Virus record (IMG/VR): IMGVR_UViG_3300008259_000013
Coordinates: 1-64,000 of that record
Strand: one strand, 5' to 3'
DNA from: a virus
Length of the DNA: 64,000 bases
Shown here: in pieces, positions 1 to 64,000 of the stretch
Layout of the letters: each line of letters starts with the position of its first letter
Position numbering within the stretch: position 1 is the stretch's first letter
Translations under genes and position numbers: made by a program
Notes under the pieces: model-generated
What the model was told of the DNA's origin: nothing
Seen by the model: the letters and a program-made list of their open reading frames with translations, nothing else
Database searches by the model: none

Positions 1-31
1 GGGGGCCAGCGGGGGCCGGGGGCGGGGGCGC
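1..31. repeat. G-run tract at window edge
   Basis: Four runs of five G (1-5, 11-15, 18-22, 24-28) are separated by 1 to 5 bases, which is a strong G-quadruplex pattern. It is far more GC-rich than the flanking DNA. It lies beyond the terminator that closes the leftmost minus-strand operon. No gene is seen in 1-107. Confidence 0.55.
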
Positions 32-107
32 ACTATTTGCCCCTATTTGCACAAAATTGCACAAACTTCATTCTATTTCCCTTTTTATTATCTAAAACTT
101 GGCAAAC

Positions 108-133
108 AAAAAACCCCTCTATTTCTAGAGAGG
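108..133 (-). terminator. Intrinsic terminator of leftmost minus operon
   Basis: On the minus strand an 8-bp stem (126-133 with 114-121, one G-U pair) is capped by a GAAA tetraloop and followed by six U (113-108). It closes the small membrane-protein operon. Confidence 0.75.
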
Positions 134-155
134 CTGGCATTATTTGTCTTATTTA

Positions 156-314
156 TTATCCCTGCTTTATTTTATCTGATTTTTTGAAGAAACATAAGAT
201 GCTGAATAAGAATCCCAAACAAAACAAAATAGAAGCAACCCACTTATTATCTTGAACAAAATAAGCTGCTGCAACAAAAGCATACAAGACTGCCAAAGAA
301 ACAAAGTATTTCAT
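156..314 (-). CDS. Small membrane protein, 52 aa
   Basis: Begins MKYFVSLAVLYAFVAAAYF and has two hydrophobic segments (about residues 4-19 and 25-43) with a basic tail ending KKSDKIKQG. It starts 12 nt after the previous gene and is followed by a terminator. Family not recognised. Confidence 0.55.
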   Translation of the reverse strand: MKYFVSLAVLYAFVAAAYFVQDNKWVASILFCLGFLFSILCFFKKSDKIKQG

Positions 315-326
315 GTTATTTATTAT

Positions 327-464
327 TTAGAAGAAGTAGATTCTTGCAGATAAGAGAAACCCTAATACAAAATAACTTATTGCTATTTCTATTCCTGCGC
401 TCTTTGAGAGAATAAATGAAACAAAAGAAACCCCAAGCATTGCCAAAAAGGAAATGATTTTCAT
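327..464 (-). CDS. Small membrane protein, 45 aa
   Basis: Two hydrophobic stretches (residues 3-19 and 27-40). The start ATG overlaps the upstream stop as ATGA, so translational coupling is likely. Function unknown; it forms a pair with the next small membrane protein. Confidence 0.55.
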   Translation of the reverse strand: MKIISFLAMLGVSFVSFILSKSAGIEIAISYFVLGFLLSARIYFF

Positions 465-589
465 TTTACTTCTGATGCTAGTAGGTCTAGAGCAAAGATT
501 ATTTCATCAAGTATTTCTTTTATTTCAGAATTGTCGATGGAGAGCTTGGCTGATTCTAGGTGATCTTGGGCTATTTCAAGAGCATTCAT
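461..589 (-). CDS. Hypothetical acidic helical protein, 42 aa
   Basis: Begins MNALEIAQDHLESAKLS; amphipathic helical pattern, acidic, no membrane segment. It ends in an ATGA overlap with the next gene and starts 4 nt after the upstream stop. Resembles the small helical proteins at 593-1225 in composition only. Confidence 0.5.
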   Translation of the reverse strand: MNALEIAQDHLESAKLSIDNSEIKEILDEIIFALDLLASEVK

Positions 590-592
590 TTT

Positions 593-868
593 CTAATCAA
601 GATAAGATTTGGCCCACTTTGCGGCAATTGCGCTTTCAATCAGGAAGAGTTCCTTCTCATCTGCTTCGCCCAGAAGGTCAAGGTGTTCCAGATCCAGTTC
701 GATCCAAGCCAAGATGACTCCCATTGCGAAGCTGAAAAGGGCAACGTCAGCGGCGTCTGGCCCTGCTGCGGCGAGGATTGCGTCAATGGTCTTCTGGTCC
801 TCCTGCTCAACTGCCTTGAGGTTTTCGAGAAGACGTTTTTTCAATTTATTTTTATCAGAGGTTGTCAT
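593..868 (-). CDS. Hypothetical protein, 91 aa
   Basis: Basic N-terminus (KNKLKKR) followed by an acidic, Ala/Leu-rich helical body. Overlaps the upstream gene by 14 nt. Not recognised. Confidence 0.65.
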   Translation of the reverse strand: MTTSDKNKLKKRLLENLKAVEQEDQKTIDAILAAAGPDAADVALFSFAMGVILAWIELDLEHLDLLGEADEKELFLIESAIAAKWAKSYLD

Positions 869-1058
869 TGGCTTGAACGAGTTTGAGGTTGATGTACTTG
901 GTGGCGGTTTCAGCTTCTTTCAATTTAGAATAGAGTTCTGCCGAGATGGGAAGAGTCTTATTCTCCCGAATTGCGTCTTCGCACTTGTCCAGCATGATGA
1001 CGAGGCAAGTCCGCAGAGAAACTAAATCGTTTGGGTTTATTTGGTATTTTTGATTCAT
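855..1058 (-). CDS. Hypothetical protein, 67 aa
   Basis: Predicted helical, no membrane segment. The start ATG follows an A/T-rich leader (AAATAAA) without Shine-Dalgarno. Part of the left minus-strand operon. Not recognised. Confidence 0.65.
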   Translation of the reverse strand: MNQKYQINPNDLVSLRTCLVIMLDKCEDAIRENKTLPISAELYSKLKEAETATKYINLKLVQANDNL

Positions 1059-1063
1059 TTTAT

Positions 1064-1225
1064 TTATTCTTTGATGCTTCGCGCCAGTTTGCTGATCTTC
1101 TTGGAGATAGCCAAAGCAGTTTCGCTTTCGTTCCCAGCATACTCTTGAGCCAGTTCTAGTGCCTCCTCTGCCAGTTCGATGGCCTCGTCGAACTTTGCGA
1201 GTAATTCTGCTTCTTTGGTAGTCAT
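1064..1225 (-). CDS. Hypothetical helical protein, 53 aa
   Basis: Begins MTTKEAELLAKFDEAIELAEE; acidic coiled-coil-like heptads. It sits 5 nt before the next gene's start and 9 nt after the previous stop. Not recognised. Confidence 0.6.
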   Translation of the reverse strand: MTTKEAELLAKFDEAIELAEEALELAQEYAGNESETALAISKKISKLARSIKE

Positions 1226-1234
1226 GTTACTTGT

Positions 1235-1429
1235 TTACTTGTTGAGTGTAGCTGCGTCTTCTTCTTTTAGATAGAAACGATCATCACAAGCATCAGTAGC
1301 CAACATAATGTCACGAAGTGATTGGTCGTTTTCGGCAAGCTCATAGAGAATAGAGAATGATTCGCCGCTGATACCATTCTCATCATTCAACACCGAGATG
1401 ATAAAATTACGCAATAGTTCTTTATTCAT
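1235..1429 (-). CDS. Hypothetical protein, 64 aa
   Basis: Acidic helical protein beginning MNKELLRNFIISVLNDENG. A U-run of the preceding terminator lies directly in front of its ATG, so it may be read by read-through or from a promoter not seen. Not recognised. Confidence 0.65.
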   Translation of the reverse strand: MNKELLRNFIISVLNDENGISGESFSILYELAENDQSLRDIMLATDACDDRFYLKEEDAATLNK

Positions 1430-1432
1430 ATC

Positions 1433-1461
1433 AAAAAAAAGGGGCTTTTGAGCCTGACCCC
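1433..1461 (-). terminator. Intrinsic terminator between small genes
   Basis: On the minus strand a GGCT-CAAA-AGCC hairpin with outer G/C pairs is followed by eight U (1440-1433). The U-run ends 4 nt before the next start codon, so it may act as an attenuator of the left operon. Confidence 0.6.
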
Positions 1462-1473
1462 AAGGCTATTTCA

Positions 1474-1623
1474 TTATTCGCAAACCACAATTTCGCCGTC
1501 GTTGTTTTGTTTCAGGCCCGTGTAGACAAGTATCTGGCCCCCGTTGTCGGTCTCCACTCCACAACCTAGCTTCTGGAGCTTGTTGACCAGTTCGATGACT
1601 TCTCTGATTTGATTTTCTTCCAT
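1474..1623 (-). CDS. Hypothetical protein, 49 aa
   Basis: Begins MEENQIREVIELVNKLQKLG: a short helix followed by a strand-rich half. Fills the gap between the terminator and the 126-aa gene. Not recognised. Confidence 0.55.
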   Translation of the reverse strand: MEENQIREVIELVNKLQKLGCGVETDNGGQILVYTGLKQNNDGEIVVCE

Positions 1624-1627
1624 ATCT

Positions 1628-2008
1628 TTACCAGTTGAATTTCCAGCCGAAAAACTTGTTCAGTAAATCCAGCTCGGTCGCAGGAATGAAGCACTCCCGA
1701 ACGTACTGGTCAAGGCCCATTTCGGCATGAGTCTTGAAATTATTCTGCAATTCAGATTTAGCTTGCCCCGCCGTCGTGACGAAGCGGGAGCCGTAGCCCA
1801 TCTTGAATCCAACCTTTACCTCTGGGCAATGAGCCGCCAAAAGATTCAGGTCAGTTTCGGTGAGAGAACCCATCTGCTCGCAGCAAATGGTCTGAAGCAT
1901 TTTGAGGGTCATGGTTGGTTCCTCGGCGGGAATCTCCTCCCCAAGCTCAAGGTGGCTGACCTTGCACAAGTCGTGCAGGTCTGGGTCTGTAGGAATTGAA
2001 GCGTTCAT
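1628..2008 (-). CDS. Hypothetical protein, 126 aa
   Basis: Start set at ATG 2008 because a sigma70-like promoter (2019-2047) lies just upstream; a longer TTG start would overlap that promoter. Contains Cys-rich stretch TICCEQMG and C-terminal GWKFNW. Higher GC than many neighbours. Not recognised. Confidence 0.6.
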   Translation of the reverse strand: MNASIPTDPDLHDLCKVSHLELGEEIPAEEPTMTLKMLQTICCEQMGSLTETDLNLLAAHCPEVKVGFKMGYGSRFVTTAGQAKSELQNNFKTHAEMGLDQYVRECFIPATELDLLNKFFGWKFNW

Positions 2009-2018
2009 TGCGGAAGAG

Positions 2019-2047
2019 AGCCTAGGCGAACCTAGGCCCCCTTGCAA
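2019..2047 (-). promoter_or_regulatory. Sigma70-like promoter
   Basis: TTGCAA (2042-2047), 17-bp spacer, TAGGCT (2019-2024). The spacer and -10 form a 7-bp inverted repeat with loop TTCG on the minus strand (2020-2037). Confidence 0.45.
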
Positions 2048-2055
2048 CAAATATT

Positions 2056-2925
2056 TTATTTATTTTCGAGGGCCGTTCCAGCCCCTGCCAGAGCGGCTTT
2101 GGCAGCGTTTGCCCTGCGGGTCACCCATGCCTTGTGGGCTGCAAGACTCTGCCTGCTGGTCTTCATCTGCTGCACAAGCTCCTCACCGGCTCCCAGATCG
2201 CCTTTGACCTCGGCGGCGGGGGTAACCTCCTGATCGGGCTTCTGAAGCTCGCCTTGGCCCCGCAGGGAAGTCTTGCGCTTCAGGATAGGGTCGTTGGTGA
2301 TGCAAAGGCAGATCATCGGCGCACGGCTGCTGATGTAGGTGTACCGCCAGAGCAGATTTATTTTATTTGAAATGTCTTCAATCTTGGAATTCATTTCATT
2401 CAGGGCATTCCTGAAATAAGTTTCAATTGCCTCTTGGTTGGAAGTTTCCTTTGCCATTTGGTTCAATTCAATTGGCAAATTGTCTTTGATGCGCCAGCCC
2501 AAGGTGAAGGTGAAGATGGCACAAACCCTGTCCCCATCCGCAAACACGTTGTTCAAGAACCTCAAGCACTCCACGCTCGGATTGCCACAAAAATCAAACC
2601 AGAAGAATTTATTGTTATTATTTAGGAGTTTGAGGTGATTCAGGTTCAGCTTGTCGTTTATGTATTTAGTTTTATTATCCTTATTCCTGTCTAGGAGATT
2701 ATTGACAGAATAGGTGCGGAAACTCTTCTCAAAACAAACAAGTTGAAGATCCAAGGGAATCTGCTGAATGCAATTCCTGTAGTCTTGGTAATTCAAAGCA
2801 AAGTTCTCAAATTCCCAGCTTTCTCCCGGCAGGGACAAGACTGAAACGGCATCGGTGAATTCGGCAAAGACTTCAAAGGTCTTCGTCGTCAGGTGGCGCA
2901 GGGCATTTTTACAGTCGTTTTTCAT
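2056..2925 (-). CDS. Hypothetical protein with FDFCGNP motif, 289 aa
   Basis: A central FWFDFCGNPS motif (about residue 110) followed by a strand-helix pattern resembles loops of viral methyltransferase-like proteins, but no SAM-binding glycine motif is seen, so enzyme function is only a guess. The C-terminus is basic and Ala-rich (HKAWVTRRANAAKAALAG), a tail type found at the end of several phage proteins and possibly nucleic-acid binding. The start overlaps a tiny upstream gene (ATGATATGA). Confidence 0.65.
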   Translation of the reverse strand: MKNDCKNALRHLTTKTFEVFAEFTDAVSVLSLPGESWEFENFALNYQDYRNCIQQIPLDLQLVCFEKSFRTYSVNNLLDRNKDNKTKYINDKLNLNHLKLLNNNNKFFWFDFCGNPSVECLRFLNNVFADGDRVCAIFTFTLGWRIKDNLPIELNQMAKETSNQEAIETYFRNALNEMNSKIEDISNKINLLWRYTYISSRAPMICLCITNDPILKRKTSLRGQGELQKPDQEVTPAAEVKGDLGAGEELVQQMKTSRQSLAAHKAWVTRRANAAKAALAGAGTALENK

Positions 2926-2926
2926 A

Positions 2927-2992
2927 TCATTTATCTGAATTTATTTCGTTTAGGATTAGGAGGAACACCAACAAGACCAACAGTATTATCAT
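2927..2992 (-). CDS. Possible 21-aa hydrophobic peptide
   Basis: MIILLVLLVFLLILNEIN followed by SDK: one membrane segment. It overlaps the upstream peptide gene by ATGA and almost touches the next start. Coupling on both sides supports translation; size makes it uncertain. Confidence 0.35.
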   Translation of the reverse strand: MIILLVLLVFLLILNEINSDK

Positions 2993-3075
2993 TTTTTCAT
3001 TGCTACAATAACTACAATTAGGATTGAAAGGAAAAAAAGGATTTTATCTGTAGTAGATTTGAATTCAATTCTCAT
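2989..3075 (-). CDS. Possible 28-aa membrane peptide
   Basis: Basic N-terminus then one hydrophobic segment (FFLSILIVVIVAM). Coupled by ATGA to the next 21-aa peptide. No known family. The 170 nt upstream (3076-3245) hold no convincing gene; a 24-codon reading frame at 3145-3219 is weak. Confidence 0.35.
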   Translation of the reverse strand: MRIEFKSTTDKILFFLSILIVVIVAMKK

Positions 3076-3245
3076 AAAAGTAAAAACTAAATCAAAGCAG
3101 AGGTTGTGGCCTACCGGGGGCAAACTCTTTCCTGAACGTGCTTTCTAAGGAATTTCCCAGAGGAGTCTAGCAATAAACGAGGAAACAAATAAACCCCGCT
3201 GCCCTCTTCGACTCATCATCGTTCCAATTTAGTTTGAAATCATTT

Positions 3246-3872
3246 TTAGTGGTACTTGTAGGCGACGTTGGAGACAGTTTTATCCCAACAGGCTCGGCAT
3301 TGCAAGCACTTGTTTCCCTGACTTCCTGCTGGGCAGGTCCAGCTTGTCTTGGAGACCGAGGAGGTGACAACCCCCATACGGTTTGCCAATGCCACCGGAG
3401 GAGGGCCGTCGATCATGTAGCCCGAGATCCTGATGGTCAAATTTTCTGGCAATTTATTCTTTGTGGTAAATTCTGAAACGATTCTGTACTCCTTGGTAGG
3501 CAACCAGAATTTGATGTTTGGGAGGTTCTTTGCAATCTGGGCGATTTGTTCTAAATGCGCCAAAGATTGAATGTCGCCAGAGTCGAACCAGCGGAAGTAA
3601 CCGCTGCCCTCTGTCCCAGAGATTGCAAGGGTCATTGCCTCAACCCAATCAGGATTTGAAAGGGAATCGAACCTGCGAGCCAAGGCATTGACTACGTTGG
3701 GCGTAGGGTAGAAGCCCCGCATTGCATAGCATTTATTGCAAACGCTAGTTTTGAGCTTCGCCAGCTTGGACCCCATCTTGCAGTTCTTGGCCGGGATGGA
3801 CCAAGAGTGGCAGGGCATTTTACTGGGCTTGGAGAAGCCCCCGATCCTTTCGATTGCTTGAAGTAGCGTCAT
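3246..3872 (-). CDS. Gp88-domain phage protein
   Basis: Resembles the phage Gene product 88 family: N-terminal CHSWS and CNKCYA motifs (residues about 20-50), FRWFDSGDI in the middle and a Cys cluster near the C-terminus (CPAGSQGNKCLQCRACW). The spaced Cys pairs suggest bound metal. The biochemical role of the family is, to my knowledge, unknown. Start at 3872 is chosen because a promoter lies at 3883-3910; an ATG at 3905 would overlap it. Confidence 0.75.
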   Translation of the reverse strand: MTLLQAIERIGGFSKPSKMPCHSWSIPAKNCKMGSKLAKLKTSVCNKCYAMRGFYPTPNVVNALARRFDSLSNPDWVEAMTLAISGTEGSGYFRWFDSGDIQSLAHLEQIAQIAKNLPNIKFWLPTKEYRIVSEFTTKNKLPENLTIRISGYMIDGPPPVALANRMGVVTSSVSKTSWTCPAGSQGNKCLQCRACWDKTVSNVAYKYH

Positions 3873-3882
3873 GGCGGGACAC

Positions 3883-3910
3883 ACTCTAGCCCCGTCGCGG
3901 GGCATTGCAA
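3883..3910 (-). promoter_or_regulatory. Sigma70-like promoter
   Basis: TTGCAA (3905-3910), 16-bp spacer, TAGAGT (3883-3888), 11 nt before the ATG. The spacer contains a 5-bp inverted repeat GCCCC/GGGGC (3889-3903), as in the promoter at 2019-2047. Confidence 0.5.
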
Positions 3911-3930
3911 ATAAATTTTTTATTTATTTT

Positions 3931-4332
3931 TCAAAGATTCTTCTTGACTTCTTTCCAGTAGCGTTTGGTGGCACTCTTTTCATGCCCCTTGGGGCCACCG
4001 TTCCAGATCCTCGCCTTCTCCTCTGCGCTCTTGCCTGTAGCGTACCGGCGCAGGTACGCATCAAAAACCCTTTTAGAATATTCCAATTTATGGCAATCAA
4101 GATATTTGCCCCCAATGGACCTGTCGAAGTCTGTCGCGTCCTTCCAGTTCTCAAAGTGGATTTGCAGGGGGCCAATTGCCTTCCCATTGTCCCCAACGAT
4201 ATTTGGGCCAGTCCTGCCAGAGCTTTCAACCTGATGAATGGCTTTGGCTAATTCTGAATTAGAATATTCTCTATTAGAGAAACCATAGAGCAAAATTGAA
4301 CAAGCGGCGCAAATAAGAATAGTTTTTTTCAT
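3931..4332 (-). CDS. Small lytic transglycosylase / lysozyme-like, exported
   Basis: 133 aa. An N-terminal hydrophobic signal (MKKTILICAACSILLYGFS) precedes a lysozyme-fold core: catalytic-type Glu in HQVESSGR (about residue 37), then AIGPLQI and ARIWNGGP, as in SLT-type muramidases. Predicted to cleave peptidoglycan in the periplasm during entry or lysis. The Cys residues in the signal do not form a clean lipobox. Smaller than most SLT enzymes. Confidence 0.75.
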   Translation of the reverse strand: MKKTILICAACSILLYGFSNREYSNSELAKAIHQVESSGRTGPNIVGDNGKAIGPLQIHFENWKDATDFDRSIGGKYLDCHKLEYSKRVFDAYLRRYATGKSAEEKARIWNGGPKGHEKSATKRYWKEVKKNL

Positions 4333-4341
4333 TTGATTTAT

Positions 4342-4533
4342 TTATTTCGGGGCCAAGACTTCCTTGAAATCAACAAGACTGCCAGTCAGGTCTCTAATTA
4401 GTTCTCTCTCTACTCCTGAAATGGTTTTCTTTCCTGTCAATTGCCTGATAATATCTGCATCTGCTTTATTTACGACGTACTCAAGGCGATTGCCATAAAC
4501 GTCTTTTGAATAGAATTCAATTACCTTTTTCAT
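4342..4533 (-). CDS. Hypothetical protein, 63 aa
   Basis: Begins MKKVIEFYSKDVYGN; soluble. Four-nt overlap with the upstream gene (ATGA). Not recognised. Confidence 0.65.
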   Translation of the reverse strand: MKKVIEFYSKDVYGNRLEYVVNKADADIIRQLTGKKTISGVERELIRDLTGSLVDFKEVLAPK

Positions 4534-4730
4534 ATTTCCCTTTGGATTGCCTTGGTGAGTGTATCTTTTGCTCTTCTGATTCTTTCTATGTCTTTTTTGT
4601 AGAAGCAGGTGTTCTTGGGGTCAGCTTTTGTCAGGTTCCAGAATGCGTTTTCTGAAATGAAAAGAATTGCCCTTATTTCAATTAGCTCTTCTGCGGTGAG
4701 CTTGGCTTCAATAGAGTCTAGTGTAATCAT
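4530..4730 (-). CDS. Hypothetical protein, 66 aa
   Basis: Helical; Lys/Glu-rich, single Cys. Coupled to the 63-aa gene downstream. Not recognised. Confidence 0.65.
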   Translation of the reverse strand: MITLDSIEAKLTAEELIEIRAILFISENAFWNLTKADPKNTCFYKKDIERIRRAKDTLTKAIQREI

Positions 4731-4733
4731 AAA

Positions 4734-4991
4734 TCAAAAGAAATAAATTCTGCTTTCGTCGTGATGCACGGGTTTGCCGTCCACCCACTCTACGCCAAAG
4801 GTCAGCAAAGGTCCAACATCTTCTTTCCGCAGGTAAGCGAAACCCCTGTAGGCTCCTGCGTCCATGAGGAGGGTCGTAACAAGGCCAGCGCATCCTTTGC
4901 GCTCCTTGTCGTGAATGTTCCAGCTATTGGCGAGGTAATGGTTCGCTCGCTCTTTGATCTTCTCGATCTCGATGGTCTTTCGCGCTTTCAT
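4734..4991 (-). CDS. Hypothetical protein, 85 aa
   Basis: Start set at ATG 4991 (MKARKTIEIEK) because the promoter at 5000-5027 ends 8 nt upstream. Contains KGCAGLVTTLLMDAGAYRG; no family recognised. Confidence 0.6.
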   Translation of the reverse strand: MKARKTIEIEKIKERANHYLANSWNIHDKERKGCAGLVTTLLMDAGAYRGFAYLRKEDVGPLLTFGVEWVDGKPVHHDESRIYFF

Positions 4992-4999
4992 CGAGGGCA

Positions 5000-5027
5000 A
5001 CCATAGCCCATCCAGAGGCGAGCGCAA
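5000..5027 (-). promoter_or_regulatory. Sigma70-like promoter
   Basis: TTGCGC (5022-5027), 16-bp spacer, TATGGT (5000-5005), with an A-tract upstream of the -35. Confidence 0.55.
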
Positions 5028-5046
5028 GCTCTTTTTCAGAAATATT

Positions 5047-5283
5047 TCAAATATTTTTCAGCGGCATTTGCGGCAGGCTGGCATCGGAAATGCTCCACAC
5101 TACTTCATTTGAATTGGAACAAAGGATCTTTATTTCAGATGATTTATGATACTTCAAGAATGATTCTATTCTAAAGAAAGCATTCTCTAGTCCCTCTCTG
5201 GTCTTCTCATAAACTGAAACAAGAGTACAGGCTTCTGTTTCTATTTCTAATATGTATTTATTATCCCCTACAATATTTACCAT
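5047..5283 (-). CDS. Hypothetical protein, 78 aa
   Basis: Start at ATG 5283 (MVNIVGDNK), 10 nt downstream of a promoter -10 box. Strand-helix-strand pattern; not recognised. Confidence 0.6.
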   Translation of the reverse strand: MVNIVGDNKYILEIETEACTLVSVYEKTREGLENAFFRIESFLKYHKSSEIKILCSNSNEVVWSISDASLPQMPLKNI

Positions 5284-5293
5284 AAACCACACA

Positions 5294-5321
5294 AAAATAC
5301 TATTTATTTAGAATCGCGCAA
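5294..5321 (-). promoter_or_regulatory. Sigma70-like promoter
   Basis: TTGCGC (5316-5321), 16-bp spacer, TATTTT (5294-5299). The -35 lies inside one of the recurring TTTTGCGCGATT elements. Confidence 0.5.
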
Positions 5322-5379
5322 AATTCCTTTATTTACAAGTTATTTGGCAAAACTGGCGCAAAATCGCGCAAAATTGCAA

Positions 5380-5499
5380 TTAATATTCTTTATCTGCTAA
5401 TGGCGAAATTAATAACAAAACTAAACCAACTGCTATCCCCCAGCAGTTATTTGATACGACGCTGGCAAAAATGACAATCAAAGACACTATTAAGCTCAT
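5380..5499 (-). CDS. Small membrane protein, 39 aa
   Basis: MSLIVSLIVIFASVVSNNC then a second hydrophobic half ending SPLADKEY. Stand-alone in an otherwise gene-poor stretch. Not recognised. Confidence 0.45.
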   Translation of the reverse strand: MSLIVSLIVIFASVVSNNCWGIAVGLVLLLISPLADKEY

Positions 5500-5516
5500 A
5501 ATAAAACAAACTTGAT

Positions 5517-5655
5517 ATAAACCCCGGAGAAAACCTAATAAAAAACTCTCTTTTGGCTCTTATTAGGTATTATTTCTATTAAAATTTGGTAATATTTGGG
5601 CTTTGAGTTCTCATTTATTTGTATTTACCCCGGGCAAAACTTAATAAAAACCCCC
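5517..5655. repeat. Two imperfect direct repeats around CCCCGG
   Basis: Copies at 5517-5548 and 5623-5655 share ACCCCGG, two variable bases, AAAAC, one variable base, then TAATAAAAA. The left copy also overlaps a 9-bp inverted repeat (ACCTAATAA at 5533-5541 with TTATTAGGT at 5560-5568). No gene longer than about 11 codons lies between them. Confidence 0.6.
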
Positions 5656-5742
5656 TAGCAAACAATAACAAACGAATGTTATTCCAGACAAAATTGCACA
5701 AAATAGAATGTAATTGATTAGCATTTTTTTTGATTTTCTCAT
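5641..5742 (-). CDS. Small membrane protein, 33 aa
   Basis: Basic N-terminus MRKSKKML then one hydrophobic segment (YILFCAILSGITFVCYCLLG). Its stop lies in the right CCCCGG repeat. 5743-6006 upstream is AT-rich, and I see no gene with a proper start there. Confidence 0.4.
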   Translation of the reverse strand: MRKSKKMLINYILFCAILSGITFVCYCLLGGFY

Positions 5743-6006
5743 AATAATTTATTCTACATAATTGCAAAAAAGGGCCATTTTATTGGGCTTTTTGTTTATT
5801 TTTCGGGGAATGAATTATTTAAATTAAGTTGTAAATATAAATTAGGGGCAGAACCAACTCTATCAAACTCTACTCTATTATAGCCTATATTATATCCTTT
5901 ACTTCTTCTCTTATTTATTGTTATATTTACCCTTATTGTTTAGTATGGGGAAAAGATATAATTATTTGATAAAAAGCCAACAAAAACGCTGTTTTTCTGT
6001 GGCTTT

Positions 6007-6096
6007 CTAGTCCTCGAAAGTGCTAACAAAAACAAGCAATGCTATCACAAAAATAACCATCAAAACAAACAACAAAATTCCTTCTATTATACTCAT
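6007..6096 (-). CDS. Single-pass membrane peptide, 29 aa
   Basis: MSIIEGILLFVLMVIFVIAL followed by LVFVSTFED. One membrane helix. Lies after the terminator at 6167-6202. Not recognised. Confidence 0.4.
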   Translation of the reverse strand: MSIIEGILLFVLMVIFVIALLVFVSTFED

Positions 6097-6166
6097 ATTA
6101 CTAGTCTTCCCTATTTATCCCTACAAGAAACAATATTTACCTTTATTTATATCTAAAAAGAAACAA

Positions 6167-6202
6167 AAAAGAACTAATTCCCAGCCCCGAATTAGCTCTT
6201 TT
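6167..6202 (-). terminator. Intrinsic terminator
   Basis: On the minus strand a long stem (GCTAATTC with GAATTAGT, flanked by AAAAGA/TTCTTTT pairing) has an 8-nt loop and is followed by a U-rich tail. It closes the operon that ends with the gene at 6208. Confidence 0.75.
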
Positions 6203-6207
6203 GTCTT

Positions 6208-6459
6208 TTAATATACCTTTTTATCTCTTTCCGCCCTCTCTTGGGCAGAGTAAGGTTTGCATTTTACCCTTGGGAAAGCGTTCCTATTCATGTAATGCTC
6301 TTGAAGTCCTTCAATGCGATTAAGAAGAATTTTATATTGAGGATGATCTTCATTAAGAGTCCCTAATATTGTTTTAGATACTCCCAATAGCAAATAAGCA
6401 TCGTACTCAAGAGAATACCACCTATCTAAAGATGAATTTTTATTTAATTTTACTTTCAT
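6208..6459 (-). CDS. Hypothetical protein, 83 aa
   Basis: Soluble, helical; C-terminus AQERAERDKKVY. Overlaps the upstream gene by 20 nt and is followed by a terminator. Not recognised. Confidence 0.65.
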   Translation of the reverse strand: MKVKLNKNSSLDRWYSLEYDAYLLLGVSKTILGTLNEDHPQYKILLNRIEGLQEHYMNRNAFPRVKCKPYSAQERAERDKKVY

Positions 6460-6859
6460 ATTGTTTTATTAGCTTTTGAGATACTGTTTTTTTGCTTTTC
6501 TTGCCTTTTGAAACTAACTGGCTGGCTACATATTGTTTGTTCCAATATTCTGAATCAACAAAATCACCATCACTCAAATAATCTAAAAGATTTTTAAATC
6601 CTTTAATATTCTTTTCAGTAGGTGGATATCTCCAAGCCCAATAATTTACTTGGAAAACTCCCGCTTTCGCAGTCGTATCAATACACATCTGCCAATTTTC
6701 TTCATCGTCTTTTGGATCAAAATAGTTTTTCCAAAATGATTTAATGTTACAAGGCTTTCTTGCTTTGCCGCCTTCGCAATTAGGCTCAAAACCTAATTCT
6801 AATAGCTTTTTGATTTCTTCTTCAGTAAATAATGCTGTTTTTTTAGTTTTATCAGTCAT
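6440..6859 (-). CDS. Hypothetical protein, 139 aa
   Basis: Lys-rich ends with an aromatic central part (NYWAWRYPP). No signal or membrane segment. Not recognised. Confidence 0.65.
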   Translation of the reverse strand: MTDKTKKTALFTEEEIKKLLELGFEPNCEGGKARKPCNIKSFWKNYFDPKDDEENWQMCIDTTAKAGVFQVNYWAWRYPPTEKNIKGFKNLLDYLSDGDFVDSEYWNKQYVASQLVSKGKKSKKTVSQKLIKQYESKIK

Positions 6860-6867
6860 ATTTTTAT

Positions 6868-7239
6868 TTAATCAATATATCTACCTTCTCTGTTCTTCCT
6901 TGAATACTCATTAACTAAATTGAAATACTCTTCATTACGCCTCTTGAGTGACTCTTCCAGCCGCTCAATTTCGCGCTTGGCGACCTCACCAGAGCGTTTT
7001 GCCACCTCTCGCCATGCCTTGTCAAGCCCCCATACCGGGGCAGCGTCAGCAGTACAAGCAGCACCGCCAGAGTAGCAATTCTCTGTCCACTTGTCAAGAA
7101 TCTGATCTGTAACGTGTTTAATTACCTTATCATTACAAGAAACAGACTCAAGGAATTCATTCAAATCTTCTTCTCTGACATTATCAAGAAGATCGTGCAA
7201 GTCAATTTGTAATTTACCTTCTTTGTAATTAATATTCAT
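6868..7239 (-). CDS. Hypothetical coiled-coil protein, 123 aa
   Basis: Start at ATG 7239 (MNINYKEGK), since longer starts overlap the upstream gene further. The C-terminal half is a charged helix (AKREIERLEESLKRRNEEY). Not recognised. Confidence 0.6.
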   Translation of the reverse strand: MNINYKEGKLQIDLHDLLDNVREEDLNEFLESVSCNDKVIKHVTDQILDKWTENCYSGGAACTADAAPVWGLDKAWREVAKRSGEVAKREIERLEESLKRRNEEYFNLVNEYSRKNREGRYID

Positions 7240-7444
7240 TGTCAAGAAGTATTTCGATTTCAACTATTTCATCTGGATCTACTTTTTGCCCATTCTTATA
7301 TTTAAAAGAATAACTCAAATAACAATTCTGACCATTTGCTTTTTTAAGCCGCCGCGAATGCTTGCGTTGCGCCAAAATAGCATTTTCAAGATTAAAATGA
7401 CGGCTAATAAACACATCATTAAAAGAATCCCAAAGTTCAATCAT
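7229..7444 (-). CDS. Hypothetical protein, 71 aa
   Basis: Basic middle (RKHSRRLKKANGQ). Overlaps the next gene by 11 nt. Not recognised. Confidence 0.65.
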   Translation of the reverse strand: MIELWDSFNDVFISRHFNLENAILAQRKHSRRLKKANGQNCYLSYSFKYKNGQKVDPDEIVEIEILLDNEY

Positions 7445-7446
7445 AT

Positions 7447-7707
7447 TTAACGAAAGAAACGAACTCCCCTGACAACAACAACATTTTCTTTTTCCGTCAA
7501 AAATTCGCCACCTAAATACTCGGAAACATAGCAGTCATTGTACCTTACATAGACTTCTCTTGGAATAAATTCAAGAGTTGTTTCGCCAAACTCAATCAAT
7601 GCCCCCATGTCAGGAGGATTAACTAATCTGGTATTTTCTGGCAAATTCAGGGCCAGCAGGTCTGCCTTGATCTTCTCAAGGTGCGCCAAGTAGGTTTTTA
7701 TCGTCAT
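7447..7707 (-). CDS. Hypothetical protein, 86 aa
   Basis: Start at ATG 7707 (MTIKTYLAHLEK), placed 8 nt after a promoter -10 box. Ends VVVRGVRFFR. Not recognised. Confidence 0.65.
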   Translation of the reverse strand: MTIKTYLAHLEKIKADLLALNLPENTRLVNPPDMGALIEFGETTLEFIPREVYVRYNDCYVSEYLGGEFLTEKENVVVVRGVRFFR

Positions 7708-7715
7708 GCAAGGAG

Positions 7716-7743
7716 ACGTTAGCAGGTTTTTCGCGCCCGTCAA
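7716..7743 (-). promoter_or_regulatory. Sigma70-like promoter
   Basis: TTGACG (7738-7743), 16-bp spacer, TAACGT (7716-7721), with AAAAAA upstream. A 17-nt stretch spanning the -35 (7737-7753) recurs exactly at 10198-10214. Confidence 0.6.
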
Positions 7744-7751
7744 GAGGTTTT

Positions 7752-7958
7752 TTAGGGTAAACCGTCATGCCCAACCCAGCCCATATCGCGGGGATCGTCA
7801 GTCTGGAGCCATTCCTCAACGTCAGCGGCGGCATCGCACAGCTTGGCATAGCAGGGGTGATTTGCGCCAATTGATTTTAATGTTTTATTTACTTCCTTTA
7901 AAAGGCGAATAACATCACCCTCAAGGCATTGCGATTCTTCTGGGTAATCTAGTTCCAT
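7752..7958 (-). CDS. Hypothetical protein, 68 aa
   Basis: Acidic; ends MGWVGHDGLP. One base separates it from the upstream gene. Not recognised. Confidence 0.65.
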   Translation of the reverse strand: MELDYPEESQCLEGDVIRLLKEVNKTLKSIGANHPCYAKLCDAAADVEEWLQTDDPRDMGWVGHDGLP

Positions 7959-7959
7959 A

Positions 7960-8283
7960 TTATTCTTGCGGAGCTTGAGCTAAATAAAGCTGTCCTTGAG
8001 TAGCATTTAAAACAAAAGCGTTAATTGTTTTTAAAATAGGCGTAATGTCTACTCCTACTGTTTGCCTACCATCGCCCTCATAATTATTCGCTCTATCAGC
8101 GAAACTCCAAAACGCAAGAAAATCAGAATCTCCTAGCCCTTTGGAGTTAACAAACATCAGAAAAGGCACTTTATTTTTTAAACAAAATAACCTAAACTCT
8201 TCTACCTTTTCCAAAACCATTGCTTCTGTATCAGGCAGGATGTTCGTATCTATAGATGAACCGTCAATGTGTGTGATCTTCAT
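7960..8283 (-). CDS. Hypothetical protein, 107 aa
   Basis: Strand-rich soluble protein with FLMFVNSKGLGDSDFLAFWS. Four-nt overlap with the upstream gene. Not recognised. Confidence 0.65.
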   Translation of the reverse strand: MKITHIDGSSIDTNILPDTEAMVLEKVEEFRLFCLKNKVPFLMFVNSKGLGDSDFLAFWSFADRANNYEGDGRQTVGVDITPILKTINAFVLNATQGQLYLAQAPQE

Positions 8284-8486
8284 TTCTTATAATGCACAAA
8301 ATTAGTGCAGTTACCTTTATGCACAAGATCCCAGCCATGACCATTATAGTGCTGAATATATTGACAACCATCTATTACTTTAATGTTATTGTTATTGATT
8401 CTGATCCAGAGTCCGTAACCAATAATACCAACAATAGCCAAAACAAATATTGATCCCCAAATAAAGTCTTCAGAACGCATTCTCAT
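8280..8486 (-). CDS. Small membrane-anchored protein, 68 aa
   Basis: One N-terminal membrane segment (IWGSIFVLAIVGIIGYGLWI) then a His/Asn/Cys-containing soluble tail (CQYIQHYNGHGWDLVH). The tail resembles short periplasmic domains, with two Cys. Not recognised. Confidence 0.65.
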   Translation of the reverse strand: MRMRSEDFIWGSIFVLAIVGIIGYGLWIRINNNNIKVIDGCQYIQHYNGHGWDLVHKGNCTNFVHYKK

Positions 8487-8488
8487 AG

Positions 8489-8671
8489 TTATTTTAAATC
8501 CATTTCTTTTACGTTGTTTGTGGTATATTGATGCAGTTCAGATGCAGTTTTATCAATTCTAAAAGCGTATTTATTAATAAAATGCTCTAGTAAAAATACT
8601 TCCGCTTTTAATTTAGAGTCAAAAACGCCTCCGACTTCCATGCCATCTACTAAAGCAAGATAAACTTTCAT
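8489..8671 (-). CDS. Hypothetical protein, 60 aa (paralogue of next)
   Basis: Begins MKVYLALVDG. It shares start, length and an A-V-F/Y helix pattern with the 63-aa protein at 8674-8865, which points to tandem duplication. Confidence 0.6.
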   Translation of the reverse strand: MKVYLALVDGMEVGGVFDSKLKAEVFLLEHFINKYAFRIDKTASELHQYTTNNVKEMDLK

Positions 8672-8673
8672 AA

Positions 8674-8865
8674 TTATTCTACTTCTTCTTCGTGAATAAC
8701 ACGATCAATTTCTTTAGTCAAATCTTCTTTTGATTTTCCCGCATGGATACGGTATTTCATAAAATCGGCATAAACATAATCAATAGCTTTCTCTTTATCA
8801 GAGAAAACCTTTTCAACAAAAGTTCTATCACTATTCGATTCGTCAAGAATGATGTAAACTTTCAT
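8674..8865 (-). CDS. Hypothetical protein, 63 aa (paralogue of previous)
   Basis: Begins MKVYIILDES; same architecture as the 8489-8671 product (strand, FxxKxKAxxxV helix, charged tail). Leader AATAATT directly before ATG in both. Confidence 0.6.
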   Translation of the reverse strand: MKVYIILDESNSDRTFVEKVFSDKEKAIDYVYADFMKYRIHAGKSKEDLTKEIDRVIHEEEVE

Positions 8866-8867
8866 AA

Positions 8868-9089
8868 TTATTCCACAGTTATTTCACTATCAGGATCAAG
8901 AATAACTAAATTATTCCCTGAGCAGTTTGTTCTAATAACATAAATAGCGTGATCTTCGCAATACGGATCTCTGCTGGCGTAAACGTCTGTGATAGTCGCG
9001 CCCCAAAAGTTTTCATGTATTAGTTTTTGCTTGGCGAGTTTTTTACCAACAAGTTGATCACAAAGTATTTGATTAAGAGACGATTTCAT
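8868..9089 (-). CDS. Hypothetical protein, 73 aa
   Basis: Strand-rich C-terminal half with two Cys. Same A/T leader. Not recognised. Confidence 0.65.
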   Translation of the reverse strand: MKSSLNQILCDQLVGKKLAKQKLIHENFWGATITDVYASRDPYCEDHAIYVIRTNCSGNNLVILDPDSEITVE

Positions 9090-9142
9090 ATTTATTGAAG
9101 TTCTTCAAGCAAACAAAATCTACAGCAATAAACATCGCCTTT

Positions 9143-9592
9143 TCAAGAAGACTTAGCATACTCTAGGCTTGCCAGTTCTTTTTCAGCTTTGCCGCTTTTT
9201 ACAAAATTAATTAATTTCTTTAACTCTTTAATTCTCAGATTATTAAGCTCGTTTTGTTGTCTTTGTTGCCTTACTTTCTCTTTATTAATGATATTATTCC
9301 AATGCTCATTCCATTCTTTTGTTACGTCTTTCTCTTTATTTTTATGAATGGTTGAATCGCCGTTTTTGTATACTTCTACCCATGTACAAGTGTATTTGCC
9401 CAATAGATCTCTTGGAATAATTTCACTAATTCCATGACCTAAAACTATAATTATTCCTTGTTCGTTCATCCTCTTTACATTAAAAGTCGTTCCTTTTTTG
9501 TAAGTATGTTTTGACCCCATGCAATCAAGAGTGAAATCTTCCTTGAGCGTAGCTACTGTTTGCTTGCGAACTATTTTATATAACTTATCCAT
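9143..9592 (-). CDS. Hypothetical protein, 149 aa
   Basis: The N-terminal half is strand-rich (about residues 1-80); the C-terminal half is a charged coiled coil (KVRQQRQQNELNNLRIKELK). Not recognised. Confidence 0.65.
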   Translation of the reverse strand: MDKLYKIVRKQTVATLKEDFTLDCMGSKHTYKKGTTFNVKRMNEQGIIIVLGHGISEIIPRDLLGKYTCTWVEVYKNGDSTIHKNKEKDVTKEWNEHWNNIINKEKVRQQRQQNELNNLRIKELKKLINFVKSGKAEKELASLEYAKSS

Positions 9593-9595
9593 AAT

Positions 9596-9760
9596 TTATA
9601 TCTTTTTAATTTTTACGCTCCAGACTTCGGTATTGCGAGTCATTTCTTCGATGGCGCGATTCAGGATCTCGGCATCGGTCAATCCTTCAGGAGCTTGAAA
9701 CTCGACGTAAAAGTCAGGATGATTTAATTCCACTTGATAAGTAACAGTTTTGTTTTCCAT
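9596..9760 (-). CDS. Hypothetical protein, 54 aa
   Basis: Begins MENKTVTYQVELNHPDFYVEF: strand, helix, strand (WSVKIKKI). The stop overlaps the upstream region of the 149-aa gene. Not recognised. Confidence 0.55.
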   Translation of the reverse strand: MENKTVTYQVELNHPDFYVEFQAPEGLTDAEILNRAIEEMTRNTEVWSVKIKKI

Positions 9761-9765
9761 GAAAT

Positions 9766-10053
9766 TTAAATCTTTTTAATGTATTTAGGATGCACCGCAG
9801 TCCACTTGTTGAAACGGTCAGAGTTATACTTTTTAATGGAAGTATTAAGTGCTGAACCCCATCTTCCGTCTTTGCTTGCCCAAACTATTTTAAAGTTTTT
9901 GCTGCCTTGATATAGCTCGCCATTAGAGAATTTAAATCCATCAAAGCGGTTCCCATAATGATCGAAAACTAAATACCCTTTCTTGAGAAGACGATTAGCC
10001 TTTGCCGCTTTCCGCAGGATGTTGCGCCATCTGGCCTTTTCCAGTCTATTCAT
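9766..10053 (-). CDS. Basic hypothetical protein, 95 aa
   Basis: Start at ATG 10053 (MNRLEKARWRNILRKAAKANR). Strongly basic N-terminal helix, possibly nucleic-acid binding. Not recognised. Confidence 0.6.
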   Translation of the reverse strand: MNRLEKARWRNILRKAAKANRLLKKGYLVFDHYGNRFDGFKFSNGELYQGSKNFKIVWASKDGRWGSALNTSIKKYNSDRFNKWTAVHPKYIKKI

Positions 10054-10228
10054 CTTTGGAAGTCTCGCAGGTGCAGAACCACAAGGCAAGAGAAATTGTG
10101 GAAAATTTCATCAGCCAAATTGAGAGTTGACAATGCAGGTACTTTGGGTTAGGGCCAAGAGCCAGCAAAGTCGCGCCTATAAGCCCTGCAAGCCCCACCG
10201 TCAAGAGGTTTTTTCTGTCAATTTTCAT
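10046..10228 (-). CDS. Possible 60-aa membrane protein
   Basis: Two hydrophobic stretches (LLTVGLAGLIGATLLALG and LMKFSTISLALWFCTC). It contains a second copy of the 17-nt promoter-associated repeat, so part of this stretch may be regulatory instead of coding. Confidence 0.4.
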   Translation of the reverse strand: MKIDRKNLLTVGLAGLIGATLLALGPNPKYLHCQLSIWLMKFSTISLALWFCTCETSKDE

Positions 10229-10259
10229 TTTTCCAGTCGTTTTTACTATTTAATATTAA

Positions 10260-10751
10260 TTAAGAGGGGAAAGATGCTGATCCGTTAGGCGTAATTAATT
10301 TAATAGAATCAATGACTTCCGTTTCTGTTTCTTTAGCAAACCCACAAAAATCAGGACCATAAACAAAAGCGTCTGTGATTTTGTTGTTATATTCTATTTG
10401 AGTTTGATTGGTAACAAAATTTGTTCCTTGTACATAAACCCAAATGTTAGAATCAGAAGCTGAGTAAAACGAAGTCACCGTGGGAACACCTACAATAGTT
10501 TTAACTTCAAAAACTATATCGCTTGTAAAAGCTCCATTTGGGGTTTCTACTCTGAAAGAAGCTGTATTCGCAGAACCTTCCGGTATCGAAACACCCAACG
10601 AAGAGTCTGAATAAACACTAACATTAATACACTCAACAGACCCAAAAAAAACTTTTGTTTGTTCTTGAATAAAGTTGCTTCCAGATAAATAAACCCATTG
10701 CCCTATTTGTCCTATTGTTGTTGATAATGATTCTATTGTTGGTGTGTTCAT
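10260..10751 (-). CDS. IPT/TIG-domain protein, probable virion surface protein
   Basis: 163 aa with two Ig-like IPT/TIG repeats. Each has the pattern GQWVYLSGSNF or NIWVYVQGTNF, then strand, then ETPNG or ITPNGSASF (residues about 5-80 and 85-163). Such domains are common in capsid and tail decoration proteins that bind carbohydrates. The AGTGTAAW-type motif 9 nt before the start, shared with the structural gene at 51992, supports late expression, although neighbours are early-type. Confidence 0.7.
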   Translation of the reverse strand: MNTPTIESLSTTIGQIGQWVYLSGSNFIQEQTKVFFGSVECINVSVYSDSSLGVSIPEGSANTASFRVETPNGAFTSDIVFEVKTIVGVPTVTSFYSASDSNIWVYVQGTNFVTNQTQIEYNNKITDAFVYGPDFCGFAKETETEVIDSIKLITPNGSASFPS

Positions 10752-10760
10752 ACTAATTTT

Positions 10761-10770
10761 TATTACACCT
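10761..10770 (-). promoter_or_regulatory. AGTGTAAW-class late promoter
   Basis: AGGTGTAATA on the minus strand, 9 nt before the IPT/TIG gene. No -35 seen. Confidence 0.55.
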
Positions 10771-10775
10771 AAAAA

Positions 10776-11123
10776 TTAAATATCGCCTTGATGAATCAAA
10801 TACCCTTCAGAACAAAGATCACAAAAGATATGCCAAGCAGGAATCAAATGAATCCTGCCATTATCAGGAGCATTGAACCAAGCATCATTAAACGTACTAA
10901 CAATACTTGGATCTCTTTCTTTAAGCATTTTATCTAGCCCATCAGAATCCTCAAAAGTAAACATCAAAACAATCTTCTTAATTTCGGGCCAATAATAATC
11001 CACAGTTGCCCAGTAACTTTCTTTTGTAGTTGGGCAAAGATAATCACTAAAGCCTTTCTGGGCTTCTGATACTTGATTATGGAAATTAACTTGATACTGC
11101 TCTGGAACGCCAATGTAGCTCAT
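10776..11123 (-). CDS. Hypothetical protein, 115 aa
   Basis: Soluble, aromatic-rich (YWATVDYYWPEIKK) with two Cys near the C-terminus. Not recognised. Confidence 0.65.
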   Translation of the reverse strand: MSYIGVPEQYQVNFHNQVSEAQKGFSDYLCPTTKESYWATVDYYWPEIKKIVLMFTFEDSDGLDKMLKERDPSIVSTFNDAWFNAPDNGRIHLIPAWHIFCDLCSEGYLIHQGDI

Positions 11124-11126
11124 ATT

Positions 11127-11318
11127 TTATTCTTCAATAATGATATACTGATATTTTCTAACTTCATTCATCAAACAACCATAACATCTATGAACGCACC
11201 AATCTGGAATATAATACATATAAGTATCAGTATCACCACAATTAGGGCATTCATCTTGGCAACTGTCTTCAATGATTAATTCTTTGTTGTCGGTAGAAAG
11301 AATTTTCATCTCATACAT
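11127..11318 (-). CDS. Zinc-ribbon protein, 63 aa
   Basis: Two Cys pairs, CPNCG (about residue 25) and CVHRCYGC (about 42-49), fit a small zinc ribbon. Overlaps the macro-like gene by 8 nt; an internal ATG would remove the overlap. Function unknown. Confidence 0.65.
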   Translation of the reverse strand: MYEMKILSTDNKELIIEDSCQDECPNCGDTDTYMYYIPDWCVHRCYGCLMNEVRKYQYIIIEE

Positions 11319-11703
11319 ATCTATAAAACTCTTCGGGTAAGATTACGTTATCAAATACTCCTGTTTTAATTATCTTAAATAGTGGGGCAATGTCTTCTGG
11401 CCGATAGCCAGCCAAGCCGCATCCGATTTTTGAAACAAGAAATTCGTACTCTGGGTGAGAAAATGCTACTGCGAGGAAAGTATCAATGTGAACTTGAATC
11501 TTGTCAAGAGGCAAGGTTTGAATTTTTTTGTCCTTGGTAGGAATGCCGTAGGTCTGCCCGTTCAGTCCATACTCGCCCATCTTGGCCCCCCAACGCAAGG
11601 CTAATTTTGCAGCACCAGCACCATGAATCCCTTTTTCGTTGGCTCCATAAACGAAGACTTGATTCGGCTCAAGGTGACGAATATTTTCTGGAGTATATTT
11701 CAT
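11311..11703 (-). CDS. Macrodomain-like phage protein
   Basis: 130 aa. FVYGANEKGIHGAGAAKLAL at residues 17-36 and later VSKIGCGLAGYRPEDIAPLF match a macro-like family seen in many phages and bacteria that may bind or process ADP-ribose-type ligands. Ligand and reaction are not shown by the sequence. Four-nt overlap with the upstream gene. Confidence 0.75.
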   Translation of the reverse strand: MKYTPENIRHLEPNQVFVYGANEKGIHGAGAAKLALRWGAKMGEYGLNGQTYGIPTKDKKIQTLPLDKIQVHIDTFLAVAFSHPEYEFLVSKIGCGLAGYRPEDIAPLFKIIKTGVFDNVILPEEFYRYV

Positions 11704-11954
11704 ATTTTATATTTACTATTTTCTAATCCACAAATTAGAACTCCGCTTGCATTGTATTCTTCTGCGAGAGAAATGGCAACAGTAAGGCCAGAATCGTAGC
11801 CCATTTTATAAGCATCTAAAGAAGCCTTCCGAGAAGATACGTCATACAAGACCCAGTTGTCAATACCTTGTTGCTTGAAATAATTTCCAAGAAATATTGC
11901 TGCATCCTTGACTTCTTGAGGGATTTCATGGTGCAAATTTATGTCGGGGGACAT
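11700..11954 (-). CDS. Hypothetical protein, 84 aa
   Basis: Helical with a small hydrophobic patch; ends VLICGLENSKYKI. Coupled to the macro-like gene. Not recognised. Confidence 0.6.
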   Translation of the reverse strand: MSPDINLHHEIPQEVKDAAIFLGNYFKQQGIDNWVLYDVSSRKASLDAYKMGYDSGLTVAISLAEEYNASGVLICGLENSKYKI

Positions 11955-11961
11955 ATTATTT

Positions 11962-12144
11962 TTATTCTTCTTTGTTCATTTCTTTCAATTCCTTAGCCAA
12001 TTCAAACAAAGAATCAATTTCAGTAAAAGTACCACTAGCAACACAATGTTCACTAAATGTTTTTTTGTCAAGCATATAACATAAGGCTTTAATGTTGTGG
12101 CTTAAGGTTACAATTTTTAATTTATTGTCGTTAGTCATTTTCAT
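11962..12144 (-). CDS. Hypothetical protein, 60 aa
   Basis: Helical; ends ELKEMNKEE. An ATG two codons downstream (12138) is an equally good start. Not recognised. Confidence 0.6.
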   Translation of the reverse strand: MKMTNDNKLKIVTLSHNIKALCYMLDKKTFSEHCVASGTFTEIDSLFELAKELKEMNKEE

Positions 12145-12151
12145 ATTTTTA

Positions 12152-12385
12152 TTATTCTTCTACTTTCTCATAAGTAGCTTCAAAGATATCAGGTTTGCAA
12201 GGATAGTGTTCTCCTTTTATACCAGTAATAATATAATCACCGGGAGTAACTATATGTCCTCCTTCAAGGGTTTTTATCCAACCGTTTTGAGTTGGAACGC
12301 CATCTAGTATCACCACTTCTGGATGATCGCCATGCTTGAACCATTGCGTTGCTTCTATAATTACGGGTTTTTTTCTGTATTTCAT
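12152..12385 (-). CDS. Conserved phage protein (MKYRKKPVIIEA family), 77 aa
   Basis: The opening MKYRKKPVIIEATQW and the closing PGDYIITGIKGEHYPCKPDI are hallmarks of a small protein found in many tailed phages of Gram-negative and Gram-positive hosts. Function unknown. Confidence 0.75.
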   Translation of the reverse strand: MKYRKKPVIIEATQWFKHGDHPEVVILDGVPTQNGWIKTLEGGHIVTPGDYIITGIKGEHYPCKPDIFEATYEKVEE

Positions 12386-12387
12386 AA

Positions 12388-12564
12388 TTAATTAAAAAAA
12401 TGATTACCGTCATCTTGATCCATAACATCTTCTACATGAAAGTCGTCAAAATTAAAATCCCAAACGCTCATTCTACATTTAGAACAAACAGAAATACTGT
12501 CGCCGCTCCAAGACACGGCGCAATCTTCTAGTTTGGCTTTGGATTTAGTTTTTGAGCAAATCAT
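12388..12564 (-). CDS. Cys-containing hypothetical protein, 58 aa
   Basis: MICSKTKSKAKLEDC, then VCSKCRMSVW: a possible half zinc ribbon with an acidic tail. The start overlaps the end of the upstream gene by 4 nt. Confidence 0.55.
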   Translation of the reverse strand: MICSKTKSKAKLEDCAVSWSGDSISVCSKCRMSVWDFNFDDFHVEDVMDQDDGNHFFN

Positions 12565-12929
12565 ATCTTTTTAATGCTAACGCTTTCGCTATAATAACCA
12601 TTTGATTCGCCAAGGAACCAGAATTCCAAACTAGCATTTGCAGTCTTCAAAACATATTTAGTCCAAGTGTGACGATCATTATAATATTCATTATGCCAAT
12701 CAGGATCATTTGCGCCAGCATCTTCTTCTGCAAAAATTACTTCACCAATCAATTCATTAACATTTCCGATAACTTTAACAATGCGAACGTGTTCGCAACA
12801 ATCTTGTTCGTGATATACTTTATAAGTTTCATCATTAGTTCTGATGAATACTTCATCGCTATTTATTTCCAGACCATTTATTTCTTTAATTATCTTGCCT
12901 TTTAACTCGAAAAAATTTGCGTAACTCAT
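12561..12929 (-). CDS. DUF7448-like phage protein, 122 aa
   Basis: KGKIIKEINGLE at the start, YKVYHEQDCCEHV (about residue 37-49) and ELIGEVIFAEED match a phage family annotated as DUF7448. It is predicted to be strand-rich. Function unknown. Confidence 0.65.
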   Translation of the reverse strand: MSYANFFELKGKIIKEINGLEINSDEVFIRTNDETYKVYHEQDCCEHVRIVKVIGNVNELIGEVIFAEEDAGANDPDWHNEYYNDRHTWTKYVLKTANASLEFWFLGESNGYYSESVSIKKI

Positions 12930-12941
12930 ATATTTAATTTA

Positions 12942-13844
12942 TTAATCTTCCTCGTCAATATCATCGTATTCAAAGATATTTTTAAATAATCCGTAGCCAG
13001 AATAAGACTTAAATACTTTCTTCAAGTCTTCAAGCCTTGAGTCAAGTGTAGGCGGGGCTACAGGATTGTCAAGGATATATTTTTCTCTATGCTGGGTAGT
13101 CAATTTTGCCAGCTTAAGATTCAACTCAAAGATTTGGTTTTCTAATTCAGTTACATCAGGTTGAGAATTAGAATGATATTCTGCTTGAGCATTACGTCGC
13201 TTTATAGCTTCCTTGTGATTAATAACCTTTTGATATTCAGTATTGAATAATTCGTAAGACTCAGCGAGCTTGGGGAAATCTTCAAGGAAGAAATAGAACC
13301 CAATGTTCATAGGGTATTCACCACCAGAATCACCGGGGCAACCAGAGCTAGTATGGAAACCTCTAAAGCCAAGTCCATTTCCATAATTATTAAATAGCAA
13401 AGAATTTATAGAATCGCTGGAATTCTTATTCTTTTTATAATTAAAGATATTGCCTTTAACTTGCCCACTCCAACCTAGAAATTTAGTAGGATAATTATCG
13501 TCTTTGCCACTCCAATTAGTTTTCTTTCCGATTGGTGCGGCGTGAGAATTAGAAACATTTCCGAAAGAAACATCAACTTCAATCTCGCAATCAAGATTCC
13601 AGAATTCTTTGGCTTTTTCTTTTATTAGCTTGGGAATGTCTTCGATATTGGTAAGATTTAAGCGAACCCAATCTTTCTTTTCGATATTAGATTCGTTTTG
13701 CAGTCTCTTTTGCTCTGCGGCAATTGCAGCCTCTTCCTTGGCTTTGATTGCTGCGGCAGCACTACGTTCAGCTTCTGCACGGGAGCGGCATTTCTTGCCA
13801 GTCTCGGGGCAAAGGTATACAGTTTGGGTTTTAATTTCTTTCAT
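12942..13844 (-). CDS. Hypothetical protein with basic N-terminal motif, 300 aa
   Basis: Start at ATG 13844. The N-terminus has a possible small metal or DNA-binding motif (YLCPETGKKCRSRAEAERS) followed by an Ala/Glu/Lys coiled coil. The middle is Gly/Asn-rich, and a second coiled coil lies at about residue 210-250. The C-terminus is acidic. Not recognised. Confidence 0.65.
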   Translation of the reverse strand: MKEIKTQTVYLCPETGKKCRSRAEAERSAAAAIKAKEEAAIAAEQKRLQNESNIEKKDWVRLNLTNIEDIPKLIKEKAKEFWNLDCEIEVDVSFGNVSNSHAAPIGKKTNWSGKDDNYPTKFLGWSGQVKGNIFNYKKNKNSSDSINSLLFNNYGNGLGFRGFHTSSGCPGDSGGEYPMNIGFYFFLEDFPKLAESYELFNTEYQKVINHKEAIKRRNAQAEYHSNSQPDVTELENQIFELNLKLAKLTTQHREKYILDNPVAPPTLDSRLEDLKKVFKSYSGYGLFKNIFEYDDIDEED

Positions 13845-13846
13845 AA

Positions 13847-14191
13847 TTAACTCCATCTACGGTGATCTTCTGCGATCCACTCTTTGCCATCGTATTCTTC
13901 AATAATCCATTCAACATCATCAGGGATCTCAACGATCTTTAATTCAGAATAAGTACCATCTGCTTTTTCTCCAAGCTCATTTACAACTTCGACAAGAATA
14001 GGATCATTTCTTTTGATATCGCCTTCATAAAAATAATTGCCATCTTTCTTTTCATTTAAATAATAATGAGTTAGTCCTATACTTTTATTACGCTCAAGAA
14101 TTAGATTAAGACCTTTCTTCTTGGCATATAAAAGAACAGCTTCTTGGCTAAGACCAAAGCCGCCAAAGCATTTATTTATTACGATTTTCAT
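13847..14191 (-). CDS. Conserved phage protein (INKCFGGFGLS family), 114 aa
   Basis: Start at 14191. IVINKCFGGFGLSQEA, RNDPILVEVVNELGEKADG and EEYDGKEWIAEDHRRW match a small protein widespread in phages and prophages; function unknown. Overlaps the upstream gene by 20 nt. Confidence 0.75.
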   Translation of the reverse strand: MKIVINKCFGGFGLSQEAVLLYAKKKGLNLILERNKSIGLTHYYLNEKKDGNYFYEGDIKRNDPILVEVVNELGEKADGTYSELKIVEIPDDVEWIIEEYDGKEWIAEDHRRWS

Positions 14192-14687
14192 TTTTCTTAA
14201 AGCCTTTGGTTTGCTTTCTGATGCCGGTGATTTCGTAACAACCCCAATCAATCTTATTTACTCCAAACTCATAATCAGGAGGAATAATTAAGTGATTCTT
14301 CAAGATGTATTGCTTTATCTTGCGTTGGGCGTTGTTGTTGCTGGCGAACTGCTTGCCAACAATGTCAGGGGCAAAGTTAGTGGGCTTTTCGCTCTTCTTC
14401 AAGCCTTTTTTTGCAGCTTTTTTCGCAGCTTTTGCCGCCTCTTGAGCAAGAACTCTCTTCTTGCTTTCTAGTGCCAGTTTAGCCCTCAAAGCGTTTCCGC
14501 GAAGGAGCTTGACAGGCTCAGGATTTTCTGGATTAATTTCATCTTCATCATTACGAAAACCTCGACGCTGTTCCCATGCTTTAAATTTTTCATTTATCAT
14601 GGAATAAGTTCCTTGCGGGATATCTGATCCTTTGGCATCCCACCATGCGTAACTTTGTTTGTATCCTGCTTTGTATTGTTCGCTCAT
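14172..14687 (-). CDS. Basic hypothetical protein, 171 aa
   Basis: Contains an Ala/Lys helix (AQEAAKAAKKAAKKGLKK, about residues 80-97) typical of non-specific DNA or RNA binding, then a folded C-terminal part. Not recognised. Confidence 0.65.
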   Translation of the reverse strand: MSEQYKAGYKQSYAWWDAKGSDIPQGTYSMINEKFKAWEQRRGFRNDEDEINPENPEPVKLLRGNALRAKLALESKKRVLAQEAAKAAKKAAKKGLKKSEKPTNFAPDIVGKQFASNNNAQRKIKQYILKNHLIIPPDYEFGVNKIDWGCYEITGIRKQTKGFKKNENRNK

Positions 14688-14688
14688 T

Positions 14689-15246
14689 TTAGTGAATATC
14701 TAGTGTGTCGTGATTAATGTAAAGATTGTCTTTAACAGTAGCTCTGAAAGTTTTGTACCAATTGTCCATGTTGTTTTCTACGCCATAAATATAATTGCCA
14801 TACTTATTGCATCCATACAATGGCAAAGGACCAATCTCTCTAATTTTTTTGATTTCTTTTTTAGCAGGTTGATAAGGTTGACCAGCGACTTTAACTTCTG
14901 GGGTATAGGTCTTTTCAGCTTCTATAAATAGAATAAATAACTCAGCAAAAAACTCAATAGAACTATCCTTTACTGCGTGTTGAGTCTCTCCAAGGAAAAG
15001 TTCATAATAGCCAGAAAAATTACCAGAATAGGCTTCGCTGAATGCATAAAGAGAACAATTATAATTTTGATAAACTCCACTCAATCGAAGCGAATGATGA
15101 ACATCATCAAGGCGAAAGCGAGGTTTGTAGTTCTTGATAGCTACTTCAATAGCTTTTTCTTTTGTACTATAATTAAGACGCAAAGGATCAGGAAGCCTTT
15201 CTTGGTCATAGGCATCGCTGATGCTATAATATTCAAAAGATTGCAT
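14689..15246 (-). CDS. Hypothetical protein, 185 aa, downstream of pseudoknot RNA
   Basis: Soluble, Tyr-rich (GYYELFLGE, YNCSLYAFSEAY); no family recognised. Its 5' region carries the pseudoknot RNA at 15258-15366, followed on the minus strand by a U-tract that ends at the start codon, so expression may be controlled by that RNA. Confidence 0.65.
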   Translation of the reverse strand: MQSFEYYSISDAYDQERLPDPLRLNYSTKEKAIEVAIKNYKPRFRLDDVHHSLRLSGVYQNYNCSLYAFSEAYSGNFSGYYELFLGETQHAVKDSSIEFFAELFILFIEAEKTYTPEVKVAGQPYQPAKKEIKKIREIGPLPLYGCNKYGNYIYGVENNMDNWYKTFRATVKDNLYINHDTLDIH

Positions 15247-15257
15247 AAAAAAGAAAA

Positions 15258-15366
15258 AATTAAGAGAAGGTCTGGCTTTTATGTAGTTACCAGACAGGCG
15301 ATTGAGTAACCAGAGAAAAATGTTAAAAAACTCCGCTACATTGCCTGTATTTTACTTCTCTTAATT
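15258..15366 (-). ncRNA. Pseudoknotted RNA element, copy A
   Basis: Stems: outer 12 bp (15258-15269/15355-15366), P1 CAGGC/GCCTG (15295-15299/15343-15347), P2 TCTGG/CCAGA (15271-15275/15290-15294) and P3 GAGT/ACTC (15304-15307/15330-15333). TGTAG in the P2 loop (15282-15286) can pair with CTACA (15336-15340), forming a pseudoknot. Copy B at 37993-38069 keeps the loop and the CCGCTACA and ACCAGA words while the stem bases change with pairing retained. Minus orientation is preferred because a U-rich tract follows the outer stem only on that strand. Class unknown; riboswitch, ribozyme or protein-binding leader are all possible. Confidence 0.65.
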
Positions 15367-15373
15367 AAAAAGA

Positions 15374-15691
15374 TTATTCGATTGCTACGATGGGAGTCAG
15401 CTTGAACAATTTAATGGAGATGCCGTTATAGTGGTCTTGCTTAATATGCTCTGAATCAATTTCGATAATGCCATCTTCAATTTTAGCGTAATTGAGAGTT
15501 TCGTTTGTGATTTGCACCTCTCCAGAATCCCCATCGACATCAACAAAACAATCCAAACTTTCAGAGTTAAGAGTTATATCTCCTCTATAAACAAGGTGAT
15601 ATACTGGACCGTGAGTGATTTCAATTGCATCAGACGACATAATCTGATTAACAATATTCTGAGCTTTCTTAGTTAGTTTAATTGCAGTCAT
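15374..15691 (-). CDS. Hypothetical protein, 105 aa
   Basis: Strand-rich acidic protein; CFVDVDGDSGEVQI and IKQDHYNGISI. No signal. Not recognised. Confidence 0.65.
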   Translation of the reverse strand: MTAIKLTKKAQNIVNQIMSSDAIEITHGPVYHLVYRGDITLNSESLDCFVDVDGDSGEVQITNETLNYAKIEDGIIEIDSEHIKQDHYNGISIKLFKLTPIVAIE

Positions 15692-15720
15692 TGTGTTTTG
15701 TGTTTATGTTTAACCGAAAG

Positions 15721-15882
15721 TTAATTATTTCCTAGAAGTTGAGCAATTTCCCAAGCCTCAAGGTTATATTTAATATGCTGAAATACATCCGAGTCTTTGT
15801 AAATGACATAAGACAAGGTGAATAGATCAAATGATACTTTATCTACAACAATCATATTATGCGGAGGCCATTGGGTTTTCAT
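15721..15882 (-). CDS. Hypothetical protein, 53 aa
   Basis: Begins MKTQWPPHNMIVVDKVSFDL; soluble. The start overlaps the upstream stop by 4 nt. Not recognised. Confidence 0.55.
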   Translation of the reverse strand: MKTQWPPHNMIVVDKVSFDLFTLSYVIYKDSDVFQHIKYNLEAWEIAQLLGNN

Positions 15883-16409
15883 TCTAGGACGAGAGTTTCG
15901 CCATTCAACTTAGCCATAGCCAAGTTGTCAAGAGCAAATTCGCGGAAGCGACCAATCGGAAGAGTCTTTGTGATTTTATTCTTTTCGATAGTAAGAGGCG
16001 CACTCTTAACTTCTTTATAAGGAGTAACTGGAGGAGTAATCTGCACCTTGGAAGTAACTAAACCAAAAATCTTTAGCGAGCCATCGTTCTTGTTTACTTT
16101 GATACCTTGGATAGTTTTACCATCGACCTTGTAGTCTTCATAAATATCCTTCTTTGTATACTTGGTTTGAGTGCCAGCGAGGCTGGCGTTCAAAGAGGCT
16201 AGGATCTCGTCTGCCGCTTGTCGAGGTAAATCTGTCATAATCTGCTTGTCCACTTCAAGCTCCATGATGCTCTTCTGGAGAATGTTGCGGTAGCTGAATC
16301 CCAGTTGCAAGGTGTATCTGGCGACCTCGCCAGTCGAACGGGAACAGTAGGTGAAGCTGGCGAAGCGAGCAAGGCCAGCTTGGGAGGCAATGAGGTCAAT
16401 GATTTTCAT
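15879..16409 (-). CDS. Hypothetical protein, 176 aa, promoter-proximal
   Basis: First gene after the promoter at 16420-16447, only about 10 nt from the -10. Contains GEVARYTLQLGFSY and KVNKNDGSLKIFGLV. Higher GC in the N-terminal part. Function unknown; probably early. Confidence 0.65.
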   Translation of the reverse strand: MKIIDLIASQAGLARFASFTYCSRSTGEVARYTLQLGFSYRNILQKSIMELEVDKQIMTDLPRQAADEILASLNASLAGTQTKYTKKDIYEDYKVDGKTIQGIKVNKNDGSLKIFGLVTSKVQITPPVTPYKEVKSAPLTIEKNKITKTLPIGRFREFALDNLAMAKLNGETLVLE

Positions 16410-16419
16410 GTCAGGGGTG

Positions 16420-16447
16420 AGTTTAGTGGGTTTTTGGTGAGGCGCAA
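16420..16447 (-). promoter_or_regulatory. Sigma70-like promoter
   Basis: TTGCGC (16442-16447), 16-bp spacer, TAAACT (16420-16425); A-tract upstream of the -35. Confidence 0.6.
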
Positions 16448-16466
16448 GAAGTTTTTTTCGGTAATT

Positions 16467-16796
16467 TTAATAATTATTTTCCATGCGAGCTTCGTAGGCA
16501 GCTTCAGCCGCATCTTCTCTCGCAGACTGCTGGTCGTCAAGGTATTGTTCGTAAATTTTTTCTTGGAATTCCCGAGTTTTTAAATATTTTTCTATTTCAT
16601 CTATTTCATCTTGGGGCAAGCCTTCCTTATCATAACAAACACTATTGATATCTACGCAAAGTTGCCCTTTGTCATAGCCTCTGAATCCCCAATACTCATA
16701 GGGTCCAATGCCATCAAAGTAAGCAGAGACATCAACTGTTACTGTAATTTCTTTTTCGTTATCTTCTTTGTCAAAATAGCTGATAGTGATTTCCAT
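16467..16796 (-). CDS. Hypothetical acidic protein, 109 aa
   Basis: Strand-rich N-terminus (MEITISYFDKEDNEKEITV) and a charged C-terminal helix. Divergent from the late-type gene at 16824. Not recognised. Confidence 0.65.
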   Translation of the reverse strand: MEITISYFDKEDNEKEITVTVDVSAYFDGIGPYEYWGFRGYDKGQLCVDINSVCYDKEGLPQDEIDEIEKYLKTREFQEKIYEQYLDDQQSAREDAAEAAYEARMENNY

Positions 16797-16808
16797 AGAA
16801 TATTTTTA

Positions 16809-16816
16809 TGTGTAAT
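16809..16816 (+). promoter_or_regulatory. AGTGTAAW-class late promoter
   Basis: TGTGTAAT, 7 nt before ATG 16824. Confidence 0.5.
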
Positions 16817-16823
16817 GAAGTTT

Positions 16824-17057
16824 ATGAATTATTCTAGCGTTAATTTATCTGGAACTATACCTGCGAAACAAGGTTATGATATTGCAATTACTGCTGCTAT
16901 TAGTGGATTCACAGCGAACGGAGTAAACATACCAACTTCCTTAACTAATCAATTGTATTTAGATAATGCACCTTTTCTTGTTACCGGAAATGTAACAAAC
17001 GCTTCAGCGGGAACCATTTTTTATTACTACGAAGGAAACCTTAAAGGTACAAATTAA
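16824..17057 (+). CDS. Small probable structural protein, 77 aa
   Basis: Start at ATG 16824, 7 nt after the late motif; upstream in-frame ATGs precede the motif. Composition is Asn/Thr/Gly/Ala-rich and strand-like (SAGTIFYYYEGNLKGTN), as in small virion proteins. A single-gene plus-strand unit with its own terminator inside a minus-strand region. Function is inferred from promoter and composition. Confidence 0.6.
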   Translation: MNYSSVNLSGTIPAKQGYDIAITAAISGFTANGVNIPTSLTNQLYLDNAPFLVTGNVTNASAGTIFYYYEGNLKGTN

Positions 17058-17076
17058 AATAACTAAACTAAATAAC

Positions 17077-17096
17077 GGGGGGGCTTTCGCCCCCCC
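17077..17096. terminator. Strong bidirectional terminator hairpin
   Basis: Eight-bp G/C stem GGGGGGGC/GCCCCCCC with tetraloop TTTC (plus) or GAAA (minus), followed on plus by ATTTTTATTT. Lies between convergent genes. Confidence 0.8.
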
Positions 17097-17100
17097 ATTT

Positions 17101-18024
17101 TTATTTCAGACTTTCCAGATAATTCCTGCCCAATGAAGTAATCTTCCTGCCAGAGACAGTAATTTCCATCAGGTTCAATTTCTGGAGGTAGGTTTCAGCA
17201 TCTCTTTGCAGAGACTGGCGAGACATTTGAGTCTTGGCACTCAAGTTTGTCAAGGTAGTAAGAGATTTTTCAGATAAGATTTTAAGAATCTTTATTTCCA
17301 TTGGGGTAAGCCCCAGAGGATTGATCCCCAACCTTAACTTAAATTCTTGCCAATCTTCCATACTGAATTCTTCTTTATCGACAGAATCAATATAAAGAGT
17401 GATGTTATTAGCCATCTGGGTGGCCTTTCTTGCGTTGCCGCGAAGAACCTTTTTGATTTCCTCTAAGGCCCTTGGGGTTATGGGAACATCAGTATTCTTC
17501 TGTACAATTGCAGCGAGTTCATCATTAGAATATTCTTCTAAATCAATTCGCTCCAGTCTGTCCATCAACGCATGGTGTATTTTGTGAGCTTCAGTAGTAG
17601 CAAACAAGAATGTTATTTTCCTGAAGTCAAATTCTATCGTTGCATCATTATAAAGAAATGTATTTTTATTTTCTTTATTAGGATTCAAGATAGTGAGCAA
17701 AACCGTTTCAACTGGTTTTGGGATTTCGCTGGCTTCGTCAAAGATGATAGTAGATTCTTTACCTATAACATAAGTATCAACTACATCATCAAAGAATGCT
17801 TTGATTGATTTCAAGCTAGAGCAATTGACAAGATAAGCTCTCCTGTTCGCTCCATCTGAATTCACCAATTGCTTGGCATACAAAGTAGCCAGCGTAGTCT
17901 TGCCGCTCCCTCTGGGAGCTACGAAAAGAAGATGAGGAGAAACAAACGTCTTCTTCTGACTCTCTAAATAAAAGGAGAGTCTCTTCTTTATTTTTTCTTG
18001 CCCAATGATTTTATCAAAACTCAT
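17101..18024 (-). CDS. RuvB-like AAA+ ATPase
   Basis: 307 aa. Starts GQEKIKKRLSFYL like RuvB. Walker A at APRGSGKTT (about residue 39), Walker B at IIFDEASEI (about 95), sensor I in FLFATTEAH, Arg-rich MDRLERIDL and a C-terminal winged-helix (EIKILKILSEKSLTTLTNLS, about 240-307). RuvB drives Holliday-junction branch migration; clamp loaders share the fold. Operon with the small protein at 18024, with 1-nt overlap. Likely role in replication or recombination of phage DNA. Confidence 0.8.
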   Translation of the reverse strand: MSFDKIIGQEKIKKRLSFYLESQKKTFVSPHLLFVAPRGSGKTTLATLYAKQLVNSDGANRRAYLVNCSSLKSIKAFFDDVVDTYVIGKESTIIFDEASEIPKPVETVLLTILNPNKENKNTFLYNDATIEFDFRKITFLFATTEAHKIHHALMDRLERIDLEEYSNDELAAIVQKNTDVPITPRALEEIKKVLRGNARKATQMANNITLYIDSVDKEEFSMEDWQEFKLRLGINPLGLTPMEIKILKILSEKSLTTLTNLSAKTQMSRQSLQRDAETYLQKLNLMEITVSGRKITSLGRNYLESLK

Positions 18025-18278
18025 TAGTCAAGATTGACTTCAGTCACTTGGACTTTCTCCTCGCTGACAGTCTCGGTGGCTTCGGCCTCCGATGCCTCAA
18101 CGGGGTTTCCTGCATCCTTGTTCACTTCATCCAGAGAGACTGAATGAGCAGACAGGAGGTAGGCAATGCTCTTAACGAATCCCTTGGGGACAGGGATAAC
18201 GTCGTTGTCCTTGAACATCTTGTTGAGGTCGCTCAACTTGATGATAACGTGATGCTTGGTTCCAGACTTCTTAGCCAT
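18024..18278 (-). CDS. Hypothetical protein, 84 aa
   Basis: Basic start MAKKSGTKHHVIIK and a long acidic tail (EASEAEATETVSEE). Driven by the promoter at 18344-18371. Between them lies a possible 14-codon reading frame (18288-18332) with four consecutive Thr codons. Not recognised. Confidence 0.65.
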   Translation of the reverse strand: MAKKSGTKHHVIIKLSDLNKMFKDNDVIPVPKGFVKSIAYLLSAHSVSLDEVNKDAGNPVEASEAEATETVSEEKVQVTEVNLD

Positions 18279-18343
18279 ACGATACTACTAATTTACTTTT
18301 GTTGTTGTTGTGAGGATCAAGGCACTCGCCATGATCTGCCCTC

Positions 18344-18371
18344 ATTATGAGGGTCTTAACCGAAAAGTCAA
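18344..18371 (-). promoter_or_regulatory. Sigma70-like promoter with operator-like palindrome
   Basis: TTGACT (18366-18371), 16-bp spacer, CATAAT (18344-18349). A perfect 15-bp palindrome (18340-18354, CCCTCAT-T-ATGAGGG) covers the -10, as an operator would. Confidence 0.7.
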
Positions 18372-18436
18372 CGTCATTTGAGCGATTTTCTGGGAATATT
18401 TTTTATAGTTTAAAGTCCTCTTGGCACGGCCCATGC

Positions 18437-18538
18437 TCAGTCATTGATGAAGCAGCAGATAGCAACAAGAGCAATCCAAATAAAAAGAATAAGCACAAGT
18501 CCTTTGCCGGTTCCCTCGTAGCCAATTACTGTAAGCAT
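18437..18538 (-). CDS. Single-pass membrane peptide, 33 aa
   Basis: One hydrophobic segment (GLVLILFIWIALVAICCF) after a short soluble N-terminus (MLTVIGYEGTGK). Its ATG overlaps the end of the sigma factor gene by 13 nt. Not recognised. Confidence 0.5.
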   Translation of the reverse strand: MLTVIGYEGTGKGLVLILFIWIALVAICCFIND

Positions 18539-19359
18539 TCTATCGTAATTTGTTTTTTTTTGATTTCTCGTTTTATTATTTTCATAGCTTCGATTTCAAT
18601 CTGGGCTACTCTTTGCTTTGATAACGAAAGCTCTTCCCCAATAGAAGCAAGGTCTTTGCGTTCGGCATTATTAAAACCATATCTGTTATTTATAACAAAT
18701 TTGTGTTTCTTTGGGAGGCAAGCGACTATATTCTCAATGATAGCTAAAACATCTACGTTATCTGCTGCGGCATCTGGGCGGATAGCCGTGTTGTCTTTAA
18801 GCTCAAGATAAAACTCTGCACCACAATCATTCTTATAATCTAAAGATAAAGATTTAGATTCAATTAATGTTAAGATGTACCCAAGATTAAAGTCGTCCAC
18901 CTTAAAATGATCCATTAGCTCTTGCTTCTCTGGGGCGTGTTGATGTTGAGATTCATATTCTTGAATATAGTTTTTTATTTTAATCGCAAGACGCACTACA
19001 TCTTGCGGTGCATGAAGAGTGTTAAAATAAATCTTGGCTAAGTATTTAAGCATTTTGCCTTTTATACTGTAGCTTGCGAAAGTAAGGAACCTGATTTCCC
19101 TACTCTGATCAAATTTATCTAAGGCTTCCATTAGCCCTATAGATCCCTCGCTGATTAAATCTTCTGCTTTGTCTTGGCAGATAGAATATTCATTAGCGCA
19201 TTTGACAACGTACAATAAACAAGAATGAATAATTTTAGTTTTTGCTTCAAACCATCCGTCTAATTTATTTTGATAAATGTGAATGAGCTTCTTTTCTTCT
19301 TCTTGAGAAAGCGGCTCCGACTCTATCTCTGAAATTAATTTGTTTACAGTTTCCGTCAT
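18526..19359 (-). CDS. Sigma-70 family RNA polymerase sigma factor
   Basis: 277 aa. Region 2 is clear: AEDLISEGSIGLMEALDKF then RFLTFASYSIKGKM (about residues 80-120), the core-binding and -10-melting part. A region-3-like helical segment follows, and region 4 has a helix-turn-helix (SIGEELSLSKQRVAQIEIEA, about 235-255). Start at ATG 19359 overlaps the upstream stop by 4 nt. A phage-encoded sigma factor would redirect host RNA polymerase; the AGTGTAAW motifs in this window are its likely target, but that is inference. Confidence 0.85.
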   Translation of the reverse strand: MTETVNKLISEIESEPLSQEEEKKLIHIYQNKLDGWFEAKTKIIHSCLLYVVKCANEYSICQDKAEDLISEGSIGLMEALDKFDQSREIRFLTFASYSIKGKMLKYLAKIYFNTLHAPQDVVRLAIKIKNYIQEYESQHQHAPEKQELMDHFKVDDFNLGYILTLIESKSLSLDYKNDCGAEFYLELKDNTAIRPDAAADNVDVLAIIENIVACLPKKHKFVINNRYGFNNAERKDLASIGEELSLSKQRVAQIEIEAMKIIKREIKKKQITIECLQ

Positions 19360-20078
19360 AGGCAATAAGCCCAGTAGTGACAATTTTTTTGCTGTTGTTT
19401 TCTATTCCAGAATATAGCCCTAGCAATGTAACTAGGAACATTAAACATTTTGCTCCAGATAAGCCAATGCTCTTCTATATTCTTGTACTGTCTGCCGTGC
19501 TTGGATTGATTTAATTTATAGAGTTGGAAAAGGTGAGTGTCAGCGCAAAAGCAATGAGCTTCTAATGGATGCTGCATTTCCAGAGCAAAGCTAGTTTTAG
19601 CCAGCCCTAGCCCCAAGATGCGACTCTCTAGCCTGTCCCGGTATTCAGTCCACTTTTCGGAATTCTTTTTTTCGTATTCTGACTTGCGGTTTTGCCAATA
19701 ATCTTTAGAAAAAGCAGAAATAAATCTCACTCTATTATTATGCAAGCCAACTCCGCACTCAATTAATCTTGAGCGCAACTCTTCATCATTTCCTATCCAG
19801 TTCCAGAAGTCTTTTATTCTGAGGTAGGCTTTTACGTTGTTCTCCCATGTAGTATGGACAGACAAGAAGGCAAACAAATATCTCTGGAATTTTTGCTCTG
19901 GTTCTTCTGGGGTCAACTTATCCCAGTAGTTTTGATGCTCTTCTATTTCATTTGAGCTAATAGAATGAAAGAACTCCTCTACATCTTTAGTAAAAGGCTT
20001 TCTAACAATTGGCCCGTCAAATAAATCTCCTTGAATAAGAGAATTATTGTAAATCCCTCCAATAAAATCCAATTGCAT
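19356..20078 (-). CDS. HhH-GPD DNA glycosylase-like protein
   Basis: 240 aa. A helix-hairpin-helix-like turn GLGLAKTSFAL (about residue 155-165) is followed by HCFCADTHLFQLY, matching the catalytic Asp region of EndoIII/OGG-type glycosylases (V-D-T-H in cellular enzymes). No Fe-S Cys cluster is seen at the C-terminus. Predicted to excise damaged bases or bases marking host DNA; substrate unknown. Start 9 nt before a GC-rich hairpin. Coupled to the sigma factor gene. Confidence 0.65.
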   Translation of the reverse strand: MQLDFIGGIYNNSLIQGDLFDGPIVRKPFTKDVEEFFHSISSNEIEEHQNYWDKLTPEEPEQKFQRYLFAFLSVHTTWENNVKAYLRIKDFWNWIGNDEELRSRLIECGVGLHNNRVRFISAFSKDYWQNRKSEYEKKNSEKWTEYRDRLESRILGLGLAKTSFALEMQHPLEAHCFCADTHLFQLYKLNQSKHGRQYKNIEEHWLIWSKMFNVPSYIARAIFWNRKQQQKNCHYWAYCL

Positions 20079-20086
20079 ACTAGAAA

Positions 20087-20110
20087 GGGGGCGAGGTTTC
20101 CCCCGCCCCC
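20087..20110 (-). terminator. GC-rich hairpin between rIIB and glycosylase genes
   Basis: Seven-bp stem GGGGGCG/CGCCCCC (20087-20093/20104-20110) with a 10-nt loop. The tail is only TTTCTAG on minus, so it may be a weak terminator or attenuator. Confidence 0.5.
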
Positions 20111-20124
20111 TAGGTGTAGTCTAC

Positions 20125-21027
20125 TTACTCTGCTTTCGTGAAGCGACCTTTAGAGTCCCTCACAAATTTATGAGATTTATTCCCGAGTTGCACGGTGACA
20201 GAAACTTCATTTTCAGAATCGTCATCGTCATCGTCGTCCCAATCTGAATCATCGTCATAGTCTTCATCAGAATTATCTGATATGTCATAAGCTGATTGGG
20301 CATCTTTGGTATAATGCTCGGGCAACGGACCAGAATATTCAGCGACAACCTTATACTTGCAAGTGCGGAGCTTCTGGCAATTGCAATCAGAAGGGACCGA
20401 AACGACATCAGCAGGGTCAATCTCGACAATCAGCAAGACTGAACCAGAACCGCCGAAACTAGATGCGTATTCCAGCGATCCAGCATGGAAGCCAACAGAG
20501 CAACCTTGATTATGATCGTCGCAAACAGAGTTGCGAGTCATCTCCAAAGTATTTCCAATAGAATTATTGAACTCACCAGTATGATGATCGGTGTAATCTG
20601 AACGGACACTCTTGTAGGCCAAGAATGTGCCAGCGTCAGTAATCGGAAGATTCTTGTGAGACAAGAATGAATACAGTTCGTTGATCGCTCGGCGGGAAGG
20701 ATTCGCCATCAAACGCTCAAGGAACTTAATGAGGCTTTCATGCGGCAGACCTTTCTCCATGAAGGAGAGGATCTTGTCGGTGAGATAGTTGTGAATCGGT
20801 TCTCCGTTGAAGAAAACCTGACCGTCAACTACTTGGACCTTGTTGCCAGTAAAGGAGGCGAACGCCTTCTTTACGGAAACAAGCTCTTTGAGTGTTTGGT
20901 AATCCTTGGCTTTCAAGGATTCGATTGCTTGCCGCCAACTCGGATGACCGGAGTTGATGGTGTAGGTTTTCCCTTCAAGGCTAACCGTGAGGGAGTTTTC
21001 GGTGAGGATGAATGCAGGTGCTTTCAT
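20125..21027 (-). CDS. rIIB: rIIB-like protein
   Basis: 300 aa, close to T4 rIIB in length. Shares the family core: HPSWRQAIESLKAKDY near the N-terminus, FLERLMANPSRRAINELYSFL (about residues 100-120), ITDAGTFLAYKSVR (about 128-141) and CSVGFHAGSLEYA. A very acidic Asp-rich stretch (about 250-270) precedes a strand-rich tail. rII proteins associate with the inner membrane and act in lysis timing and exclusion of other phages or prophages. Own promoter 14 nt upstream; rIIA lies directly upstream. Confidence 0.85.
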   Translation of the reverse strand: MKAPAFILTENSLTVSLEGKTYTINSGHPSWRQAIESLKAKDYQTLKELVSVKKAFASFTGNKVQVVDGQVFFNGEPIHNYLTDKILSFMEKGLPHESLIKFLERLMANPSRRAINELYSFLSHKNLPITDAGTFLAYKSVRSDYTDHHTGEFNNSIGNTLEMTRNSVCDDHNQGCSVGFHAGSLEYASSFGGSGSVLLIVEIDPADVVSVPSDCNCQKLRTCKYKVVAEYSGPLPEHYTKDAQSAYDISDNSDEDYDDDSDWDDDDDDDSENEVSVTVQLGNKSHKFVRDSKGRFTKAE

Positions 21028-21040
21028 AGACTACGAGCGG

Positions 21041-21068
21041 ATTATGGCTGGGTTTGGACGAGAGTCAA
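21041..21068 (-). promoter_or_regulatory. Sigma70-like promoter of rIIB
   Basis: TTGACT (21063-21068), 16-bp spacer, CATAAT (21041-21046). Predicted transcription start lies within about 8 nt of the ATG. The promoter lies over the rIIA stop region. Confidence 0.75.
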
Positions 21069-23228
21069 GGCTTTTTCTTCAAGCTCAAGGTACTTTTGCA
21101 CGATTTTTGGTCCTTTGATTTCGTACCAGTCAACGGCTTTGAAAATTTCGTATTTATTGAAAATACTTTCAATTTCTCTCTTTAGGTCGTGAGTAGGCTT
21201 CAAGCCGCCGCAAACGGTATCCTTGAAACCAGCGCGATTGAATACGTCAATCAAATTATCAGAAGTATCTTTATCAAGATATCCGTTCTTCTTAAACAGA
21301 TAAAAAGACTTAACAAGATCTTGGAACTTGGTAATAGCGGGAATGTTTTTGATATTAATCATGTATTCCCATTGTATGCGATAATCCTTCAAGAAACCTT
21401 GAAGGTGAATATAATTTGCAATTTTCTGGCATTGCCCGTCAGTCCAGTTTTTAGAAATATAATCTTTAACATAAGACTCAAGGCTTTGCCAGTTCTTACT
21501 CTTGGAGGCTTTCTCTGCGGTCTCGGTCTTGAAACAAGCAATTTCAGGGTAGGTGATCTCAAAACCCTTCTCTGAATAATTCAGCAGTTTAATGAATTTT
21601 GAAGGTTCAGTAAGGCAATCAAGGTCAGCAGGATCAAAGAATCGCTTACAATGGAAACGATTGATATGAATGTAAACCCCTCCTTGGTTGAAGTCAAATG
21701 AAGCCTCAGAGAATTGATCACTCTTAACTTTATACCAAGAGTTGGTGGCTTGAAGATTCAACTTAAACTCGTTGATAGAATGCTTGGTATCCCGAATAGC
21801 AGGAGAAGAACCATTAGCGTTCTTGGGGTAAATAATCTTATTAATCTTCTCGCTTGAGGCGAGAGGAATCTCGGACTCCGCCATGCCAACGTCATTGAAC
21901 CAGTCCTTCTTGGCTTGCTCGCTCAAGAACTGAATGACGTAAATAGTAGAAATCCCAGTTTGCCTGTCGTCAAAGACATAATGAGCCAAACGCTGCATGA
22001 ATTTATGATGAGTATCATCAACATACAACCTGCACCAAGAATAGCAGCGAATAGTCTTATTATCGACAATCCGAGAGATTACCCGATCTGACCTCTTACT
22101 CTTAACAATTTCAAAAAGCCTAAAGCCCTTATGGACGTTAGCGGAAGCAGAAATATAATCATTATCAATTTTGATATTGTTCCAAGTGATAGTAGAAAAC
22201 TGCTTTTGGAAACGATAGAAATCACCATGAGCAGAAGTCAAACTATTATAAATGCTTTTGGCCTCGAAAAGACTTTTAGCATTTGTAATCATTCCTTTGA
22301 TCTTCGCGCCAACTTCATCCTTGATGGCTTGGAAACGCTTCCTGATTGCGTTCTGGGTAGTAGTGGAAAACTGCAAGGACTCTCGACTCGCAGAAACCTC
22401 AAGCTCTCCGATATTGAATTCCACAATGAAATCAGAGTGGAAAACGGAGGGAAGGTTATCAACTGAACTGCCATCCAGAGGATACGCAACATTTCCCATG
22501 ATCATCAGGGAAGGAGTCTTGTCCCAAGAATTGCGAGACTTCAAAAACTGCCAGCCTTCGCCACAAAGAACTAGGTCGTTAGTCTTCCAGTAAGTATCCA
22601 AGAAAGACTGTTCAATGTTTGCAATTTGAGGCTTGTTCTTGAAATACTTGAAGAAAGTAGCAATAGTTTCTTTGAAAGTGTGAATATCCCGAATCCTAAC
22701 AGGAATCATAATCTCAACACCATCAGGCTCAGAAGTAGCCTCCTCAGACATCTTGAGTATCTGGCCGATCTTGGTTTCATCCAAGAAAGCGTTGTAGGTA
22801 TAGAGAGTCCCCTGATGAAAACTCCTGATTACGAAATTATCGCCATAAGCGAAACCAGACTTGGAGCCAAGGCCAAGCTGACCAATCAGAGCATTACTGT
22901 TGCGCTTGGTTGACTCTCCGTAAAAGGCGTAAACGTCAGCAATCTCTTCAGGGGACAGACCAAGGCCAAAATCACGCACCTTGAAGGAGGGATCGTCCAA
23001 GGTGGGACAGGTCACAATGAACTGCTTGTCTGAATTGCCAGCTTCGACTTGAGCGTCATAGGCATTGCAAGAGTATTCTCGGATGACTGCGAGAATCTTG
23101 TTTGAGTAGAGTTGGTTGCGAAGGACGTTGAAAATGTGGGCGAGACCCTCTTTCTTGATTCCGAAAGAGATACCATCATTTTCTATGCCAGACTTGCGGA
23201 CGGTGTAAGGTTTTTCCAGAGCGATCAT
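21042..23228 (-). CDS. rIIA: rIIA-like GHKL ATPase
   Basis: 728 aa, matching T4 rIIA in size. GHKL ATP-binding motifs at the N-terminus: REYSCNAYDAQ (N box, about residue 48), VRDFGLGLSPEEI (G1, about 85) and IGQLGLGSKSGF (G2, about 117). A transducer-like domain with EVSASRESLQF follows, then a long C-terminal region without recognised motif. Partner of rIIB. Preceded by its own promoter with a leader of about 30 nt. Confidence 0.85.
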   Translation of the reverse strand: MIALEKPYTVRKSGIENDGISFGIKKEGLAHIFNVLRNQLYSNKILAVIREYSCNAYDAQVEAGNSDKQFIVTCPTLDDPSFKVRDFGLGLSPEEIADVYAFYGESTKRNSNALIGQLGLGSKSGFAYGDNFVIRSFHQGTLYTYNAFLDETKIGQILKMSEEATSEPDGVEIMIPVRIRDIHTFKETIATFFKYFKNKPQIANIEQSFLDTYWKTNDLVLCGEGWQFLKSRNSWDKTPSLMIMGNVAYPLDGSSVDNLPSVFHSDFIVEFNIGELEVSASRESLQFSTTTQNAIRKRFQAIKDEVGAKIKGMITNAKSLFEAKSIYNSLTSAHGDFYRFQKQFSTITWNNIKIDNDYISASANVHKGFRLFEIVKSKRSDRVISRIVDNKTIRCYSWCRLYVDDTHHKFMQRLAHYVFDDRQTGISTIYVIQFLSEQAKKDWFNDVGMAESEIPLASSEKINKIIYPKNANGSSPAIRDTKHSINEFKLNLQATNSWYKVKSDQFSEASFDFNQGGVYIHINRFHCKRFFDPADLDCLTEPSKFIKLLNYSEKGFEITYPEIACFKTETAEKASKSKNWQSLESYVKDYISKNWTDGQCQKIANYIHLQGFLKDYRIQWEYMINIKNIPAITKFQDLVKSFYLFKKNGYLDKDTSDNLIDVFNRAGFKDTVCGGLKPTHDLKREIESIFNKYEIFKAVDWYEIKGPKIVQKYLELEEKALTLVQTQP

Positions 23229-23264
23229 GCAGCAGACGTAAGTTAGAGTTCAGACTACCCACCG

Positions 23265-23292
23265 AATCTACACCCTTATGCCCTGCGGTCAA
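23265..23292 (-). promoter_or_regulatory. Sigma70-like promoter of rIIA
   Basis: TTGACC (23287-23292), 16-bp spacer, TAGATT (23265-23270). Confidence 0.65.
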
Positions 23293-23362
23293 GCTCGACT
23301 TTGAAAAATTTTTTGAGCGAAAACCCCAGCAAAAACGGGGGTTTCAGAGATTTTCTCGCCTG

Positions 23363-23560
23363 TCAACGCTTTTTTACCACGCACTTTTCACCAGTCTCTT
23401 CGGTCATCTTCTCGGCCCAACTCCTTGCCATGCCGAGGCCCTCCTTGGAAGGAGGGAATGCGCCGAAATTAAATTTCCTATTCTGCGAAATTACCTGATA
23501 AAAATTAAATCCCTTTTTTCCGCTTGCCTTTTTTGTTGTTTTTGCTTTTCGCTTCTTCAT
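23363..23560 (-). CDS. Basic hypothetical protein, 65 aa
   Basis: Lys-rich N-terminus (MKKRKAKTTKKASGKKG), possibly nucleic-acid binding. Overlaps the upstream gene by 56 nt, unusual here, so the start may be further in. Not recognised. Confidence 0.55.
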   Translation of the reverse strand: MKKRKAKTTKKASGKKGFNFYQVISQNRKFNFGAFPPSKEGLGMARSWAEKMTEETGEKCVVKKR

Positions 23561-23828
23561 CTATTTCTTTTTGAATAGCATCAAGTTCTTTTTCTAATTT
23601 ATTTATCACTTCTATTTCCATTTGCGCTCTGGGAATTAGCGTTTCTAACTTGTTTCTTAGCTTATTCCATTCTCTTTCTGCTTGAGGGTGATTGCTAGAT
23701 TCCCACTTTTCCATTGCTGCTATCGTAGTGTCCATTTCTTTTTCCCACCAATTAACGCTTTGAGTAGAAACAAGAGTGCGATTTACTATATCTTGAACTC
23801 TTTGCTCTCTATCTTTATTGATTGACAT
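23505..23828 (-). CDS. Hypothetical coiled-coil protein, 107 aa
   Basis: Start at ATG 23828 (MSINKDREQR). Charged helices and a C-terminal Lys tail (SKNNKKGKRKKG). Not recognised. Confidence 0.6.
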   Translation of the reverse strand: MSINKDREQRVQDIVNRTLVSTQSVNWWEKEMDTTIAAMEKWESSNHPQAEREWNKLRNKLETLIPRAQMEIEVINKLEKELDAIQKEIDEEAKSKNNKKGKRKKGI

Positions 23829-23973
23829 ATTCAAGAATTGTTTTTGTTAAATGAACGGCTTGACTATGTGAATTAGGGTTTATTGATTTATCTAATTCTT
23901 TCATTTTTTCATCGTCTTGTAGAACTGCTAACAGCAATTCTTTTAGTAATTCATTTAAGGTTTCTTTATTCAT
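23815..23973 (-). CDS. Hypothetical helical protein, 52 aa
   Basis: Start at ATG 23973 (MNKETLNELLKELLLAVLQ), overlapping the upstream stop by 8 nt. Amphipathic helix. Not recognised. Confidence 0.55.
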   Translation of the reverse strand: MNKETLNELLKELLLAVLQDDEKMKELDKSINPNSHSQAVHLTKTILEYVNQ

Positions 23974-24145
23974 AATCATCTTGGTTATCATTTCCATCGT
24001 CTGTGCAATTATCATTAGCGTATTCCTCTAATAGCTCTTCTATTAATTCAGTTACGCTTTCTTTTAATTCATCTCTGCCAAGGTCAGCAAATTCATCTAA
24101 TGTCTTTAGCCTTTTTACTATATGTAAACCCAATTCTATCTTCAT
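23966..24145 (-). CDS. Hypothetical acidic protein, 59 aa
   Basis: Start at ATG 24145 (MKIELGLHIVKRLK); acidic tail NCTDDGNDNQDDYE. Upstream (24270-24297) is TTGACT with a poor -10, a possible promoter. Not recognised. Confidence 0.55.
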   Translation of the reverse strand: MKIELGLHIVKRLKTLDEFADLGRDELKESVTELIEELLEEYANDNCTDDGNDNQDDYE

Positions 24146-24309
24146 ATTTACAAATACACTTATAGAATCAACTATACATAAAATCTTAAAAATGTTTACA
24201 TTAGTTATCTGAGAATCGCTTATTTGGCTCAAAATCGCACAAACATGGAACTTTTTACAAAAACAATATTCCTTTCGTTTAGAAAAAAGTCAAGTCTTTT
24301 AATAGAAAA

Positions 24310-24318
24310 AGTGTAATA
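24310..24318 (+). promoter_or_regulatory. AGTGTAAW-class late promoter
   Basis: AGTGTAATA, 9 nt before ATG 24328; flanked by A/T-rich DNA, no -35. Confidence 0.65.
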
Positions 24319-24327
24319 GCATTCAAT

Positions 24328-25764
24328 ATGACTCTTAATTTCACAGATCAAATCAGAGCCGCAAAAGAAAAAAAGACTTTAAATAAGCCATTCAGAACTC
24401 CCGGTGGCCCAAAAAAGTTTTCTGTTTATACAAAAAACGAAAAAGGAAACGTAGTAAAAGTCAATTTTGGTGATCCAAACATGGAAATCAAAAGAGACAA
24501 CCCAGCTAGAAGAAAAAACTTCAGAGCTAGGCATAATTGCGCTAATCCCGGCCCTAAATGGAAAGCTCGTTACTGGTCTTGCTATCAATGGAGAGCGGGT
24601 GCGCCAGTAAAAGGATCTGAAGAAGTTACTGTTAGTTTAGAAGCAGAAGCCGCAAAGGGTCTCTGGTACAATATTCAAAAGAAAAAAGAACGTCTTGGTC
24701 AGAGTTATAAGCCAGCCAAACCCGGCGATAAAGATTATCCAAAACAAGACGCTCTAAAGAAAGCCCAAGCAGAGGAGGAAGAGTGGGATGGCGCAACTTT
24801 TTGGGACCAAGCAGAGCTTCTTAAAATTTGGCCTGACCTTGCTAAAGCAGAAGAAGTAGAAATGGAATCAGAAGAAGATGAATTTGAAGAATACAAGAGT
24901 GATTTCTTAGGAATGTCGATTGGGTCTTTGAGATCAATACAAGGCCATGTAAATGCTATACTAGCAAACCTTGAAAACCCTAACATAAAAGAGAATCTAA
25001 CCGAATCGTGGCTACAGGGGAAAATTGCTGTCACAGAAGACTACATGATAATGATACATAATTACGTCATGTTTAATCAAGAAGATGATTATTCTAATGC
25101 TAGTGAAGATGGCGAAATGGAAGATGAGGAGGATGAGTATGAAAATGGATCTATGGTTAGAAACATAAATCCTTCTTGCGATCACTACGGAAGCGAAGGG
25201 ATAGTAGAATCAGTAGAACAATTGCCTAATAGAATGGGCAAAGTAGTAAAGTACAAAGTAACAAATGACGGGCCTACCTATAAAAAGGGAGATATTCTTA
25301 CCAAAACCAAAGACCAGCTAATAAGATCAAGAGCCTCTTATGAATCTGAAGAAGAGTACCAATCAATGTATCAAACCGAAGGAAAGAACTTCAGGCAATT
25401 TTTGCAAAAATGTATTCCTTCTAAAGACGGATCTGATAAAGAGAAGTTCCAATCTTGCTTATTAGAATACAAAAAAGGGCAATCTACAAAAGCAAAATTA
25501 TTCCAGCCACCTCTTATGCTTGATAAAGAGGCAACAAAATTAGTAAATGAAACATATAAAAAAGTTGTCGAGCCAAGCATACATAAAGATAAAGAAAAAA
25601 GAGTTGGCCCATTCACAGAAGACGATATGGAATTCCAACTAAAGTATGAAAAAACTGTTAATCCTGATTATCCTGTAAAAAGCCCAGTAACTAAAAAGCA
25701 GATCTTCACTCCAAAAGAGTTAAATAAATCTTTAAAACCTTACCCGGGAGACACTAAGATATAA
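24328..25764 (+). CDS. Probable head/virion protein with conserved phage motif
   Basis: 478 aa. Residues about 30-90 carry a motif recurrent in large phages: VKVNFGDPNMEIKRDNP, then ARRKNFRARHNC and KARYWSCYQW. I recall this motif from predicted head-associated or prohead proteins, but the exact family name is uncertain. The rest is highly charged with acidic linkers (about 185-200 and 255-275) and a C-terminal Lys-rich part. Own late promoter and terminator: a monocistronic late unit. Confidence 0.65.
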   Translation: MTLNFTDQIRAAKEKKTLNKPFRTPGGPKKFSVYTKNEKGNVVKVNFGDPNMEIKRDNPARRKNFRARHNCANPGPKWKARYWSCYQWRAGAPVKGSEEVTVSLEAEAAKGLWYNIQKKKERLGQSYKPAKPGDKDYPKQDALKKAQAEEEEWDGATFWDQAELLKIWPDLAKAEEVEMESEEDEFEEYKSDFLGMSIGSLRSIQGHVNAILANLENPNIKENLTESWLQGKIAVTEDYMIMIHNYVMFNQEDDYSNASEDGEMEDEEDEYENGSMVRNINPSCDHYGSEGIVESVEQLPNRMGKVVKYKVTNDGPTYKKGDILTKTKDQLIRSRASYESEEEYQSMYQTEGKNFRQFLQKCIPSKDGSDKEKFQSCLLEYKKGQSTKAKLFQPPLMLDKEATKLVNETYKKVVEPSIHKDKEKRVGPFTEDDMEFQLKYEKTVNPDYPVKSPVTKKQIFTPKELNKSLKPYPGDTKI

Positions 25765-25771
25765 AACAAAG

Positions 25772-25795
25772 GCCAGCCGAAAGGCTGGCTTTTTT
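25772..25795. terminator. Intrinsic terminator, bidirectional
   Basis: Seven-bp stem GCCAGCC/GGCTGGC with GAAA loop on plus, then six T. On minus it ends in TTTGTTTT. Separates two convergent late-type genes. Confidence 0.85.
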
Positions 25796-26336
25796 ATTGT
25801 CCCCAATAGACTTTTTCATTTCTCTTGTAATATTTGAGGTTTTCTCTGGCATTCTTGGAAACAAAATGCTTATCTTTGTAAAGTAAATAATTATTAGGAA
25901 GAAAAGCAAATTGCCCGTTTTCTAATTCTATCATGTTTAATGGCTTATGCTCTTGGGGATATCTGCTAAAGCCATCTTTCCAATCAATAATTATTCCAGT
26001 ATGTCTAGCCTTTATTGTAAATATTTCTATGGGTTCGCATTCTAATCCTTCTAGGTATTTAGAATGAAAGATGTCTAACTCATCTCCCATTGCTGCCCAA
26101 GGCATCAAAGCGTCTTCAGGATAATCAAAATTTTCTTTGACAGACAAAGCCTGAACTGGTAAGCCGCTCCAATTAGCACCAGACTCAAGCAAAACATGAC
26201 ACATTAATACCTGATCAGATCTACAATAAACAGAATGCCAAATGGCCGGGGTAAAGCCACTTGGCATCTTTTCTCCAAGAAATCTATTATTAACATTTAC
26301 ATAAATGTGGAAAGGAAGATTTGCATGGCGCGACAT
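25794..26336 (-). CDS. Hypothetical protein under late motif, 180 aa
   Basis: Soluble, aromatic-rich (HIYVNVNNRFLGEKMPSG, HTGIIIDWKDGFSRYP). Start lies 4 nt after the GTGTAATAC motif, so its mRNA is probably leaderless. A virion or late metabolic role is inferred only from the promoter. Confidence 0.65.
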   Translation of the reverse strand: MSRHANLPFHIYVNVNNRFLGEKMPSGFTPAIWHSVYCRSDQVLMCHVLLESGANWSGLPVQALSVKENFDYPEDALMPWAAMGDELDIFHSKYLEGLECEPIEIFTIKARHTGIIIDWKDGFSRYPQEHKPLNMIELENGQFAFLPNNYLLYKDKHFVSKNARENLKYYKRNEKVYWGQ

Positions 26337-26340
26337 AATT

Positions 26341-26349
26341 GTATTGTAT
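26341..26349 (-). promoter_or_regulatory. AGTGTAAW-class late promoter
   Basis: GTGTAATAC on the minus strand, ending 4 nt before ATG 26336: the closest spacing of the set. Confidence 0.6.
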
Positions 26350-26591
26350 TACACAACTAAGTCTTTTTCAAAGTCAATGTCTACAGAATAATTGGAAGAG
26401 CTATTCCGAGCAAGATTTTTTTCTATGAAAGTTTTAATAATCGTTAAAAACTCCACAGGTACTTCTGCTTGCTTGTTTATTTCTAAATAAATTTCTATTA
26501 CTCTGATAGTGATTATACTGATTATGTCAGTATCATCTACAAGATTTTTATCTTGCTCTCCTAAATGTAGGATGAAAGTTCTTTTGCTCAT
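26349..26591 (-). CDS. Hypothetical protein, 80 aa
   Basis: Strand then helix; acidic end. Its last codons overlap the late motif. Four-nt overlap with the upstream gene. Not recognised. Confidence 0.6.
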   Translation of the reverse strand: MSKRTFILHLGEQDKNLVDDTDIISIITIRVIEIYLEINKQAEVPVEFLTIIKTFIEKNLARNSSSNYSVDIDFEKDLVV

Positions 26592-26854
26592 GCAGGTTGC
26601 AGTTCGACTATTTCTTCTTTTTTAAGCAGATCTTTTACTAGCGTAAAAATAGAGTCATTCAAGGCGTGGACTGTTTTCGTGCCATGCTTGGACAAAAATT
26701 TGCTAATCTTTTTATCTTTTTCTGGGCAGATAGCAATTTCGCCAAGAACTTTTTCTAGTTTATCGCCAACTCTCCACAGAGATTCGTGTCCATTTTGGTA
26801 GATGAACTCGTTAATGTCGAACAGTTGGTCTTTGGTTAGTATCGTTTCTGTCAT
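26588..26854 (-). CDS. Hypothetical protein, 88 aa
   Basis: Helical; contains FLSKHGTKTVHALND. First gene downstream of tRNA-Arg on the minus strand. Not recognised. Confidence 0.6.
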   Translation of the reverse strand: MTETILTKDQLFDINEFIYQNGHESLWRVGDKLEKVLGEIAICPEKDKKISKFLSKHGTKTVHALNDSIFTLVKDLLKKEEIVELQPA

Positions 26855-26903
26855 TTAATGTAATTGTAACTATTTTGGAACTTGCGAAAGGTAAAGAAAG
26901 GAG

Positions 26904-27179
26904 ATGAACTGCCAATATTGCGGAGAAGAATTTGCTCTAAAAAGAAATTGGATTGCTAAAAAGTGTCTCTGTGATGACGAAGAGAGATTTATTTCTCTTG
27001 ACGAATGGTATTGTTCTTTGTTCAAGGTGGCGTTCCCGACAGGATTCGAACCTGTGACCATTCGCTTAGAAGGCGAATGCTCTAATCCAACTGAGCTACG
27101 GGAACCCAAACCTTACGCTTCTATTATGAACCTTTTGAGACGGAAGTCAAGATTTTTTTCTCGTCTTTTGTGGGCTTAA
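26904..27179 (+). CDS. Possible small zinc-finger reading frame
   Basis: The first about 40 codons look like a real zinc finger (CQYCGEEF, later CLCDDEE). The rest is antisense to tRNA-Arg and gives the usual tRNA-derived false translation. Either a gene that has lost its stop to the tRNA or chance. Confidence 0.3.
   Translation: MNCQYCGEEFALKRNWIAKKCLCDDEERFISLDEWYCSLFKVAFPTGFEPVTIRLEGECSNPTELREPKPYASIMNLLRRKSRFFSRLLWA
27028..27105 (-). tRNA. tRNA-Arg(TCT)
   Basis: Full cloverleaf on minus; acceptor GTTCCCG/CGGGAAC, anticodon loop CTTCTAA, discriminator G, encoded CCA. Reads AGA. A sigma70-like promoter lies directly upstream. Separate from the main tRNA cluster. Confidence 0.95.
27123..27150 (-). 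promoter_or_regulatory. Sigma70-like promoter of tRNA-Arg
   Basis: TTGACT (27145-27150), 16-bp spacer, CATAAT (27123-27128), A-tract upstream. Confidence 0.75.
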
Positions 27180-27510
27180 TTAGATCCAAATCTAAAATAA
27201 ATAACCCCCCAGAAAAAGAAGCCTTCCAAAAAACACTCCAAAAGATGGCTTTTTGCATGGCATTAATTACTGCTTCATTGCTGCCCCAGCCGCCAGTAGC
27301 GATTTCTAATGCCTTAAAATTTTTATAACTGAAAGATGAAAGTTTATCGTAATTATCAATAACTTCCCACTTTCCATAGTGCTTATTAAATGCACTCTCA
27401 GCAAAAGCTAAGAAAGACTCAGGCTCCCAGTTATTATTTCTATACCAATAGGAAATCGAAGAAAGCGTTTCGTCTGTAACATAGCCTTCCGAATCGAATG
27501 TGGCTTTCAT
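27124..27510 (-). CDS. Hypothetical protein, 128 aa
   Basis: Mixed helix/strand with WYRNNNWEPESFLAFAESAF and ATGGWGSNEAV. Its 3' end contains the tRNA-Arg promoter. Not recognised. Confidence 0.65.
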   Translation of the reverse strand: MKATFDSEGYVTDETLSSISYWYRNNNWEPESFLAFAESAFNKHYGKWEVIDNYDKLSSFSYKNFKALEIATGGWGSNEAVINAMQKAIFWSVFWKASFSGGLFILDLDLIKPTKDEKKILTSVSKGS

Positions 27511-27701
27511 TTTTTATCGAAATTTCTGGACCACACGCAAAATTGCACCAATGTACGCAAACCCCAAGCCTCAAGGAAAGTAATTCTTTTAGCCAATATT
27601 ATGCTTGGCATTATCCAATTCCATAGATAATAAACACAAGTTATACAAATAATATTAAGTATTATTTCTAATAGTATTGCTTTTATTATTACTTTTGTCA
27701 T
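27507..27701 (-). CDS. Membrane protein, 64 aa
   Basis: One long or two short membrane segments (IKAILLEIILNIICITCVYY and LWNWIMPSII), then ITFLEAWGLRTL, a pattern seen in small phage membrane proteins. ATGA coupling to the next gene. Confidence 0.65.
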   Translation of the reverse strand: MTKVIIKAILLEIILNIICITCVYYLWNWIMPSIILAKRITFLEAWGLRTLVQFCVWSRNFDKK

Positions 27702-27714
27702 GGAGTTTTAATTT

Positions 27715-28188
27715 TTAATTATTTCCTAAATTCAGCTTGCGAAGTTCTTCGTCATCAACAAATTTGAAGTCTTTTGGTTTAGAAAGTCCAGCGTGGTGAG
27801 TCTTTATCCAGCCTTTGGTATTATGACCAATATCTTCAAATTTACCAGTAGTTTCGCAAATAGAATAACTAATTTCCTCCACAAAAGAAACCACAGCACC
27901 AATTTGCTCATCGCCACCGCAATAATAGAACCTTAAGCCGCCAAACTTTTCTTTTACTTGTACGGCTTTTACTTGTTCAATTTTTTTGTATTGATCTGGA
28001 TATTTTTCAGCCCATCTGTTATTTCGATCTATCTTATTTTGGATATGCTTACTGAGCCAGTAGAGGATGCGGAACCATCCATCGCCGCACTCAAATCCAA
28101 ATAGAGAGTATGGGTTATTTGATCCTTCCTCCTTTTTATAAATTAGTGGGAAGTTTTCTACGAGATATTTTTCGCGTTCTTCAGTCAT
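27715..28188 (-). CDS. Conserved phage protein (FECGDGWF family), 157 aa
   Basis: FECGDGWFRILYWLS (about residue 31), VQVKEKFGGLRFYYCGGDEQI (about 95-115) and a later Cys in ICETTGKF match a protein common in phages and prophages. Some members have a CxxCG zinc site in the last part that is reduced here to one Cys. Function unknown. Confidence 0.7.
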   Translation of the reverse strand: MTEEREKYLVENFPLIYKKEEGSNNPYSLFGFECGDGWFRILYWLSKHIQNKIDRNNRWAEKYPDQYKKIEQVKAVQVKEKFGGLRFYYCGGDEQIGAVVSFVEEISYSICETTGKFEDIGHNTKGWIKTHHAGLSKPKDFKFVDDEELRKLNLGNN

Positions 28189-28192
28189 AGGA

Positions 28193-28402
28193 TTATTCTG
28201 TTAAAGTGGCTTCTTCTAATTCGTAATTGTGATTCTCTTTGAAAGTATTGATATACTTTTGGGCGTTTTCTTTCTTTAGATATACTTTTTCAATCACTCT
28301 TTCATTGCTTCTGTAAGTGATTACATAGTATATTTTTAATTTAAGATCATTTACTGCGGCGATTGATGCAGCAGCAATTAAAATTAGAATTAAGTATTTC
28401 AT
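28193..28402 (-). CDS. Exported or anchored small protein, 69 aa
   Basis: Hydrophobic N-terminus (MKYLILILIAAASIAAV) fits a signal peptide or anchor; soluble charged rest. Overlaps the upstream stop by one base. Confidence 0.6.
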   Translation of the reverse strand: MKYLILILIAAASIAAVNDLKLKIYYVITYRSNERVIEKVYLKKENAQKYINTFKENHNYELEEATLTE

Positions 28403-28815
28403 TAAAAATCTATTTTCTTACAGTTTTTATTATCATTCCAACCTTCAGGAGCAAAGTAAACTACCGCTTCATATTTTAAATTATGAAAGCATATATATTC
28501 CATTCTTTTATCAGAATCTTTATAGTCGAGCATGACTTCAAAACCGGGATAAAAAACACTATGTATAGTTTCGTCTCTAAATGGAAAATCTGGGAATTGT
28601 AATTCAACACCAACTTGTTTAGTGCTTGAACTTATTGAACAACCTTGTTTTGCGTATTTAATTTTATGAGAATCTGTTTTGCTATTCCATTCAACAACAA
28701 CAATAATAAATCCATTCTCTAGTTCATAAGCATTGGTTATCTTCGCACCGAAACCAATCTTATTAAAGTGATCAGCCTCTTCATCAGAATGCCGAAAGTC
28801 AAGATATGCTCTCAT
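28402..28815 (-). CDS. Hypothetical protein, 137 aa
   Basis: Begins MRAYLDFRHSDEEADHF; strand-rich, three Cys in the second half. Not recognised. Confidence 0.65.
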   Translation of the reverse strand: MRAYLDFRHSDEEADHFNKIGFGAKITNAYELENGFIIVVVEWNSKTDSHKIKYAKQGCSISSSTKQVGVELQFPDFPFRDETIHSVFYPGFEVMLDYKDSDKRMEYICFHNLKYEAVVYFAPEGWNDNKNCKKIDF

Positions 28816-28818
28816 ATA

Positions 28819-29142
28819 TTAATTAAGAACTGTTTTAGTAATATTACAATTCAAGAAGTCTTTTTTATTCAGAATGAATGATTGCTCTTCAATGTAAATA
28901 TAGTCGCTGGTTTTTTCGTTTAATTGAGTATAAATATTGCTTATAGCTAATTCCAAAGTATCAAGGATCTTTCTTGAATTTGTCTCCATTTCCTCTTGAT
29001 TGTCAGTTTCTACGGTATAGCTATAACAACTAGTATATACTTTACCATTTTGAAGATAAGAAATATCTAAACTTATCTTTAACTTCTTTACAACAGAGAC
29101 AACATTCTTAACAGATTCGGGGGCTTTTTTCTTGAAAAACAT
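28819..29142 (-). CDS. Hypothetical protein, 107 aa
   Basis: Lys-rich start, then strands and a helix (MFFKKKAPESVKNV); soluble. Not recognised. Confidence 0.65.
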   Translation of the reverse strand: MFFKKKAPESVKNVVSVVKKLKISLDISYLQNGKVYTSCYSYTVETDNQEEMETNSRKILDTLELAISNIYTQLNEKTSDYIYIEEQSFILNKKDFLNCNITKTVLN

Positions 29143-29143
29143 A

Positions 29144-29344
29144 TTAAAAATAATGAAGGTAATACTCTTTTAGTTTATCCGTAAATTGATAAAACTCTTC
29201 GCGGTCCATAGATACGCGAACTTGCTGCTGATTGTCAATGTCAGAAAGTTGGATAATAATCTTAGGTTCTGATTTATGATTATCATTTATTCCTATGCCG
29301 TAAGTAAATTTATTGTCCAGACTTTTTATTGGATAGTTTGTCAT
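29144..29344 (-). CDS. Hypothetical protein, 66 aa
   Basis: Soluble; strand pattern with KIIIQLSDIDNQQ. Overlaps the upstream 50-aa gene by 35 nt. Not recognised. Confidence 0.6.
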   Translation of the reverse strand: MTNYPIKSLDNKFTYGIGINDNHKSEPKIIIQLSDIDNQQQVRVSMDREEFYQFTDKLKEYYLHYF

Positions 29345-29462
29345 ATTTTTTCTTGGCTGCGTCAGATAGGGGAAGAGTCTTTGCCAACTGTTCTAGGGCA
29401 GTATGATCGTCTTTGAGCGCATTGTCAAGGCGATCTTTGAGTGTCGGGAACTTTTTTTTCAT
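29310..29462 (-). CDS. Hypothetical basic protein, 50 aa
   Basis: MKKKFPTLKDRLDNALKDD, helical and Lys-rich. The ATG is shortly downstream of a divergent promoter region. The 35-nt overlap with the next gene lowers confidence. Confidence 0.5.
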   Translation of the reverse strand: MKKKFPTLKDRLDNALKDDHTALEQLAKTLPLSDAAKKKYDKLSNKKSGQ

Positions 29463-29469
29463 GCGTTAA

Positions 29470-29497
29470 TAGTGTAATCTATACTGATGAAAGTCAA
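29470..29497 (-). promoter_or_regulatory. Probable sigma70-like promoter, divergent from late motif
   Basis: TTGACT (29492-29497) with 16 bp to ACACTA (29470-29475). The -10 overlaps the plus-strand late motif AGTGTAAT, so the two promoters should compete. Confidence 0.45.
29471..29478 (+). promoter_or_regulatory. AGTGTAAW-class late promoter
   Basis: AGTGTAAT, 8 nt before ATG 29487. Confidence 0.6.
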
Positions 29498-30191
29498 GAC
29501 TGTTTTTATTAGCGATTGCCATCTTGGCAGCAGCTTTTGCAATCATCAGAAATTAGTAGATTTTATATCTGATATTGAGTGCGAAAAGTTATATATTGTG
29601 GGCGATTTCATAGATGGTTGGTTATTAAAACAAAATTTCAAATGGCACAATAATTATAATCTTATTATACAAAAAATACTACGTCTAAGTAGAAAAGGAA
29701 CGCAAGTATATTATGTCTTCGGTAATCATGATGACTTTTTAGAGCATTATAATGGGTTACATTTTGGTGACAACATTACATTGTGCCGCGAAACTGATTT
29801 TATAGCAATGAATGGTAAGAAATATCTTATTATACATGGCGATCAATTTGATGGTATTATCACAGAACATAAATGGATACAACACGTTGGATCTTTTATT
29901 TATGAAATAAGTTTGGGGCTAAATAAATTATTCAGAATATTTAAATTTAGCTTTAGTAATTTCTTAAAACAAAAAGCAAAAGAAGCAGTAAAGTATATCA
30001 GTAATTACGAATATGTATTATCTGATTATTGCAAAGGCAAAGGTTATGATGGCGTTGTAACTGGTCATATTCATCAACCAGCAGATAAAAATATTAATGA
30101 TATTCATTATCTTAACTGCGGCGACTGGATCGAAAGTAATACAGCAATTATAGAAACAATCGAAGGAGAAATTAAATTAATAAACCTATGA
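29487..30191 (+). CDS. LpxH-like calcineurin-type phosphoesterase
   Basis: 234 aa. Metal-binding motifs of UDP-2,3-diacylglucosamine hydrolase relatives: FISDCHLG (residue 7), VGDFIDGW (about 38), VFGNHDDF (about 77), IHGDQFD (about 115) and VTGHIHQP (about 190). The GDFIDG and HGDQFD contexts resemble the LpxH/LpxH2 group that acts on lipid A precursors at the inner membrane; the actual substrate is not shown. Four-nt overlap with the glycosyltransferase gene; both follow a late motif. Confidence 0.8.
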   Translation: MKVKTVFISDCHLGSSFCNHQKLVDFISDIECEKLYIVGDFIDGWLLKQNFKWHNNYNLIIQKILRLSRKGTQVYYVFGNHDDFLEHYNGLHFGDNITLCRETDFIAMNGKKYLIIHGDQFDGIITEHKWIQHVGSFIYEISLGLNKLFRIFKFSFSNFLKQKAKEAVKYISNYEYVLSDYCKGKGYDGVVTGHIHQPADKNINDIHYLNCGDWIESNTAIIETIEGEIKLINL

Positions 30192-31204
30192 AAGTATTAT
30201 TCGGCGTACAAAGCGAAGGCAACGGACATATGACACAAGCGTTATGCGTTCAAGAATATTTAAAAACAAGGAATTATGAAATCGGCCCCGCATTTGTGGC
30301 TAAGAAAAATAAAGGATTAGCAAAGTATTTTACAGATGCATTTGATACTTTTGAATACGAAGGCTTCGATTTTGTATTTGGCAAGGATGGTAAAGTCATT
30401 ATCTGGCAGACTTTCTTAAAAGGTTGCATAGAAATGCCAAAATTAATATATTCTTTTATTAAAATCTGCGCCAAGATTAAAAAAGAAAAACCAGATATGA
30501 TTGTTAATTTTTATGAGCCGCTTGTTGGCTTGACTGCTATATTTTTTCGTGATATTAAATATATTAGCTTTGGTCATCAGTATGCAATGGAATCATCACG
30601 ATATCCAAAAATAGATGGTTTTTTATTTCAAAAAATATTCTTAGGTATAATAAATGGTATTACGAGTATAGAATCTAAAATTGTGGCTTTAAGTTATTAC
30701 AAATTTGATAGCGAAGATATGATTGTTTGCCCACCTATATTAAGAAAAGAAAGTTATAATACATCAAATAAAACAGAAAACTTTGTCCTTGTTTATTTAA
30801 TGAATGAAGATATGGTTTCTGGATTAGTAGATAATGCCGCGCTACATCCTGATTTAAATATTGAATGTTTTACAAAGCTTACTCGCAAACATCAAACAAT
30901 ATCTAATGTCAAATTATATAATTTAGACGGCCAACTCTTTCAAGAAAAGATGAAAGTATGTAATGCAGTTGTATGCAGCGGTGGTTTTGAAACAAGTGCA
31001 GAAGCTATACTACAACACAAACCTTTATTAATGGTTCCGTTGCCAAATCATTTTGAGCAATACGCTAACTGTAATGACGCGAAAATACATGGTTTTTGTA
31101 ATTATAATTCGCGCATTGATTTATCTTTAATACCTAATAAACAAATGAACAATGATGAATGGTTTAATAGTTATAAAGAAGTGTTAGATGAAGTTTTTGA
31201 ATGA
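30188..31204 (+). CDS. MurG-like glycosyltransferase
   Basis: 338 aa. N-terminal GVQSEGNGHMTQAL loop (GxGH of GT-B enzymes), and a C-terminal nucleotide-sugar region CSGGFETSAEAILQHKPLLMVPLP (about residues 262-286). This matches the GT family often encoded next to LpxH-like phosphoesterases in Gram-negative bacteria. With its partner it probably changes a lipid-linked glycan or lipopolysaccharide precursor. Ends 4 nt before a convergent gene with no terminator seen. Confidence 0.75.
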   Translation: MKVLFGVQSEGNGHMTQALCVQEYLKTRNYEIGPAFVAKKNKGLAKYFTDAFDTFEYEGFDFVFGKDGKVIIWQTFLKGCIEMPKLIYSFIKICAKIKKEKPDMIVNFYEPLVGLTAIFFRDIKYISFGHQYAMESSRYPKIDGFLFQKIFLGIINGITSIESKIVALSYYKFDSEDMIVCPPILRKESYNTSNKTENFVLVYLMNEDMVSGLVDNAALHPDLNIECFTKLTRKHQTISNVKLYNLDGQLFQEKMKVCNAVVCSGGFETSAEAILQHKPLLMVPLPNHFEQYANCNDAKIHGFCNYNSRIDLSLIPNKQMNNDEWFNSYKEVLDEVFE

Positions 31205-31208
31205 AATT

Positions 31209-31487
31209 TTATCCTTGAAAATATCTTATTCCATCTTTAAACTTTTGATCACATTTTTCTTTTGAATCTTTAATTTCGCTACGATCTAATGGATCGGGCC
31301 AAGGAATATCTTTCTTTTCCATCTTATTTACTTCACTATCATTAAAGAAACAACCTCTGCCTTTATCATCTACAAAAAATTCAAACTCGCAACCTTTAAT
31401 TTCGCGGCGAGGTCCAGTATACGTTAACTCCCACTTTTTGCCAAGGATGTCAGTATGAATGTATTTATGGCCTTCTATTAGTTTCAT
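31209..31487 (-). CDS. Hypothetical protein, 92 aa
   Basis: Starts MKLIEGHKYIHTDILGKKWELTY, a small beta-barrel pattern; two Cys. Not recognised. Confidence 0.65.
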   Translation of the reverse strand: MKLIEGHKYIHTDILGKKWELTYTGPRREIKGCEFEFFVDDKGRGCFFNDSEVNKMEKKDIPWPDPLDRSEIKDSKEKCDQKFKDGIRYFQG

Positions 31488-31494
31488 TTATTTG

Positions 31495-31695
31495 TTACAA
31501 TACTTTTTGTAATTTGTAATCTGGAATCTCACCGGCAAACCAAAAAAAATCCTCTTCAAAAGAATAAAAGAAAGTATCTTCTGTTACAGGATTATATGCT
31601 TCAATAACAGGGCGATCTTTAATTGTCCTGATTTTGCCGCGAAATTCATATTGAGGGTATTTGTTTTTTAAATCTTCTGGAACATGAATATTCAT
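31495..31695 (-). CDS. Hypothetical protein, 66 aa
   Basis: Strand-rich, aromatic (FFYSFEEDFFWF). ATGA coupling with the upstream gene. Not recognised. Confidence 0.6.
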   Translation of the reverse strand: MNIHVPEDLKNKYPQYEFRGKIRTIKDRPVIEAYNPVTEDTFFYSFEEDFFWFAGEIPDYKLQKVL

Positions 31696-32060
31696 TTTGA
31701 TGGTTTTCTAAAGTTACTATCTTTATCGCGCCAATAAATATTAGGAATACCTCGTTTATCTGCTACAAATTGAGAAACGCCATTGTATTTTTTTTCTTTA
31801 TACATCTCATACAACTTTGGCAATTCATCGTATGTTACAGCTTCTGAATCTGATGCGGGAATAAAGTAATCATTTATATTAATAAACAATCCCACACACT
31901 CTTTATCGCCATCATATTTAGCACTCGCTGGGACGGCAAATAATATACCTTCATCCAATAAATAAGCCATCATACTTTCATAATCAGGCATCATCTTACC
32001 AAGAATATTGTAATAGTATGTTCTCTTGTCGTCTTTTATATCAAATTGTTCTTCATTCAT
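31692..32060 (-). CDS. Hypothetical protein, 122 aa
   Basis: Mixed helix/strand; LFININDYFIPASDSEAV. Overlaps the upstream gene by 8 nt. Not recognised. Confidence 0.65.
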   Translation of the reverse strand: MNEEQFDIKDDKRTYYYNILGKMMPDYESMMAYLLDEGILFAVPASAKYDGDKECVGLFININDYFIPASDSEAVTYDELPKLYEMYKEKKYNGVSQFVADKRGIPNIYWRDKDSNFRKPSK

Positions 32061-32661
32061 ATCTTTTTTCTCTGCGAGGTTTATGAATACGCATGGTCAC
32101 GCCATTGAATCCCGGCACTAACTCTATACCTTCTCCCTTGGGCAAATCAAGCTTTAAACTGTCGATATAATCCCAAGCTTCTTTGTATTTCTTTTTATTA
32201 TGTAGTTGATTTATTTTTTTACTTTGTTCAGGAGTAAAAACGTGATCAATATGCTTGACAAAATTAACAATCTCTGGCAATGGTTCATCACTTGCCTTCA
32301 ATGGATCTCTGAAATCCACAGTGGAATAATCAAAATAACCATCATTTCTTTTAACTGCTAAATACTGCCGAAATACACATTGAATTTCGTATGCAATACG
32401 AGCATCGCCAATCTCGTTACTATTAAATCCGTAACTAGCACTTGGGCTAGATAGTTTATTGTCGTCAATAATTAATTTGCGAACCATCTTTTCAATGAGA
32501 TCGCGGTTATCATAATCAATACATTTATCATACGCAGTATCAAGAGCAATACCAATTTGCCCACTACGCATACGATAATAAACCTCAAGTGCGCGATTAA
32601 TGACGCGCAAATGAGTATCTGAAAGTTTTACGTCGTTCATTTGTGGTTCTTCAGTATCCAT
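32053..32661 (-). CDS. Hypothetical protein, 202 aa
   Basis: Helical N-terminal two thirds with LRVINRALEVYYRMRSGQ, resembling small phage proteins placed near other accessory genes. Internal ATG (MNDVKLSD) is an alternative start that would shorten the overlap. Function unknown. Confidence 0.65.
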   Translation of the reverse strand: MDTEEPQMNDVKLSDTHLRVINRALEVYYRMRSGQIGIALDTAYDKCIDYDNRDLIEKMVRKLIIDDNKLSSPSASYGFNSNEIGDARIAYEIQCVFRQYLAVKRNDGYFDYSTVDFRDPLKASDEPLPEIVNFVKHIDHVFTPEQSKKINQLHNKKKYKEAWDYIDSLKLDLPKGEGIELVPGFNGVTMRIHKPRREKRYE

Positions 32662-32887
32662 GCTGATTCACCAATTTAAAGCCAAAGCCCAACAAAGTCA
32701 AGGCAAAATACCAATAACCATCTTCATCGTTCAGATAAAAAAGTTCTGTCGGAAAACTCATTTTAAATCCAGTAAAATGATCATCAGTCCATTCGTTATA
32801 ATTATCTACTTTACTTATCCTAGGAAACTGCAATTCAATATATAAAAATCTAAAATTCTTTTCGTCGTTTATGATGTTGATTCTCAT
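32651..32887 (-). CDS. Hypothetical protein, 78 aa
   Basis: Strand-rich, aromatic; ends ALTLLGFGFKLVNQHGY. ATGA coupling to the upstream membrane peptide. Not recognised. Confidence 0.6.
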   Translation of the reverse strand: MRINIINDEKNFRFLYIELQFPRISKVDNYNEWTDDHFTGFKMSFPTELFYLNDEDGYWYFALTLLGFGFKLVNQHGY

Positions 32888-33009
32888 AGATTATATAGAT
32901 AATAAAATATCCACGCCCAAATAAATATAGGAATTCCTACAAATATACAAGTAATTAATGCCAGCATTAGTTTTTGGCGCATTGTGTATTTTTTGATCTG
33001 AAATTCCAT
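32884..33009 (-). CDS. Single-pass membrane protein, 41 aa
   Basis: Basic start (MEFQIKKYTMRQK) and one membrane helix (LMLALITCIFVGIPIFIWAW). Coupled by ATGA to the 78-aa gene. Confidence 0.55.
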   Translation of the reverse strand: MEFQIKKYTMRQKLMLALITCIFVGIPIFIWAWIFYYLYNL

Positions 33010-33044
33010 AGTTTAATGTCTTGTATATAGGATATTATGAGTTA

Positions 33045-33090
33045 TAGTGTTTGATATATCAAGCATTACATAACGTAGCGTCAAACACTA
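33045..33090. repeat. Perfect 10-bp inverted repeat
   Basis: TAGTGTTTGA (33045-33054) and TCAAACACTA (33081-33090), 26-nt loop, in the gap between two minus-strand genes. No U-run; possible operator, RNA-processing hairpin or weak promoter region (contains TTGACG on minus). Confidence 0.6.
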
Positions 33091-33104
33091 CGATCTGCAA
33101 ATGA

Positions 33105-33515
33105 TTATCGTTTATCAAATTTAGCAAATGGACAATCTGTGGCCCACGCATCACAAGTCAAGCATTCTCCGTTATGATCAAAACCGGGAGGTTTCGCGCA
33201 AGCCCACTCATGCGTGTTCCCAATAACGATATACTCAAAATCAGATAAATAAACAAAATCACCGTCACAATCGCGGCAAATGTATGCAGCTTGTTTTTCG
33301 CAGTATTCTACTTTATAGTAGTAGCTTGTGTTTTGTCTTTCAAGAACATCGCCTTCGTAAATTGGTTTGTCGTTTTTATCGTAACTTCCAGTAAATTGTT
33401 CTACAGGAATATCAGATTGATGCAAATATCTATCAGAATAATCAAAATCACCAAGGCTAAAGTAAACATATTTACTATGCTCTCTGATGTATACTCGGAA
33501 TTTGAGCGGTCTCAT
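33105..33515 (-). CDS. YopX-family protein
   Basis: 136 aa. KFRVYIREHSKYV at the start and EQFTGSYDKNDKPIYEGDVLE (about residues 38-58) are YopX hallmarks. The C-terminus adds a Cys-rich segment (CLTCDAWATDCPF). YopX proteins are frequent in phages; role unknown. Confidence 0.8.
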   Translation of the reverse strand: MRPLKFRVYIREHSKYVYFSLGDFDYSDRYLHQSDIPVEQFTGSYDKNDKPIYEGDVLERQNTSYYYKVEYCEKQAAYICRDCDGDFVYLSDFEYIVIGNTHEWACAKPPGFDHNGECLTCDAWATDCPFAKFDKR

Positions 33516-33516
33516 A

Positions 33517-33744
33517 TTACTTTAATAGTTCTGGGTTCTCAAAATAATTACCTGCAATGACACCATTCATTAAGTCTCTAAAATGTTCTGTAGTTGGATG
33601 ATGGTATGAATGATAATATGGACATCTTCCTTGCCATTTATAGGCTATATCATTCCATTCTACAAGATGATAATCATATATATCAAAGTAAATAAATTCT
33701 TTGCAAACGAAAGAATATACTCTAAATTTAAATTCGCGGCTCAT
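33517..33744 (-). CDS. YopX-like short paralogue, 75 aa
   Basis: Starts MSREFKFRVYSFVCKEF like YopX but lacks the FTGLxDxxxxxIYEGDI core, so it is a shortened or diverged copy. One base after the neighbouring YopX gene. Confidence 0.55.
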   Translation of the reverse strand: MSREFKFRVYSFVCKEFIYFDIYDYHLVEWNDIAYKWQGRCPYYHSYHHPTTEHFRDLMNGVIAGNYFENPELLK

Positions 33745-33749
33745 ATTAT

Positions 33750-33953
33750 TTATGGAATTACTTTATCTGCTATTAAATATCCTTTGCCTTGGCAAGTTGG
33801 GCATTCGGCGCAAAGCTTTGGCGATACATAATCATAAGCTCTGTTGCATACTTCGCAAGATTTACTATCATCGACTATTTTATACGCACCTTTTTTCATC
33901 TTGCCGCAATAAGCGCATTTAAAAGATTTTTTAGCTATAATAATTTTATTCAT
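33750..33953 (-). CDS. Zinc-binding protein, 67 aa
   Basis: Three Cys pairs: CAYCGK (residue 13), CEVC (about 33) and CAECPTCQGKGYL (about 48-60); the last resembles the DnaJ zinc repeat. ATGA coupling to the next gene. Confidence 0.65.
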   Translation of the reverse strand: MNKIIIAKKSFKCAYCGKMKKGAYKIVDDSKSCEVCNRAYDYVSPKLCAECPTCQGKGYLIADKVIP

Positions 33954-34105
33954 ACATTATGTAACATTTTGCCGCACTTTTTGCACCACCAGCCTTTATG
34001 TCTGCCGAAATCATAGTGGCTAGAATGGCATTCGTCAAATGAAGAATGGTGGCATCTGCGAGTTTCCCAGAACCACCATTTGAGCCACTTAAATAATGAT
34101 ATCAT
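33950..34105 (-). CDS. Cys/His-rich small protein, 51 aa
   Basis: Start at ATG 34105 (MISLFKWLKWWFWETRRCHHS); Trp-rich N-terminus, His/Cys pairs and C-terminal WCKKCGKML, a likely zinc ribbon. Overlaps the YopX gene by 17 nt. Confidence 0.6.
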   Translation of the reverse strand: MISLFKWLKWWFWETRRCHHSSFDECHSSHYDFGRHKGWWCKKCGKMLHNV

Positions 34106-34466
34106 TTTCGTGTATAGTTCCAACGATCTTCGGATAATATTGCTGAACAATATGACTTAAATTCCAAAACTCTTTAAAATCCCTATCATCAGTAATAATA
34201 CACCCAAAAGATCCGCCGTAATAAATTACAGGAACTCGGCCTGTTTGTTTATATTGAGCGGTAAAATCAAGAATATCGTTCTCAAAGATTCTTTGACCAT
34301 TAAAATCATTTAATCCTGTATATTCTTCTATTGTATGATAGCGACGATTGAAGCAACAAGTCAAATGAGCAATTCCCTCGACGCCATAAAGGGAACCAGT
34401 CATTATATACTTTTTTTCTTCTATACTCCAGATTCGATAAATAAATTCTCGGCTTGATTTTTCCAT
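34089..34466 (-). CDS. YopX-family protein
   Basis: 125 aa; REFIYRIWSIEEKKYI at the start and TIEEYTGLNDFNGQRIFENDIL (about residue 45-66). Third YopX-type gene within 1.4 kb. Confidence 0.75.
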   Translation of the reverse strand: MEKSSREFIYRIWSIEEKKYIMTGSLYGVEGIAHLTCCFNRRYHTIEEYTGLNDFNGQRIFENDILDFTAQYKQTGRVPVIYYGGSFGCIITDDRDFKEFWNLSHIVQQYYPKIVGTIHENDIII

Positions 34467-34476
34467 AATGTTATAA

Positions 34477-35082
34477 TTAGTACCTATCTACATGACTGCC
34501 AGTAAAGATAATATGCCAGCAATATTCAAAAATTCTACTAGAAATTTCAGAATCTTCAGGGGTTGTCATAAACCAATCTAACCAATATTGATAAGTCTCT
34601 ATCTTGTGTTTTAAAATTGTTTTTTTAGAAACATAAAAACACGATGCAGGTCTAAATTTTATTTTAACAGGATCAATAGGAATTTTTATTTTATTTTCAA
34701 TTATGTATTTATTTGAATGCAAATAAAGTAAACTTTCTTGGTCTAAACTGAGAAGAGGCGTTCCATGCCGCGCAGAACACACAGAATTAATATTAAAATA
34801 ATCATAATAAAATTTTATACTATTTATAGTTTGGTCTATGTTTTCTGGATGGTGCCAGCTATTTCTATGACCGTGCGTAAATATTGTTATATCAGATAAT
34901 CTTTGGTAATTTTTTACTATATAACTTATATATGAAGACGCCTCTTTCCCTCTGTTAGGCTTTGTTCCATCCGGTATTGTATTTTTTGATATAATATCAA
35001 ATTTATAAGTCAAGTGTTTTGTCCAATGCAAATCTTCCCCGAAATGGGCTATAATTATTTTTGTTTCTAAAGAATTATTCAA
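34477..35082 (-). CDS. DUF3431-like protein (copy 1)
   Basis: 201 aa. IIIAHFGEDLHWTKHL at the start, NRGKEASSYISYIV (about residue 43-56), ITIFTHGHRNSWH (about 66-78) and FRPASCFYVSKK (about 143-154). These resemble DUF3431, known mostly from fungi and scattered bacteria or viruses and sometimes grouped with glycosyltransferase-like folds. Adjacent paralogue 4 nt upstream shows tandem duplication. Substrate unknown. Confidence 0.65.
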   Translation of the reverse strand: MNNSLETKIIIAHFGEDLHWTKHLTYKFDIISKNTIPDGTKPNRGKEASSYISYIVKNYQRLSDITIFTHGHRNSWHHPENIDQTINSIKFYYDYFNINSVCSARHGTPLLSLDQESLLYLHSNKYIIENKIKIPIDPVKIKFRPASCFYVSKKTILKHKIETYQYWLDWFMTTPEDSEISSRIFEYCWHIIFTGSHVDRY

Positions 35083-35086
35083 GCTG

Positions 35087-35713
35087 TTAATACTCTAAAT
35101 AATTATCAATATGTTTCCCAGTAAAAATAATATGCCAACAGTACTCGAAGACTCTGCTGGAAATTGCGGAACTTTCATCTGTAGTCATGATCCAGTTGAA
35201 TAAGTTTTTATAAACTTCTATTGAATGTTTCAAAATTACATCTTTTTTAACATAAAAACAAGCCGCAGGGCGAAATTGAATTTCTGGAATATTTATTTTT
35301 TGATTTATTTCTTTTTCTATGATATGTTTGTTTTTTTCCAAAAAATAATAGCTTTCCTCGGGGATAAATTGTAATTTTTGTTTATTCCGTGGAGAGGAAA
35401 CAAGATTTATGTTGTAGTAATCTAGGGGAAATATATTTTTCCCATTTAGATATTTGTCTATTCTTGAGCTATGCCAAGAATCTCTATGGCCATGAATAAA
35501 AATAGAAACATCTGTCAAAGAATTGTAGTTTTTAATAATATATTCTAAATAAGAAGACGCTTCTTTGCCTTTGTTTGGTATACACCCATCTGGTATTTTA
35601 TTTTTAGATACAATACAGAATGGAAGCCTTAGATTATTAGTCCAAGACAAATCTTCATCATAATGAGCTATAATTACATTTATATCTTTTGAAGAAACGT
35701 TTGTTTTCAACAT
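35087..35713 (-). CDS. DUF3431-like protein (copy 2)
   Basis: 208 aa, same motifs as the neighbour: VIIAHYDEDLSWTNNL, NKGKEASSYLEYII, VSIFIHGHRDSWHS, FRPAACFYVKKD and a shared C-terminal SSRVFEYCWHIIFTGKH. The pair has clearly diverged outside these motifs, so the duplication is not recent. Confidence 0.65.
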   Translation of the reverse strand: MLKTNVSSKDINVIIAHYDEDLSWTNNLRLPFCIVSKNKIPDGCIPNKGKEASSYLEYIIKNYNSLTDVSIFIHGHRDSWHSSRIDKYLNGKNIFPLDYYNINLVSSPRNKQKLQFIPEESYYFLEKNKHIIEKEINQKINIPEIQFRPAACFYVKKDVILKHSIEVYKNLFNWIMTTDESSAISSRVFEYCWHIIFTGKHIDNYLEY

Positions 35714-35732
35714 AAAATAATAATTATTAAAA

Positions 35733-35927
35733 TTAAAATTTCCAAATTCTAATTATAACATTTTTAGAAGTAAATATCGCTTCGACTTCTTCAGTTTCGG
35801 GCAAGTTGGGTATCAAAGAGTCTATGTATTTCCACATTTCCGCTTTAGTTTTCTTATAAAAAAGCTCTCTGACGATGCGGGATTCTTCGTCAGAGAGGGT
35901 TTTGTCTTCAAATTCTTCTGAGATCAT
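35733..35927 (-). CDS. Hypothetical protein, 64 aa
   Basis: Charged helix (LSDEESRIVRELFYKKTKAEMWKY). Its KKTKAEMWKYIDSLIPNLP segment is like KKKYKEAWDYIDSLKLDLP in the 202-aa protein at 32053-32661, so they share a domain. ATGA coupling upstream. Confidence 0.6.
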   Translation of the reverse strand: MISEEFEDKTLSDEESRIVRELFYKKTKAEMWKYIDSLIPNLPETEEVEAIFTSKNVIIRIWKF

Positions 35928-36493
35928 TTGACTTGTATGTAAGTGGAGTCTGTTTCTGGGATTTCTATTACGGCTCGCAACATAATGGTATTGCTGATTT
36001 GGATCGGGCCTTCGTACAAAAGAGAAAGCCTATTAGGCTCAGAGCCATCTAAAGAATATCTTATAGGAAGGCCGCTAATAAATGGAACAAGTTTTAAAAC
36101 AAATGGCCCTACAATTTCTACCCTATCATTCTCCAGTTCATGGTCATTAACAAAAACTTTTATGTTTTTTTCAAATGAAACTTTAAAATTTATACCTTTA
36201 TTTTTAGTTCTTACGAAGTAGTTACCTTCATCGCCATTTAGCGGAAAATTGATTTTGATGAAACTATTTGTTTCCCAATCAAGTAGCCGCGCATCTTTGA
36301 ACCATTGAAAAGAGTTTCCCTCTAACTTAGAATCAATAATCGCCGGGATTCCTTCTACTATTGAAGCGTGATTCATCTTTAGTATTGGATCTGTGGCGTC
36401 ATTGAATATCTTTTCAGACCTAAGACTCTGGGCAAAATATAAAATTAAAAAGAACCCAAGTACTTTAATAAACATTAATCTACCATTTTTCAT
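35924..36493 (-). CDS. Secreted protein with chitobiase C-terminal-like domain
   Basis: 189 aa. Signal peptide (VLGFFLILYFAQSLRS) then two Ig-like parts; the C-terminal one has IRYSLDGSEPNRLSLLYEGPI and IMLRAVIE, the CHB_HEX_C-type pattern found in carbohydrate-associated exported proteins. Probably periplasmic or surface exposed. An internal ATG (MFIKVLGFF) is an alternative start. Confidence 0.65.
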   Translation of the reverse strand: MKNGRLMFIKVLGFFLILYFAQSLRSEKIFNDATDPILKMNHASIVEGIPAIIDSKLEGNSFQWFKDARLLDWETNSFIKINFPLNGDEGNYFVRTKNKGINFKVSFEKNIKVFVNDHELENDRVEIVGPFVLKLVPFISGLPIRYSLDGSEPNRLSLLYEGPIQISNTIMLRAVIEIPETDSTYIQVK

Positions 36494-36520
36494 AAAAAGA
36501 TCCCACTAGAAGTAAGTCTG

Positions 36521-36939
36521 TTTCCAGAACGGGGCATGAAGCCCCTTGTCCTTCTAGCGAGATAAAATATTGCCCATTGTTGTCGCAGTGTAAAGTGACT
36601 GGAACCATTATCACTTGGGCGCACTGTTTGGATTGCAGATCAGGTCACTCAATTATCTGATATACCGAGTATTCCCAGTACCCCAGATTACGTCCCGGTT
36701 CACGACTGTCCTCATTGCTGCAAAATCTAATGTGCAGTTTATACAGGATTTTCTGCACTAGCCTCTCTATCAGTCTTTATTTGCATAAAGCATCAAGCTG
36801 CGTCCTGTTGGCAAATTGTGTTGCGATCTGGGACATGACCCCCAAACCGCAACGTTTCCTCAGATGCCGTCCACAACAGAAGTCCAAGTCTGTTGTCATG
36901 GGTTCGCCCTTGGAGGCTGGGTGCATCGTGTTGGAAAAT
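36521..36939 (-). ncRNA. Probable structured RNA region downstream of tRNA-Leu
   Basis: About 420 nt without a convincing reading frame and visibly richer in GC than nearby genes. On the minus strand it holds an 8-bp hairpin (36873-36880/36889-36896), CTTTAT-GCAA-ATAAAG with a GNRA tetraloop (36775-36790), GTGCAG/CTGCAC (36732-36737/36753-36758) and a final GGGGC/GCCCC hairpin (36531-36545). It lies directly after tRNA-Leu, so it is probably processed from the tRNA transcript. T4 also carries stable RNAs of unknown function in its tRNA cluster. I find no RNase P or tmRNA signature. Confidence 0.45.
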
Positions 36940-37015
36940 TGGTGGCTTAGGTGGGATTCGAACCCACACTTTGCAGATTTTAAGTCTGTTGACTCTGCCG
37001 TTGGTCTACTAAGCC
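36940..37015 (-). tRNA. tRNA-Leu(TAA), short variable loop
   Basis: Acceptor GGCTTAG/CTAAGCC, D-stem GAC/GTC, anticodon loop CTTAAAA, T-loop TTCGAAT, discriminator A, encoded CCA. Anticodon UAA reads UUA (Leu), but the variable region is only 5 nt while bacterial tRNA-Leu normally has a long arm. Amino-acid identity is therefore uncertain. Confidence 0.8.
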
Positions 37016-37033
37016 ATTTAAAAGAACGCGCAC

Positions 37034-37062
37034 AATCTACTAGAGAATGTGGCCCCTGTCAA
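37034..37062 (-). promoter_or_regulatory. Sigma70-like promoter of tRNA-Leu and RNA region
   Basis: TTGACA (37057-37062), 17-bp spacer, TAGATT (37034-37039). Confidence 0.6.
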
Positions 37063-37072
37063 GGGAAAAAAT

Positions 37073-37147
37073 TGGTAGCCCATAAGAGAATCGAACTCTT
37101 GTTAATAGATTGAAAATCTACTGTCCTAACCACTAGACGAATGGGCC
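37073..37147 (-). tRNA. tRNA-Glu(TTC)
   Basis: Acceptor GGCCCAT/ATGGGCT (G1-U72 wobble), anticodon loop TTTTCAA, discriminator A, encoded CCA. Reads GAA. Confidence 0.9.
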
Positions 37148-37189
37148 AATAATTTATAAAAAAGATCACTCAAATTATACTATAAATAT

Positions 37190-37771
37190 ATGAATATAGT
37201 TCAAATAGGGTGCAACGATTGCAATGACGAAGTTTATAATTTTATAGTTGAAAATTCAGATCAAATAAACAATTTTTTTGCAATTGACGCTTTGCCAAAT
37301 GCAGCTATAACAGCCAAAAATAAATATAATTTTCTAGAAAAAAAACTAAATGTTATTAACTGCGCAGTTGGACTATCAAATGGTCTAATTTCTTTTTACT
37401 ATCCTCAAGATAGCGATATGAGCGAACACGCTTCTTTAAGCATAGACCATTTACAGTGTCATGGGCATCAATTTCACACTAAAATTATTGTTCCTATTAT
37501 AGAAATCAATACGTTGCTATCGAGTATAACAAAAGAAATAGGCAAAATAAATAAATTTTATATTGATACCGAAGGTTTTGATGTCCCGATTTTATTACAA
37601 ATGGACTTAAATAAGTATACTCCAGACTATCTTGAATTTGAATATATTCATTCAGATGGGCCAAAAACAATAGGACCAAATTTAAATAATTTACTTGCAA
37701 AGTTACAAAATAAGTATAATTCAATTGAATTAAGCGGACACTATAATGTAATTGCTCAATCATTGAAGTAA
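37190..37771 (+). CDS. FkbM-like methyltransferase in tRNA cluster
   Basis: 193 aa. Short SAM-binding start (IVQIGCNDCNDEVYNFI), then FFAIDALPN, SDMSEHASLS and the typical FkbM end FYIDTEGFDVPILLQMD (about residues 123-139). FkbM-type enzymes O-methylate sugars or small molecules. It is on the opposite strand to all flanking tRNAs, which suggests insertion. The leader is A/T-rich without an AGTGTAAW motif. Confidence 0.7.
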   Translation: MNIVQIGCNDCNDEVYNFIVENSDQINNFFAIDALPNAAITAKNKYNFLEKKLNVINCAVGLSNGLISFYYPQDSDMSEHASLSIDHLQCHGHQFHTKIIVPIIEINTLLSSITKEIGKINKFYIDTEGFDVPILLQMDLNKYTPDYLEFEYIHSDGPKTIGPNLNNLLAKLQNKYNSIELSGHYNVIAQSLK

Positions 37772-37813
37772 GCTGCTACTTCAAACTATATTCAGATTTT
37801 AAAGAACAAAAAT

Positions 37814-37890
37814 TGGTGGTCCGGGTGGGCTTCGAACCCACAACCTATCCCTTATAAAGAGATTGCTCTGCTCTATTGAGCTACCAGACC
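37814..37890 (-). tRNA. tRNA-Ile(TAT)
   Basis: Acceptor GGTCTGG/CCGGACC, anticodon stem ATCTC/GGGAT, loop TTTATAA, discriminator A, encoded CCA. Anticodon UAU reads AUA directly, unlike the lysidine-modified CAU tRNA of most bacteria. Confidence 0.9.
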
Positions 37891-37895
37891 AGCAT

Positions 37896-37971
37896 TGGTG
37901 GGCCTTACAGGATTCGAACCTATAACCAAGGAATTATGAGTTCCCTGCTCTAACCGTTGAGCTAAAGGCCC
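37896..37971 (-). tRNA. tRNA-Met(CAT), elongator type
   Basis: Acceptor GGGCCTT/AAGGCCC fully paired, anticodon loop CTCATAA, discriminator A, encoded CCA. Full 1-72 pairing argues against initiator; an Ile2 (lysidine) identity cannot be excluded. Confidence 0.9.
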
Positions 37972-37992
37972 ACTAAATTTTAAAAAGAACTT

Positions 37993-38069
37993 TCTTGTTT
38001 TATGTAGTTACAAGATGGGTGTGAAAACTTGACCAGAATCAATAGACCAAGATCCCGCTACAATACCCT
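37993..38069 (-). ncRNA. Pseudoknotted RNA element, copy B
   Basis: P2 TCTTG/CAAGA (37993-37997/38011-38015), P1 GGGT/ACCC (38017-38020/38065-38068) and P3 CTTG/CAAG (38028-38031/38048-38051). The P2-loop TGTAG (38003-38007) pairs with CTACA (38058-38062). It shares with copy A the loop TTTTATGTAGTTA, CCGCTACA and ACCAGA. No outer stem here. Lies between tRNA-Lys and tRNA-Met, so it is probably co-transcribed with the tRNAs. Confidence 0.65.
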
Positions 38070-38114
38070 ATAATATCATTGCAAAAACAGTTTGCAACTA
38101 ATTATAAATTAATT

Positions 38115-38181
38115 GAGCAGGGGGAACGTATTCCCATCTTACATTACTAACACACGTTAGATATAAAAGATCTCACTGCTC
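38115..38181 (-). ncRNA. Cloverleaf-like four-way junction RNA
   Basis: Closing helix GAGCAG/CTGCTC (38115-38120/38176-38181). Three arms on minus: AGAT/ATCT, CTAAC-GTGT-GTTAG and GGGAA-TACG-TTCCC with a UNCG-type loop. Arm and loop sizes do not fit a tRNA. A further hairpin TGCAAA/TTTGCA follows at 38079-38095. Confidence 0.45.
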
Positions 38182-38203
38182 AAAATTTTAAAAGAACGAA
38201 AAT

Positions 38204-38278
38204 TGGTGCGACTGCCGAGATTTGAACTCGGAACCAACGGCTTAAAAGGCCGCTGCTCTACCGTTGAGCTACAATCGC
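38204..38278 (-). tRNA. tRNA-Lys(TTT)
   Basis: Acceptor GCGATTG/CAGTCGC, anticodon loop CTTTTAA, discriminator A, encoded CCA. Reads AAA. Own promoter directly upstream. Confidence 0.95.
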
Positions 38279-38295
38279 ATTTAAAGAGCTTCTTG

Positions 38296-38323
38296 ACTAT
38301 GACTTTTTTTAGAAGAAAGTCAA
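38296..38323 (-). promoter_or_regulatory. Sigma70-like promoter of tRNA-Lys
   Basis: TTGACT (38318-38323), 16-bp spacer, CATAGT (38296-38301). The region also reads as an inverted repeat TTCTTGACT/AGTCAAGAA. Confidence 0.7.
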
Positions 38324-38331
38324 GAAAAATT

Positions 38332-38407
38332 TGGGAGCAGGTGCCAGATTCGAACTAGCGATCTTCACGTTATGAGCGTGACGAGATGACCTCTTCTCCA
38401 ACCTGCC
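38332..38407 (-). tRNA. tRNA-Met(CAT), initiator-like
   Basis: Anticodon loop CTCATAA. The D-arm (TGGAGAAG, then CTCG) and TCG after the variable region follow initiator tRNA-fMet. Base 1-72 is G-U, discriminator C, encoded CCA. Only two of the three G-C pairs of initiator anticodon stems are kept. Confidence 0.85.
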
Positions 38408-38425
38408 GTCCTAACTTACGCTCTC

Positions 38426-38453
38426 AGTATGACCGAAGTTCCTGAGAAGTCAA
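38426..38453 (-). promoter_or_regulatory. Sigma70-like promoter of initiator-like tRNA
   Basis: TTGACT (38448-38453), 16-bp spacer, CATACT (38426-38431), A/T-tract upstream. Confidence 0.7.
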
Positions 38454-38481
38454 GGGGAGCTTGAAAAATTTTTTTGAGAAG

Positions 38482-38556
38482 TGGAGCCAAAGACAGGACT
38501 TGAACCTGCAACCTTTACTTTACAAAAGTATTGCTCTGCCATTGAGCTACTCTGGC
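38482..38556 (-). tRNA. tRNA-Thr(TGT)
   Basis: Acceptor GCCAGAG/CTTTGGC, anticodon loop TTTGTAA, discriminator T, encoded CCA. Reads ACA. Seven nt after the gene at 38564. Confidence 0.9.
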
Positions 38557-38563
38557 CCTGAAA

Positions 38564-38986
38564 TTAATGCTTAATCATTCTGCCGCCAACAATATTAGTC
38601 TTCTTAAAACATTTAAAACTATTATTGTCATTAAGATCATGTCCTTTGACATAATACTTATCCTCTTCTAGGACATCTACTTTGCGCCAATCTGTCTTAC
38701 CATCATCTTTCTTATACACAAATTCAACAACATTTGGAACTCTTGTTGCAATTTGGGTTACATCAAAATAACTGTCTTCTTCATTATAAATTGAAATAAC
38801 CTTCTTTCCAATTATAGAATGAGCAAAAACAATAAAATCAACCATAACTTTAGTTGGATCAGGCGACAAACACTTAAAATCTGCCAAAAGTTTATTCAGG
38901 TATGTCTTATTCGGAACTTCTATCTCCAGAACTGGAGAATCAAAATGTTGTTCTAAATGGGCGGTGAATTGTATGTATGCTTTCAT
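38564..38986 (-). CDS. WYL-like C-terminal domain protein, 140 aa
   Basis: C-terminal part RKVDVLEEDKYYVKGHDLND, then FKCFKKTNIVGGRM, fits the small SH3-like (WYL-type) module seen in several phage proteins; the N-terminal half is unrecognised. Located inside the tRNA cluster and co-oriented. Confidence 0.6.
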   Translation of the reverse strand: MKAYIQFTAHLEQHFDSPVLEIEVPNKTYLNKLLADFKCLSPDPTKVMVDFIVFAHSIIGKKVISIYNEEDSYFDVTQIATRVPNVVEFVYKKDDGKTDWRKVDVLEEDKYYVKGHDLNDNNSFKCFKKTNIVGGRMIKH

Positions 38987-38987
38987 G

Positions 38988-39125
38988 TTATTCTTCTGAC
39001 AAAAACTTCTCTACAATTAAAAACAAAGCAAAATTAACTGCCACGCCAACCAACATACCATAAAGTACAGACACAACGAGTCCAATTACAATAGTTGATC
39101 CTACGGCTATATTATAAATTTTCAT
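38988..39125 (-). CDS. Small membrane protein, 45 aa
   Basis: Start at ATG 39125 (MKIYNIAVGSTIVIGLVVS); two hydrophobic stretches and an acidic end. Longer in-frame extensions run through tRNA genes and are artefacts. Confidence 0.55.
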   Translation of the reverse strand: MKIYNIAVGSTIVIGLVVSVLYGMLVGVAVNFALFLIVEKFLSEE

Positions 39126-39130
39126 AAAAA

Positions 39131-39204
39131 TGGCAGGGGATGAGGGAATCGAACCCCCACAAAGAGCTTCAAAGACTCCTGCACTACCATTATGCAAATC
39201 CCCA
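39131..39204 (-). tRNA. tRNA-Gln(TTG)
   Basis: Acceptor TGGGGAT/ATCCCCT (1-72 U-U mismatch), anticodon loop CTTTGAA, discriminator G, encoded CCA. Reads CAA. Confidence 0.85.
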
Positions 39205-39206
39205 AT

Positions 39207-39280
39207 TGGAGCGAGTAGGGGGAATCGAACCCCCATAGCAAGTTTGGAAAACTCGAACTTTACCATTAAGCTATACTCGC
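39207..39280 (-). tRNA. tRNA-Gly(TCC)
   Basis: Acceptor GCGAGTA with TACTCGC, anticodon loop TTTCCAA, discriminator T, encoded CCA. Reads GGA. First tRNA of the cluster in transcription order. Confidence 0.9.
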
Positions 39281-39286
39281 AAAAGC

Positions 39287-39607
39287 TTATTTTTTCTTTT
39301 TCTTTTTCTCTTCTTCTCTTATCTTATTGTCTTCTATCATTTTGTCCAATCTTTTATAAGCATTTTCTTTGGTGGTGCAAGTATATCCATCGCTACCCCA
39401 AGCGTTAGAGCTAGGATAATATTCACTAGCAGGATACATTTGTCCGCCAATAGCATAGCCGTTATGAGATTGTATTTTTACTACCTCATAATGCTTTCTT
39501 TCTGGGGAATCATTAAAGAATCTCTCGTAAATAGCGAAATCTCCTTCTCGGTGGATTTGCTTGTGAGAAAAGTTTTTGCTAGTAAAAGCCTTTTCTATTT
39601 TTTTCAT
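39287..39607 (-). CDS. Hypothetical protein, 106 aa
   Basis: FAIYERFFNDSPERKHYEVVKIQ and YPSSNAWGSDGYTC resemble small proteins found in many phages; poly-Lys tail. Six nt upstream of tRNA-Gly. ATGA coupling to the glycosyltransferase. Function unknown. Confidence 0.65.
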   Translation of the reverse strand: MKKIEKAFTSKNFSHKQIHREGDFAIYERFFNDSPERKHYEVVKIQSHNGYAIGGQMYPASEYYPSSNAWGSDGYTCTTKENAYKRLDKMIEDNKIREEEKKKKKK

Positions 39608-40323
39608 GGGTTTTCTTGGCTATAACGGTGGATTGCTTCTTGGCACCATTTTAATGGATTGCCAGAAAAATTATTCCATCCAATATGACCTAACTTTATG
39701 GTTGGGTCAATCAAAACTTTTCCTCCAAGTTCACGCCAGATTGAGCAGAACCCCCAGTCTTCGCTCTCATAAATTCCATTATGAACTCCAGATCTGAAGA
39801 AATTATAAAAAGTATCTAAATGACCGTAGCCATCAATATCGTTTTTATATTTTAACTCTGGCCTGCTGGAAGCTATTTTTGAGAAAACTTCCCTCTTTAT
39901 CATTAAAAAACCAGTAGGAAGATAAGTAGTTTCAATTAAACCATCTTGATTGAAATTTATTTCGCCTCCGAAAGGATAATCTACAGCTTCTTCTCCTGCA
40001 AAAGCCCGATTCCAAACGTAATACTTTTTAGGATAAACTCCAGCGATTACTTCTTTATTGTGTCTAAGAAGCTTAGCAACAGACTCTGGCTCAAATTCAA
40101 TATCAGAATCAATAAACAATAAATGAGAGCAATCTGAATCAAGAAAATGTGCCGCCGCAGCATTTCTGGCTCTTGGAATTAAACTTTCAAATACTATAGG
40201 ATAAAGACAATAGTTGATGTTTTTGTCTCTTAAATAATGAGTCAGCCTGATCAAGCTGATCATGAATTCTGTATTTGCCATGTGGTTATAGCAAATAACA
40301 GGAATAAAAAGTTTTTCTTTCAT
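39604..40323 (-). CDS. GT-A family glycosyltransferase-like protein
   Basis: 239 aa. A family-2-like fold: NYCLYPIVFESLIPRARN, then the metal-binding DxD in LLFIDSDIEFEPES (about residue 70), YLPTGFLMIKREVF (about 143) and YESEDWGFCSIW (about 185). Similar proteins in large phages are thought to act on virion or host glycans. Start at ATG 40323 gives an ATGA overlap. Confidence 0.75.
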   Translation of the reverse strand: MKEKLFIPVICYNHMANTEFMISLIRLTHYLRDKNINYCLYPIVFESLIPRARNAAAAHFLDSDCSHLLFIDSDIEFEPESVAKLLRHNKEVIAGVYPKKYYVWNRAFAGEEAVDYPFGGEINFNQDGLIETTYLPTGFLMIKREVFSKIASSRPELKYKNDIDGYGHLDTFYNFFRSGVHNGIYESEDWGFCSIWRELGGKVLIDPTIKLGHIGWNNFSGNPLKWCQEAIHRYSQENP

Positions 40324-40535
40324 TTGCGACAATCTTTAGATAATGCAAGAATTTCGTCGAGATTTTCTTTTACTCGGATAGGGTTTCTAGAGTTTTCTGT
40401 AAAAATTAAACTATGAATCCTAGAAGCTTCAATGTTTGTAACTCTATCTAAATTTATTAGATTATGAGAGTATTCTTTTTTAGGGGCCTCTTCGAATCCC
40501 GGTTTTAATACGTTAAGTTTAATGAAGTGTGCCAT
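40320..40535 (-). CDS. Hypothetical protein, 71 aa
   Basis: Begins MAHFIKLNVLKPGFEEAPKK; INLDRVTNIEAS resembles small phage proteins with a single strand-turn. One base after the UV endonuclease stop. Not recognised. Confidence 0.6.
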   Translation of the reverse strand: MAHFIKLNVLKPGFEEAPKKEYSHNLINLDRVTNIEASRIHSLIFTENSRNPIRVKENLDEILALSKDCRK

Positions 40536-40536
40536 A

Positions 40537-41427
40537 TTATTTATTCAACATTTTCAAAATAGCAAGATCTTTGCTTTTTAGTTCAACATCCCAGAATACC
40601 TCGTTGTTGTATTGTGGAGGAGTACCCAAAGCATAGTCGGCGTGTTTTCTTGTGCCATCAATACCCTCGCTGTAGTGGAATACAGGAGTCGTATTCCAAG
40701 TCGAGTAAGCCAAGTCGAAAGCTTCTCGCTCAGGAACTCCATGATGGCAAAAGGAATGATGCAAGTTATCAAAAGTAACAGGAATGTTAGCTCTCTGATA
40801 ATAAAACTTATGGAGATTCTTGACGCTCCAGACTCCTTCTCGGTTGTCATTGACTTCTAAGACTAACCTATTCTTGACATTATCTGGCAATTTGTCAAAG
40901 TTTTTTAAGAAAGACGAAGAAATGACTTCTGGGTCGCCATCTTGACGGCAGTGAATATTTAAGGGAGCCTCGTAAGATTTAGGAAGACCGATAAGATCAA
41001 ATAGATCTGCGTGAGAGGCTAGGTCTCTGGTGCTATTAGAAATGACTTCTTCCTTGGGGCTAGTAAGGCTAATATATTCAGAAGGGTGTGCTGAAATTTT
41101 TAATCCCGTCTCATTGATGGCTTTAGATATAGAAGACAAGGACTCAAAAATAGCGGCAGCGTTTGGCAAGTCTTGCAGCTTTATGTCTACCGACGGGTGA
41201 TTAATAATTGGAGTCAGATCCGAAGAAAGCCTATAGCTGCTGAAGCCGCTGGCCTTGCAATAACGGATAACTTTTTCGGTGACAAGAAAGTTATTTAAAA
41301 TTCTTGCGGACAAAATTTCTAGGGCTTGCTGGCGCGGAAGCGCAGAAAACCTAGAAAAAGTCATAGTTTGGAATTTATAGCCTTCTTCTTGAAGGCGCAA
41401 AGAGATGCAGCAAAGACCCAGTCGCAT
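40537..41427 (-). CDS. uvsE: UV-damage endonuclease (UvdE/UvsE)
   Basis: 296 aa TIM-barrel enzyme. MRLGLCCISL start, YRLSSDLTPI, KISAHPSEYISL (about residue 105), LVLEVNDNREGVW (about 190) and VTFDNLHHSFCHHG (about 215) match UVDE, which nicks DNA 5' of UV photoproducts. Own sigma70-like promoter, so probably early. Protects phage DNA from sunlight, consistent with a surface-water habitat. Confidence 0.9.
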   Translation of the reverse strand: MRLGLCCISLRLQEEGYKFQTMTFSRFSALPRQQALEILSARILNNFLVTEKVIRYCKASGFSSYRLSSDLTPIINHPSVDIKLQDLPNAAAIFESLSSISKAINETGLKISAHPSEYISLTSPKEEVISNSTRDLASHADLFDLIGLPKSYEAPLNIHCRQDGDPEVISSSFLKNFDKLPDNVKNRLVLEVNDNREGVWSVKNLHKFYYQRANIPVTFDNLHHSFCHHGVPEREAFDLAYSTWNTTPVFHYSEGIDGTRKHADYALGTPPQYNNEVFWDVELKSKDLAILKMLNK

Positions 41428-41433
41428 AACGTG

Positions 41434-41461
41434 AGTATGACCTAGGATCAGTCAAAGTCAA
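41434..41461 (-). promoter_or_regulatory. Sigma70-like promoter of UV endonuclease
   Basis: TTGACT (41456-41461), 16-bp spacer, CATACT (41434-41439). Confidence 0.7.
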
Positions 41462-41990
41462 GAGAATCTTCTAAATTGTGCATCATTTTTTTTACTACAA
41501 ATATTTTATTTTTTTCTGATTTATTTAACTCTTGACATTTTTGCTTTGCCTCTTCTTGATCGTCATAGAGACCAAGGTTTATGCAAACGATAGGAACTTT
41601 TGAAGTTCTGCCGTCTATTTGTATTTCTGTTATTTTTGCGATGCAAAAAGATTTTTTTAACGAAGCCTTCTTTAATTTAACCATCAATTTGGATAAAGGA
41701 GTATCTTCCCCGATATCAATTCCGAAGTCTTGCTTGACTAACTCCCTTTGCACCTCTGCCAATTTATAATGACCGGCATTAGATAAAACTTTGTAAGATA
41801 AAGAAATAAAGGTATGCCCAGGAATATCTTTGTCCTCCAGACGAATTAGAAGGCCGATTTCTTTGTTAGAATTTAATGCCCACTCAACAGCCCGAGTAGA
41901 AGCCTCGAAAATAGTTTCTTCCAAGGATTCTAGTTCCTCTATTTCTATTTTCTTCTTCCAATCTGCGCTATAGGCGACATACTTTTTCAC
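41448..41990 (-). CDS. Hypothetical protein under late motif, 180 aa, GTG start
   Basis: Start GTG at 41990, 7 nt after AGTGTAAT. Helical and charged; HTFISLSYKVLSNAGH and IVCINLGLYDDQEEAKQ; acidic end. Its 3' end contains the UV endonuclease promoter. Function unknown. Confidence 0.6.
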   Translation of the reverse strand: MKKYVAYSADWKKKIEIEELESLEETIFEASTRAVEWALNSNKEIGLLIRLEDKDIPGHTFISLSYKVLSNAGHYKLAEVQRELVKQDFGIDIGEDTPLSKLMVKLKKASLKKSFCIAKITEIQIDGRTSKVPIVCINLGLYDDQEEAKQKCQELNKSEKNKIFVVKKMMHNLEDSLDFD

Positions 41991-41997
41991 AATAATA

Positions 41998-42005
41998 ATT
42001 ACACT
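41998..42005 (-). promoter_or_regulatory. AGTGTAAW-class late promoter
   Basis: AGTGTAAT on minus; overlaps the stop codon of the upstream 43-aa gene. Confidence 0.6.
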
Positions 42006-42135
42006 ACTGGAAGTCGTCTAGCTTGAATTCGCTGCGCCTTTGCGGTTTGTTGGCTTTTTTCTTGCGTCTTATATCTAAATTCTCAAATTCTTTTTTCTTG
42101 GATGTTCCTTTTTTGAAAAATTTGTCTTGTTTCAT
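42004..42135 (-). CDS. Basic hypothetical protein, 43 aa
   Basis: MKQDKFFKKGTSKKKEFENL, then RRKKKANKPQRR: very basic, likely nucleic-acid binding. One base before the 78-aa gene end. Confidence 0.5.
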   Translation of the reverse strand: MKQDKFFKKGTSKKKEFENLDIRRKKKANKPQRRSEFKLDDFQ

Positions 42136-42136
42136 A

Positions 42137-42373
42137 TCAATTTCCTCTGTTAGAATATTCTATTATATCGAATAGAAAACTCTTGAATTGATCGAAATCT
42201 TGCCTATCAGCTTCGGCTATTAAATTCCGATCTACTTTGCTGATGTAATCATCAAGAGAGCCAGCCCAATATGATGGTATAGTTATTGTGCGCCCATCAA
42301 AAGAAAGGTCGTCGTGCTTGATGATGATGTTGTTTACTTTGGGTCTTATACCTATGTACAACTCTTTTTGCAT
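42137..42373 (-). CDS. Hypothetical protein, 78 aa
   Basis: RTITIPSYWAGSLDDYISKV; mixed helix/strand. Not recognised. Confidence 0.6.
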   Translation of the reverse strand: MQKELYIGIRPKVNNIIIKHDDLSFDGRTITIPSYWAGSLDDYISKVDRNLIAEADRQDFDQFKSFLFDIIEYSNRGN

Positions 42374-42415
42374 ATTTTATTATAGAGTTGACATATGTGA
42401 TTTCAAAATTAAACT

Positions 42416-42601
42416 TTACTCACCTTTCTTAAAAGTATCCATAAGCTCTCTGACTGCAACTAGCATTTTGTCTAGCGTTGCGACTCTATTAGAATAAAGA
42501 AGCTCTGTCTTTTGTTGCTCTGCCAAAATTAGCCTTTCTAGTTGCTTAATTTTTTTATGGGTTTCAATGGGCTTTGTTCTTTCAAACTCTGAGATATTCA
42601 T
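42416..42601 (-). CDS. Coiled-coil protein, 61 aa
   Basis: Continuous charged helix (HKKIKQLERLILAEQQK). ATGA coupling to the upstream gene. Not recognised. Confidence 0.6.
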   Translation of the reverse strand: MNISEFERTKPIETHKKIKQLERLILAEQQKTELLYSNRVATLDKMLVAVRELMDTFKKGE

Positions 42602-43188
42602 TTAATTAAGAAAAATTTTTCAACAAAATAAAGTTTCGATTGCAAAAATGTAAGAAAATTACGAATATTGCGAAACACGAATCTTATAAAAGAAGCGTAT
42701 GGGCGCAAAATGTATTTATATCTTCTCGTTTTGGTAAATTCGTACCAATCTTTTAGTTTTTTATCAAATTCCAAGTCCTTTTTTTTTCTTTCAGCGTTAT
42801 CTCTTGCCTCAAAGTCAATGATCTCAACAGAAGAAATTTTGCCATCAATAAATACGGCTTTATATTCTATGAAATAATCATAGTTAGTATTTTGAGAATG
42901 TTGATAATCATAGAAGTTTATAGTTGCTGTGAGCGCTAATTCCTCCTTCCACCTCTTTGTGGTTTTGAAATACCCCATCTTACCAGAGAAAGTCGTGGCA
43001 TTTTTGTCGCCTTCAACCCATTCCCCTTCTGAGCGTTGTAAAAATAATTGACCATTCTTGTCTATTTCATACAAGTCCAAAGCAGAATCAAGATCTTTGG
43101 TTTGAAAATCTTTTGAGCCAGAATAACCTTTTGGGTCATTTGGCATTGGAAGCGGATATTCGCAAATTATTGTATCGTACATTCCCAT
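42598..43188 (-). CDS. Conserved phage protein (MGMYDTI family)
   Basis: 196 aa. MGMYDTIICEYPLP, QTKDLDSALDLYEI and ATINFYDY are typical of a family found in many phages and prophages, with no assigned function. A C-terminal extension (about residues 150-196) is basic and hydrophobic, perhaps membrane-associated. Confidence 0.75.
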   Translation of the reverse strand: MGMYDTIICEYPLPMPNDPKGYSGSKDFQTKDLDSALDLYEIDKNGQLFLQRSEGEWVEGDKNATTFSGKMGYFKTTKRWKEELALTATINFYDYQHSQNTNYDYFIEYKAVFIDGKISSVEIIDFEARDNAERKKKDLEFDKKLKDWYEFTKTRRYKYILRPYASFIRFVFRNIRNFLTFLQSKLYFVEKFFLIK

Positions 43189-43409
43189 TATAGTGTCCTC
43201 ATTATTTCTTTTCTTTGCTTTTCTGAATAAGAAAGCCAGTTTTTGATTTGCTCAGTTGTTCTGCCGCAAGCGGTGCAAACATCATTCTTTAATTTGCATA
43301 TTCTTACGCATGGAGATGAAATTTTATTGCTCCAGTTTATTTCGCTGAAATTATCACGAAATTGCCGACTGAAACAATTTCTTGGTTTGTCTCCTTTTCC
43401 TGCGCTCAT
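43188..43409 (-). CDS. DUF1289 zinc-binding protein, 73 aa
   Basis: SPCVRICKLKNDVCTACGRT (about residue 32-51) with IKNWLSYSEKQRKEI is the DUF1289 core, whose four Cys likely bind zinc. Usual members are small proteobacterial proteins; function unknown. Confidence 0.8.
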   Translation of the reverse strand: MSAGKGDKPRNCFSRQFRDNFSEINWSNKISSPCVRICKLKNDVCTACGRTTEQIKNWLSYSEKQRKEIMRTL

Positions 43410-43603
43410 AGTGCCGCTAAAGTTTTTACAGCGAATTCTATATCAAGAGTAATTTGCCTTGGCTTCAAACCCGCTTCGTCCATGGTTCTTCCGTCTTCTC
43501 CAGATCGCCATTTGTTAAAGTTATCAAGCCTTTCGGAGACGGCTTTATTTGTCATTGGTAGACCATAGGATTGTTTTAATTTTAATTCCTTCTTTTTTGC
43601 CAT
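43406..43603 (-). CDS. Hypothetical protein, 65 aa
   Basis: Start set at ATG 43603 (MAKKKELKLKQSYG) to limit overlap with the upstream gene (still 59 nt). ATGA coupling downstream. Not recognised. Confidence 0.5.
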   Translation of the reverse strand: MAKKKELKLKQSYGLPMTNKAVSERLDNFNKWRSGEDGRTMDEAGLKPRQITLDIEFAVKTLAAL

Positions 43604-43727
43604 AATCTGCTCCATAATTTTTATTTTTTTTAAAAAAGTCGAAAAGATCTGCCTTAATTTTTTCGGCGTCTTCAACGGAAAAACTTGAAGGAAGCTCTAT
43701 TAAAATATCAATACCCTTAGTAGCCAT
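43545..43727 (-). CDS. Hypothetical protein, 60 aa
   Basis: MATKGIDILIELPSSFSVED; strand, helix, Lys-rich tail. Overlaps both neighbours. Not recognised. Confidence 0.5.
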   Translation of the reverse strand: MATKGIDILIELPSSFSVEDAEKIKADLFDFFKKNKNYGADYGKKEGIKIKTILWSTNDK

Positions 43728-44062
43728 AATTTATAAACCATCCAAATTGTAAAAATATGCCAAACATTATCAACGACTATTAAAGACCACGGCGCAAGAG
43801 GGGGCTTTGTAAAGTTTTTCTGGCCTACAAAATGCATCCATTGAGGTATAACTCCATTTCTATCTTGAAAAAAATGAGTTCCAAATAAAACAATAAATGC
43901 TGTAGTATTCCATATACCGCCCATTAAACACACGCAAGTAGCCCAAATAAAGCAATGAATTGCGCAAATCCAGCTATTCTTTTTTTTATTTTCAGCAATC
44001 CAGTCAAATTGCAACAGGTAATCTGCCACAAGATGTCCAATTATTGCTGATGTAAGGTCCAT
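43700..44062 (-). CDS. DUF3307-family membrane protein
   Basis: 120 aa with four hydrophobic segments. GHLVADYLLQFDWIAENKK near the start is the DUF3307 signature, followed by HCFIWATCVCLMGG and THFFQDR. Small integral membrane proteins of unknown function, also found in phages. Confidence 0.75.
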   Translation of the reverse strand: MDLTSAIIGHLVADYLLQFDWIAENKKKNSWICAIHCFIWATCVCLMGGIWNTTAFIVLFGTHFFQDRNGVIPQWMHFVGQKNFTKPPLAPWSLIVVDNVWHIFTIWMVYKLWLLRVLIF

Positions 44063-44076
44063 AGCTTTTGTTTATA

Positions 44077-44472
44077 TTAAAAGTTTTTGTTGTAATTTTC
44101 TATATAAGATTCAATATTTTTTTTGCCGACTGGATTAAGGCTGTGGACTATGTAAGGAGGATGTTTAATGTTTTGTCTTTGGCAAAAATCTACAAGCCAT
44201 TTCGCGCAATCGTAGCCAGTTTTTTCTCTATACTTACTATAATCTATATTTAATCCACCTTGACCGTCAATTGAATTAAAGCTTTCGTAATGGGCATCGG
44301 CTAAATCATGATCATAGCAAACATATTTTGGGACACCTCTCGCTAAAATTAATGATATAAATTGATCATAATTACGCACAACAGAATAATGTTGATCTTG
44401 TGGAATAGCCGCCCAAGTGACGTTGGTTGGGACTCTTACGTCATCTAAAAATAAATTATATTTTGTGATCAT
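44077..44472 (-). CDS. Cyclic-phosphate-type REC domain protein
   Basis: 131 aa. LFLDDVRVP (residue 7), YVCYDHDLAD (about 50) and GYDCAKWLVDFCQRQ with VHSLNPVGKKNI match the receiver-like domain predicted to process 2',3'-cyclic phosphates. It may work on cleaved RNA ends, which fits a phage with its own tRNAs; that link is inference. ATGA coupling to thyX. Confidence 0.7.
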   Translation of the reverse strand: MITKYNLFLDDVRVPTNVTWAAIPQDQHYSVVRNYDQFISLILARGVPKYVCYDHDLADAHYESFNSIDGQGGLNIDYSKYREKTGYDCAKWLVDFCQRQNIKHPPYIVHSLNPVGKKNIESYIENYNKNF

Positions 44473-45149
44473 AGCTCAAATGCAGCGATTGTATGTTCAA
44501 AAGGATTACCTTCAATATTCTTTACGAGATTTAACATCTCAGCAGCAATTTCTCTAATCTCTTTTTGAGCGTCAGGCTTATTACGCAAGTTCAAGAAATG
44601 ATAGAATGATCGCCAATTGAACATAACATCAGCTTGAATTTGAGAATTATAAGTCTTGAAATAACGAGCAGACTCTTTAGCCCTCTTGCGGCCTAAAACT
44701 GGCTCAAGATCTTTAAAAGAAGCATGATACAATTTATTTCCTAATTCTGTATATTGAAGCAATGCATCTGCCCAATTAAAAGCATCTGAATTCCCAAATT
44801 TAATATCGTCTGTTCTCTTAATATCCTTCCAGTCATCAGGAATAAGATACTTGTCTTCCTTTATCTCCTTATACCTAGCAGATTCACCATTAACAGATAC
44901 ACCGACACGATGCTTAATGAGATGAATATGACTAGCGATATCAGTGTCCACCAAGAAATGAAGACTAGACTTTTCAAAAGGAGTATGATGCCCCGCATCA
45001 GCGAGCATCTTAAGGAGTTTAGGAATTCTATTAATCTTATCTTCATTTAAATCTCTGCTTGTCGATGTCCAAGCTGAACAGGCGTGAACTTGGTCATCAC
45101 CATAGTAGCCAATCAGTTGCACTTTATTATCGTGTTTGTCGTTTATCAT
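44469..45149 (-). CDS. thyX: FAD-dependent thymidylate synthase ThyX
   Basis: 226 aa. Motif HRVGVSVNGESARY (about residue 80-93) matches the ThyX RHRxxSxNxxSxR signature with Lys before HR; a C-terminal FLNLRNKPDAQKEIRE segment is also typical. Makes dTMP from dUMP using FAD and methylenetetrahydrofolate. Works with the deaminase encoded at 56817. Confidence 0.85.
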   Translation of the reverse strand: MINDKHDNKVQLIGYYGDDQVHACSAWTSTSRDLNEDKINRIPKLLKMLADAGHHTPFEKSSLHFLVDTDIASHIHLIKHRVGVSVNGESARYKEIKEDKYLIPDDWKDIKRTDDIKFGNSDAFNWADALLQYTELGNKLYHASFKDLEPVLGRKRAKESARYFKTYNSQIQADVMFNWRSFYHFLNLRNKPDAQKEIREIAAEMLNLVKNIEGNPFEHTIAAFEL

Positions 45150-45321
45150 TTTTAAATGTTTTCGAAAGCTGTTCGTGAAAAATTTTATTTACTTTGCATT
45201 TGCAAAAATCCATTTTAGGATTCCCGGGTCCAATTAAATTTCTATCAAAACTATAACAATAGTGCCATCCAAGAATTATTTCTTCGGTGGTTAATTCATC
45301 TGTTTCAAATTTATCTTCCAC
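45127..45321 (-). CDS. Hypothetical protein, 64 aa
   Basis: Acidic start, later DFCKCKVNKIFHEQ. Overlaps thyX by 23 nt. Not recognised. Confidence 0.55.
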   Translation of the reverse strand: MEDKFETDELTTEEIILGWHYCYSFDRNLIGPGNPKMDFCKCKVNKIFHEQLSKTFKNDKRQTR

Positions 45322-45346
45322 AGTTTAATATTTTATTTATATTAGA

Positions 45347-45928
45347 TCAATCATTATTTTTTTCAACAAATTTTTGATCTGGATGATAAACAAATTCAGG
45401 GCCTTCATAACCATATCCTGTGTCGCCATGATCGTGATAATCGTCAGGGCATTGACCATCATACATTACCTCTTCAAGATATTTTTTGCCATTTTGATCT
45501 ATTCCATATTGAATAGTAAGTTTCTTGGGATCAAATTCGGAAATCTCACTCCAATAATAAATATAATTAAACTTCATATCGTGAGACCACCAAATATTTA
45601 CTTCGCCTACGTTGTCGGGTTCTTGTGGAACATAGTTGCAACCGCCACCTTCTTCAAATTGAAATTGATTCCAATCTGATGTTTCAAAGATGGGCTCTTC
45701 GTGATTTTGGATATATTCATCACCACCTAAGTATACTTTTATATTATCTCTTCCATCTTCAAAATCAAAATAAGGACAAGTTTCATAAACATCGCCGCCG
45801 CTGTAGCATTCGTCACTTTCAAGAAAGGCTTCTTCAAACATTTCTTGAGTTTGGTTTGACTCTGGCCCAGCGATTGTGTCGCGGCTGTATTCATAAGTGC
45901 CGCGCATCCAAATTTTAATTTTTAACAT
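45347..45928 (-). CDS. Hypothetical acidic protein, 193 aa
   Basis: Tyr/Asp/Glu-rich: NIKVYLGGDEYIQNHEEP, WWSHDMKFNYIYYWSE. No signal. Not recognised. Confidence 0.65.
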   Translation of the reverse strand: MLKIKIWMRGTYEYSRDTIAGPESNQTQEMFEEAFLESDECYSGGDVYETCPYFDFEDGRDNIKVYLGGDEYIQNHEEPIFETSDWNQFQFEEGGGCNYVPQEPDNVGEVNIWWSHDMKFNYIYYWSEISEFDPKKLTIQYGIDQNGKKYLEEVMYDGQCPDDYHDHGDTGYGYEGPEFVYHPDQKFVEKNND

Positions 45929-45929
45929 A

Positions 45930-46559
45930 TTATTTAGTTAGTCCAATTTCTCCGGAATCTATTTGATTTTTCATATTTTCATTGATGAATTCCATAATAT
46001 ATTTACCATTTTCTATATGATGAAATCCATCAGAAAATTCGTAAATTAAATAACCTTCTTCATCTGCATATTTGTCATATATGTCAAAAAAACCAAATCC
46101 ATTCTTTCGGCATTCTTCCTTGAGTTTTAAATTAAAGTATTTAACAAATTTTAATCTGTCTTCTTTGCAGGCCATTATTGGTCTTTCTGGGTCGTAAGAC
46201 GATCTCCTTGGGGGGACAATATTATATATGTAAACATACAAGCTTAGACCTATGTCACTAATCAACAAGCGAACCGTTTCCATGTAATTAATGATTAAAT
46301 CATCGATTACGTCTTTATAAGAACGAGACGGAGAAACGTGTTTGTGTACATGACACCTGCAGTCCACTTCTCCTACGGTAAAAATGATAACGTCACCATT
46401 CCACAAGCCGAGGTCTGAGACTAAATGTCGAATATTAAAATCTTGCAAATTTTTTTTGCCAAATCTATAACAAGTTCTTCCTCTAAGCCAATTAAAAATT
46501 ACATTTTGCCATCCAAATCTACAGTGACTATCGCCTACTACAAAAATCTTCCTGTCCAT
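45930..46559 (-). CDS. SGNH hydrolase-like protein
   Basis: 209 aa. GDSHCRFGW near the start (residue 9) and SDGFHHIENGKYI near the C-terminus (about 180) give the Ser and Asp/His of SGNH enzymes; GEVDCRCHVHK may supply the Gly/Asn block. Similar proteins occur in capsule and glycan clusters, often as deacetylases or O-acyl carriers. Substrate unknown; cytoplasmic, no signal. Confidence 0.65.
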   Translation of the reverse strand: MDRKIFVVGDSHCRFGWQNVIFNWLRGRTCYRFGKKNLQDFNIRHLVSDLGLWNGDVIIFTVGEVDCRCHVHKHVSPSRSYKDVIDDLIINYMETVRLLISDIGLSLYVYIYNIVPPRRSSYDPERPIMACKEDRLKFVKYFNLKLKEECRKNGFGFFDIYDKYADEEGYLIYEFSDGFHHIENGKYIMEFINENMKNQIDSGEIGLTK

Positions 46560-46583
46560 ATAAAACTCCAGTTATTTAATATT

Positions 46584-46814
46584 TTAAATAATTTTCCAGT
46601 TAGAATTAGTGTTATCAGAGCAATTAAGAGTATAATTTATATAAGGGTAAGGATAAAGAGTGCCCCAAGGATAAGGCACGGTATATGGTTGATTATTGTA
46701 ACCCAAAGCGTTTCTAAGCTGAGAATAAAGGTCTTGAGCCTCTTCCGTAGAGAGAGTTACTTCTTTGTCCTTTATTTTAAGATTTATAGAAATTGCTATA
46801 GATGGAGAATCCAT
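46584..46814 (-). CDS. Hypothetical protein, 76 aa
   Basis: Strand, helix (STEEAQDLYSQLRNALG), then a Pro/Tyr-rich tail. Not recognised. Confidence 0.6.
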   Translation of the reverse strand: MDSPSIAISINLKIKDKEVTLSTEEAQDLYSQLRNALGYNNQPYTVPYPWGTLYPYPYINYTLNCSDNTNSNWKII

Positions 46815-46850
46815 GCAAGATTATAAAACAAGTCTTTGGTTTTTACAAAT

Positions 46851-47072
46851 TTAATCGTGAATATTTATGCCGCGAATATTAATTTCTTCGTGCAAAAGAG
46901 CGCGAATAGAATAAAGAGCTTCATCGGCAGATTTAAATTCGTGACCGTATTTTATATAGCTCCGCAACTTATCCTCGAAATGACCAATGGCAGCAACCAT
47001 GTCGGGCGCTTGATTTGCCATTTCAAATGATCTTTGATCTTCAGGTAAATTAAATTCTAGTATTGCTTTCAT
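46851..47072 (-). CDS. Conserved phage protein, 73 aa
   Basis: KAILEFNLPEDQRSFEMANQ and KLRSYIKYG match a small protein common in diverse phages; no known role. Confidence 0.7.
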   Translation of the reverse strand: MKAILEFNLPEDQRSFEMANQAPDMVAAIGHFEDKLRSYIKYGHEFKSADEALYSIRALLHEEINIRGINIHD

Positions 47073-47086
47073 ATTTTTGTTAAGCT

Positions 47087-47095
47087 AGTGTAAAA
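47087..47095 (+). promoter_or_regulatory. AGTGTAAW-class late promoter
   Basis: AGTGTAAAA, upstream of the EF-hand gene. Longest distance of the set (24 nt to ATG 47120, 42 nt to ATG 47138). Confidence 0.5.
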
Positions 47096-47137
47096 CTTGC
47101 AACCATTTACTTAAAATATATGTCATACCTAATAACT

Positions 47138-47404
47138 ATGAAATATCTATTATACACGATACTCCTAGGGTTTTCTCTGACATCTATCGCTCAAGATGCA
47201 CCCAAACCACCAAAAAGTCAAGAAAGAAAAGGGCCTCCCAAGGAATTACTTGAAAAATACGACACAAATAAAGACGGAAAGCTAGACAAAGAAGAAAGAT
47301 CTAAAATTTCTCCCGAAGATCGTAAAAAAATGGGGCCACCCCGTAAAAAACAACCCCGTACTGGCGGACCAGATCCAATTCCAGAACATTTAAAAAAAAA
47401 TTAA
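47138..47404 (+). CDS. Secreted EF-hand protein, 88 aa
   Basis: Signal peptide MKYLLYTILLGFSLTSIAQ, then one EF-hand loop DTNKDGKLDKEE (about residue 42-53) in a Pro/Lys-rich chain. Start at 47138 gives a clean signal peptide; ATG 47120 is possible. Small Pro/Lys-rich EF-hand proteins of this type occur in Bacteroidetes, Planctomycetes and Verrucomicrobia, a weak hint to the host. Probably binds Ca2+ in the periplasm. Confidence 0.7.
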   Translation: MKYLLYTILLGFSLTSIAQDAPKPPKSQERKGPPKELLEKYDTNKDGKLDKEERSKISPEDRKKMGPPRKKQPRTGGPDPIPEHLKKN

Positions 47405-47412
47405 AATAAATA

Positions 47413-47440
47413 ACCCGTAGAGAAATCTGCGGGTTTTTTA
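47413..47440 (+). terminator. Intrinsic terminator after EF-hand gene
   Basis: Nine-bp stem (47413-47421/47426-47434) with GAAA loop and T-run. The next late motif begins 4 nt later. Confidence 0.8.
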
Positions 47441-47443
47441 TTT

Positions 47444-47451
47444 AGTGTAAT
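47444..47451 (+). promoter_or_regulatory. AGTGTAAW-class late promoter
   Basis: AGTGTAAT overlapping an ATG at 47450; 7 nt before the true ATG 47459. Confidence 0.65.
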
Positions 47452-47458
47452 GATTTTT

Positions 47459-48412
47459 ATGAGAAGACTCTTGGTTCTGTTTATGGCGTTGATGGTTTCT
47501 GGTTGTTTTTCCACAATTAGGCCACCTCAACAAGTTACCACATCTCAAGACAATATAGCCAAAGAGGAAAAGAAAGTTGATAAAACTTTATCTCAAATAG
47601 AAAAGAACGAAAAAGGCAAAAAAATTCAAACAGCCACTCTTGCCCAAGGCATTCAACATTCTTTAAATCAAGTAACTAATCCTCCTGTTCAAGTAGACAC
47701 AGCTAAGGCATTGAACGAAAGAGTAGTTTCTATTGTTGGTTCTCCTCATATAGACGAAATAAAAAGAATAAAAGCAACAGTTGATTTGCTTAACTCTGCA
47801 TTGGCTGAAGAAAGGCAAAAGGGTGCAGATTTACTATCTCAACGAGACGAAATAATTAACAAACTCCAAAAAGAAAAATCAGAGTTAAATCAAAAATATG
47901 ACGATCAACTTTGGCAAATGACAGATAAAGCTAAAGAAGTCGCAAAAGAAGCTGATCAAAATAAAGCCACGCTCGATGCAATGAGCGGAATGTTTGGGCT
48001 TAATGCTGTGTTTTGGGGATTGAAGAAGTTTTTCTTTAGTATGTTGACTGCGATTTTGATATTTGTTGTTATATTCGTCATTCTTAGACTTCTTGCTACT
48101 GTTCATCCTGCGGCTGGGGCGGCGTTTTCAATTTTTAATATGCTTGGTTCGGCAGTCATTTCTATAATTAAAGCTTTAACTCCCAAAGCATTCGAAATGA
48201 GCAACTTCGCCACAAAAGATAAGGTTGATGAATATAAATCTCCTCTTGTTAAAATTGTAGATGTAATTCAAGAGCTTAAAGAAAAGCAAAAAGAATCTCC
48301 TGATAGAATTTATCCTTTAACAGAAGTGCTTAAGAAATTTGATAAAGAAATGGATAGCTCAGAAAAAGATTTAATTGACGAAATCTTAAAAGAACAAAAA
48401 TGGATTAAATAA
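47459..48412 (+). CDS. Lipoprotein with coiled coil and membrane segment
   Basis: 317 aa. Lipobox MVSGC after a hydrophobic signal (RRLLVLFMALMVSGC), so acylation at Cys about 16 is likely. A long helical region (30-175) follows, then a membrane segment (FSMLTAILIFVVIFVILRLL, about 195-214) and a second hydrophobic stretch, then a charged C-terminal helix. This could span the periplasm as a spanin-like or channel-associated protein; it is larger than typical spanins. Start chosen at 47459 because the longer frame overlaps the promoter. Confidence 0.65.
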   Translation: MRRLLVLFMALMVSGCFSTIRPPQQVTTSQDNIAKEEKKVDKTLSQIEKNEKGKKIQTATLAQGIQHSLNQVTNPPVQVDTAKALNERVVSIVGSPHIDEIKRIKATVDLLNSALAEERQKGADLLSQRDEIINKLQKEKSELNQKYDDQLWQMTDKAKEVAKEADQNKATLDAMSGMFGLNAVFWGLKKFFFSMLTAILIFVVIFVILRLLATVHPAAGAAFSIFNMLGSAVISIIKALTPKAFEMSNFATKDKVDEYKSPLVKIVDVIQELKEKQKESPDRIYPLTEVLKKFDKEMDSSEKDLIDEILKEQKWIK

Positions 48413-48420
48413 AGTGTAAT
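48413..48420 (+). promoter_or_regulatory. AGTGTAAW-class late promoter
   Basis: AGTGTAAT immediately after the lipoprotein stop, 10 nt before ATG 48431. Confidence 0.65.
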
Positions 48421-48430
48421 TTAAAACACT

Positions 48431-48811
48431 ATGGATCCAACTATAACTAATGCTATTCCGCAACAAGTGTTAGAGGCAACTGGGCAAGATCTCACGGGAA
48501 AATACATGTGGCTGTTTGTGGTGGGTCTTGTTGCTTTGATGTTCAAATCAAGCATAGAAAAGCTTGCGGCAGCTTTGTTTATGTTTATTGGGAACGATTA
48601 TAAAGAAGATGATGTAGTATATGTAGATGGCAAACCGGGAAGAATCATCAGGGTTGGCCTCACAAAGACAGTTTTTTTTATTTATGATGTTGTTGATGGG
48701 AAAATCGTAAGCGGTAATAAACTAGTAGTACAAAATGAAAGACTAGCTGGATTAAATATTGAAAAACCTCTACCCAATTTAGATCTTAGTAGATTTAAAA
48801 AACATGAGTAA
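48431..48811 (+). CDS. Short MscS-like membrane protein
   Basis: 126 aa. One membrane segment (MWLFVVGLVALMF) followed by helix LAAALFMFIGNDYKEDDVV and the MscS beta-domain signature DVVYVDGKPGRIIRVGLTKTVF, then GNKLVVQNERL. Full MscS has three membrane helices and over 280 residues; here only the pore-helix-like part and the beta domain remain. May form or gate a membrane pore late in infection. Confidence 0.7.
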   Translation: MDPTITNAIPQQVLEATGQDLTGKYMWLFVVGLVALMFKSSIEKLAAALFMFIGNDYKEDDVVYVDGKPGRIIRVGLTKTVFFIYDVVDGKIVSGNKLVVQNERLAGLNIEKPLPNLDLSRFKKHE

Positions 48812-49424
48812 TCTAGTATTAAATATAAAGAAATATTTGTTTTTTGTGCTTTTGCCGGTTGCGGCGTTGGTTATTCTTGCCTTGTCTAGCCTTAAAGATA
48901 TAGAACAAAATTATGCTAGATTCAGATTCGGTAGAGATATTACTTTATATTTAAGAAGATCGACTGATTTATTAACTTATTTAGGCGCAGCTTATACAAC
49001 TACAAGTGATAAAAAGTTTTTAATTCAATTTAATGATCACTTGAAAGAAAGAGAAAAGTATTTTAATGAAGAAATTTTTATTTCTAAATTACTAACTCAA
49101 GAAGAAGCAAAAGAATTTAGGAAAGGTTTAGATATAAGTAATGATTTAGCAAAAGACATCGAAAACCCGGCTTTTGCATCGATGGACAATAAGGCAATGT
49201 TCAGCGATAAATATTTAGAATACAAGAAAAAAATATACGACAACATAAATTCTTTTAGATCTATGATCAATGATAGCTCTGAAAAAGCTATCAAAGATGA
49301 AATAAAATTATTAAATATATATTTATATTTATTAGCTGCTATTGTATTATTTTTAGTTTATTTAATTAAGCAAGATAATAACGCTATTATTAAAAAGAAA
49401 CCCACAAAAAAGAAAAAGAGATAA
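48804..49424 (+). CDS. Sensor-like membrane protein (4HB-type domain)
   Basis: 206 aa. Two membrane helices (about residues 10-28 and 170-188) flank an all-helical periplasmic region of about 140 residues, like the four-helix-bundle ligand domain of chemoreceptors. Only a short Lys tail follows, with no HAMP or signalling domain. Overlaps the MscS-like gene by 8 nt. Confidence 0.6.
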   Translation: MSNLVLNIKKYLFFVLLPVAALVILALSSLKDIEQNYARFRFGRDITLYLRRSTDLLTYLGAAYTTTSDKKFLIQFNDHLKEREKYFNEEIFISKLLTQEEAKEFRKGLDISNDLAKDIENPAFASMDNKAMFSDKYLEYKKKIYDNINSFRSMINDSSEKAIKDEIKLLNIYLYLLAAIVLFLVYLIKQDNNAIIKKKPTKKKKR

Positions 49425-49425
49425 T

Positions 49426-49752
49426 ATGGATCATCTTCAAAAATTAGGTATCCAGATAGGGTTTTTAATAAGTGGGCTATTTGGTGCTATATTAATGGCA
49501 ACTAAAAACGCAAAAACAGACGCAAAATCCGTAATTCTTTCTCTTGTAGGAGGAATGTCTGCTGCGAATTTCTTAACTCCTGTATTAGTAGATACTTTGA
49601 ACATTGCTAATGTTAAACACCAAAATGGTGTGGCTTTCATTGCTGGTTTTTTAGGTTTGAAATTGGTTGAATTGATAAGCGAAAAGTTTTTAGAAAAAAT
49701 CGGGCAAAATTCAAAAACTCCCAAAAAAAGAAAGAAAAAAATAAATGGCTAG
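49426..49752 (+). CDS. Holin-like membrane protein
   Basis: 108 aa with three hydrophobic segments (IGFLISGLFGAILMA, SLVGGMSAANFLTPVLV, VAFIAGFLGLKLVELI) and a strongly basic C-terminal tail (KTPKKRKKK), the usual holin layout. Would permeabilise the inner membrane at lysis. No endolysin gene is adjacent; the transglycosylase is 45 kb away. Confidence 0.65.
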   Translation: MDHLQKLGIQIGFLISGLFGAILMATKNAKTDAKSVILSLVGGMSAANFLTPVLVDTLNIANVKHQNGVAFIAGFLGLKLVELISEKFLEKIGQNSKTPKKRKKKING

Positions 49753-51523
49753 CAATATTTTTAATCATATTAGAAGAGGCCTATACGACAACGTTTACAA
49801 TTGTATAGAAAAAGAAAAGGTTAATGTTAATCAGAGAGATGACGATACTGGCAATCCTCCTCTCATTTTCGCGGTCCAAGAAAATCAAAAGGAAATAGTA
49901 ATATTATTGCTTAATCATGGCGCAGATCCTAATATTACTGATTGGACAGGTAAAAATACAGCATTAGATATAGCAGAACAAAAGAATCATATTGGTTTAA
50001 TAGAAATACTGCAAAAGAAAGGCGCAAGATATGGCAGCGGAAGTAGTTTCCATTTAGCCGCCAAAAATGGAGATATAGTTTCAGTAGAAGAGATGCTTAA
50101 TAAAGGTCATACTTTAAATGAAGTTGATGCTGCTAAAGGATGGACTGCTTTGCATTACGCCGTGCATTATGGACAAAAGCATCTTGTGGAGTATTTGCTT
50201 GTTCGCGGGGTTGATGTCAATGCTAAAGACTTCTTAGGTAAAAACAATCCAATAGATGTTCTTGCTCTTGGGAATAGAGGAGAAATAGTTAAAATATTAG
50301 TCAAAGCTGGAGCTAAATCTGCTTATGGATCAAGCATTCATTTCTGTGCCGAAACAGGTGATTTTGCTGGGGTTCAAAAATTCTATGATATTGATGGCAA
50401 AATTAATGGCAGAGACGATAAAAATGGTTGGATGCCAATACATTATGCTGTAAATGCTGGTGATATTGAAATGGTAGAGTATTTAATTTGTTTGGGGGCT
50501 AATGTAAACGGCGCAGATTTCAAAGGAGAAATAGCCCCTTTAGATTTAGCAATTAAAACAGGTAATGCAAAAATGCAAGCATTACTGCAAGCTAAAGGAG
50601 GAACTAGAAAAAAGAAAGTTGATACTGGAGGTGGTAGTGGTCCTGATACATATATTGATGTTTCTATTGTTCTCAAAGACGAAATGCGCAGATATTTTGA
50701 ACGTAGAGAAAAAGAAGAAGCTCGTTTAAAAAAGATTCAAGAAGAAGAAGACGCTAAAAATAAAAATGTAAAGAAAAAAGAAAAGAAAACTGTCAATTGG
50801 CAAGACTTTTTAAAAAGCAAAAATAAACCGACAGAAGAAATAAAAGCTGTAGAAGAAAGAAAACCAGAGCCGCCAAAGCCTCCTAAAAAGATAATTAAGC
50901 AAGTAGAAGCTATTGATGCGGAAGTTAAATCTAGCCGACTTGAATTAGATGTAATACAGCCGGGTTATATATTCTTTATGGATATTGTGGGGTACAGTAA
51001 AAAAACTACAGAAGAGCAAAGAAAATGTTTTAAAGATCTTGGGCAAATCGTCAAAGATACAATTCAATTTAAAACTGCGAATGCTCTTGAAAAATTGATT
51101 GTATTGCCGACTGGAGACGGCATGATCCTTGGTTTCTTTACTTATTTAGAAGATGCTATAAACTGTGGAATTACTGTCGCTAAAGCAGTAAAAAATAGAC
51201 CAGATTTAGAAATGAGAATGGGCATTCATTGCGGTGACGTATGCCCTCTTGAAGATATTAATGGTAATCTTAATATTAGTGGTGATGGCATCAACTATGC
51301 CCAGCGAGTTATGGATGCTGGCGAAGCTAATCATTTGTTAGTAAGTGCTGATGTAATTGTTAAATATGATAGACCTAATTATGTTTTGGTGCAAGATTTG
51401 GGAGATGTTATTGTTAAGCATGGCGTTGTTATGCACTTATACAGTCTTCATGGATCTGATTTCGGAAATAGTAATTTCCCATCTTCGAGAGTCAAAAAAG
51501 CAGAACCAAATACTAAAACATGA
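49745..51523 (+). CDS. Ankyrin-repeat / class III nucleotidyl cyclase fusion
   Basis: 592 aa. Residues about 10-290 are ankyrin repeats (NPPLIFAVQENQKEIVILLL, GWTALHYAVHYGQKHLVEYL, GWMPIHYAVNAGDIEMVEYL). A charged Lys/Glu linker (about 300-385) leads to a CHD cyclase domain (about 395-570). Metal-binding Asp residues are present in FFMDIVGYS (about 411) and LPTGDGMILGF (about 456). The transition-state Asn and Arg are in GDGINYAQRVMDA. The Lys that reads adenine in typical adenylate cyclases is replaced (LPTGDG), so the product (cAMP, cGMP or a cyclic pyrimidine nucleotide) is open. No membrane segment. Overlaps the holin-like gene by 8 nt. Confidence 0.8.
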   Translation: MASNIFNHIRRGLYDNVYNCIEKEKVNVNQRDDDTGNPPLIFAVQENQKEIVILLLNHGADPNITDWTGKNTALDIAEQKNHIGLIEILQKKGARYGSGSSFHLAAKNGDIVSVEEMLNKGHTLNEVDAAKGWTALHYAVHYGQKHLVEYLLVRGVDVNAKDFLGKNNPIDVLALGNRGEIVKILVKAGAKSAYGSSIHFCAETGDFAGVQKFYDIDGKINGRDDKNGWMPIHYAVNAGDIEMVEYLICLGANVNGADFKGEIAPLDLAIKTGNAKMQALLQAKGGTRKKKVDTGGGSGPDTYIDVSIVLKDEMRRYFERREKEEARLKKIQEEEDAKNKNVKKKEKKTVNWQDFLKSKNKPTEEIKAVEERKPEPPKPPKKIIKQVEAIDAEVKSSRLELDVIQPGYIFFMDIVGYSKKTTEEQRKCFKDLGQIVKDTIQFKTANALEKLIVLPTGDGMILGFFTYLEDAINCGITVAKAVKNRPDLEMRMGIHCGDVCPLEDINGNLNISGDGINYAQRVMDAGEANHLLVSADVIVKYDRPNYVLVQDLGDVIVKHGVVMHLYSLHGSDFGNSNFPSSRVKKAEPNTKT

Positions 51524-51732
51524 AAACACTTCCTTTAGTCAGACAGTATCATCAAGATATAACAAATACAGACTTGGATATATACAAGATCGAAAACAAG
51601 GTTTTTGCCGCGCCTATAGACTCTCATCCAGATCCATTTCAGGTGAATGATAGACTAGCAATCAATCAAATTAATGACACAAAAATTAAAATTGTTGTTT
51701 ACAATTCTAAGGGTTTATTTTATATAATTTAA
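51520..51732 (+). CDS. Hypothetical protein, 70 aa
   Basis: ATGA coupling to the cyclase gene, strand-rich, FAAPIDSHPDPFQVNDRLAI. Could be a small partner of the cyclase; not recognised. Confidence 0.6.
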   Translation: MKTLPLVRQYHQDITNTDLDIYKIENKVFAAPIDSHPDPFQVNDRLAINQINDTKIKIVVYNSKGLFYII

Positions 51733-51754
51733 GGATTTCCAAGTTAATAAAAAA

Positions 51755-51763
51755 AGTGTAAAT
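51755..51763 (+). promoter_or_regulatory. AGTGTAAW-class late promoter
   Basis: AGTGTAAAT, 10 nt before ATG 51774. Confidence 0.6.
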
Positions 51764-51773
51764 AACTATACTT

Positions 51774-51995
51774 ATGTCAGAAGAATATCGCCAAAATAGT
51801 TACGACGCTGTTTTCTCCCGGATGGAGGCGAAACTAGATAAAATTTCTTCTGATATCGTAGAAATGAAAGAAAACGGCAAAGAGGTAGAAAAAAGAGTTG
51901 CCGCGCTAGAATTTTTTAGATATTATCTAGCGGGAATCGTAGCGGCAGGAGGAGCGTTAGCGGGATATTTCTCCTCAAAGATTATGAAAGGTTAA
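51774..51995 (+). CDS. Coiled-coil membrane protein (holin/XhlA-like), 73 aa
   Basis: Coiled coil (AKLDKISSDIVEMKENGKEV) followed by one C-terminal membrane helix (YLAGIVAAGGALAGYFSS). Same layout as XhlA-type lysis accessory proteins. Stop overlaps the convergent structural gene stop. Confidence 0.6.
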   Translation: MSEEYRQNSYDAVFSRMEAKLDKISSDIVEMKENGKEVEKRVAALEFFRYYLAGIVAAGGALAGYFSSKIMKG

Positions 51996-53278
51996 TTAAA
52001 TTCTCTGTAGTTAATTCCGCCGTAAACAATAGAATCAGAAGCTCCTAAAGGCTGGCAAGATAAAACAAGAACATCTTTTCTTCCAGTTATAGAAGACCCA
52101 AGTTTTAATAAAGATTTCAAAGAGTCAGCTTGTATGTCTGTCTTAGCTTGAGCATATCCTCCAGCAATACTAAATCCACCAGAAATCACAGTTCCATTCG
52201 GGGCTACAGCATATTCTAAAGAAGAGTTATTTACTCCTGAATAAGTCAAATTATTTATTCCAGAAGGATTTAAATATAACTGCCATTCATAGTTATCATT
52301 GCTAACAGTTAAAAGACTAAGATCCAAAACATCTATTGTAGCTGATAAATATCCAGTTTTTAATCTCGTTGCAATTATTGCGTTTGTGACATTTTTTGTG
52401 GCTGTAACGGCTGAGCCTCTAGTAGAAACATAAGAATTAAGAGCCACTTCTTCTCTTCCTCCTTCGCTAATAACAGCAGAGCAAATGCAATTAATAGTTG
52501 AAGCCGCCCCAGTTCCATCATTAATTATTTGATATCTTAATGGAAGATTAGGCGTTGACATGTAAACAGTTGTCAAATTATTAGCATTCAACAACTCATG
52601 AACATAATACGTTATTCCATTTACATTAAAACCAAATCTTACTCTTCCTACGCCAAGCCATTCGAAGTCTATAATAAATATTTGAGTTTTAGTAAAATCT
52701 AAAGTAATTTCACTTGCTCCTGTGCCGTCCATCTTGTCTATGTTCCAAGATGATTGAGGATAAGGATTGTCTGATGCGCTGCCTCCTGTATAAGTCCTTC
52801 TTACTAGATTTATTGTTCCAGCATTATTTTCAAGAAATAAACCATTATTATCATCAAAATAACCCATTCTTGATATAATACCAGTTCCACCGCCAGATGC
52901 TTTAAGTATACCAGTAATAAATATCAATTGACTCTTAGAGGGCTGATAATTAAACCTCATAAAAGTCTGACGAGTCCTTTTGCCAGCAGTATTTAATGAT
53001 ACTCCTAGAGTTGTAGATGCTGTGTTGGTGGAGTGAGTAGATGTCGTGCCAGAGCCGCTTTCTTGAATATCATCCCAGTACAAAGGTTGATTATCAAAAA
53101 TTTGCTTGCTGTTAAAGATCATTTCGGGATTAGAAACTCTTTGTCTCCCGAAAGCGTCTGCTCCAGCAGCACCGCCAGCAAAATCTGTGGAGTGTATTGG
53201 TCTATATTTATTTAATGAGACATCATAAAGAGTCGGGCAATCTACATGCTCCGGGTTATCTAAGTTAAAGCTGGACAT
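51992..53278 (-). CDS. Phage structural (tail/fibre-associated) protein
   Basis: 428 aa. LYWDDIQESGSGTTSTHS, KRTRQTFMRFNYQPSKSQLI (about residues 100-119) and GGTGIISRMGYFDDNNG match a structural protein family shared by many marine and freshwater phages. The body is Asn/Ser/Thr/Gly-rich and strand-like, as in tail or baseplate surface proteins. Driven by its own late motif, 6 nt from the ATG. Confidence 0.8.
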   Translation of the reverse strand: MSSFNLDNPEHVDCPTLYDVSLNKYRPIHSTDFAGGAAGADAFGRQRVSNPEMIFNSKQIFDNQPLYWDDIQESGSGTTSTHSTNTASTTLGVSLNTAGKRTRQTFMRFNYQPSKSQLIFITGILKASGGGTGIISRMGYFDDNNGLFLENNAGTINLVRRTYTGGSASDNPYPQSSWNIDKMDGTGASEITLDFTKTQIFIIDFEWLGVGRVRFGFNVNGITYYVHELLNANNLTTVYMSTPNLPLRYQIINDGTGAASTINCICSAVISEGGREEVALNSYVSTRGSAVTATKNVTNAIIATRLKTGYLSATIDVLDLSLLTVSNDNYEWQLYLNPSGINNLTYSGVNNSSLEYAVAPNGTVISGGFSIAGGYAQAKTDIQADSLKSLLKLGSSITGRKDVLVLSCQPLGASDSIVYGGINYREFN

Positions 53279-53284
53279 AACCCT

Positions 53285-53293
53285 ATTTACACT
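53285..53293 (-). promoter_or_regulatory. AGTGTAAW-class late promoter
   Basis: AGTGTAAAT on minus, 6 nt before ATG 53278. Confidence 0.65.
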
Positions 53294-53301
53294 GGTTTTA
53301 A

Positions 53302-53874
53302 TTATTTATGCTTCTTAAAAAAATCTATTTTAAATTGGTCAAAATTTTTCCATAGATTCTTAGGGGCAGAATAATTTAATTCTTTAATGCCACGCTTTCT
53401 ATCGTAAATGAATTTTTTTTGCCACTTAGATACGTTTTCAGGAGAAGACTCTGTGTAAATTACAGCTTGAGATTTTTGGCTGATACAAAATGTGTAGGAT
53501 GGTTTTATTTCTTTCTTCTCATACCCAGAGACTGTATCAATAAATATGTCTGGATATGGAAAGTCATCTACGCTAGAAAAAGAAAAATCTCTGCTCTTGC
53601 ATTCGCAAGAAACTTTATCTGCGCCGATAAGTAAGTCTTTATCTTTCTTTCCGTACTTTTTGCGAGAAGCTTTTACATCTTTTCTGGTAGAAAGCCATTC
53701 GTTGTACTGCTCTTCGGAGCAATCGTCTGGATTGAGTTCAAGTCCTATAGATTCAAAAGAAACTAATATTCCTTCGGCTTTAAGCTTTTCTGTTAATATT
53801 GATTGAAATTTAAGACCAGTTTGCAGTTCTTGGTAAAAAAGTTCGTGGTTATCTAACCAATTTTTTTGAGCCAT
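53302..53874 (-). CDS. PD-(D/E)XK nuclease-like protein
   Basis: 190 aa. LLIGADKVSCECKSRDFSFS (about residues 82-101) followed by PYPDIFIDTVSGYEK and TFCISQKSQAVIY gives an E-x-K core with strand order like Holliday-junction or restriction-type nucleases. The first catalytic Asp is not obvious. Probable DNA metabolism or attack on foreign DNA. Confidence 0.55.
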   Translation of the reverse strand: MAQKNWLDNHELFYQELQTGLKFQSILTEKLKAEGILVSFESIGLELNPDDCSEEQYNEWLSTRKDVKASRKKYGKKDKDLLIGADKVSCECKSRDFSFSSVDDFPYPDIFIDTVSGYEKKEIKPSYTFCISQKSQAVIYTESSPENVSKWQKKFIYDRKRGIKELNYSAPKNLWKNFDQFKIDFFKKHK

Positions 53875-53881
53875 TATATTA

Positions 53882-54235
53882 TTAGTCTCCCTTTTCTATT
53901 CTGTAGCTATCTTCGTCGAAATGCTGAGTGCTAAATTCAAATAATTCAGTGTCTTCTAGGGCTTGCATTTGATGCTTAAGACCAACTGGAATATGGAAAT
54001 AATCGCCCTTCTTGAGGATAATATTAGAAGAAAGATGCAGTTCTTCATGCCATCCGTAATAAAGAATTATTTTTCCGCTTTGAATATAAAACGTTTCATC
54101 TTTAATCTTATGGTAATGCCAACTGCACTTACGGTCTTTAACAAAATAAAGTAATTTACCGCAATACTTTTCGTTATTGACAATCCACTTTTCAAAACCC
54201 CAACCCTTGGGGACGATATGAAGTTTTTCTTGCAT
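53882..54235 (-). CDS. Cupin-domain protein, 117 aa
   Basis: WHYHKIKDETFYIQSGKI (about residue 39-56) and GDYFHIPVGLKHQM (about 85-98) are the two cupin motifs with metal-binding His residues. Similar to sugar isomerase-type cupins in polysaccharide clusters; substrate unknown. One-base overlap with the next gene upstream. Confidence 0.8.
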   Translation of the reverse strand: MQEKLHIVPKGWGFEKWIVNNEKYCGKLLYFVKDRKCSWHYHKIKDETFYIQSGKIILYYGWHEELHLSSNIILKKGDYFHIPVGLKHQMQALEDTELFEFSTQHFDEDSYRIEKGD

Positions 54236-54438
54236 TATTTGGCCTTTCTCAATACTTTATTATATTTAGTGACCTTAGATTTCAAAAGCTGATTGTCTTT
54301 ATTAAGTTTAACGTATTCATCATCTACCAGATGAATAAGATCTCCTATTTGAAAATCTTGGCCTTCTTTTACTAGTTTATAATTCTTTTCTTCTTTAGGG
54401 GAAACTTTTGTCATATTTATTGGTTTATTGTCTTGCAT
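54235..54438 (-). CDS. Hypothetical protein, 67 aa
   Basis: Small strand (DLIHLVDDEYVKLNKD) with charged helix tail. Not recognised. Confidence 0.6.
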   Translation of the reverse strand: MQDNKPINMTKVSPKEEKNYKLVKEGQDFQIGDLIHLVDDEYVKLNKDNQLLKSKVTKYNKVLRKAK

Positions 54439-54439
54439 G

Positions 54440-54646
54440 TTAAGATTTGCTTGAATTTTTGGCTTCTATATTTTTTATAGAACCGTAGTTATTGTAAACG
54501 TAATCAAATAGCCATTCTTCGGCTTGTTCGCTTACGTTTACTTTCTCAAGCAATTCGCTATACAATTCAGATTGCTGGTTTTCTAAATTTTTTATCCTGT
54601 TTTGCGTATATCTAATAAACGCCACTTGTTCAGATGTAAATTTCAT
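54440..54646 (-). CDS. Coiled-coil protein, 68 aa
   Basis: IKNLENQQSELYSELLEKV; helical. ATGA coupling. Not recognised. Confidence 0.6.
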   Translation of the reverse strand: MKFTSEQVAFIRYTQNRIKNLENQQSELYSELLEKVNVSEQAEEWLFDYVYNNYGSIKNIEAKNSSKS

Positions 54647-55299
54647 ATCCAGAGAGTGTCGTAGTATTTGGCGAAAAGAGCAAGACCGTTGTCTTTTCTT
54701 TCGTTAAATTTATTAACTTTTTCCATGTATTCTTTCCAGGCTTGTTTTTCTTCTATGGTTTTTTCAGAATTAAATTCACAATCTTCAGCTTTATGAATAA
54801 AGATGTCAGGAATTTCACAAAACTTATCTCCATTAATAATATACTCAAAAGCAAAGATCATTTCGTCCAAAGCGTCATTCATTTCTTTTACGCCTTTAGC
54901 TTCTGCTCTTTCAAACTCTTCGCCTTCAAGGAGATGAAAATTATCTGGCAAAAAACAAGCAGGAATTCCAGTCTTGCCTTTCTTTCTGAAATACTTAAGA
55001 CGAGGCAGTACAAAGAGGGCGATATTGTATCCTAAAGAATAAACATCATCATCAGAAACTCCGTAACGGATCTTCTGGTATTTGCATTTTGCCCACCAGC
55101 GAATATTGCTAGGCCAATCCCTAGCTTTCCAGCCAAGCCTAAAAGGAATAAGATCAAGCAAAAAATCTACATACTTGTTATAAACATAACTATCATCAGA
55201 GAGCATCCTGTCGAAAAACTTTTCGTTTTCTTCTGCTATCTTTCTTTGTCTGGCGATCTCTTCTGGAGATCTAAAATCAAATTCTAGTTGTTGGCTCAT
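54643..55299 (-). CDS. Conserved phage protein, 218 aa
   Basis: Trp-rich, basic segment KARDWPSNIRWWAKCKYQKI (about residues 59-78) with GVSDDDVYSLGYNIA, then EEMIFAFEY-like helix. I recall similar proteins in large phage genomes with no function. ATGA coupling to the phosphoesterase. Confidence 0.65.
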   Translation of the reverse strand: MSQQLEFDFRSPEEIARQRKIAEENEKFFDRMLSDDSYVYNKYVDFLLDLIPFRLGWKARDWPSNIRWWAKCKYQKIRYGVSDDDVYSLGYNIALFVLPRLKYFRKKGKTGIPACFLPDNFHLLEGEEFERAEAKGVKEMNDALDEMIFAFEYIINGDKFCEIPDIFIHKAEDCEFNSEKTIEEKQAWKEYMEKVNKFNERKDNGLALFAKYYDTLWI

Positions 55300-56039
55300 A
55301 AATTTTTGTAGTTTTTGATTTCCATTTTACCGTTAGTTATAGTCATCCATTCATTTAGATTGGTATCTATGCAGTAATTTTCAGTTTTGCAATGGGTTTG
55401 GATTTTCCCTTTGCGGCGATAAGTGTGACCAAAAATTTGAGGCATGATCTTCAACGGAGCGAACTCTCTGTCAAAGTCAAGCCAAACAATGCCTCCTTTA
55501 GGTTGGTCTCCGCATCTAGAATACCCAGCCCCGTAAAACCAATGAAACTGCTTAGTTCTTATTTTTATATTAGCATCATTTCCTTGGATTGTCAAATATT
55601 CATAAAGATCTTCAGAATTCAAGACTATGGGCGATAAAAAATCATAATGCAAGCCAGCATGAGTGCATAAAAACTCATCAAGGAACAAAAACCAACTAAA
55701 CTTATCAATTATGGCCAGTTTATCTTCTCCGAAGGTTTTGTCTATTACTTGAGATTTGCGATGCTCATAGCCACTACATGTTGTGTATTTATTAGCAAAG
55801 AAATAATGTAAATCGTGATTGCCAAAAAGAGAGATATTACCGCCAGCTAAATAATCTTTAAGAAAAAAAGCGGTCTTCTGAACATCTTCATCTTTGTCGA
55901 TGAAATGGCTGTCGAACCAATCTCCAAGACAAATATTAATGTCGGCGGCTTCATGTTTGATAATTTTTGCAAGCTTGTCGACCTCCTGATGAACATCAGA
56001 AAATATTAAAATTTTATTTCCATTGCTGCTTATTTTCAT
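55296..56039 (-). CDS. Calcineurin-like metallophosphoesterase
   Basis: 247 aa. ILIFSDVHQE (residue 9), ICLGDWFDSH (about 35), LFGNHDLHYF (about 75), LCTHAGLHYD (about 125) and QIFGHTYRR (about 208) give the five metal-binding blocks. Could act on phosphoproteins, nucleotides or RNA ends. Different subgroup from the LpxH-like protein at 29487. Confidence 0.8.
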   Translation of the reverse strand: MKISSNGNKILIFSDVHQEVDKLAKIIKHEAADINICLGDWFDSHFIDKDEDVQKTAFFLKDYLAGGNISLFGNHDLHYFFANKYTTCSGYEHRKSQVIDKTFGEDKLAIIDKFSWFLFLDEFLCTHAGLHYDFLSPIVLNSEDLYEYLTIQGNDANIKIRTKQFHWFYGAGYSRCGDQPKGGIVWLDFDREFAPLKIMPQIFGHTYRRKGKIQTHCKTENYCIDTNLNEWMTITNGKMEIKNYKNL

Positions 56040-56041
56040 TT

Positions 56042-56824
56042 TTAAATTTGATTAAGAAAATCCAGATTAGCTTCTGGGCGTAAAATATTATTTACCCTAT
56101 CTAAAAAAGGGCAGGGATATTTTTTGGGATCGAACTGCGCGTTAGAAAGAATTTCTTTGCTAACAAAAGATAGTTCAAATGAGTCAGGAATAAAAAATTT
56201 TTGTATGTATTCGTCGTTTAATTCTTTATCAAATATTCTTTCTGAATAATAAAAATTATCAGAATTATTGTTGCCGTGGACATGGCAAAGATAAAAATAT
56301 TGATTTAACAAGCTCATGCAATCAAAGAACATACTTCTTGTTGTTTTGTCCGAAAGTCCATGAAACTCAATTAATAATCCAGTTGTGATTTTAGATAAAT
56401 GTTGTATGTCTGATCGAGCTAAGTATTCGTATTCGTTGCCTTCTACGTCTATCTTTAATAAAACTTTATCGAAAAAAGTGTTTGCGTGTTGATCCCAGGT
56501 CGGATTAAAATATTTATTGTAATGATTTGCGAAATTATCAGTTTTTTCTGTTTTGTTTCCGGATAATCCTTCTGGAAAATAAATAATTTTATTCTCGTAT
56601 TGAGCGGGTGTTTTAAAATCACATGTGTGATCGAAGCTAAAAGCTTTTTTGTTTGTTGCTTCTACGTAGTCTATTTCAAGAGATATATCATTGCCGACTC
56701 CGTAACTAAATAAACAAGCGCTTTGGCAAAGAGCTTGTAGGGGAACAACATAACCTCCATCGCATGGATTACCAAGACGGACTTTCGGAAATCTAGGGTC
56801 ATATAATTTAAGCTGCTCAATCAT
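56042..56824 (-). CDS. FkbM-like SAM methyltransferase
   Basis: 260 aa. RLGNPCDGGYVVPL and LFSYGVGNDISLEIDYV at the N-terminus, and KVLLKIDVEGNEYEYLA (about residues 117-133) with LLIEFHGL. Predicted O-methyltransferase on a sugar or small molecule. Third FkbM-type domain in this window. Confidence 0.7.
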   Translation of the reverse strand: MIEQLKLYDPRFPKVRLGNPCDGGYVVPLQALCQSACLFSYGVGNDISLEIDYVEATNKKAFSFDHTCDFKTPAQYENKIIYFPEGLSGNKTEKTDNFANHYNKYFNPTWDQHANTFFDKVLLKIDVEGNEYEYLARSDIQHLSKITTGLLIEFHGLSDKTTRSMFFDCMSLLNQYFYLCHVHGNNNSDNFYYSERIFDKELNDEYIQKFFIPDSFELSFVSKEILSNAQFDPKKYPCPFLDRVNNILRPEANLDFLNQI

Positions 56825-57206
56825 ACATCTTTATTATTTTTCCTTCAGCGTTGCTATACCAAATGTTTTTAATATTAAGCTGCTTTAATAAGCTTTGGCA
56901 CCCAGGGCAAGGCTTACTCATGTTTAATTTACCGTTTCTATCTATTCTTATCACTAGCATATTGTATTTAGACAAATCTTCTTTGTCTACTTTTAAAATA
57001 CAATCTAATTCAGCGTGAATACCGACATACCCTTCGTGATAAGGGTGCCTTGCTGTTTCTGGGTGGGTTCTGCGTTTATTAATTCCTATTTTGTCTATTA
57101 CGTTTAATTTAATTAAAAAAGCTATGTGACTATTTTTGTTTTCTTTATTTGTCGGGCATAGCGATTCGGCTATCCTTATGGCTTTTTCTATTACCCGCTG
57201 TTTCAT
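56817..57206 (-). CDS. Deoxycytidylate/cytidine deaminase-like protein
   Basis: 129 aa. Zinc-site motifs GIHAELDCIL (about residue 68) and PCPGCQSLL (about 99). Likely deaminates dCMP or a free base, feeding dUMP to ThyX. Shorter than T4 dCMP deaminase. Own promoter; divergent from the glycan cassette. Confidence 0.75.
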   Translation of the reverse strand: MKQRVIEKAIRIAESLCPTNKENKNSHIAFLIKLNVIDKIGINKRRTHPETARHPYHEGYVGIHAELDCILKVDKEDLSKYNMLVIRIDRNGKLNMSKPCPGCQSLLKQLNIKNIWYSNAEGKIIKMYD

Positions 57207-57212
57207 TTATCT

Positions 57213-57240
57213 AGTGTGGTCGAAAATGTGCGGAAGTCAA
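57213..57240 (-). promoter_or_regulatory. Sigma70-like promoter of deaminase gene
   Basis: TTGACT (57235-57240) after an A-tract, 16-bp spacer, weak -10 CACACT. Confidence 0.45.
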
Positions 57241-57301
57241 GTTTTTTTTTAGAAAAATAGGGTTATTATTTTACTACTTTAAAGGTAATAATCAATAAAG
57301 T

Positions 57302-60300
57302 ATGAATATTTTATGCCACGCCACTTATGTAGGAGACACTGGCTACAACGCACACAGTAAAAATTTTTTTCGTAATTTCGCAGCTCATCATAATATAAAA
57401 ATTAGAAATTTTACAGTCGGAAAGGATTGGAGGGGTTTGCATAATACGCCTACTCATTGTCATGGCAGAGACGTAACTGAGTTTGATAAAAAACTGCTGT
57501 GCCTTCAAACGCTCTGGAATGGAGAAGGAAAACTGGAAGACTACGAATTATATGGATTTAAAAAAGGAAGCTTTGAATATGATTTAAACATAATTCTTGC
57601 AGAAGCGAATCATTATTATTTTTATCACGACTATAAAGGCCCAAAAATAGCATATACAGTTTGGGAAACCACTAAATATCATCAGCAATTTTTTGACAAA
57701 CTTAAAGAATTTGATCAGGTTTGGGTGCCAACCCAATGGCAAGCAGACATCACTGTAAAACAAGGTATTGAAAGAAGCAAGGTTAAAGTCGTGCCGGAAG
57801 GCGTAGACTCTAAAGTTTTTTATCCTGAAACATATAAAATAGCTGGTAATAAATTTAGATTTTTAATTTTCGGGAGATGGGACGCAAGAAAAAGCACTAT
57901 CGAATTAATAAGATGCTTTAAAGAGTTGTTCGGAAACAATCCTAAAGTTGAATTAATTATTTCTGTAGAAGACAAGTTTAATATTGACGGATTGGGATCT
58001 ACAAAAAATAGGCTAAATAAATATGACTTAATGTGCGATAATATTCGTATAATCAATTTCCCAGAAAAACAAGATTATGCAAAATTCTTAAAGGCTGGCC
58101 ATGTATTTTTATCATGTTCTAGATCAGAGGGTTGGAACTTGCCCCTTATTGAAGCTATGGCTTGCGGTACGCCTAGCATTTATTCAGATTGCAGCGGGCA
58201 GTTGCAATACGCTAAAGGTAAAGGCATACCAGTAAAAATAAAAGGAGAAATTGATGTTTCTAAATTTTATCCTCCATCAGAGCCGTGCTCAGGAAATTGG
58301 TATGACCCAGATTTCGACGATTTAAAAGAAAAGATGCTTGAGGTCTATAACAATTATGATTTTTATAAAAACAAAGCTGTAAAAGAATCAAAAGAAATAA
58401 GAGAAAATTTTTCTTGGGAAAAATCTGCCAAAATAGCAGCCGATTTAATAGAAGAGAGTTACGGGTCTATAATAGAAAATCTAAAAAAGACTCATCCTGA
58501 AACATATAAAGAAATTTTTACTAATAATACTTATGAAAATTTTGTATCTGTAGAAGAAAATGACTCTGTTCTAGATTTGGGGTGTTCTCAAGGATTTTTT
58601 TATCTTAAACATAGAAGCAAACAAATCAAATACATTGGAGTAGACGCTAGCGTAGAATGCATAAAAGAATTTTATAAAAATCTTGCCCCGTCAGACAGCC
58701 CGACCCTGATAAACGCGTATGTTTCAGAAGAAAAAACAGCTTCTTTCGTAAAGCCGTTTTTTCATAATACAGATGAAAAATTAACTTCTCATATTTCTTT
58801 TAAAAATTTGTCATCTTTGTTTAGTGACAAAATAAATTTTTTAAAATTTGACATAGAAGGAGCAGAAAAGTTTTTGTTTGGGCTGCCGGAAAATATAAAT
58901 TTAATAAAAGAAAAGGTCCGAAAGTTTTCTGGAGAATTTCATTTTAAAAGCTCTTTATTTGAAAAAGAGCACGCTCTTGAAATAATAAGAAGATTGCAAG
59001 CGGATAATGATTTTTATATTAAATTGTACAGCTCAGATGGGGTTGATATAGACAAGGTGTTTTGGTCAAAAACAGATTATTATACTGAGATAATCGTTTC
59101 GGGATTAGTAAGAAAAAATTCAAATTTTAAAAATTTACGTTTTATTCCAAATAACTCTCACGACCCAGAGGCTTATCATATAATCAACGAATCTCCTTCG
59201 ATTGGAGACATAATCGCTTGGGTGCCTATGGTTGATAAATTTCAAAAAGAGAAAAATAAAAAAGTAAACCTTTACACACCATACGCAGAGCTTTTCCAAT
59301 CTTCTTATCCTAACATTAATTTTGATTACTATAATAATCAACCAACTCAGGGAGATAATATTATACGTATAGGAACTTATGATGTAGGGGGTAAAAAATG
59401 GAGTGAGTATAACTTACAAGAGCTTGTAGCTAAAATTTTAGGAATAGAATATAAAGAAACAAGACCAAAGATATCTTTGCCATCAAATCTGAAAAATAAT
59501 TTTAAGAAAAAATATGTTTGCATAGCCACGCACTCAACAGCTCAATTTAAATATTGGAATAACCCAGAAGGATGGTCTAAAACTATAGATTATTTAAAGT
59601 CTCTTGGCTACGATGTTGTTTGCATAGATAAAAATCCTGTTTATGGAGTAGACGGATCAATGAATCAAATACCATCAAACTGCATAGATAAAACAGGAGA
59701 TCTGCCATTTCAAGAAAGAATAAATGATATTTTCCATTGCGATTTTTTTATTGGTCTTACTTCTGGTTTGTCTTGGTTGGCTTGGGGGATAGGCAAGCCA
59801 GTGGTATTTATTTCTGGTATCTCTTTACCAAGAACAGATTTTACTACTCCTTATAGAGTAACAAACACAAGCAAAGATGTTTGCCATGGATGCGCCTCTG
59901 AGCCAGACTTTGTTTTCGATAAGTTCAATTGGAACTTTTGTCCTAAAAATAAAAATTTCCAATGCACTAAAGAAATAACGTTTGAAATGGTTAAAGAAAA
60001 AATAGACTTGTTGATGGTAAGAGAAAATTTTGATCATGATTTTTCATTAGTAAATGCTGGAGTAACATTCAAAGACCACGCATCGATATCTTTAAATGAT
60101 TTTACTTATAAAAGATATTTAATGCAGCTTTTTGTGTATCATTCGGGCGAATGGGTTATTTATCATGAAGAATCCAACTTCGGGCCCACAAGCTGGTTTA
60201 AATGCCATGAATCGAAGAGAAGAAAATGGAGATTTAAATTGTATGGTTTTGAAGGAGATAATGTAAGATTGCTTTTACAAAAAACTTATGATGAAAAAAA

Positions 60301-60664
60301 CAAAAATATAGAATTTATTTTTGATTCTGAAGGCTATAAGTATGACAAAGCGTATTTCCAAAAAGCCTTGTCTTTCGAAGAACAAAATAAGTGCAAAGTT
60401 TTTATAAAAAGTAAATTTTATCAAAAGCTTAAGAAAGAATTTCCTGACTTTCCAAGAATATTTAGCAAAGACGAAAATCTTGAAGACATGTACGCTTCAT
60501 ATAAAATAAAAAGACATGAAATTGAAACTAAAAGAAAAAACGTTTGGTATACAAATAAACTTTGGGTTAATCAAGCTAGATCAGATATAACTTTTGACCA
60601 TCACGAAAACTGGGTCGAGTATCCACAAGAACAAGTTTTTGAAGACATTATAAACTATGAGTAA
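57302..60664 (+). CDS. Multidomain GT4 - FkbM - TibC-like heptosyltransferase
   Basis: 1120 aa, four parts. Residues 1-395: GT4 glycosyltransferase with SRSEGWNLPLIEAMACGTPS (about 272-291). 415-600: FkbM methyltransferase with DLGCSQGFFYL (about 424) and KFDIEGAEKFLFG (about 514). 640-905: GT9-type domain close to autotransporter O-heptosyltransferases (TibC/Aah): HSTAQFKYW (about 742), GLTSGLSWLAWGIGKPVVF (about 815) and a four-Cys cluster CHGC...CP...C (about 860-888) that binds iron in TibC. 930-1120: unrecognised. Likely decorates a protein or glycan of the virion or host surface. No late motif in front; an AT-rich leader. Confidence 0.75.
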   Translation: MNILCHATYVGDTGYNAHSKNFFRNFAAHHNIKIRNFTVGKDWRGLHNTPTHCHGRDVTEFDKKLLCLQTLWNGEGKLEDYELYGFKKGSFEYDLNIILAEANHYYFYHDYKGPKIAYTVWETTKYHQQFFDKLKEFDQVWVPTQWQADITVKQGIERSKVKVVPEGVDSKVFYPETYKIAGNKFRFLIFGRWDARKSTIELIRCFKELFGNNPKVELIISVEDKFNIDGLGSTKNRLNKYDLMCDNIRIINFPEKQDYAKFLKAGHVFLSCSRSEGWNLPLIEAMACGTPSIYSDCSGQLQYAKGKGIPVKIKGEIDVSKFYPPSEPCSGNWYDPDFDDLKEKMLEVYNNYDFYKNKAVKESKEIRENFSWEKSAKIAADLIEESYGSIIENLKKTHPETYKEIFTNNTYENFVSVEENDSVLDLGCSQGFFYLKHRSKQIKYIGVDASVECIKEFYKNLAPSDSPTLINAYVSEEKTASFVKPFFHNTDEKLTSHISFKNLSSLFSDKINFLKFDIEGAEKFLFGLPENINLIKEKVRKFSGEFHFKSSLFEKEHALEIIRRLQADNDFYIKLYSSDGVDIDKVFWSKTDYYTEIIVSGLVRKNSNFKNLRFIPNNSHDPEAYHIINESPSIGDIIAWVPMVDKFQKEKNKKVNLYTPYAELFQSSYPNINFDYYNNQPTQGDNIIRIGTYDVGGKKWSEYNLQELVAKILGIEYKETRPKISLPSNLKNNFKKKYVCIATHSTAQFKYWNNPEGWSKTIDYLKSLGYDVVCIDKNPVYGVDGSMNQIPSNCIDKTGDLPFQERINDIFHCDFFIGLTSGLSWLAWGIGKPVVFISGISLPRTDFTTPYRVTNTSKDVCHGCASEPDFVFDKFNWNFCPKNKNFQCTKEITFEMVKEKIDLLMVRENFDHDFSLVNAGVTFKDHASISLNDFTYKRYLMQLFVYHSGEWVIYHEESNFGPTSWFKCHESKRRKWRFKLYGFEGDNVRLLLQKTYDEKNKNIEFIFDSEGYKYDKAYFQKALSFEEQNKCKVFIKSKFYQKLKKEFPDFPRIFSKDENLEDMYASYKIKRHEIETKRKNVWYTNKLWVNQARSDITFDHHENWVEYPQEQVFEDIINYE

Positions 60665-62243
60665 AATAATTGGAATATCGCCAACTTTTGGCCACGACGC
60701 GGGCTGCGCTTTAATTATAGACGGGCAAGTAAAATACGCTCTAGAAGAAGAAAAGCTAAGTGGAATAAAAGCGTGCCATAGACAAAACATTTTCCCTGAA
60801 GCTTCGTTGATAGCTATAGAAAAAATGACTGGTGTTAATTTATTTAATTGCGATCATATAGCTACGTCTAGGCCCTATTCTTTTTCAGATTTTCCGGAAA
60901 GATTTAAAAAAGAAGAAATATCTGGGAAAATTCAATCTTTTTCGCATCATGCGTGTCATGCTTTAGGGGCTTATTATTCGTCAGGCATGGCTGGAAAGGT
61001 GGCTTGCGTATCTTTAGATGGAGCAGGGTTAAGAAGTAGGGGGAAAATTTATCTATGTGAAGACGGTCTAACTGATTTGGTTCATTCATCTTGGTATCCA
61101 ACTGCTTCGACATTGGCGAATTTATGGGGTTTCACAACCAATCGAATGGGCTGGCTGATATTAAAAGATGAAGGAAAAGTCGTCGGATTAGCCGGTCATG
61201 GTAAAATAAATAAAAAAATTTATGAATATTTAGGACATTGCTTGTATTATGAAGACTTAACTCATAAATGCCCGGGCTGGCTTTCAATGTTTGATTTTAT
61301 TTGCCATAAGCTGCACGAAGATGGGTGGTTCACAGAAGAGCAAAAAAGGGCAGATTATGCAGCGACTTTGCAAAAATTTACTGAAGATTTAGTTTACAAA
61401 TTGCTTAGCGATGTAAAAGATAAATTTCCAGACTACAAAAAACTTTGCTTGTCTGGTGGTTTATTTGCTAACGTAAAATTAAATCAATTTATAAATGAAT
61501 GTGGGCTGTATGATGAGATTTATATACACCAAGCTATGGGTGATGCTGGTTTATTTTTAGGAGCTGCATTATTAAAAGCTTATGAGCTAAAAGAAATAAC
61601 AGCGCCTATTTCTCCAAATAACGTTTTTTGGGGAGAGTCTTTTTGCAAAGAAGATTGGCTATCTATTTTAAGAAACAATCCACAAGTTAAAGTAATTGAT
61701 TTTGATTTAAATTTAGCCGCTAAATTAATTAATGATGGAAATGTTGTAGGCGTTTTCCAGGGTAGAACGGAATACGGCCCTAGAGCATTGGGCAACAGAA
61801 GTATTGTTGTAAAGCCAACTGATCCAGAAACGCATCAAAAATTAAATAAAAGACTAAAAAGAACAGAAATCATGCCTTTCGCGCCGTCTGTGTTGAGCGA
61901 ATACGCTGATGAAATATTTTATTGCGATAAATCAAAATATGCAGCCGAATTCATGACTTTATGCTATCAAACAAAAGAACATTGGATAAATAAAATACCA
62001 GCGGTGGTTCATCCAATCGATAAATCCGCAAGACCTCAAATAGTAAAGAGAGAAGCTAATCCTTTTTATTATGATTTAATTGATGCATACAGAAAATTGT
62101 CTGGATTTCCTATCGTATTGAATACCTCGTTCAACGCTCATGGAGAGCCTATTAATAACTACCCTCATCAGGTTTTAAAGCATTTACTTGATGGGTCCGT
62201 GGACTACATAATAACCGAAAATTTAATACTATCTATTCAATGA
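60657..62243 (+). CDS. NodU/CmcH-family carbamoyltransferase
   Basis: 528 aa. Start IIGISPTFGHDAGCALI (metal-binding His), ALEEEKLSGIKAC, FSHHACHALGAYY (about residue 100), CVSLDGAG, and the C-terminal Kae1-like part GRTEYGPRALGNRSI (about 370) and NTSFNAHGEPI (about 495). These enzymes transfer carbamoyl from carbamoyl phosphate via carbamoyl-AMP to a sugar hydroxyl. Overlaps the upstream gene by 8 nt. Confidence 0.85.
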   Translation: MSKIIGISPTFGHDAGCALIIDGQVKYALEEEKLSGIKACHRQNIFPEASLIAIEKMTGVNLFNCDHIATSRPYSFSDFPERFKKEEISGKIQSFSHHACHALGAYYSSGMAGKVACVSLDGAGLRSRGKIYLCEDGLTDLVHSSWYPTASTLANLWGFTTNRMGWLILKDEGKVVGLAGHGKINKKIYEYLGHCLYYEDLTHKCPGWLSMFDFICHKLHEDGWFTEEQKRADYAATLQKFTEDLVYKLLSDVKDKFPDYKKLCLSGGLFANVKLNQFINECGLYDEIYIHQAMGDAGLFLGAALLKAYELKEITAPISPNNVFWGESFCKEDWLSILRNNPQVKVIDFDLNLAAKLINDGNVVGVFQGRTEYGPRALGNRSIVVKPTDPETHQKLNKRLKRTEIMPFAPSVLSEYADEIFYCDKSKYAAEFMTLCYQTKEHWINKIPAVVHPIDKSARPQIVKREANPFYYDLIDAYRKLSGFPIVLNTSFNAHGEPINNYPHQVLKHLLDGSVDYIITENLILSIQ

Positions 62244-62824
62244 AAAAAGTATTTATTGTAGGTGGGACTTCTGGTTTCGGGCTTTCGTTGGCTAAAAAAT
62301 TCCATATTGATCACGAAGTTACCGTTTGCGGAAGAAGAAAAATTTCTTTTTTTAATAGCATAGTTCTTGAAATGCTCGATGTAAAAGAAGAGATTTTTAA
62401 GCAGTACAAGCCAAATATTATTATAAATAATGCTTTTGATAAAAAAGATTATTTAAAATCTTATCAAGGATCTTTGAATGTGTTACGAGCTGCATTTGAT
62501 TATTTTAAGAATAGAAATAAAGGAACAATTATAAATGTAAACTCTATCAGTGGGATAAATCCAGATCCTAAAGATCCAGATTATGCTGCGGCGAAATATG
62601 CTTTGAAAGGTTATTCAGATTCCATAGCGGCGGAATCATTCCAAAGAAATATAAGAATAATAAACTTATATCCGAGAGCTATGGCTACTGGAATGAATGT
62701 AGGCAGACAAGATTTTAATGAATTAATTGATCCAAATGAAGTGGCAGAACTTGTCGTCGCATTAACAAAAACTCAATCTTTTTATACTAGTTCGATACAA
62801 TTCGATAGAATAAAGAGGTCATGA
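62240..62824 (+). CDS. Short-chain dehydrogenase/reductase
   Basis: 194 aa, short for the family. VGGTSGFGLSL (TGxxxGxG-type NAD(P) motif, residue 7), NNAFDKK (NNAG-like), NVNSISG and the active-site pair YAAAKYAL (about 118-125). The substrate loop and C-terminus are shortened. Overlaps both neighbours by 4 nt. Probably oxidises or reduces a sugar or polyol in the cassette. Confidence 0.8.
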   Translation: MKKVFIVGGTSGFGLSLAKKFHIDHEVTVCGRRKISFFNSIVLEMLDVKEEIFKQYKPNIIINNAFDKKDYLKSYQGSLNVLRAAFDYFKNRNKGTIINVNSISGINPDPKDPDYAAAKYALKGYSDSIAAESFQRNIRIINLYPRAMATGMNVGRQDFNELIDPNEVAELVVALTKTQSFYTSSIQFDRIKRS

Positions 62825-63840
62825 AAGCAGCTATACTTTTAGAAAAAAATAAGCCGATTTATGTAGACGACATACAAATGCCTAAAAAGCTATCTTTTGG
62901 GCAAGTAAAAATAAAAACAGTAACTAGCGGGCTATGCGGAGCGCAACTACAAGAAATAGCTGGCCTTAAAAATAATGAGCAATTCATGCCTCATTTGATT
63001 GGACATGAAGGGTGCGGCCTTGTGGAAGCTGTTGGAGAAGGCGTCAAAAAAGTTAAAAAAGGCGATAAAGTTGTAATGCATTGGAGAAAAGGCTCTGGGC
63101 TAGAAGCTGATTTCGCAAAATATCAATGGCATGACAAGGAGGTTTCTGGAGGAAAAGTTGTAACTCTAGCAGAAAATGTAGTCGTATCAGAAAATAGAAT
63201 CACTCCAGTAGATAAAGAAATTGACGATGAGTTTTGCGCGTTGCTTGGTTGTGGATTGTCTACGGGATTTAGCGTCGTAAATAAAGACGCTAATATAAAA
63301 TTTGGAGAAAGCGTTTTGGTCATAGGATGTGGCGGCGTAGGTTTAAGCTGCATACAAGCAGCAAGTTTATCGTTGGCTGGTCCAATTGTGGGAATAGACA
63401 TCAATGAAGCAAAAAAAATGATGGTAGAAAATCTTGGGGCTGAATTTTATAGTCCAGTTAATATAGAAAAGCTTATTGAATCTAAGGTAAAATTTGACTG
63501 CATTATTGATACCACTGGAATTCTGAGTTTCGTTTCTAGGCTTATTCCTTTGCTATCTAATCAAGGAAGATGCATTTTAGTTTCCCAACCGAAGCCGGGA
63601 TCTCAATTAACTATTAATGATCCAATATCATTTTTCTCTAATAACGGGCAAACTATCAGAACCACTCAGGCTGGCAACTTTGATCCAGATATAGATATTC
63701 CGAGATACATAAAACTTTATAAAAATAAAAAAATAAACATAAAATCATTAGTAACCGACAGATACGACATCTTCAACATAAATGAAGCAGTCTCAAAGCT
63801 AAAAACTGGAGAGTCGGGCAGAATAATCATAAATTTTTAA
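62821..63840 (+). CDS. Zinc-type medium-chain dehydrogenase
   Basis: 339 aa. GHEGCGLVEAVGEGVKKVKKGDKV (about residue 61-84) with catalytic His/Glu, SGLCGAQLQE supplying the first zinc Cys, CALLGCGLSTGF and the NAD motif GCGGVGLSCIQ (about 169). The four-Cys structural zinc lobe is missing, as in several sugar/polyol-type MDRs. ATGA coupling to the SDR gene. Confidence 0.85.
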   Translation: MKAAILLEKNKPIYVDDIQMPKKLSFGQVKIKTVTSGLCGAQLQEIAGLKNNEQFMPHLIGHEGCGLVEAVGEGVKKVKKGDKVVMHWRKGSGLEADFAKYQWHDKEVSGGKVVTLAENVVVSENRITPVDKEIDDEFCALLGCGLSTGFSVVNKDANIKFGESVLVIGCGGVGLSCIQAASLSLAGPIVGIDINEAKKMMVENLGAEFYSPVNIEKLIESKVKFDCIIDTTGILSFVSRLIPLLSNQGRCILVSQPKPGSQLTINDPISFFSNNGQTIRTTQAGNFDPDIDIPRYIKLYKNKKINIKSLVTDRYDIFNINEAVSKLKTGESGRIIINF

Positions 63841-63841
63841 A

Positions 63842-64000
63842 ATGAACTACGTCACAAAGCAGGATCTAATTAATTTCGAAAATTCAATTATTGATCTCTA
63901 TAGGGATTGCAAGCTGCCGTTCCTGTTTCACTTGTCGGGTGGAAATGAGGACCAGTTAATTGAGATCTTTAAGGATATCAAAGATGGTGATTACGTAATC
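63842..64000 (+). CDS. N-terminus of TPP-dependent dehydrogenase E1-like protein (truncated by window)
   Basis: 53 codons to the window end. MNYVTKQDLINFENSIIDLY and FHLSGGNEDQLIEIFKDIKD look like the start of an E1-alpha-type thiamine pyrophosphate enzyme; the TPP motif would lie beyond the edge. Begins 1 nt after the MDR stop, so it is part of the same operon. Confidence 0.5.
   Translation, partial: MNYVTKQDLINFENSIIDLYRDCKLPFLFHLSGGNEDQLIEIFKDIKDGDYVI

Follow-up and report, generated by a model that had tools for sequence, protein, structure and literature searches.

Comparable RNAs have proved to be ribozymes, RNA polymerase modifiers or tools of host takeover. In the pistol ribozyme a hairpin loop pairs with an internal strand, ToxI units are tandem repeats of ~36 nt upstream of a toxin gene, and the stable RNAs of the T4 RNA C and D type lie among the tRNA genes of T4-like phages. 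The put RNA of HK022, which has two copies in that genome, is ~70 nt long, folds into two stem-loops and acts without a protein (PMC9378689), and theta ribozymes associated with tRNAs begin no more than 5 nt from the 3' end of a tRNA, tRNA-Met being among those concerned (PMC10879173).

The RNA described here has likenesses to all of these. Like HK022 put, it is a phage RNA of similar size with a conserved sequence and fold, and in part of its clusters a terminator follows (PMC9378689). However, put is found downstream of early promoters and has no such pseudoknot, whereas the present RNA is decoupled from terminators and lies beside unrelated genes, the end of an operon included. With theta and HDV-like ribozymes it has in common that it is a small, pseudoknotted phage RNA with a similar order of core strands, sometimes beside tRNA genes, but it occurs at varying distance from the tRNA and on either side of it, and has no HDV-family match in Rfam. 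The pairing between loop and strand resembles that of pistol, and pistol, hatchet, twister and twister-sister ribozymes share its phage or metagenome contexts (PMC10085705); as these four are generally described, their order of parts and conserved bases are different, and none gives an Rfam match. Type III antitoxin RNAs (ToxI, CptI, TenpI) are likewise phage-linked pseudoknots, and tandem copies of the present RNA occur in two phages, but it is usually a single unit of ~78 nt, and among the protein clusters around the copies none is shared across lineages. By description, one copy sits in a tRNA cluster of the kind that holds T4 RNAs C and D, although in most phages the RNA lies away from tRNAs.

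Fold and covariation of the RNA

The 64-kb window, i.e. the whole stretch of viral DNA analysed here, contains two copies (A and B) of one structured RNA family, both on the minus strand (Table 1). A pair of pseudoknotted RNAs at these sites had been proposed in the initial annotation, and both are recovered by a held-out covariance model (R2) that was built from 49 copies beside a phage DNA polymerase gene and includes no sequence from the window. R2 scores 63.7 bits for copy A (E 1.8e-13) and 51.8 bits for copy B (E 1.3e-10) in the window, the next best match reaching 13.0; the calibration was short and the E-values are rough, but the gap in bits is decisive. A covariance model search of the full 174.5-kb phage record yields exactly these two copies. 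Copy A sits between two minus-strand ORFs, and copy B within a tRNA cluster, just upstream of a tRNA(CAU) gene. Judging by its RIIA gene, its clamp-loader gene and its ten tRNAs, the record probably belongs to a distant T4-like phage. The RIIA-like and DNA polymerase clamp-loader proteins are encoded at 21042-23228 (-) and 17101-18024 (-) of the window. Also present are a 193-aa ORF resembling phrog_8156 (methyltransferase) at 37190-37771 (+), within the tRNA cluster but opposite in strand to its minus-strand genes, and a 1120-aa protein with glycosyltransferase and methyltransferase matches at 57302-60664 (+).

Table 1 Features of the two RNA copies and their surroundings (window coordinates)
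Feature	Position	Strand	Evidence or remark
RNA copy A, family core, model positions 1-78	15266..15349	-	R1 72.9 bits, held-out R2 63.7 bits
Copy A outer stem P0, 3' strand CUUCUCUUAAUU	15258..15269	-	12-bp perfect complement of 15355-15366
Copy A outer stem P0, 5' strand AAUUAAGAGAAG	15355..15366	-	complement of 15258-15269
Copy A P1 5' strand CAGGC	15343..15347	-	covarying helix 1
Copy A P1 3' strand GCCUG	15295..15299	-	covarying helix 1
Copy A pseudoknot strand 1 UGUAG	15336..15340	-	covarying helix 2
Copy A pseudoknot strand 2 CUACA, inside P2 loop	15282..15286	-	covarying helix 2
Copy A P3 5' strand GAG	15331..15333	-	covarying helix 3
Copy A P3 3' strand CUC	15313..15315	-	covarying helix 3; runs into conserved CUGGU (15309-15313)
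Copy A P2 hairpin UCUGG-UAACUACAUAAAAG-CCAGA	15271..15294	-	covarying helix 4
RNA copy B, family core	37988..38071	-	R1 60.6 bits, held-out R2 51.8 bits
Copy B P1 5' strand GGGU, partner ACCC 38017-38020	38065..38068	-	sequence and covarying helix
Copy B pseudoknot strand 1 UGUAG	38058..38062	-	complementary pseudoknot strands
Copy B pseudoknot strand 2 CUACA	38003..38007	-	complementary pseudoknot strands
Copy B P3 hairpin GGAUC...GAUUC	38036..38055	-	sequence and model match
Copy B P2 hairpin UCUUG-UAACUACAUAAAA-CAAGA	37993..38015	-	sequence and model match
tRNA (CAU) directly downstream of copy B, 26 nt past AUAAAA	37896..37971	-	
185-aa ORF downstream of copy A	14689..15246	-	no PHROGs or Pfam match
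105-aa ORF upstream of copy A	15374..15691	-	no PHROGs or Pfam match

The core of the RNA is ~78 nt long and has a fixed fold of P1, P3, the P2 hairpin and a 5-bp pseudoknot formed by the P2 loop and the strand that links P1 to P3. On the minus strand, the order in both copies is P1 5' strand, PK1, CGG, P3, CUGGUYA..., P1 3' strand and P2 hairpin, with PK2 inside a P2 loop UAAC(..)CAUAAAA. Across the family, P1 (4-5 bp) is followed by A-U-U or A-A-U, PK1 (5 nt), CG and P3, and then by UGGUYA plus 8-10 nt, the P1 3' strand and the P2 hairpin (5-7 bp), the loop of which is UAAC-PK2-UAAAA(G). The P3 hairpin varies in length but begins with G and finishes with C. Nearly all hits having the P2 stem also have complementary pseudoknot strands, in variants such as UGUAG/CUACA, UGUGG/CCACA, UGCGG/CCGCA, UGCAG/CUGCA and UGAUG/CAUCA. 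Of the stems named in the initial annotation, P1 and P2 were paired correctly, whereas in its P3 (GAGT/ACTC and CTTG/CAAG) the wrong strand was paired; the true P3 is a hairpin from the last G of GCGG to the C of CUGGU (GAG/CUC in copy A, GGAUC/GAUUC in copy B). The word ACCAGA is indeed kept, as had been noted, but is the reverse complement of the conserved joining strand UCUGGU. No strand had been assigned before; when both were compared, the RNA fell on the minus strand, because the G-U pairs frequent in P1 and the pseudoknot (e.g. U-G in 27/47 at pair 7-102, G-U in 17/47 at pair 14-116) would be A.C mismatches on the plus strand.

Homologues are numerous in viral contigs, as a search of the kind initially proposed reveals. 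The strict pattern UGUAGCGG...UAACUACAUAAAA matches in at least 66 viral contigs and a looser one, in which two positions of pseudoknot strand 2, and strand 1 as far as its last G, were unconstrained, in more than 119. Model R1 was built from a 69-sequence alignment whose members were picked for complementary pseudoknot strands, and its pseudoknot pairing is therefore by construction. In total, the family has at least 315 copies in at least 311 viral loci, making at least 104 distinct clusters at ≤88% similarity. For an unbiased set, 80 loci were gathered by their DNA polymerase protein alone and not by the RNA, and R1 detects the RNA ahead of the polymerase gene in 74. Lineage counts here are informal, and gene calls are simple ORF picks, some of the small ORFs being spurious.

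In the 49 copies beside DNA polymerase genes, the stored fold with its pseudoknot is 91.0% paired, and the covariation score of 0.563 compares with 0.173 for shuffled alignments and at most 0.155 for slid partners. This alignment was fitted to a model of P1, P2 and P3, so that the counts for those helices lean towards the model; the pseudoknot was absent from it, and in these copies, which were not chosen by RNA sequence, is 99.1% paired and covarying, with double changes at three of its five pairs. All four helices thus covary strongly in the wider alignment relative to shuffled and slid controls, which bears out the earlier claim of selection on RNA structure. A chance resemblance, or an element acting at the level of DNA (a cruciform or a protein site), could be suspected as long as there were just two sequences, given that short stems are easily found; it is refuted by the held-out E-values, by the covariation in excess of both controls and by the free use of G-U pairs, on one strand only.

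About 24 bases of the core are near-invariant. When left free in the search pattern, UAAAA was kept in 95/96 copies and CGG in essentially all true copies; rarer variants (CUAGU, CAAC, UAAU) do exist, and the search patterns therefore account for part of the apparent invariance. The outer stem P0, which has 12 bp in copy A, is found in only a subset of the family and is not supported as a universal feature; in one phage (L075) its 3' strand CGCUCUAUG contains the next start codon. Hits without CUGGU or P2 (L023, L092, L098, L069 and L070) were judged to be chance matches, and the L023 record and the L069 genome score nothing with the model.

Distribution and genomic setting

Most of 53 matching contigs, contigs of 98-211 kb among them, have one copy of the RNA; the window phage has two, and two other phages have tandem pairs. 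The carriers span a range from the RIIA-bearing, T4-like window phage (~174 kb) to phages encoding a family-A DNA polymerase. In a 127.7-kb phage contig (L258), a tandem pair ~8 nt apart (1384-1575) lies upstream of a GC-rich hairpin; P3 is very long in the second of these copies. Across 84,980 species genomes the strict pattern gave three hits, one of them real and located in a MAG contig; when the model was run on 399 genomes of the phylum of that MAG, 398 were without the RNA and the one match was the MAG itself. For isolate phages, BLASTN with three RNA regions gave no match, and none was found by megablast of one DNA polymerase region or by tblastn of three neighbouring proteins. The window RIIA as a query finds thousands of matches; the search therefore works, and the other carriers of the RNA look to be uncultured phages.

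The RNA occurs in 3' UTRs, in intergenic gaps and beside tRNA(CAU) genes, with flanking genes mostly on its own strand. Neighbours differ by lineage (ssb-like, family-A DNA polymerase, HNH endonuclease, FkbM-like and tRNA genes), and among 222 protein clusters around the copies no downstream gene family is common outside single lineages. A terminator lies within 140 nt downstream in 24/80 clusters as compared to 14/400 random control stretches, many clusters being without one, and a start codon follows 12-45 nt past AUAAAA in about 30 of the 104 or more clusters. The order in the DNA polymerase lineage is stop codon, ~12 nt, RNA, GC-rich hairpin, 5-30 nt and polymerase ATG. Four members with full upstream sequence (L329, L336, L342 and L343) lack the RNA and keep a U-tract terminator, and several RNA carriers (e.g. 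L275-L283 and L289) have a hairpin with a poor U-tract; the terminator was accordingly rejected as an obligate partner. In L058, the last minus-strand stop codon is followed by the RNA, a terminator and a convergent 2846-aa gene, and the order in L181 is SSB gene, RNA and tRNA(CAU), with a convergent 2896-aa ORF further downstream. Terminator arms, read by eye in the members inspected, do not overlap with P2 or P0. An IRES-like replacement of the Shine-Dalgarno sequence was considered and dropped: RNA-led ORFs are mostly without such motifs, yet the same holds for other genes on the contigs. The 5' arm of the terminator often has (A/U)CUGGUU, like the CUGGUU of the RNA (L083, L085, L101, L107, L110, L116, L117 and L198), either as a clade trait or as an alternative pairing partner. 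Past the terminator, five loci (L048, L054, L062, L066 and L071) have a conserved, promoter-like UUGAC...CUGUCAGUAU(A/U) that runs straight into the start codon.

In four phage lineages (the window T4-like lineage, L181/L191, L127 and L185) the RNA neighbours a tRNA(CAU) gene at 9-41 nt, either following the tRNA by 17-19 nt or preceding it by 9-41 nt; the majority of copies are distant from any tRNA. All tRNAs located 50 nt or less from a copy are tRNA(CAU). These genes differ from each other, and the tRNA of L127 has an initiator-type C1:A72 mismatch. The association is no more than suggestive, as CAU accounts for 9/36 distinct tRNAs across all loci and phage tRNAs commonly have this anticodon.

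Possible roles of the RNA

Our preferred reading, held tentatively and with somewhat less than even confidence, is that of a stable, trans-acting phage noncoding RNA. It is favoured because the RNA tracks neither the next gene nor its terminator, is mostly present as a single copy and is placed, in some lineages, in tRNA clusters or at the end of an operon, because its neighbours are unrelated and no downstream gene is shared, because it is decoupled from the terminator in the DNA polymerase lineage, and because CGG and UAAAA are retained even when unconstrained in the search. The lack of tracking also disfavours a switch acting in cis, and adjacency to tRNA(CAU) on either side fits a noncoding gene processed out of a tRNA transcript. 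The RNA would be co-transcribed with whichever gene or tRNA adjoins it and would either remain behind as stable RNA at the mRNA 3' end or be released through tRNA processing; next to tRNAs, its ends would be defined by RNase P and by 3' tRNA processing. With its near-invariant loops, CGG...CUGGUYA and UAAC...CAUAAAA, the RNA might then bind a conserved host target, protein or ribonucleoprotein, in trans, as a small working RNA gene and not as a switch for a neighbour. The start codons and terminators downstream in part of the clusters would suit a cis-acting element too, and a single copy with mixed neighbours is also typical of phage ribozymes.

The strongest rival acting in cis is antitermination, as the polymerase gene can be reached only through a terminator: the hairpin ends so close to the polymerase ATG that there is no room for a promoter, and transcription must pass. 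A nascent RNA would bind host RNA polymerase so that the downstream terminator is passed and early genes or tRNAs are transcribed, as with put, which is similar in size and protein-free (PMC9378689), and the excess of terminators after the RNA is far above chance. We nevertheless consider this unlikely, since the four relatives without the RNA keep the terminator while several carriers have a degenerate U-tract, since in L058 nothing lies downstream except a convergent gene, and since put consists of two stem-loops with no such pseudoknot (PMC9378689). A riboswitch or protein-binding leader, whose fold, once stabilised by a ligand or phage protein, would alter termination or translation of the next gene, would account for the aptamer-like conservation, for the terminator or start codon close downstream and for the optional P0 that holds the next start codon in some phages, such as L075. 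It is quite improbable in view of the mixed downstream genes, of copies before tRNAs and at an operon end, and of relatives that keep the terminator without the RNA; moreover, the terminator arms stay clear of P2 and P0, and no mutually exclusive pairing is apparent in the members inspected.

Self-cleavage, by which the pseudoknotted core would cut its own transcript, for example to separate mRNAs or trim tRNA precursors, appears improbable. The small size, the near-invariant bases, the pseudoknotted core, the mixed phage contexts and the proximity to tRNA(CAU) in four lineages would all suit a ribozyme, theta ribozymes likewise adjoin tRNAs, often tRNA-Met (PMC10879173), and the strand order P1a, PKa, P3, P1b, PKb is like that of the HDV nested pseudoknot. 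However, the RNA is without the P3-P1 adjacency of HDV and without its joining strand bearing the catalytic C, its distance from tRNA ends is not constant, as opposed to theta ribozymes, which lie within 5 nt, and no Rfam ribozyme model matches it. Circular permutation of the hammerhead or twister type was looked for with a P3-opened pattern, and all true hits were canonical copies. A long shot is that the phage RNA acts in trans on a recogniser of CAU tRNAs, either a translation-initiation component or a defence anticodon nuclease; this is suggested by the near-invariant loop ...CAUAA..., which resembles the anticodon loop of tRNA(CAU), and by the identity of all tRNAs close to copies in the four lineages. 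The CAU of the loop partly pairs in cis with (A/U/C)UG. Given the model, the consensus and hundreds of copies, each of these hypotheses is testable on a transcript of ~80 nt.

Relation to catalogued RNAs

The initial annotation could match the RNA to no known class, and this holds: in comparisons with Rfam 15, no hit overlaps the RNA core above noise in the window, in copy A alone and 12 member loci (E ≤ 10) or in 10 member loci at the gathering threshold, and a total of 94 kb of member loci contains no ribozyme that the Rfam models recognise. A literature search, mostly of sources outside subscription journals and bioRxiv, found no description of it. The RNA is thus a previously uncatalogued family, new at the level of the RNA family: a well-supported structured RNA that is missing from Rfam, widespread in uncultured phages and nearly invariant in its core. 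At one of the loci (L167), RF04354 'Plastid-ycf2' gives matches under its gathering score to the antisense strand of phage tRNA genes, at 1411-1484 (+), 455-528 (+) and 2722-2793 (+), and that family may be partly modelled on antisense tRNA.
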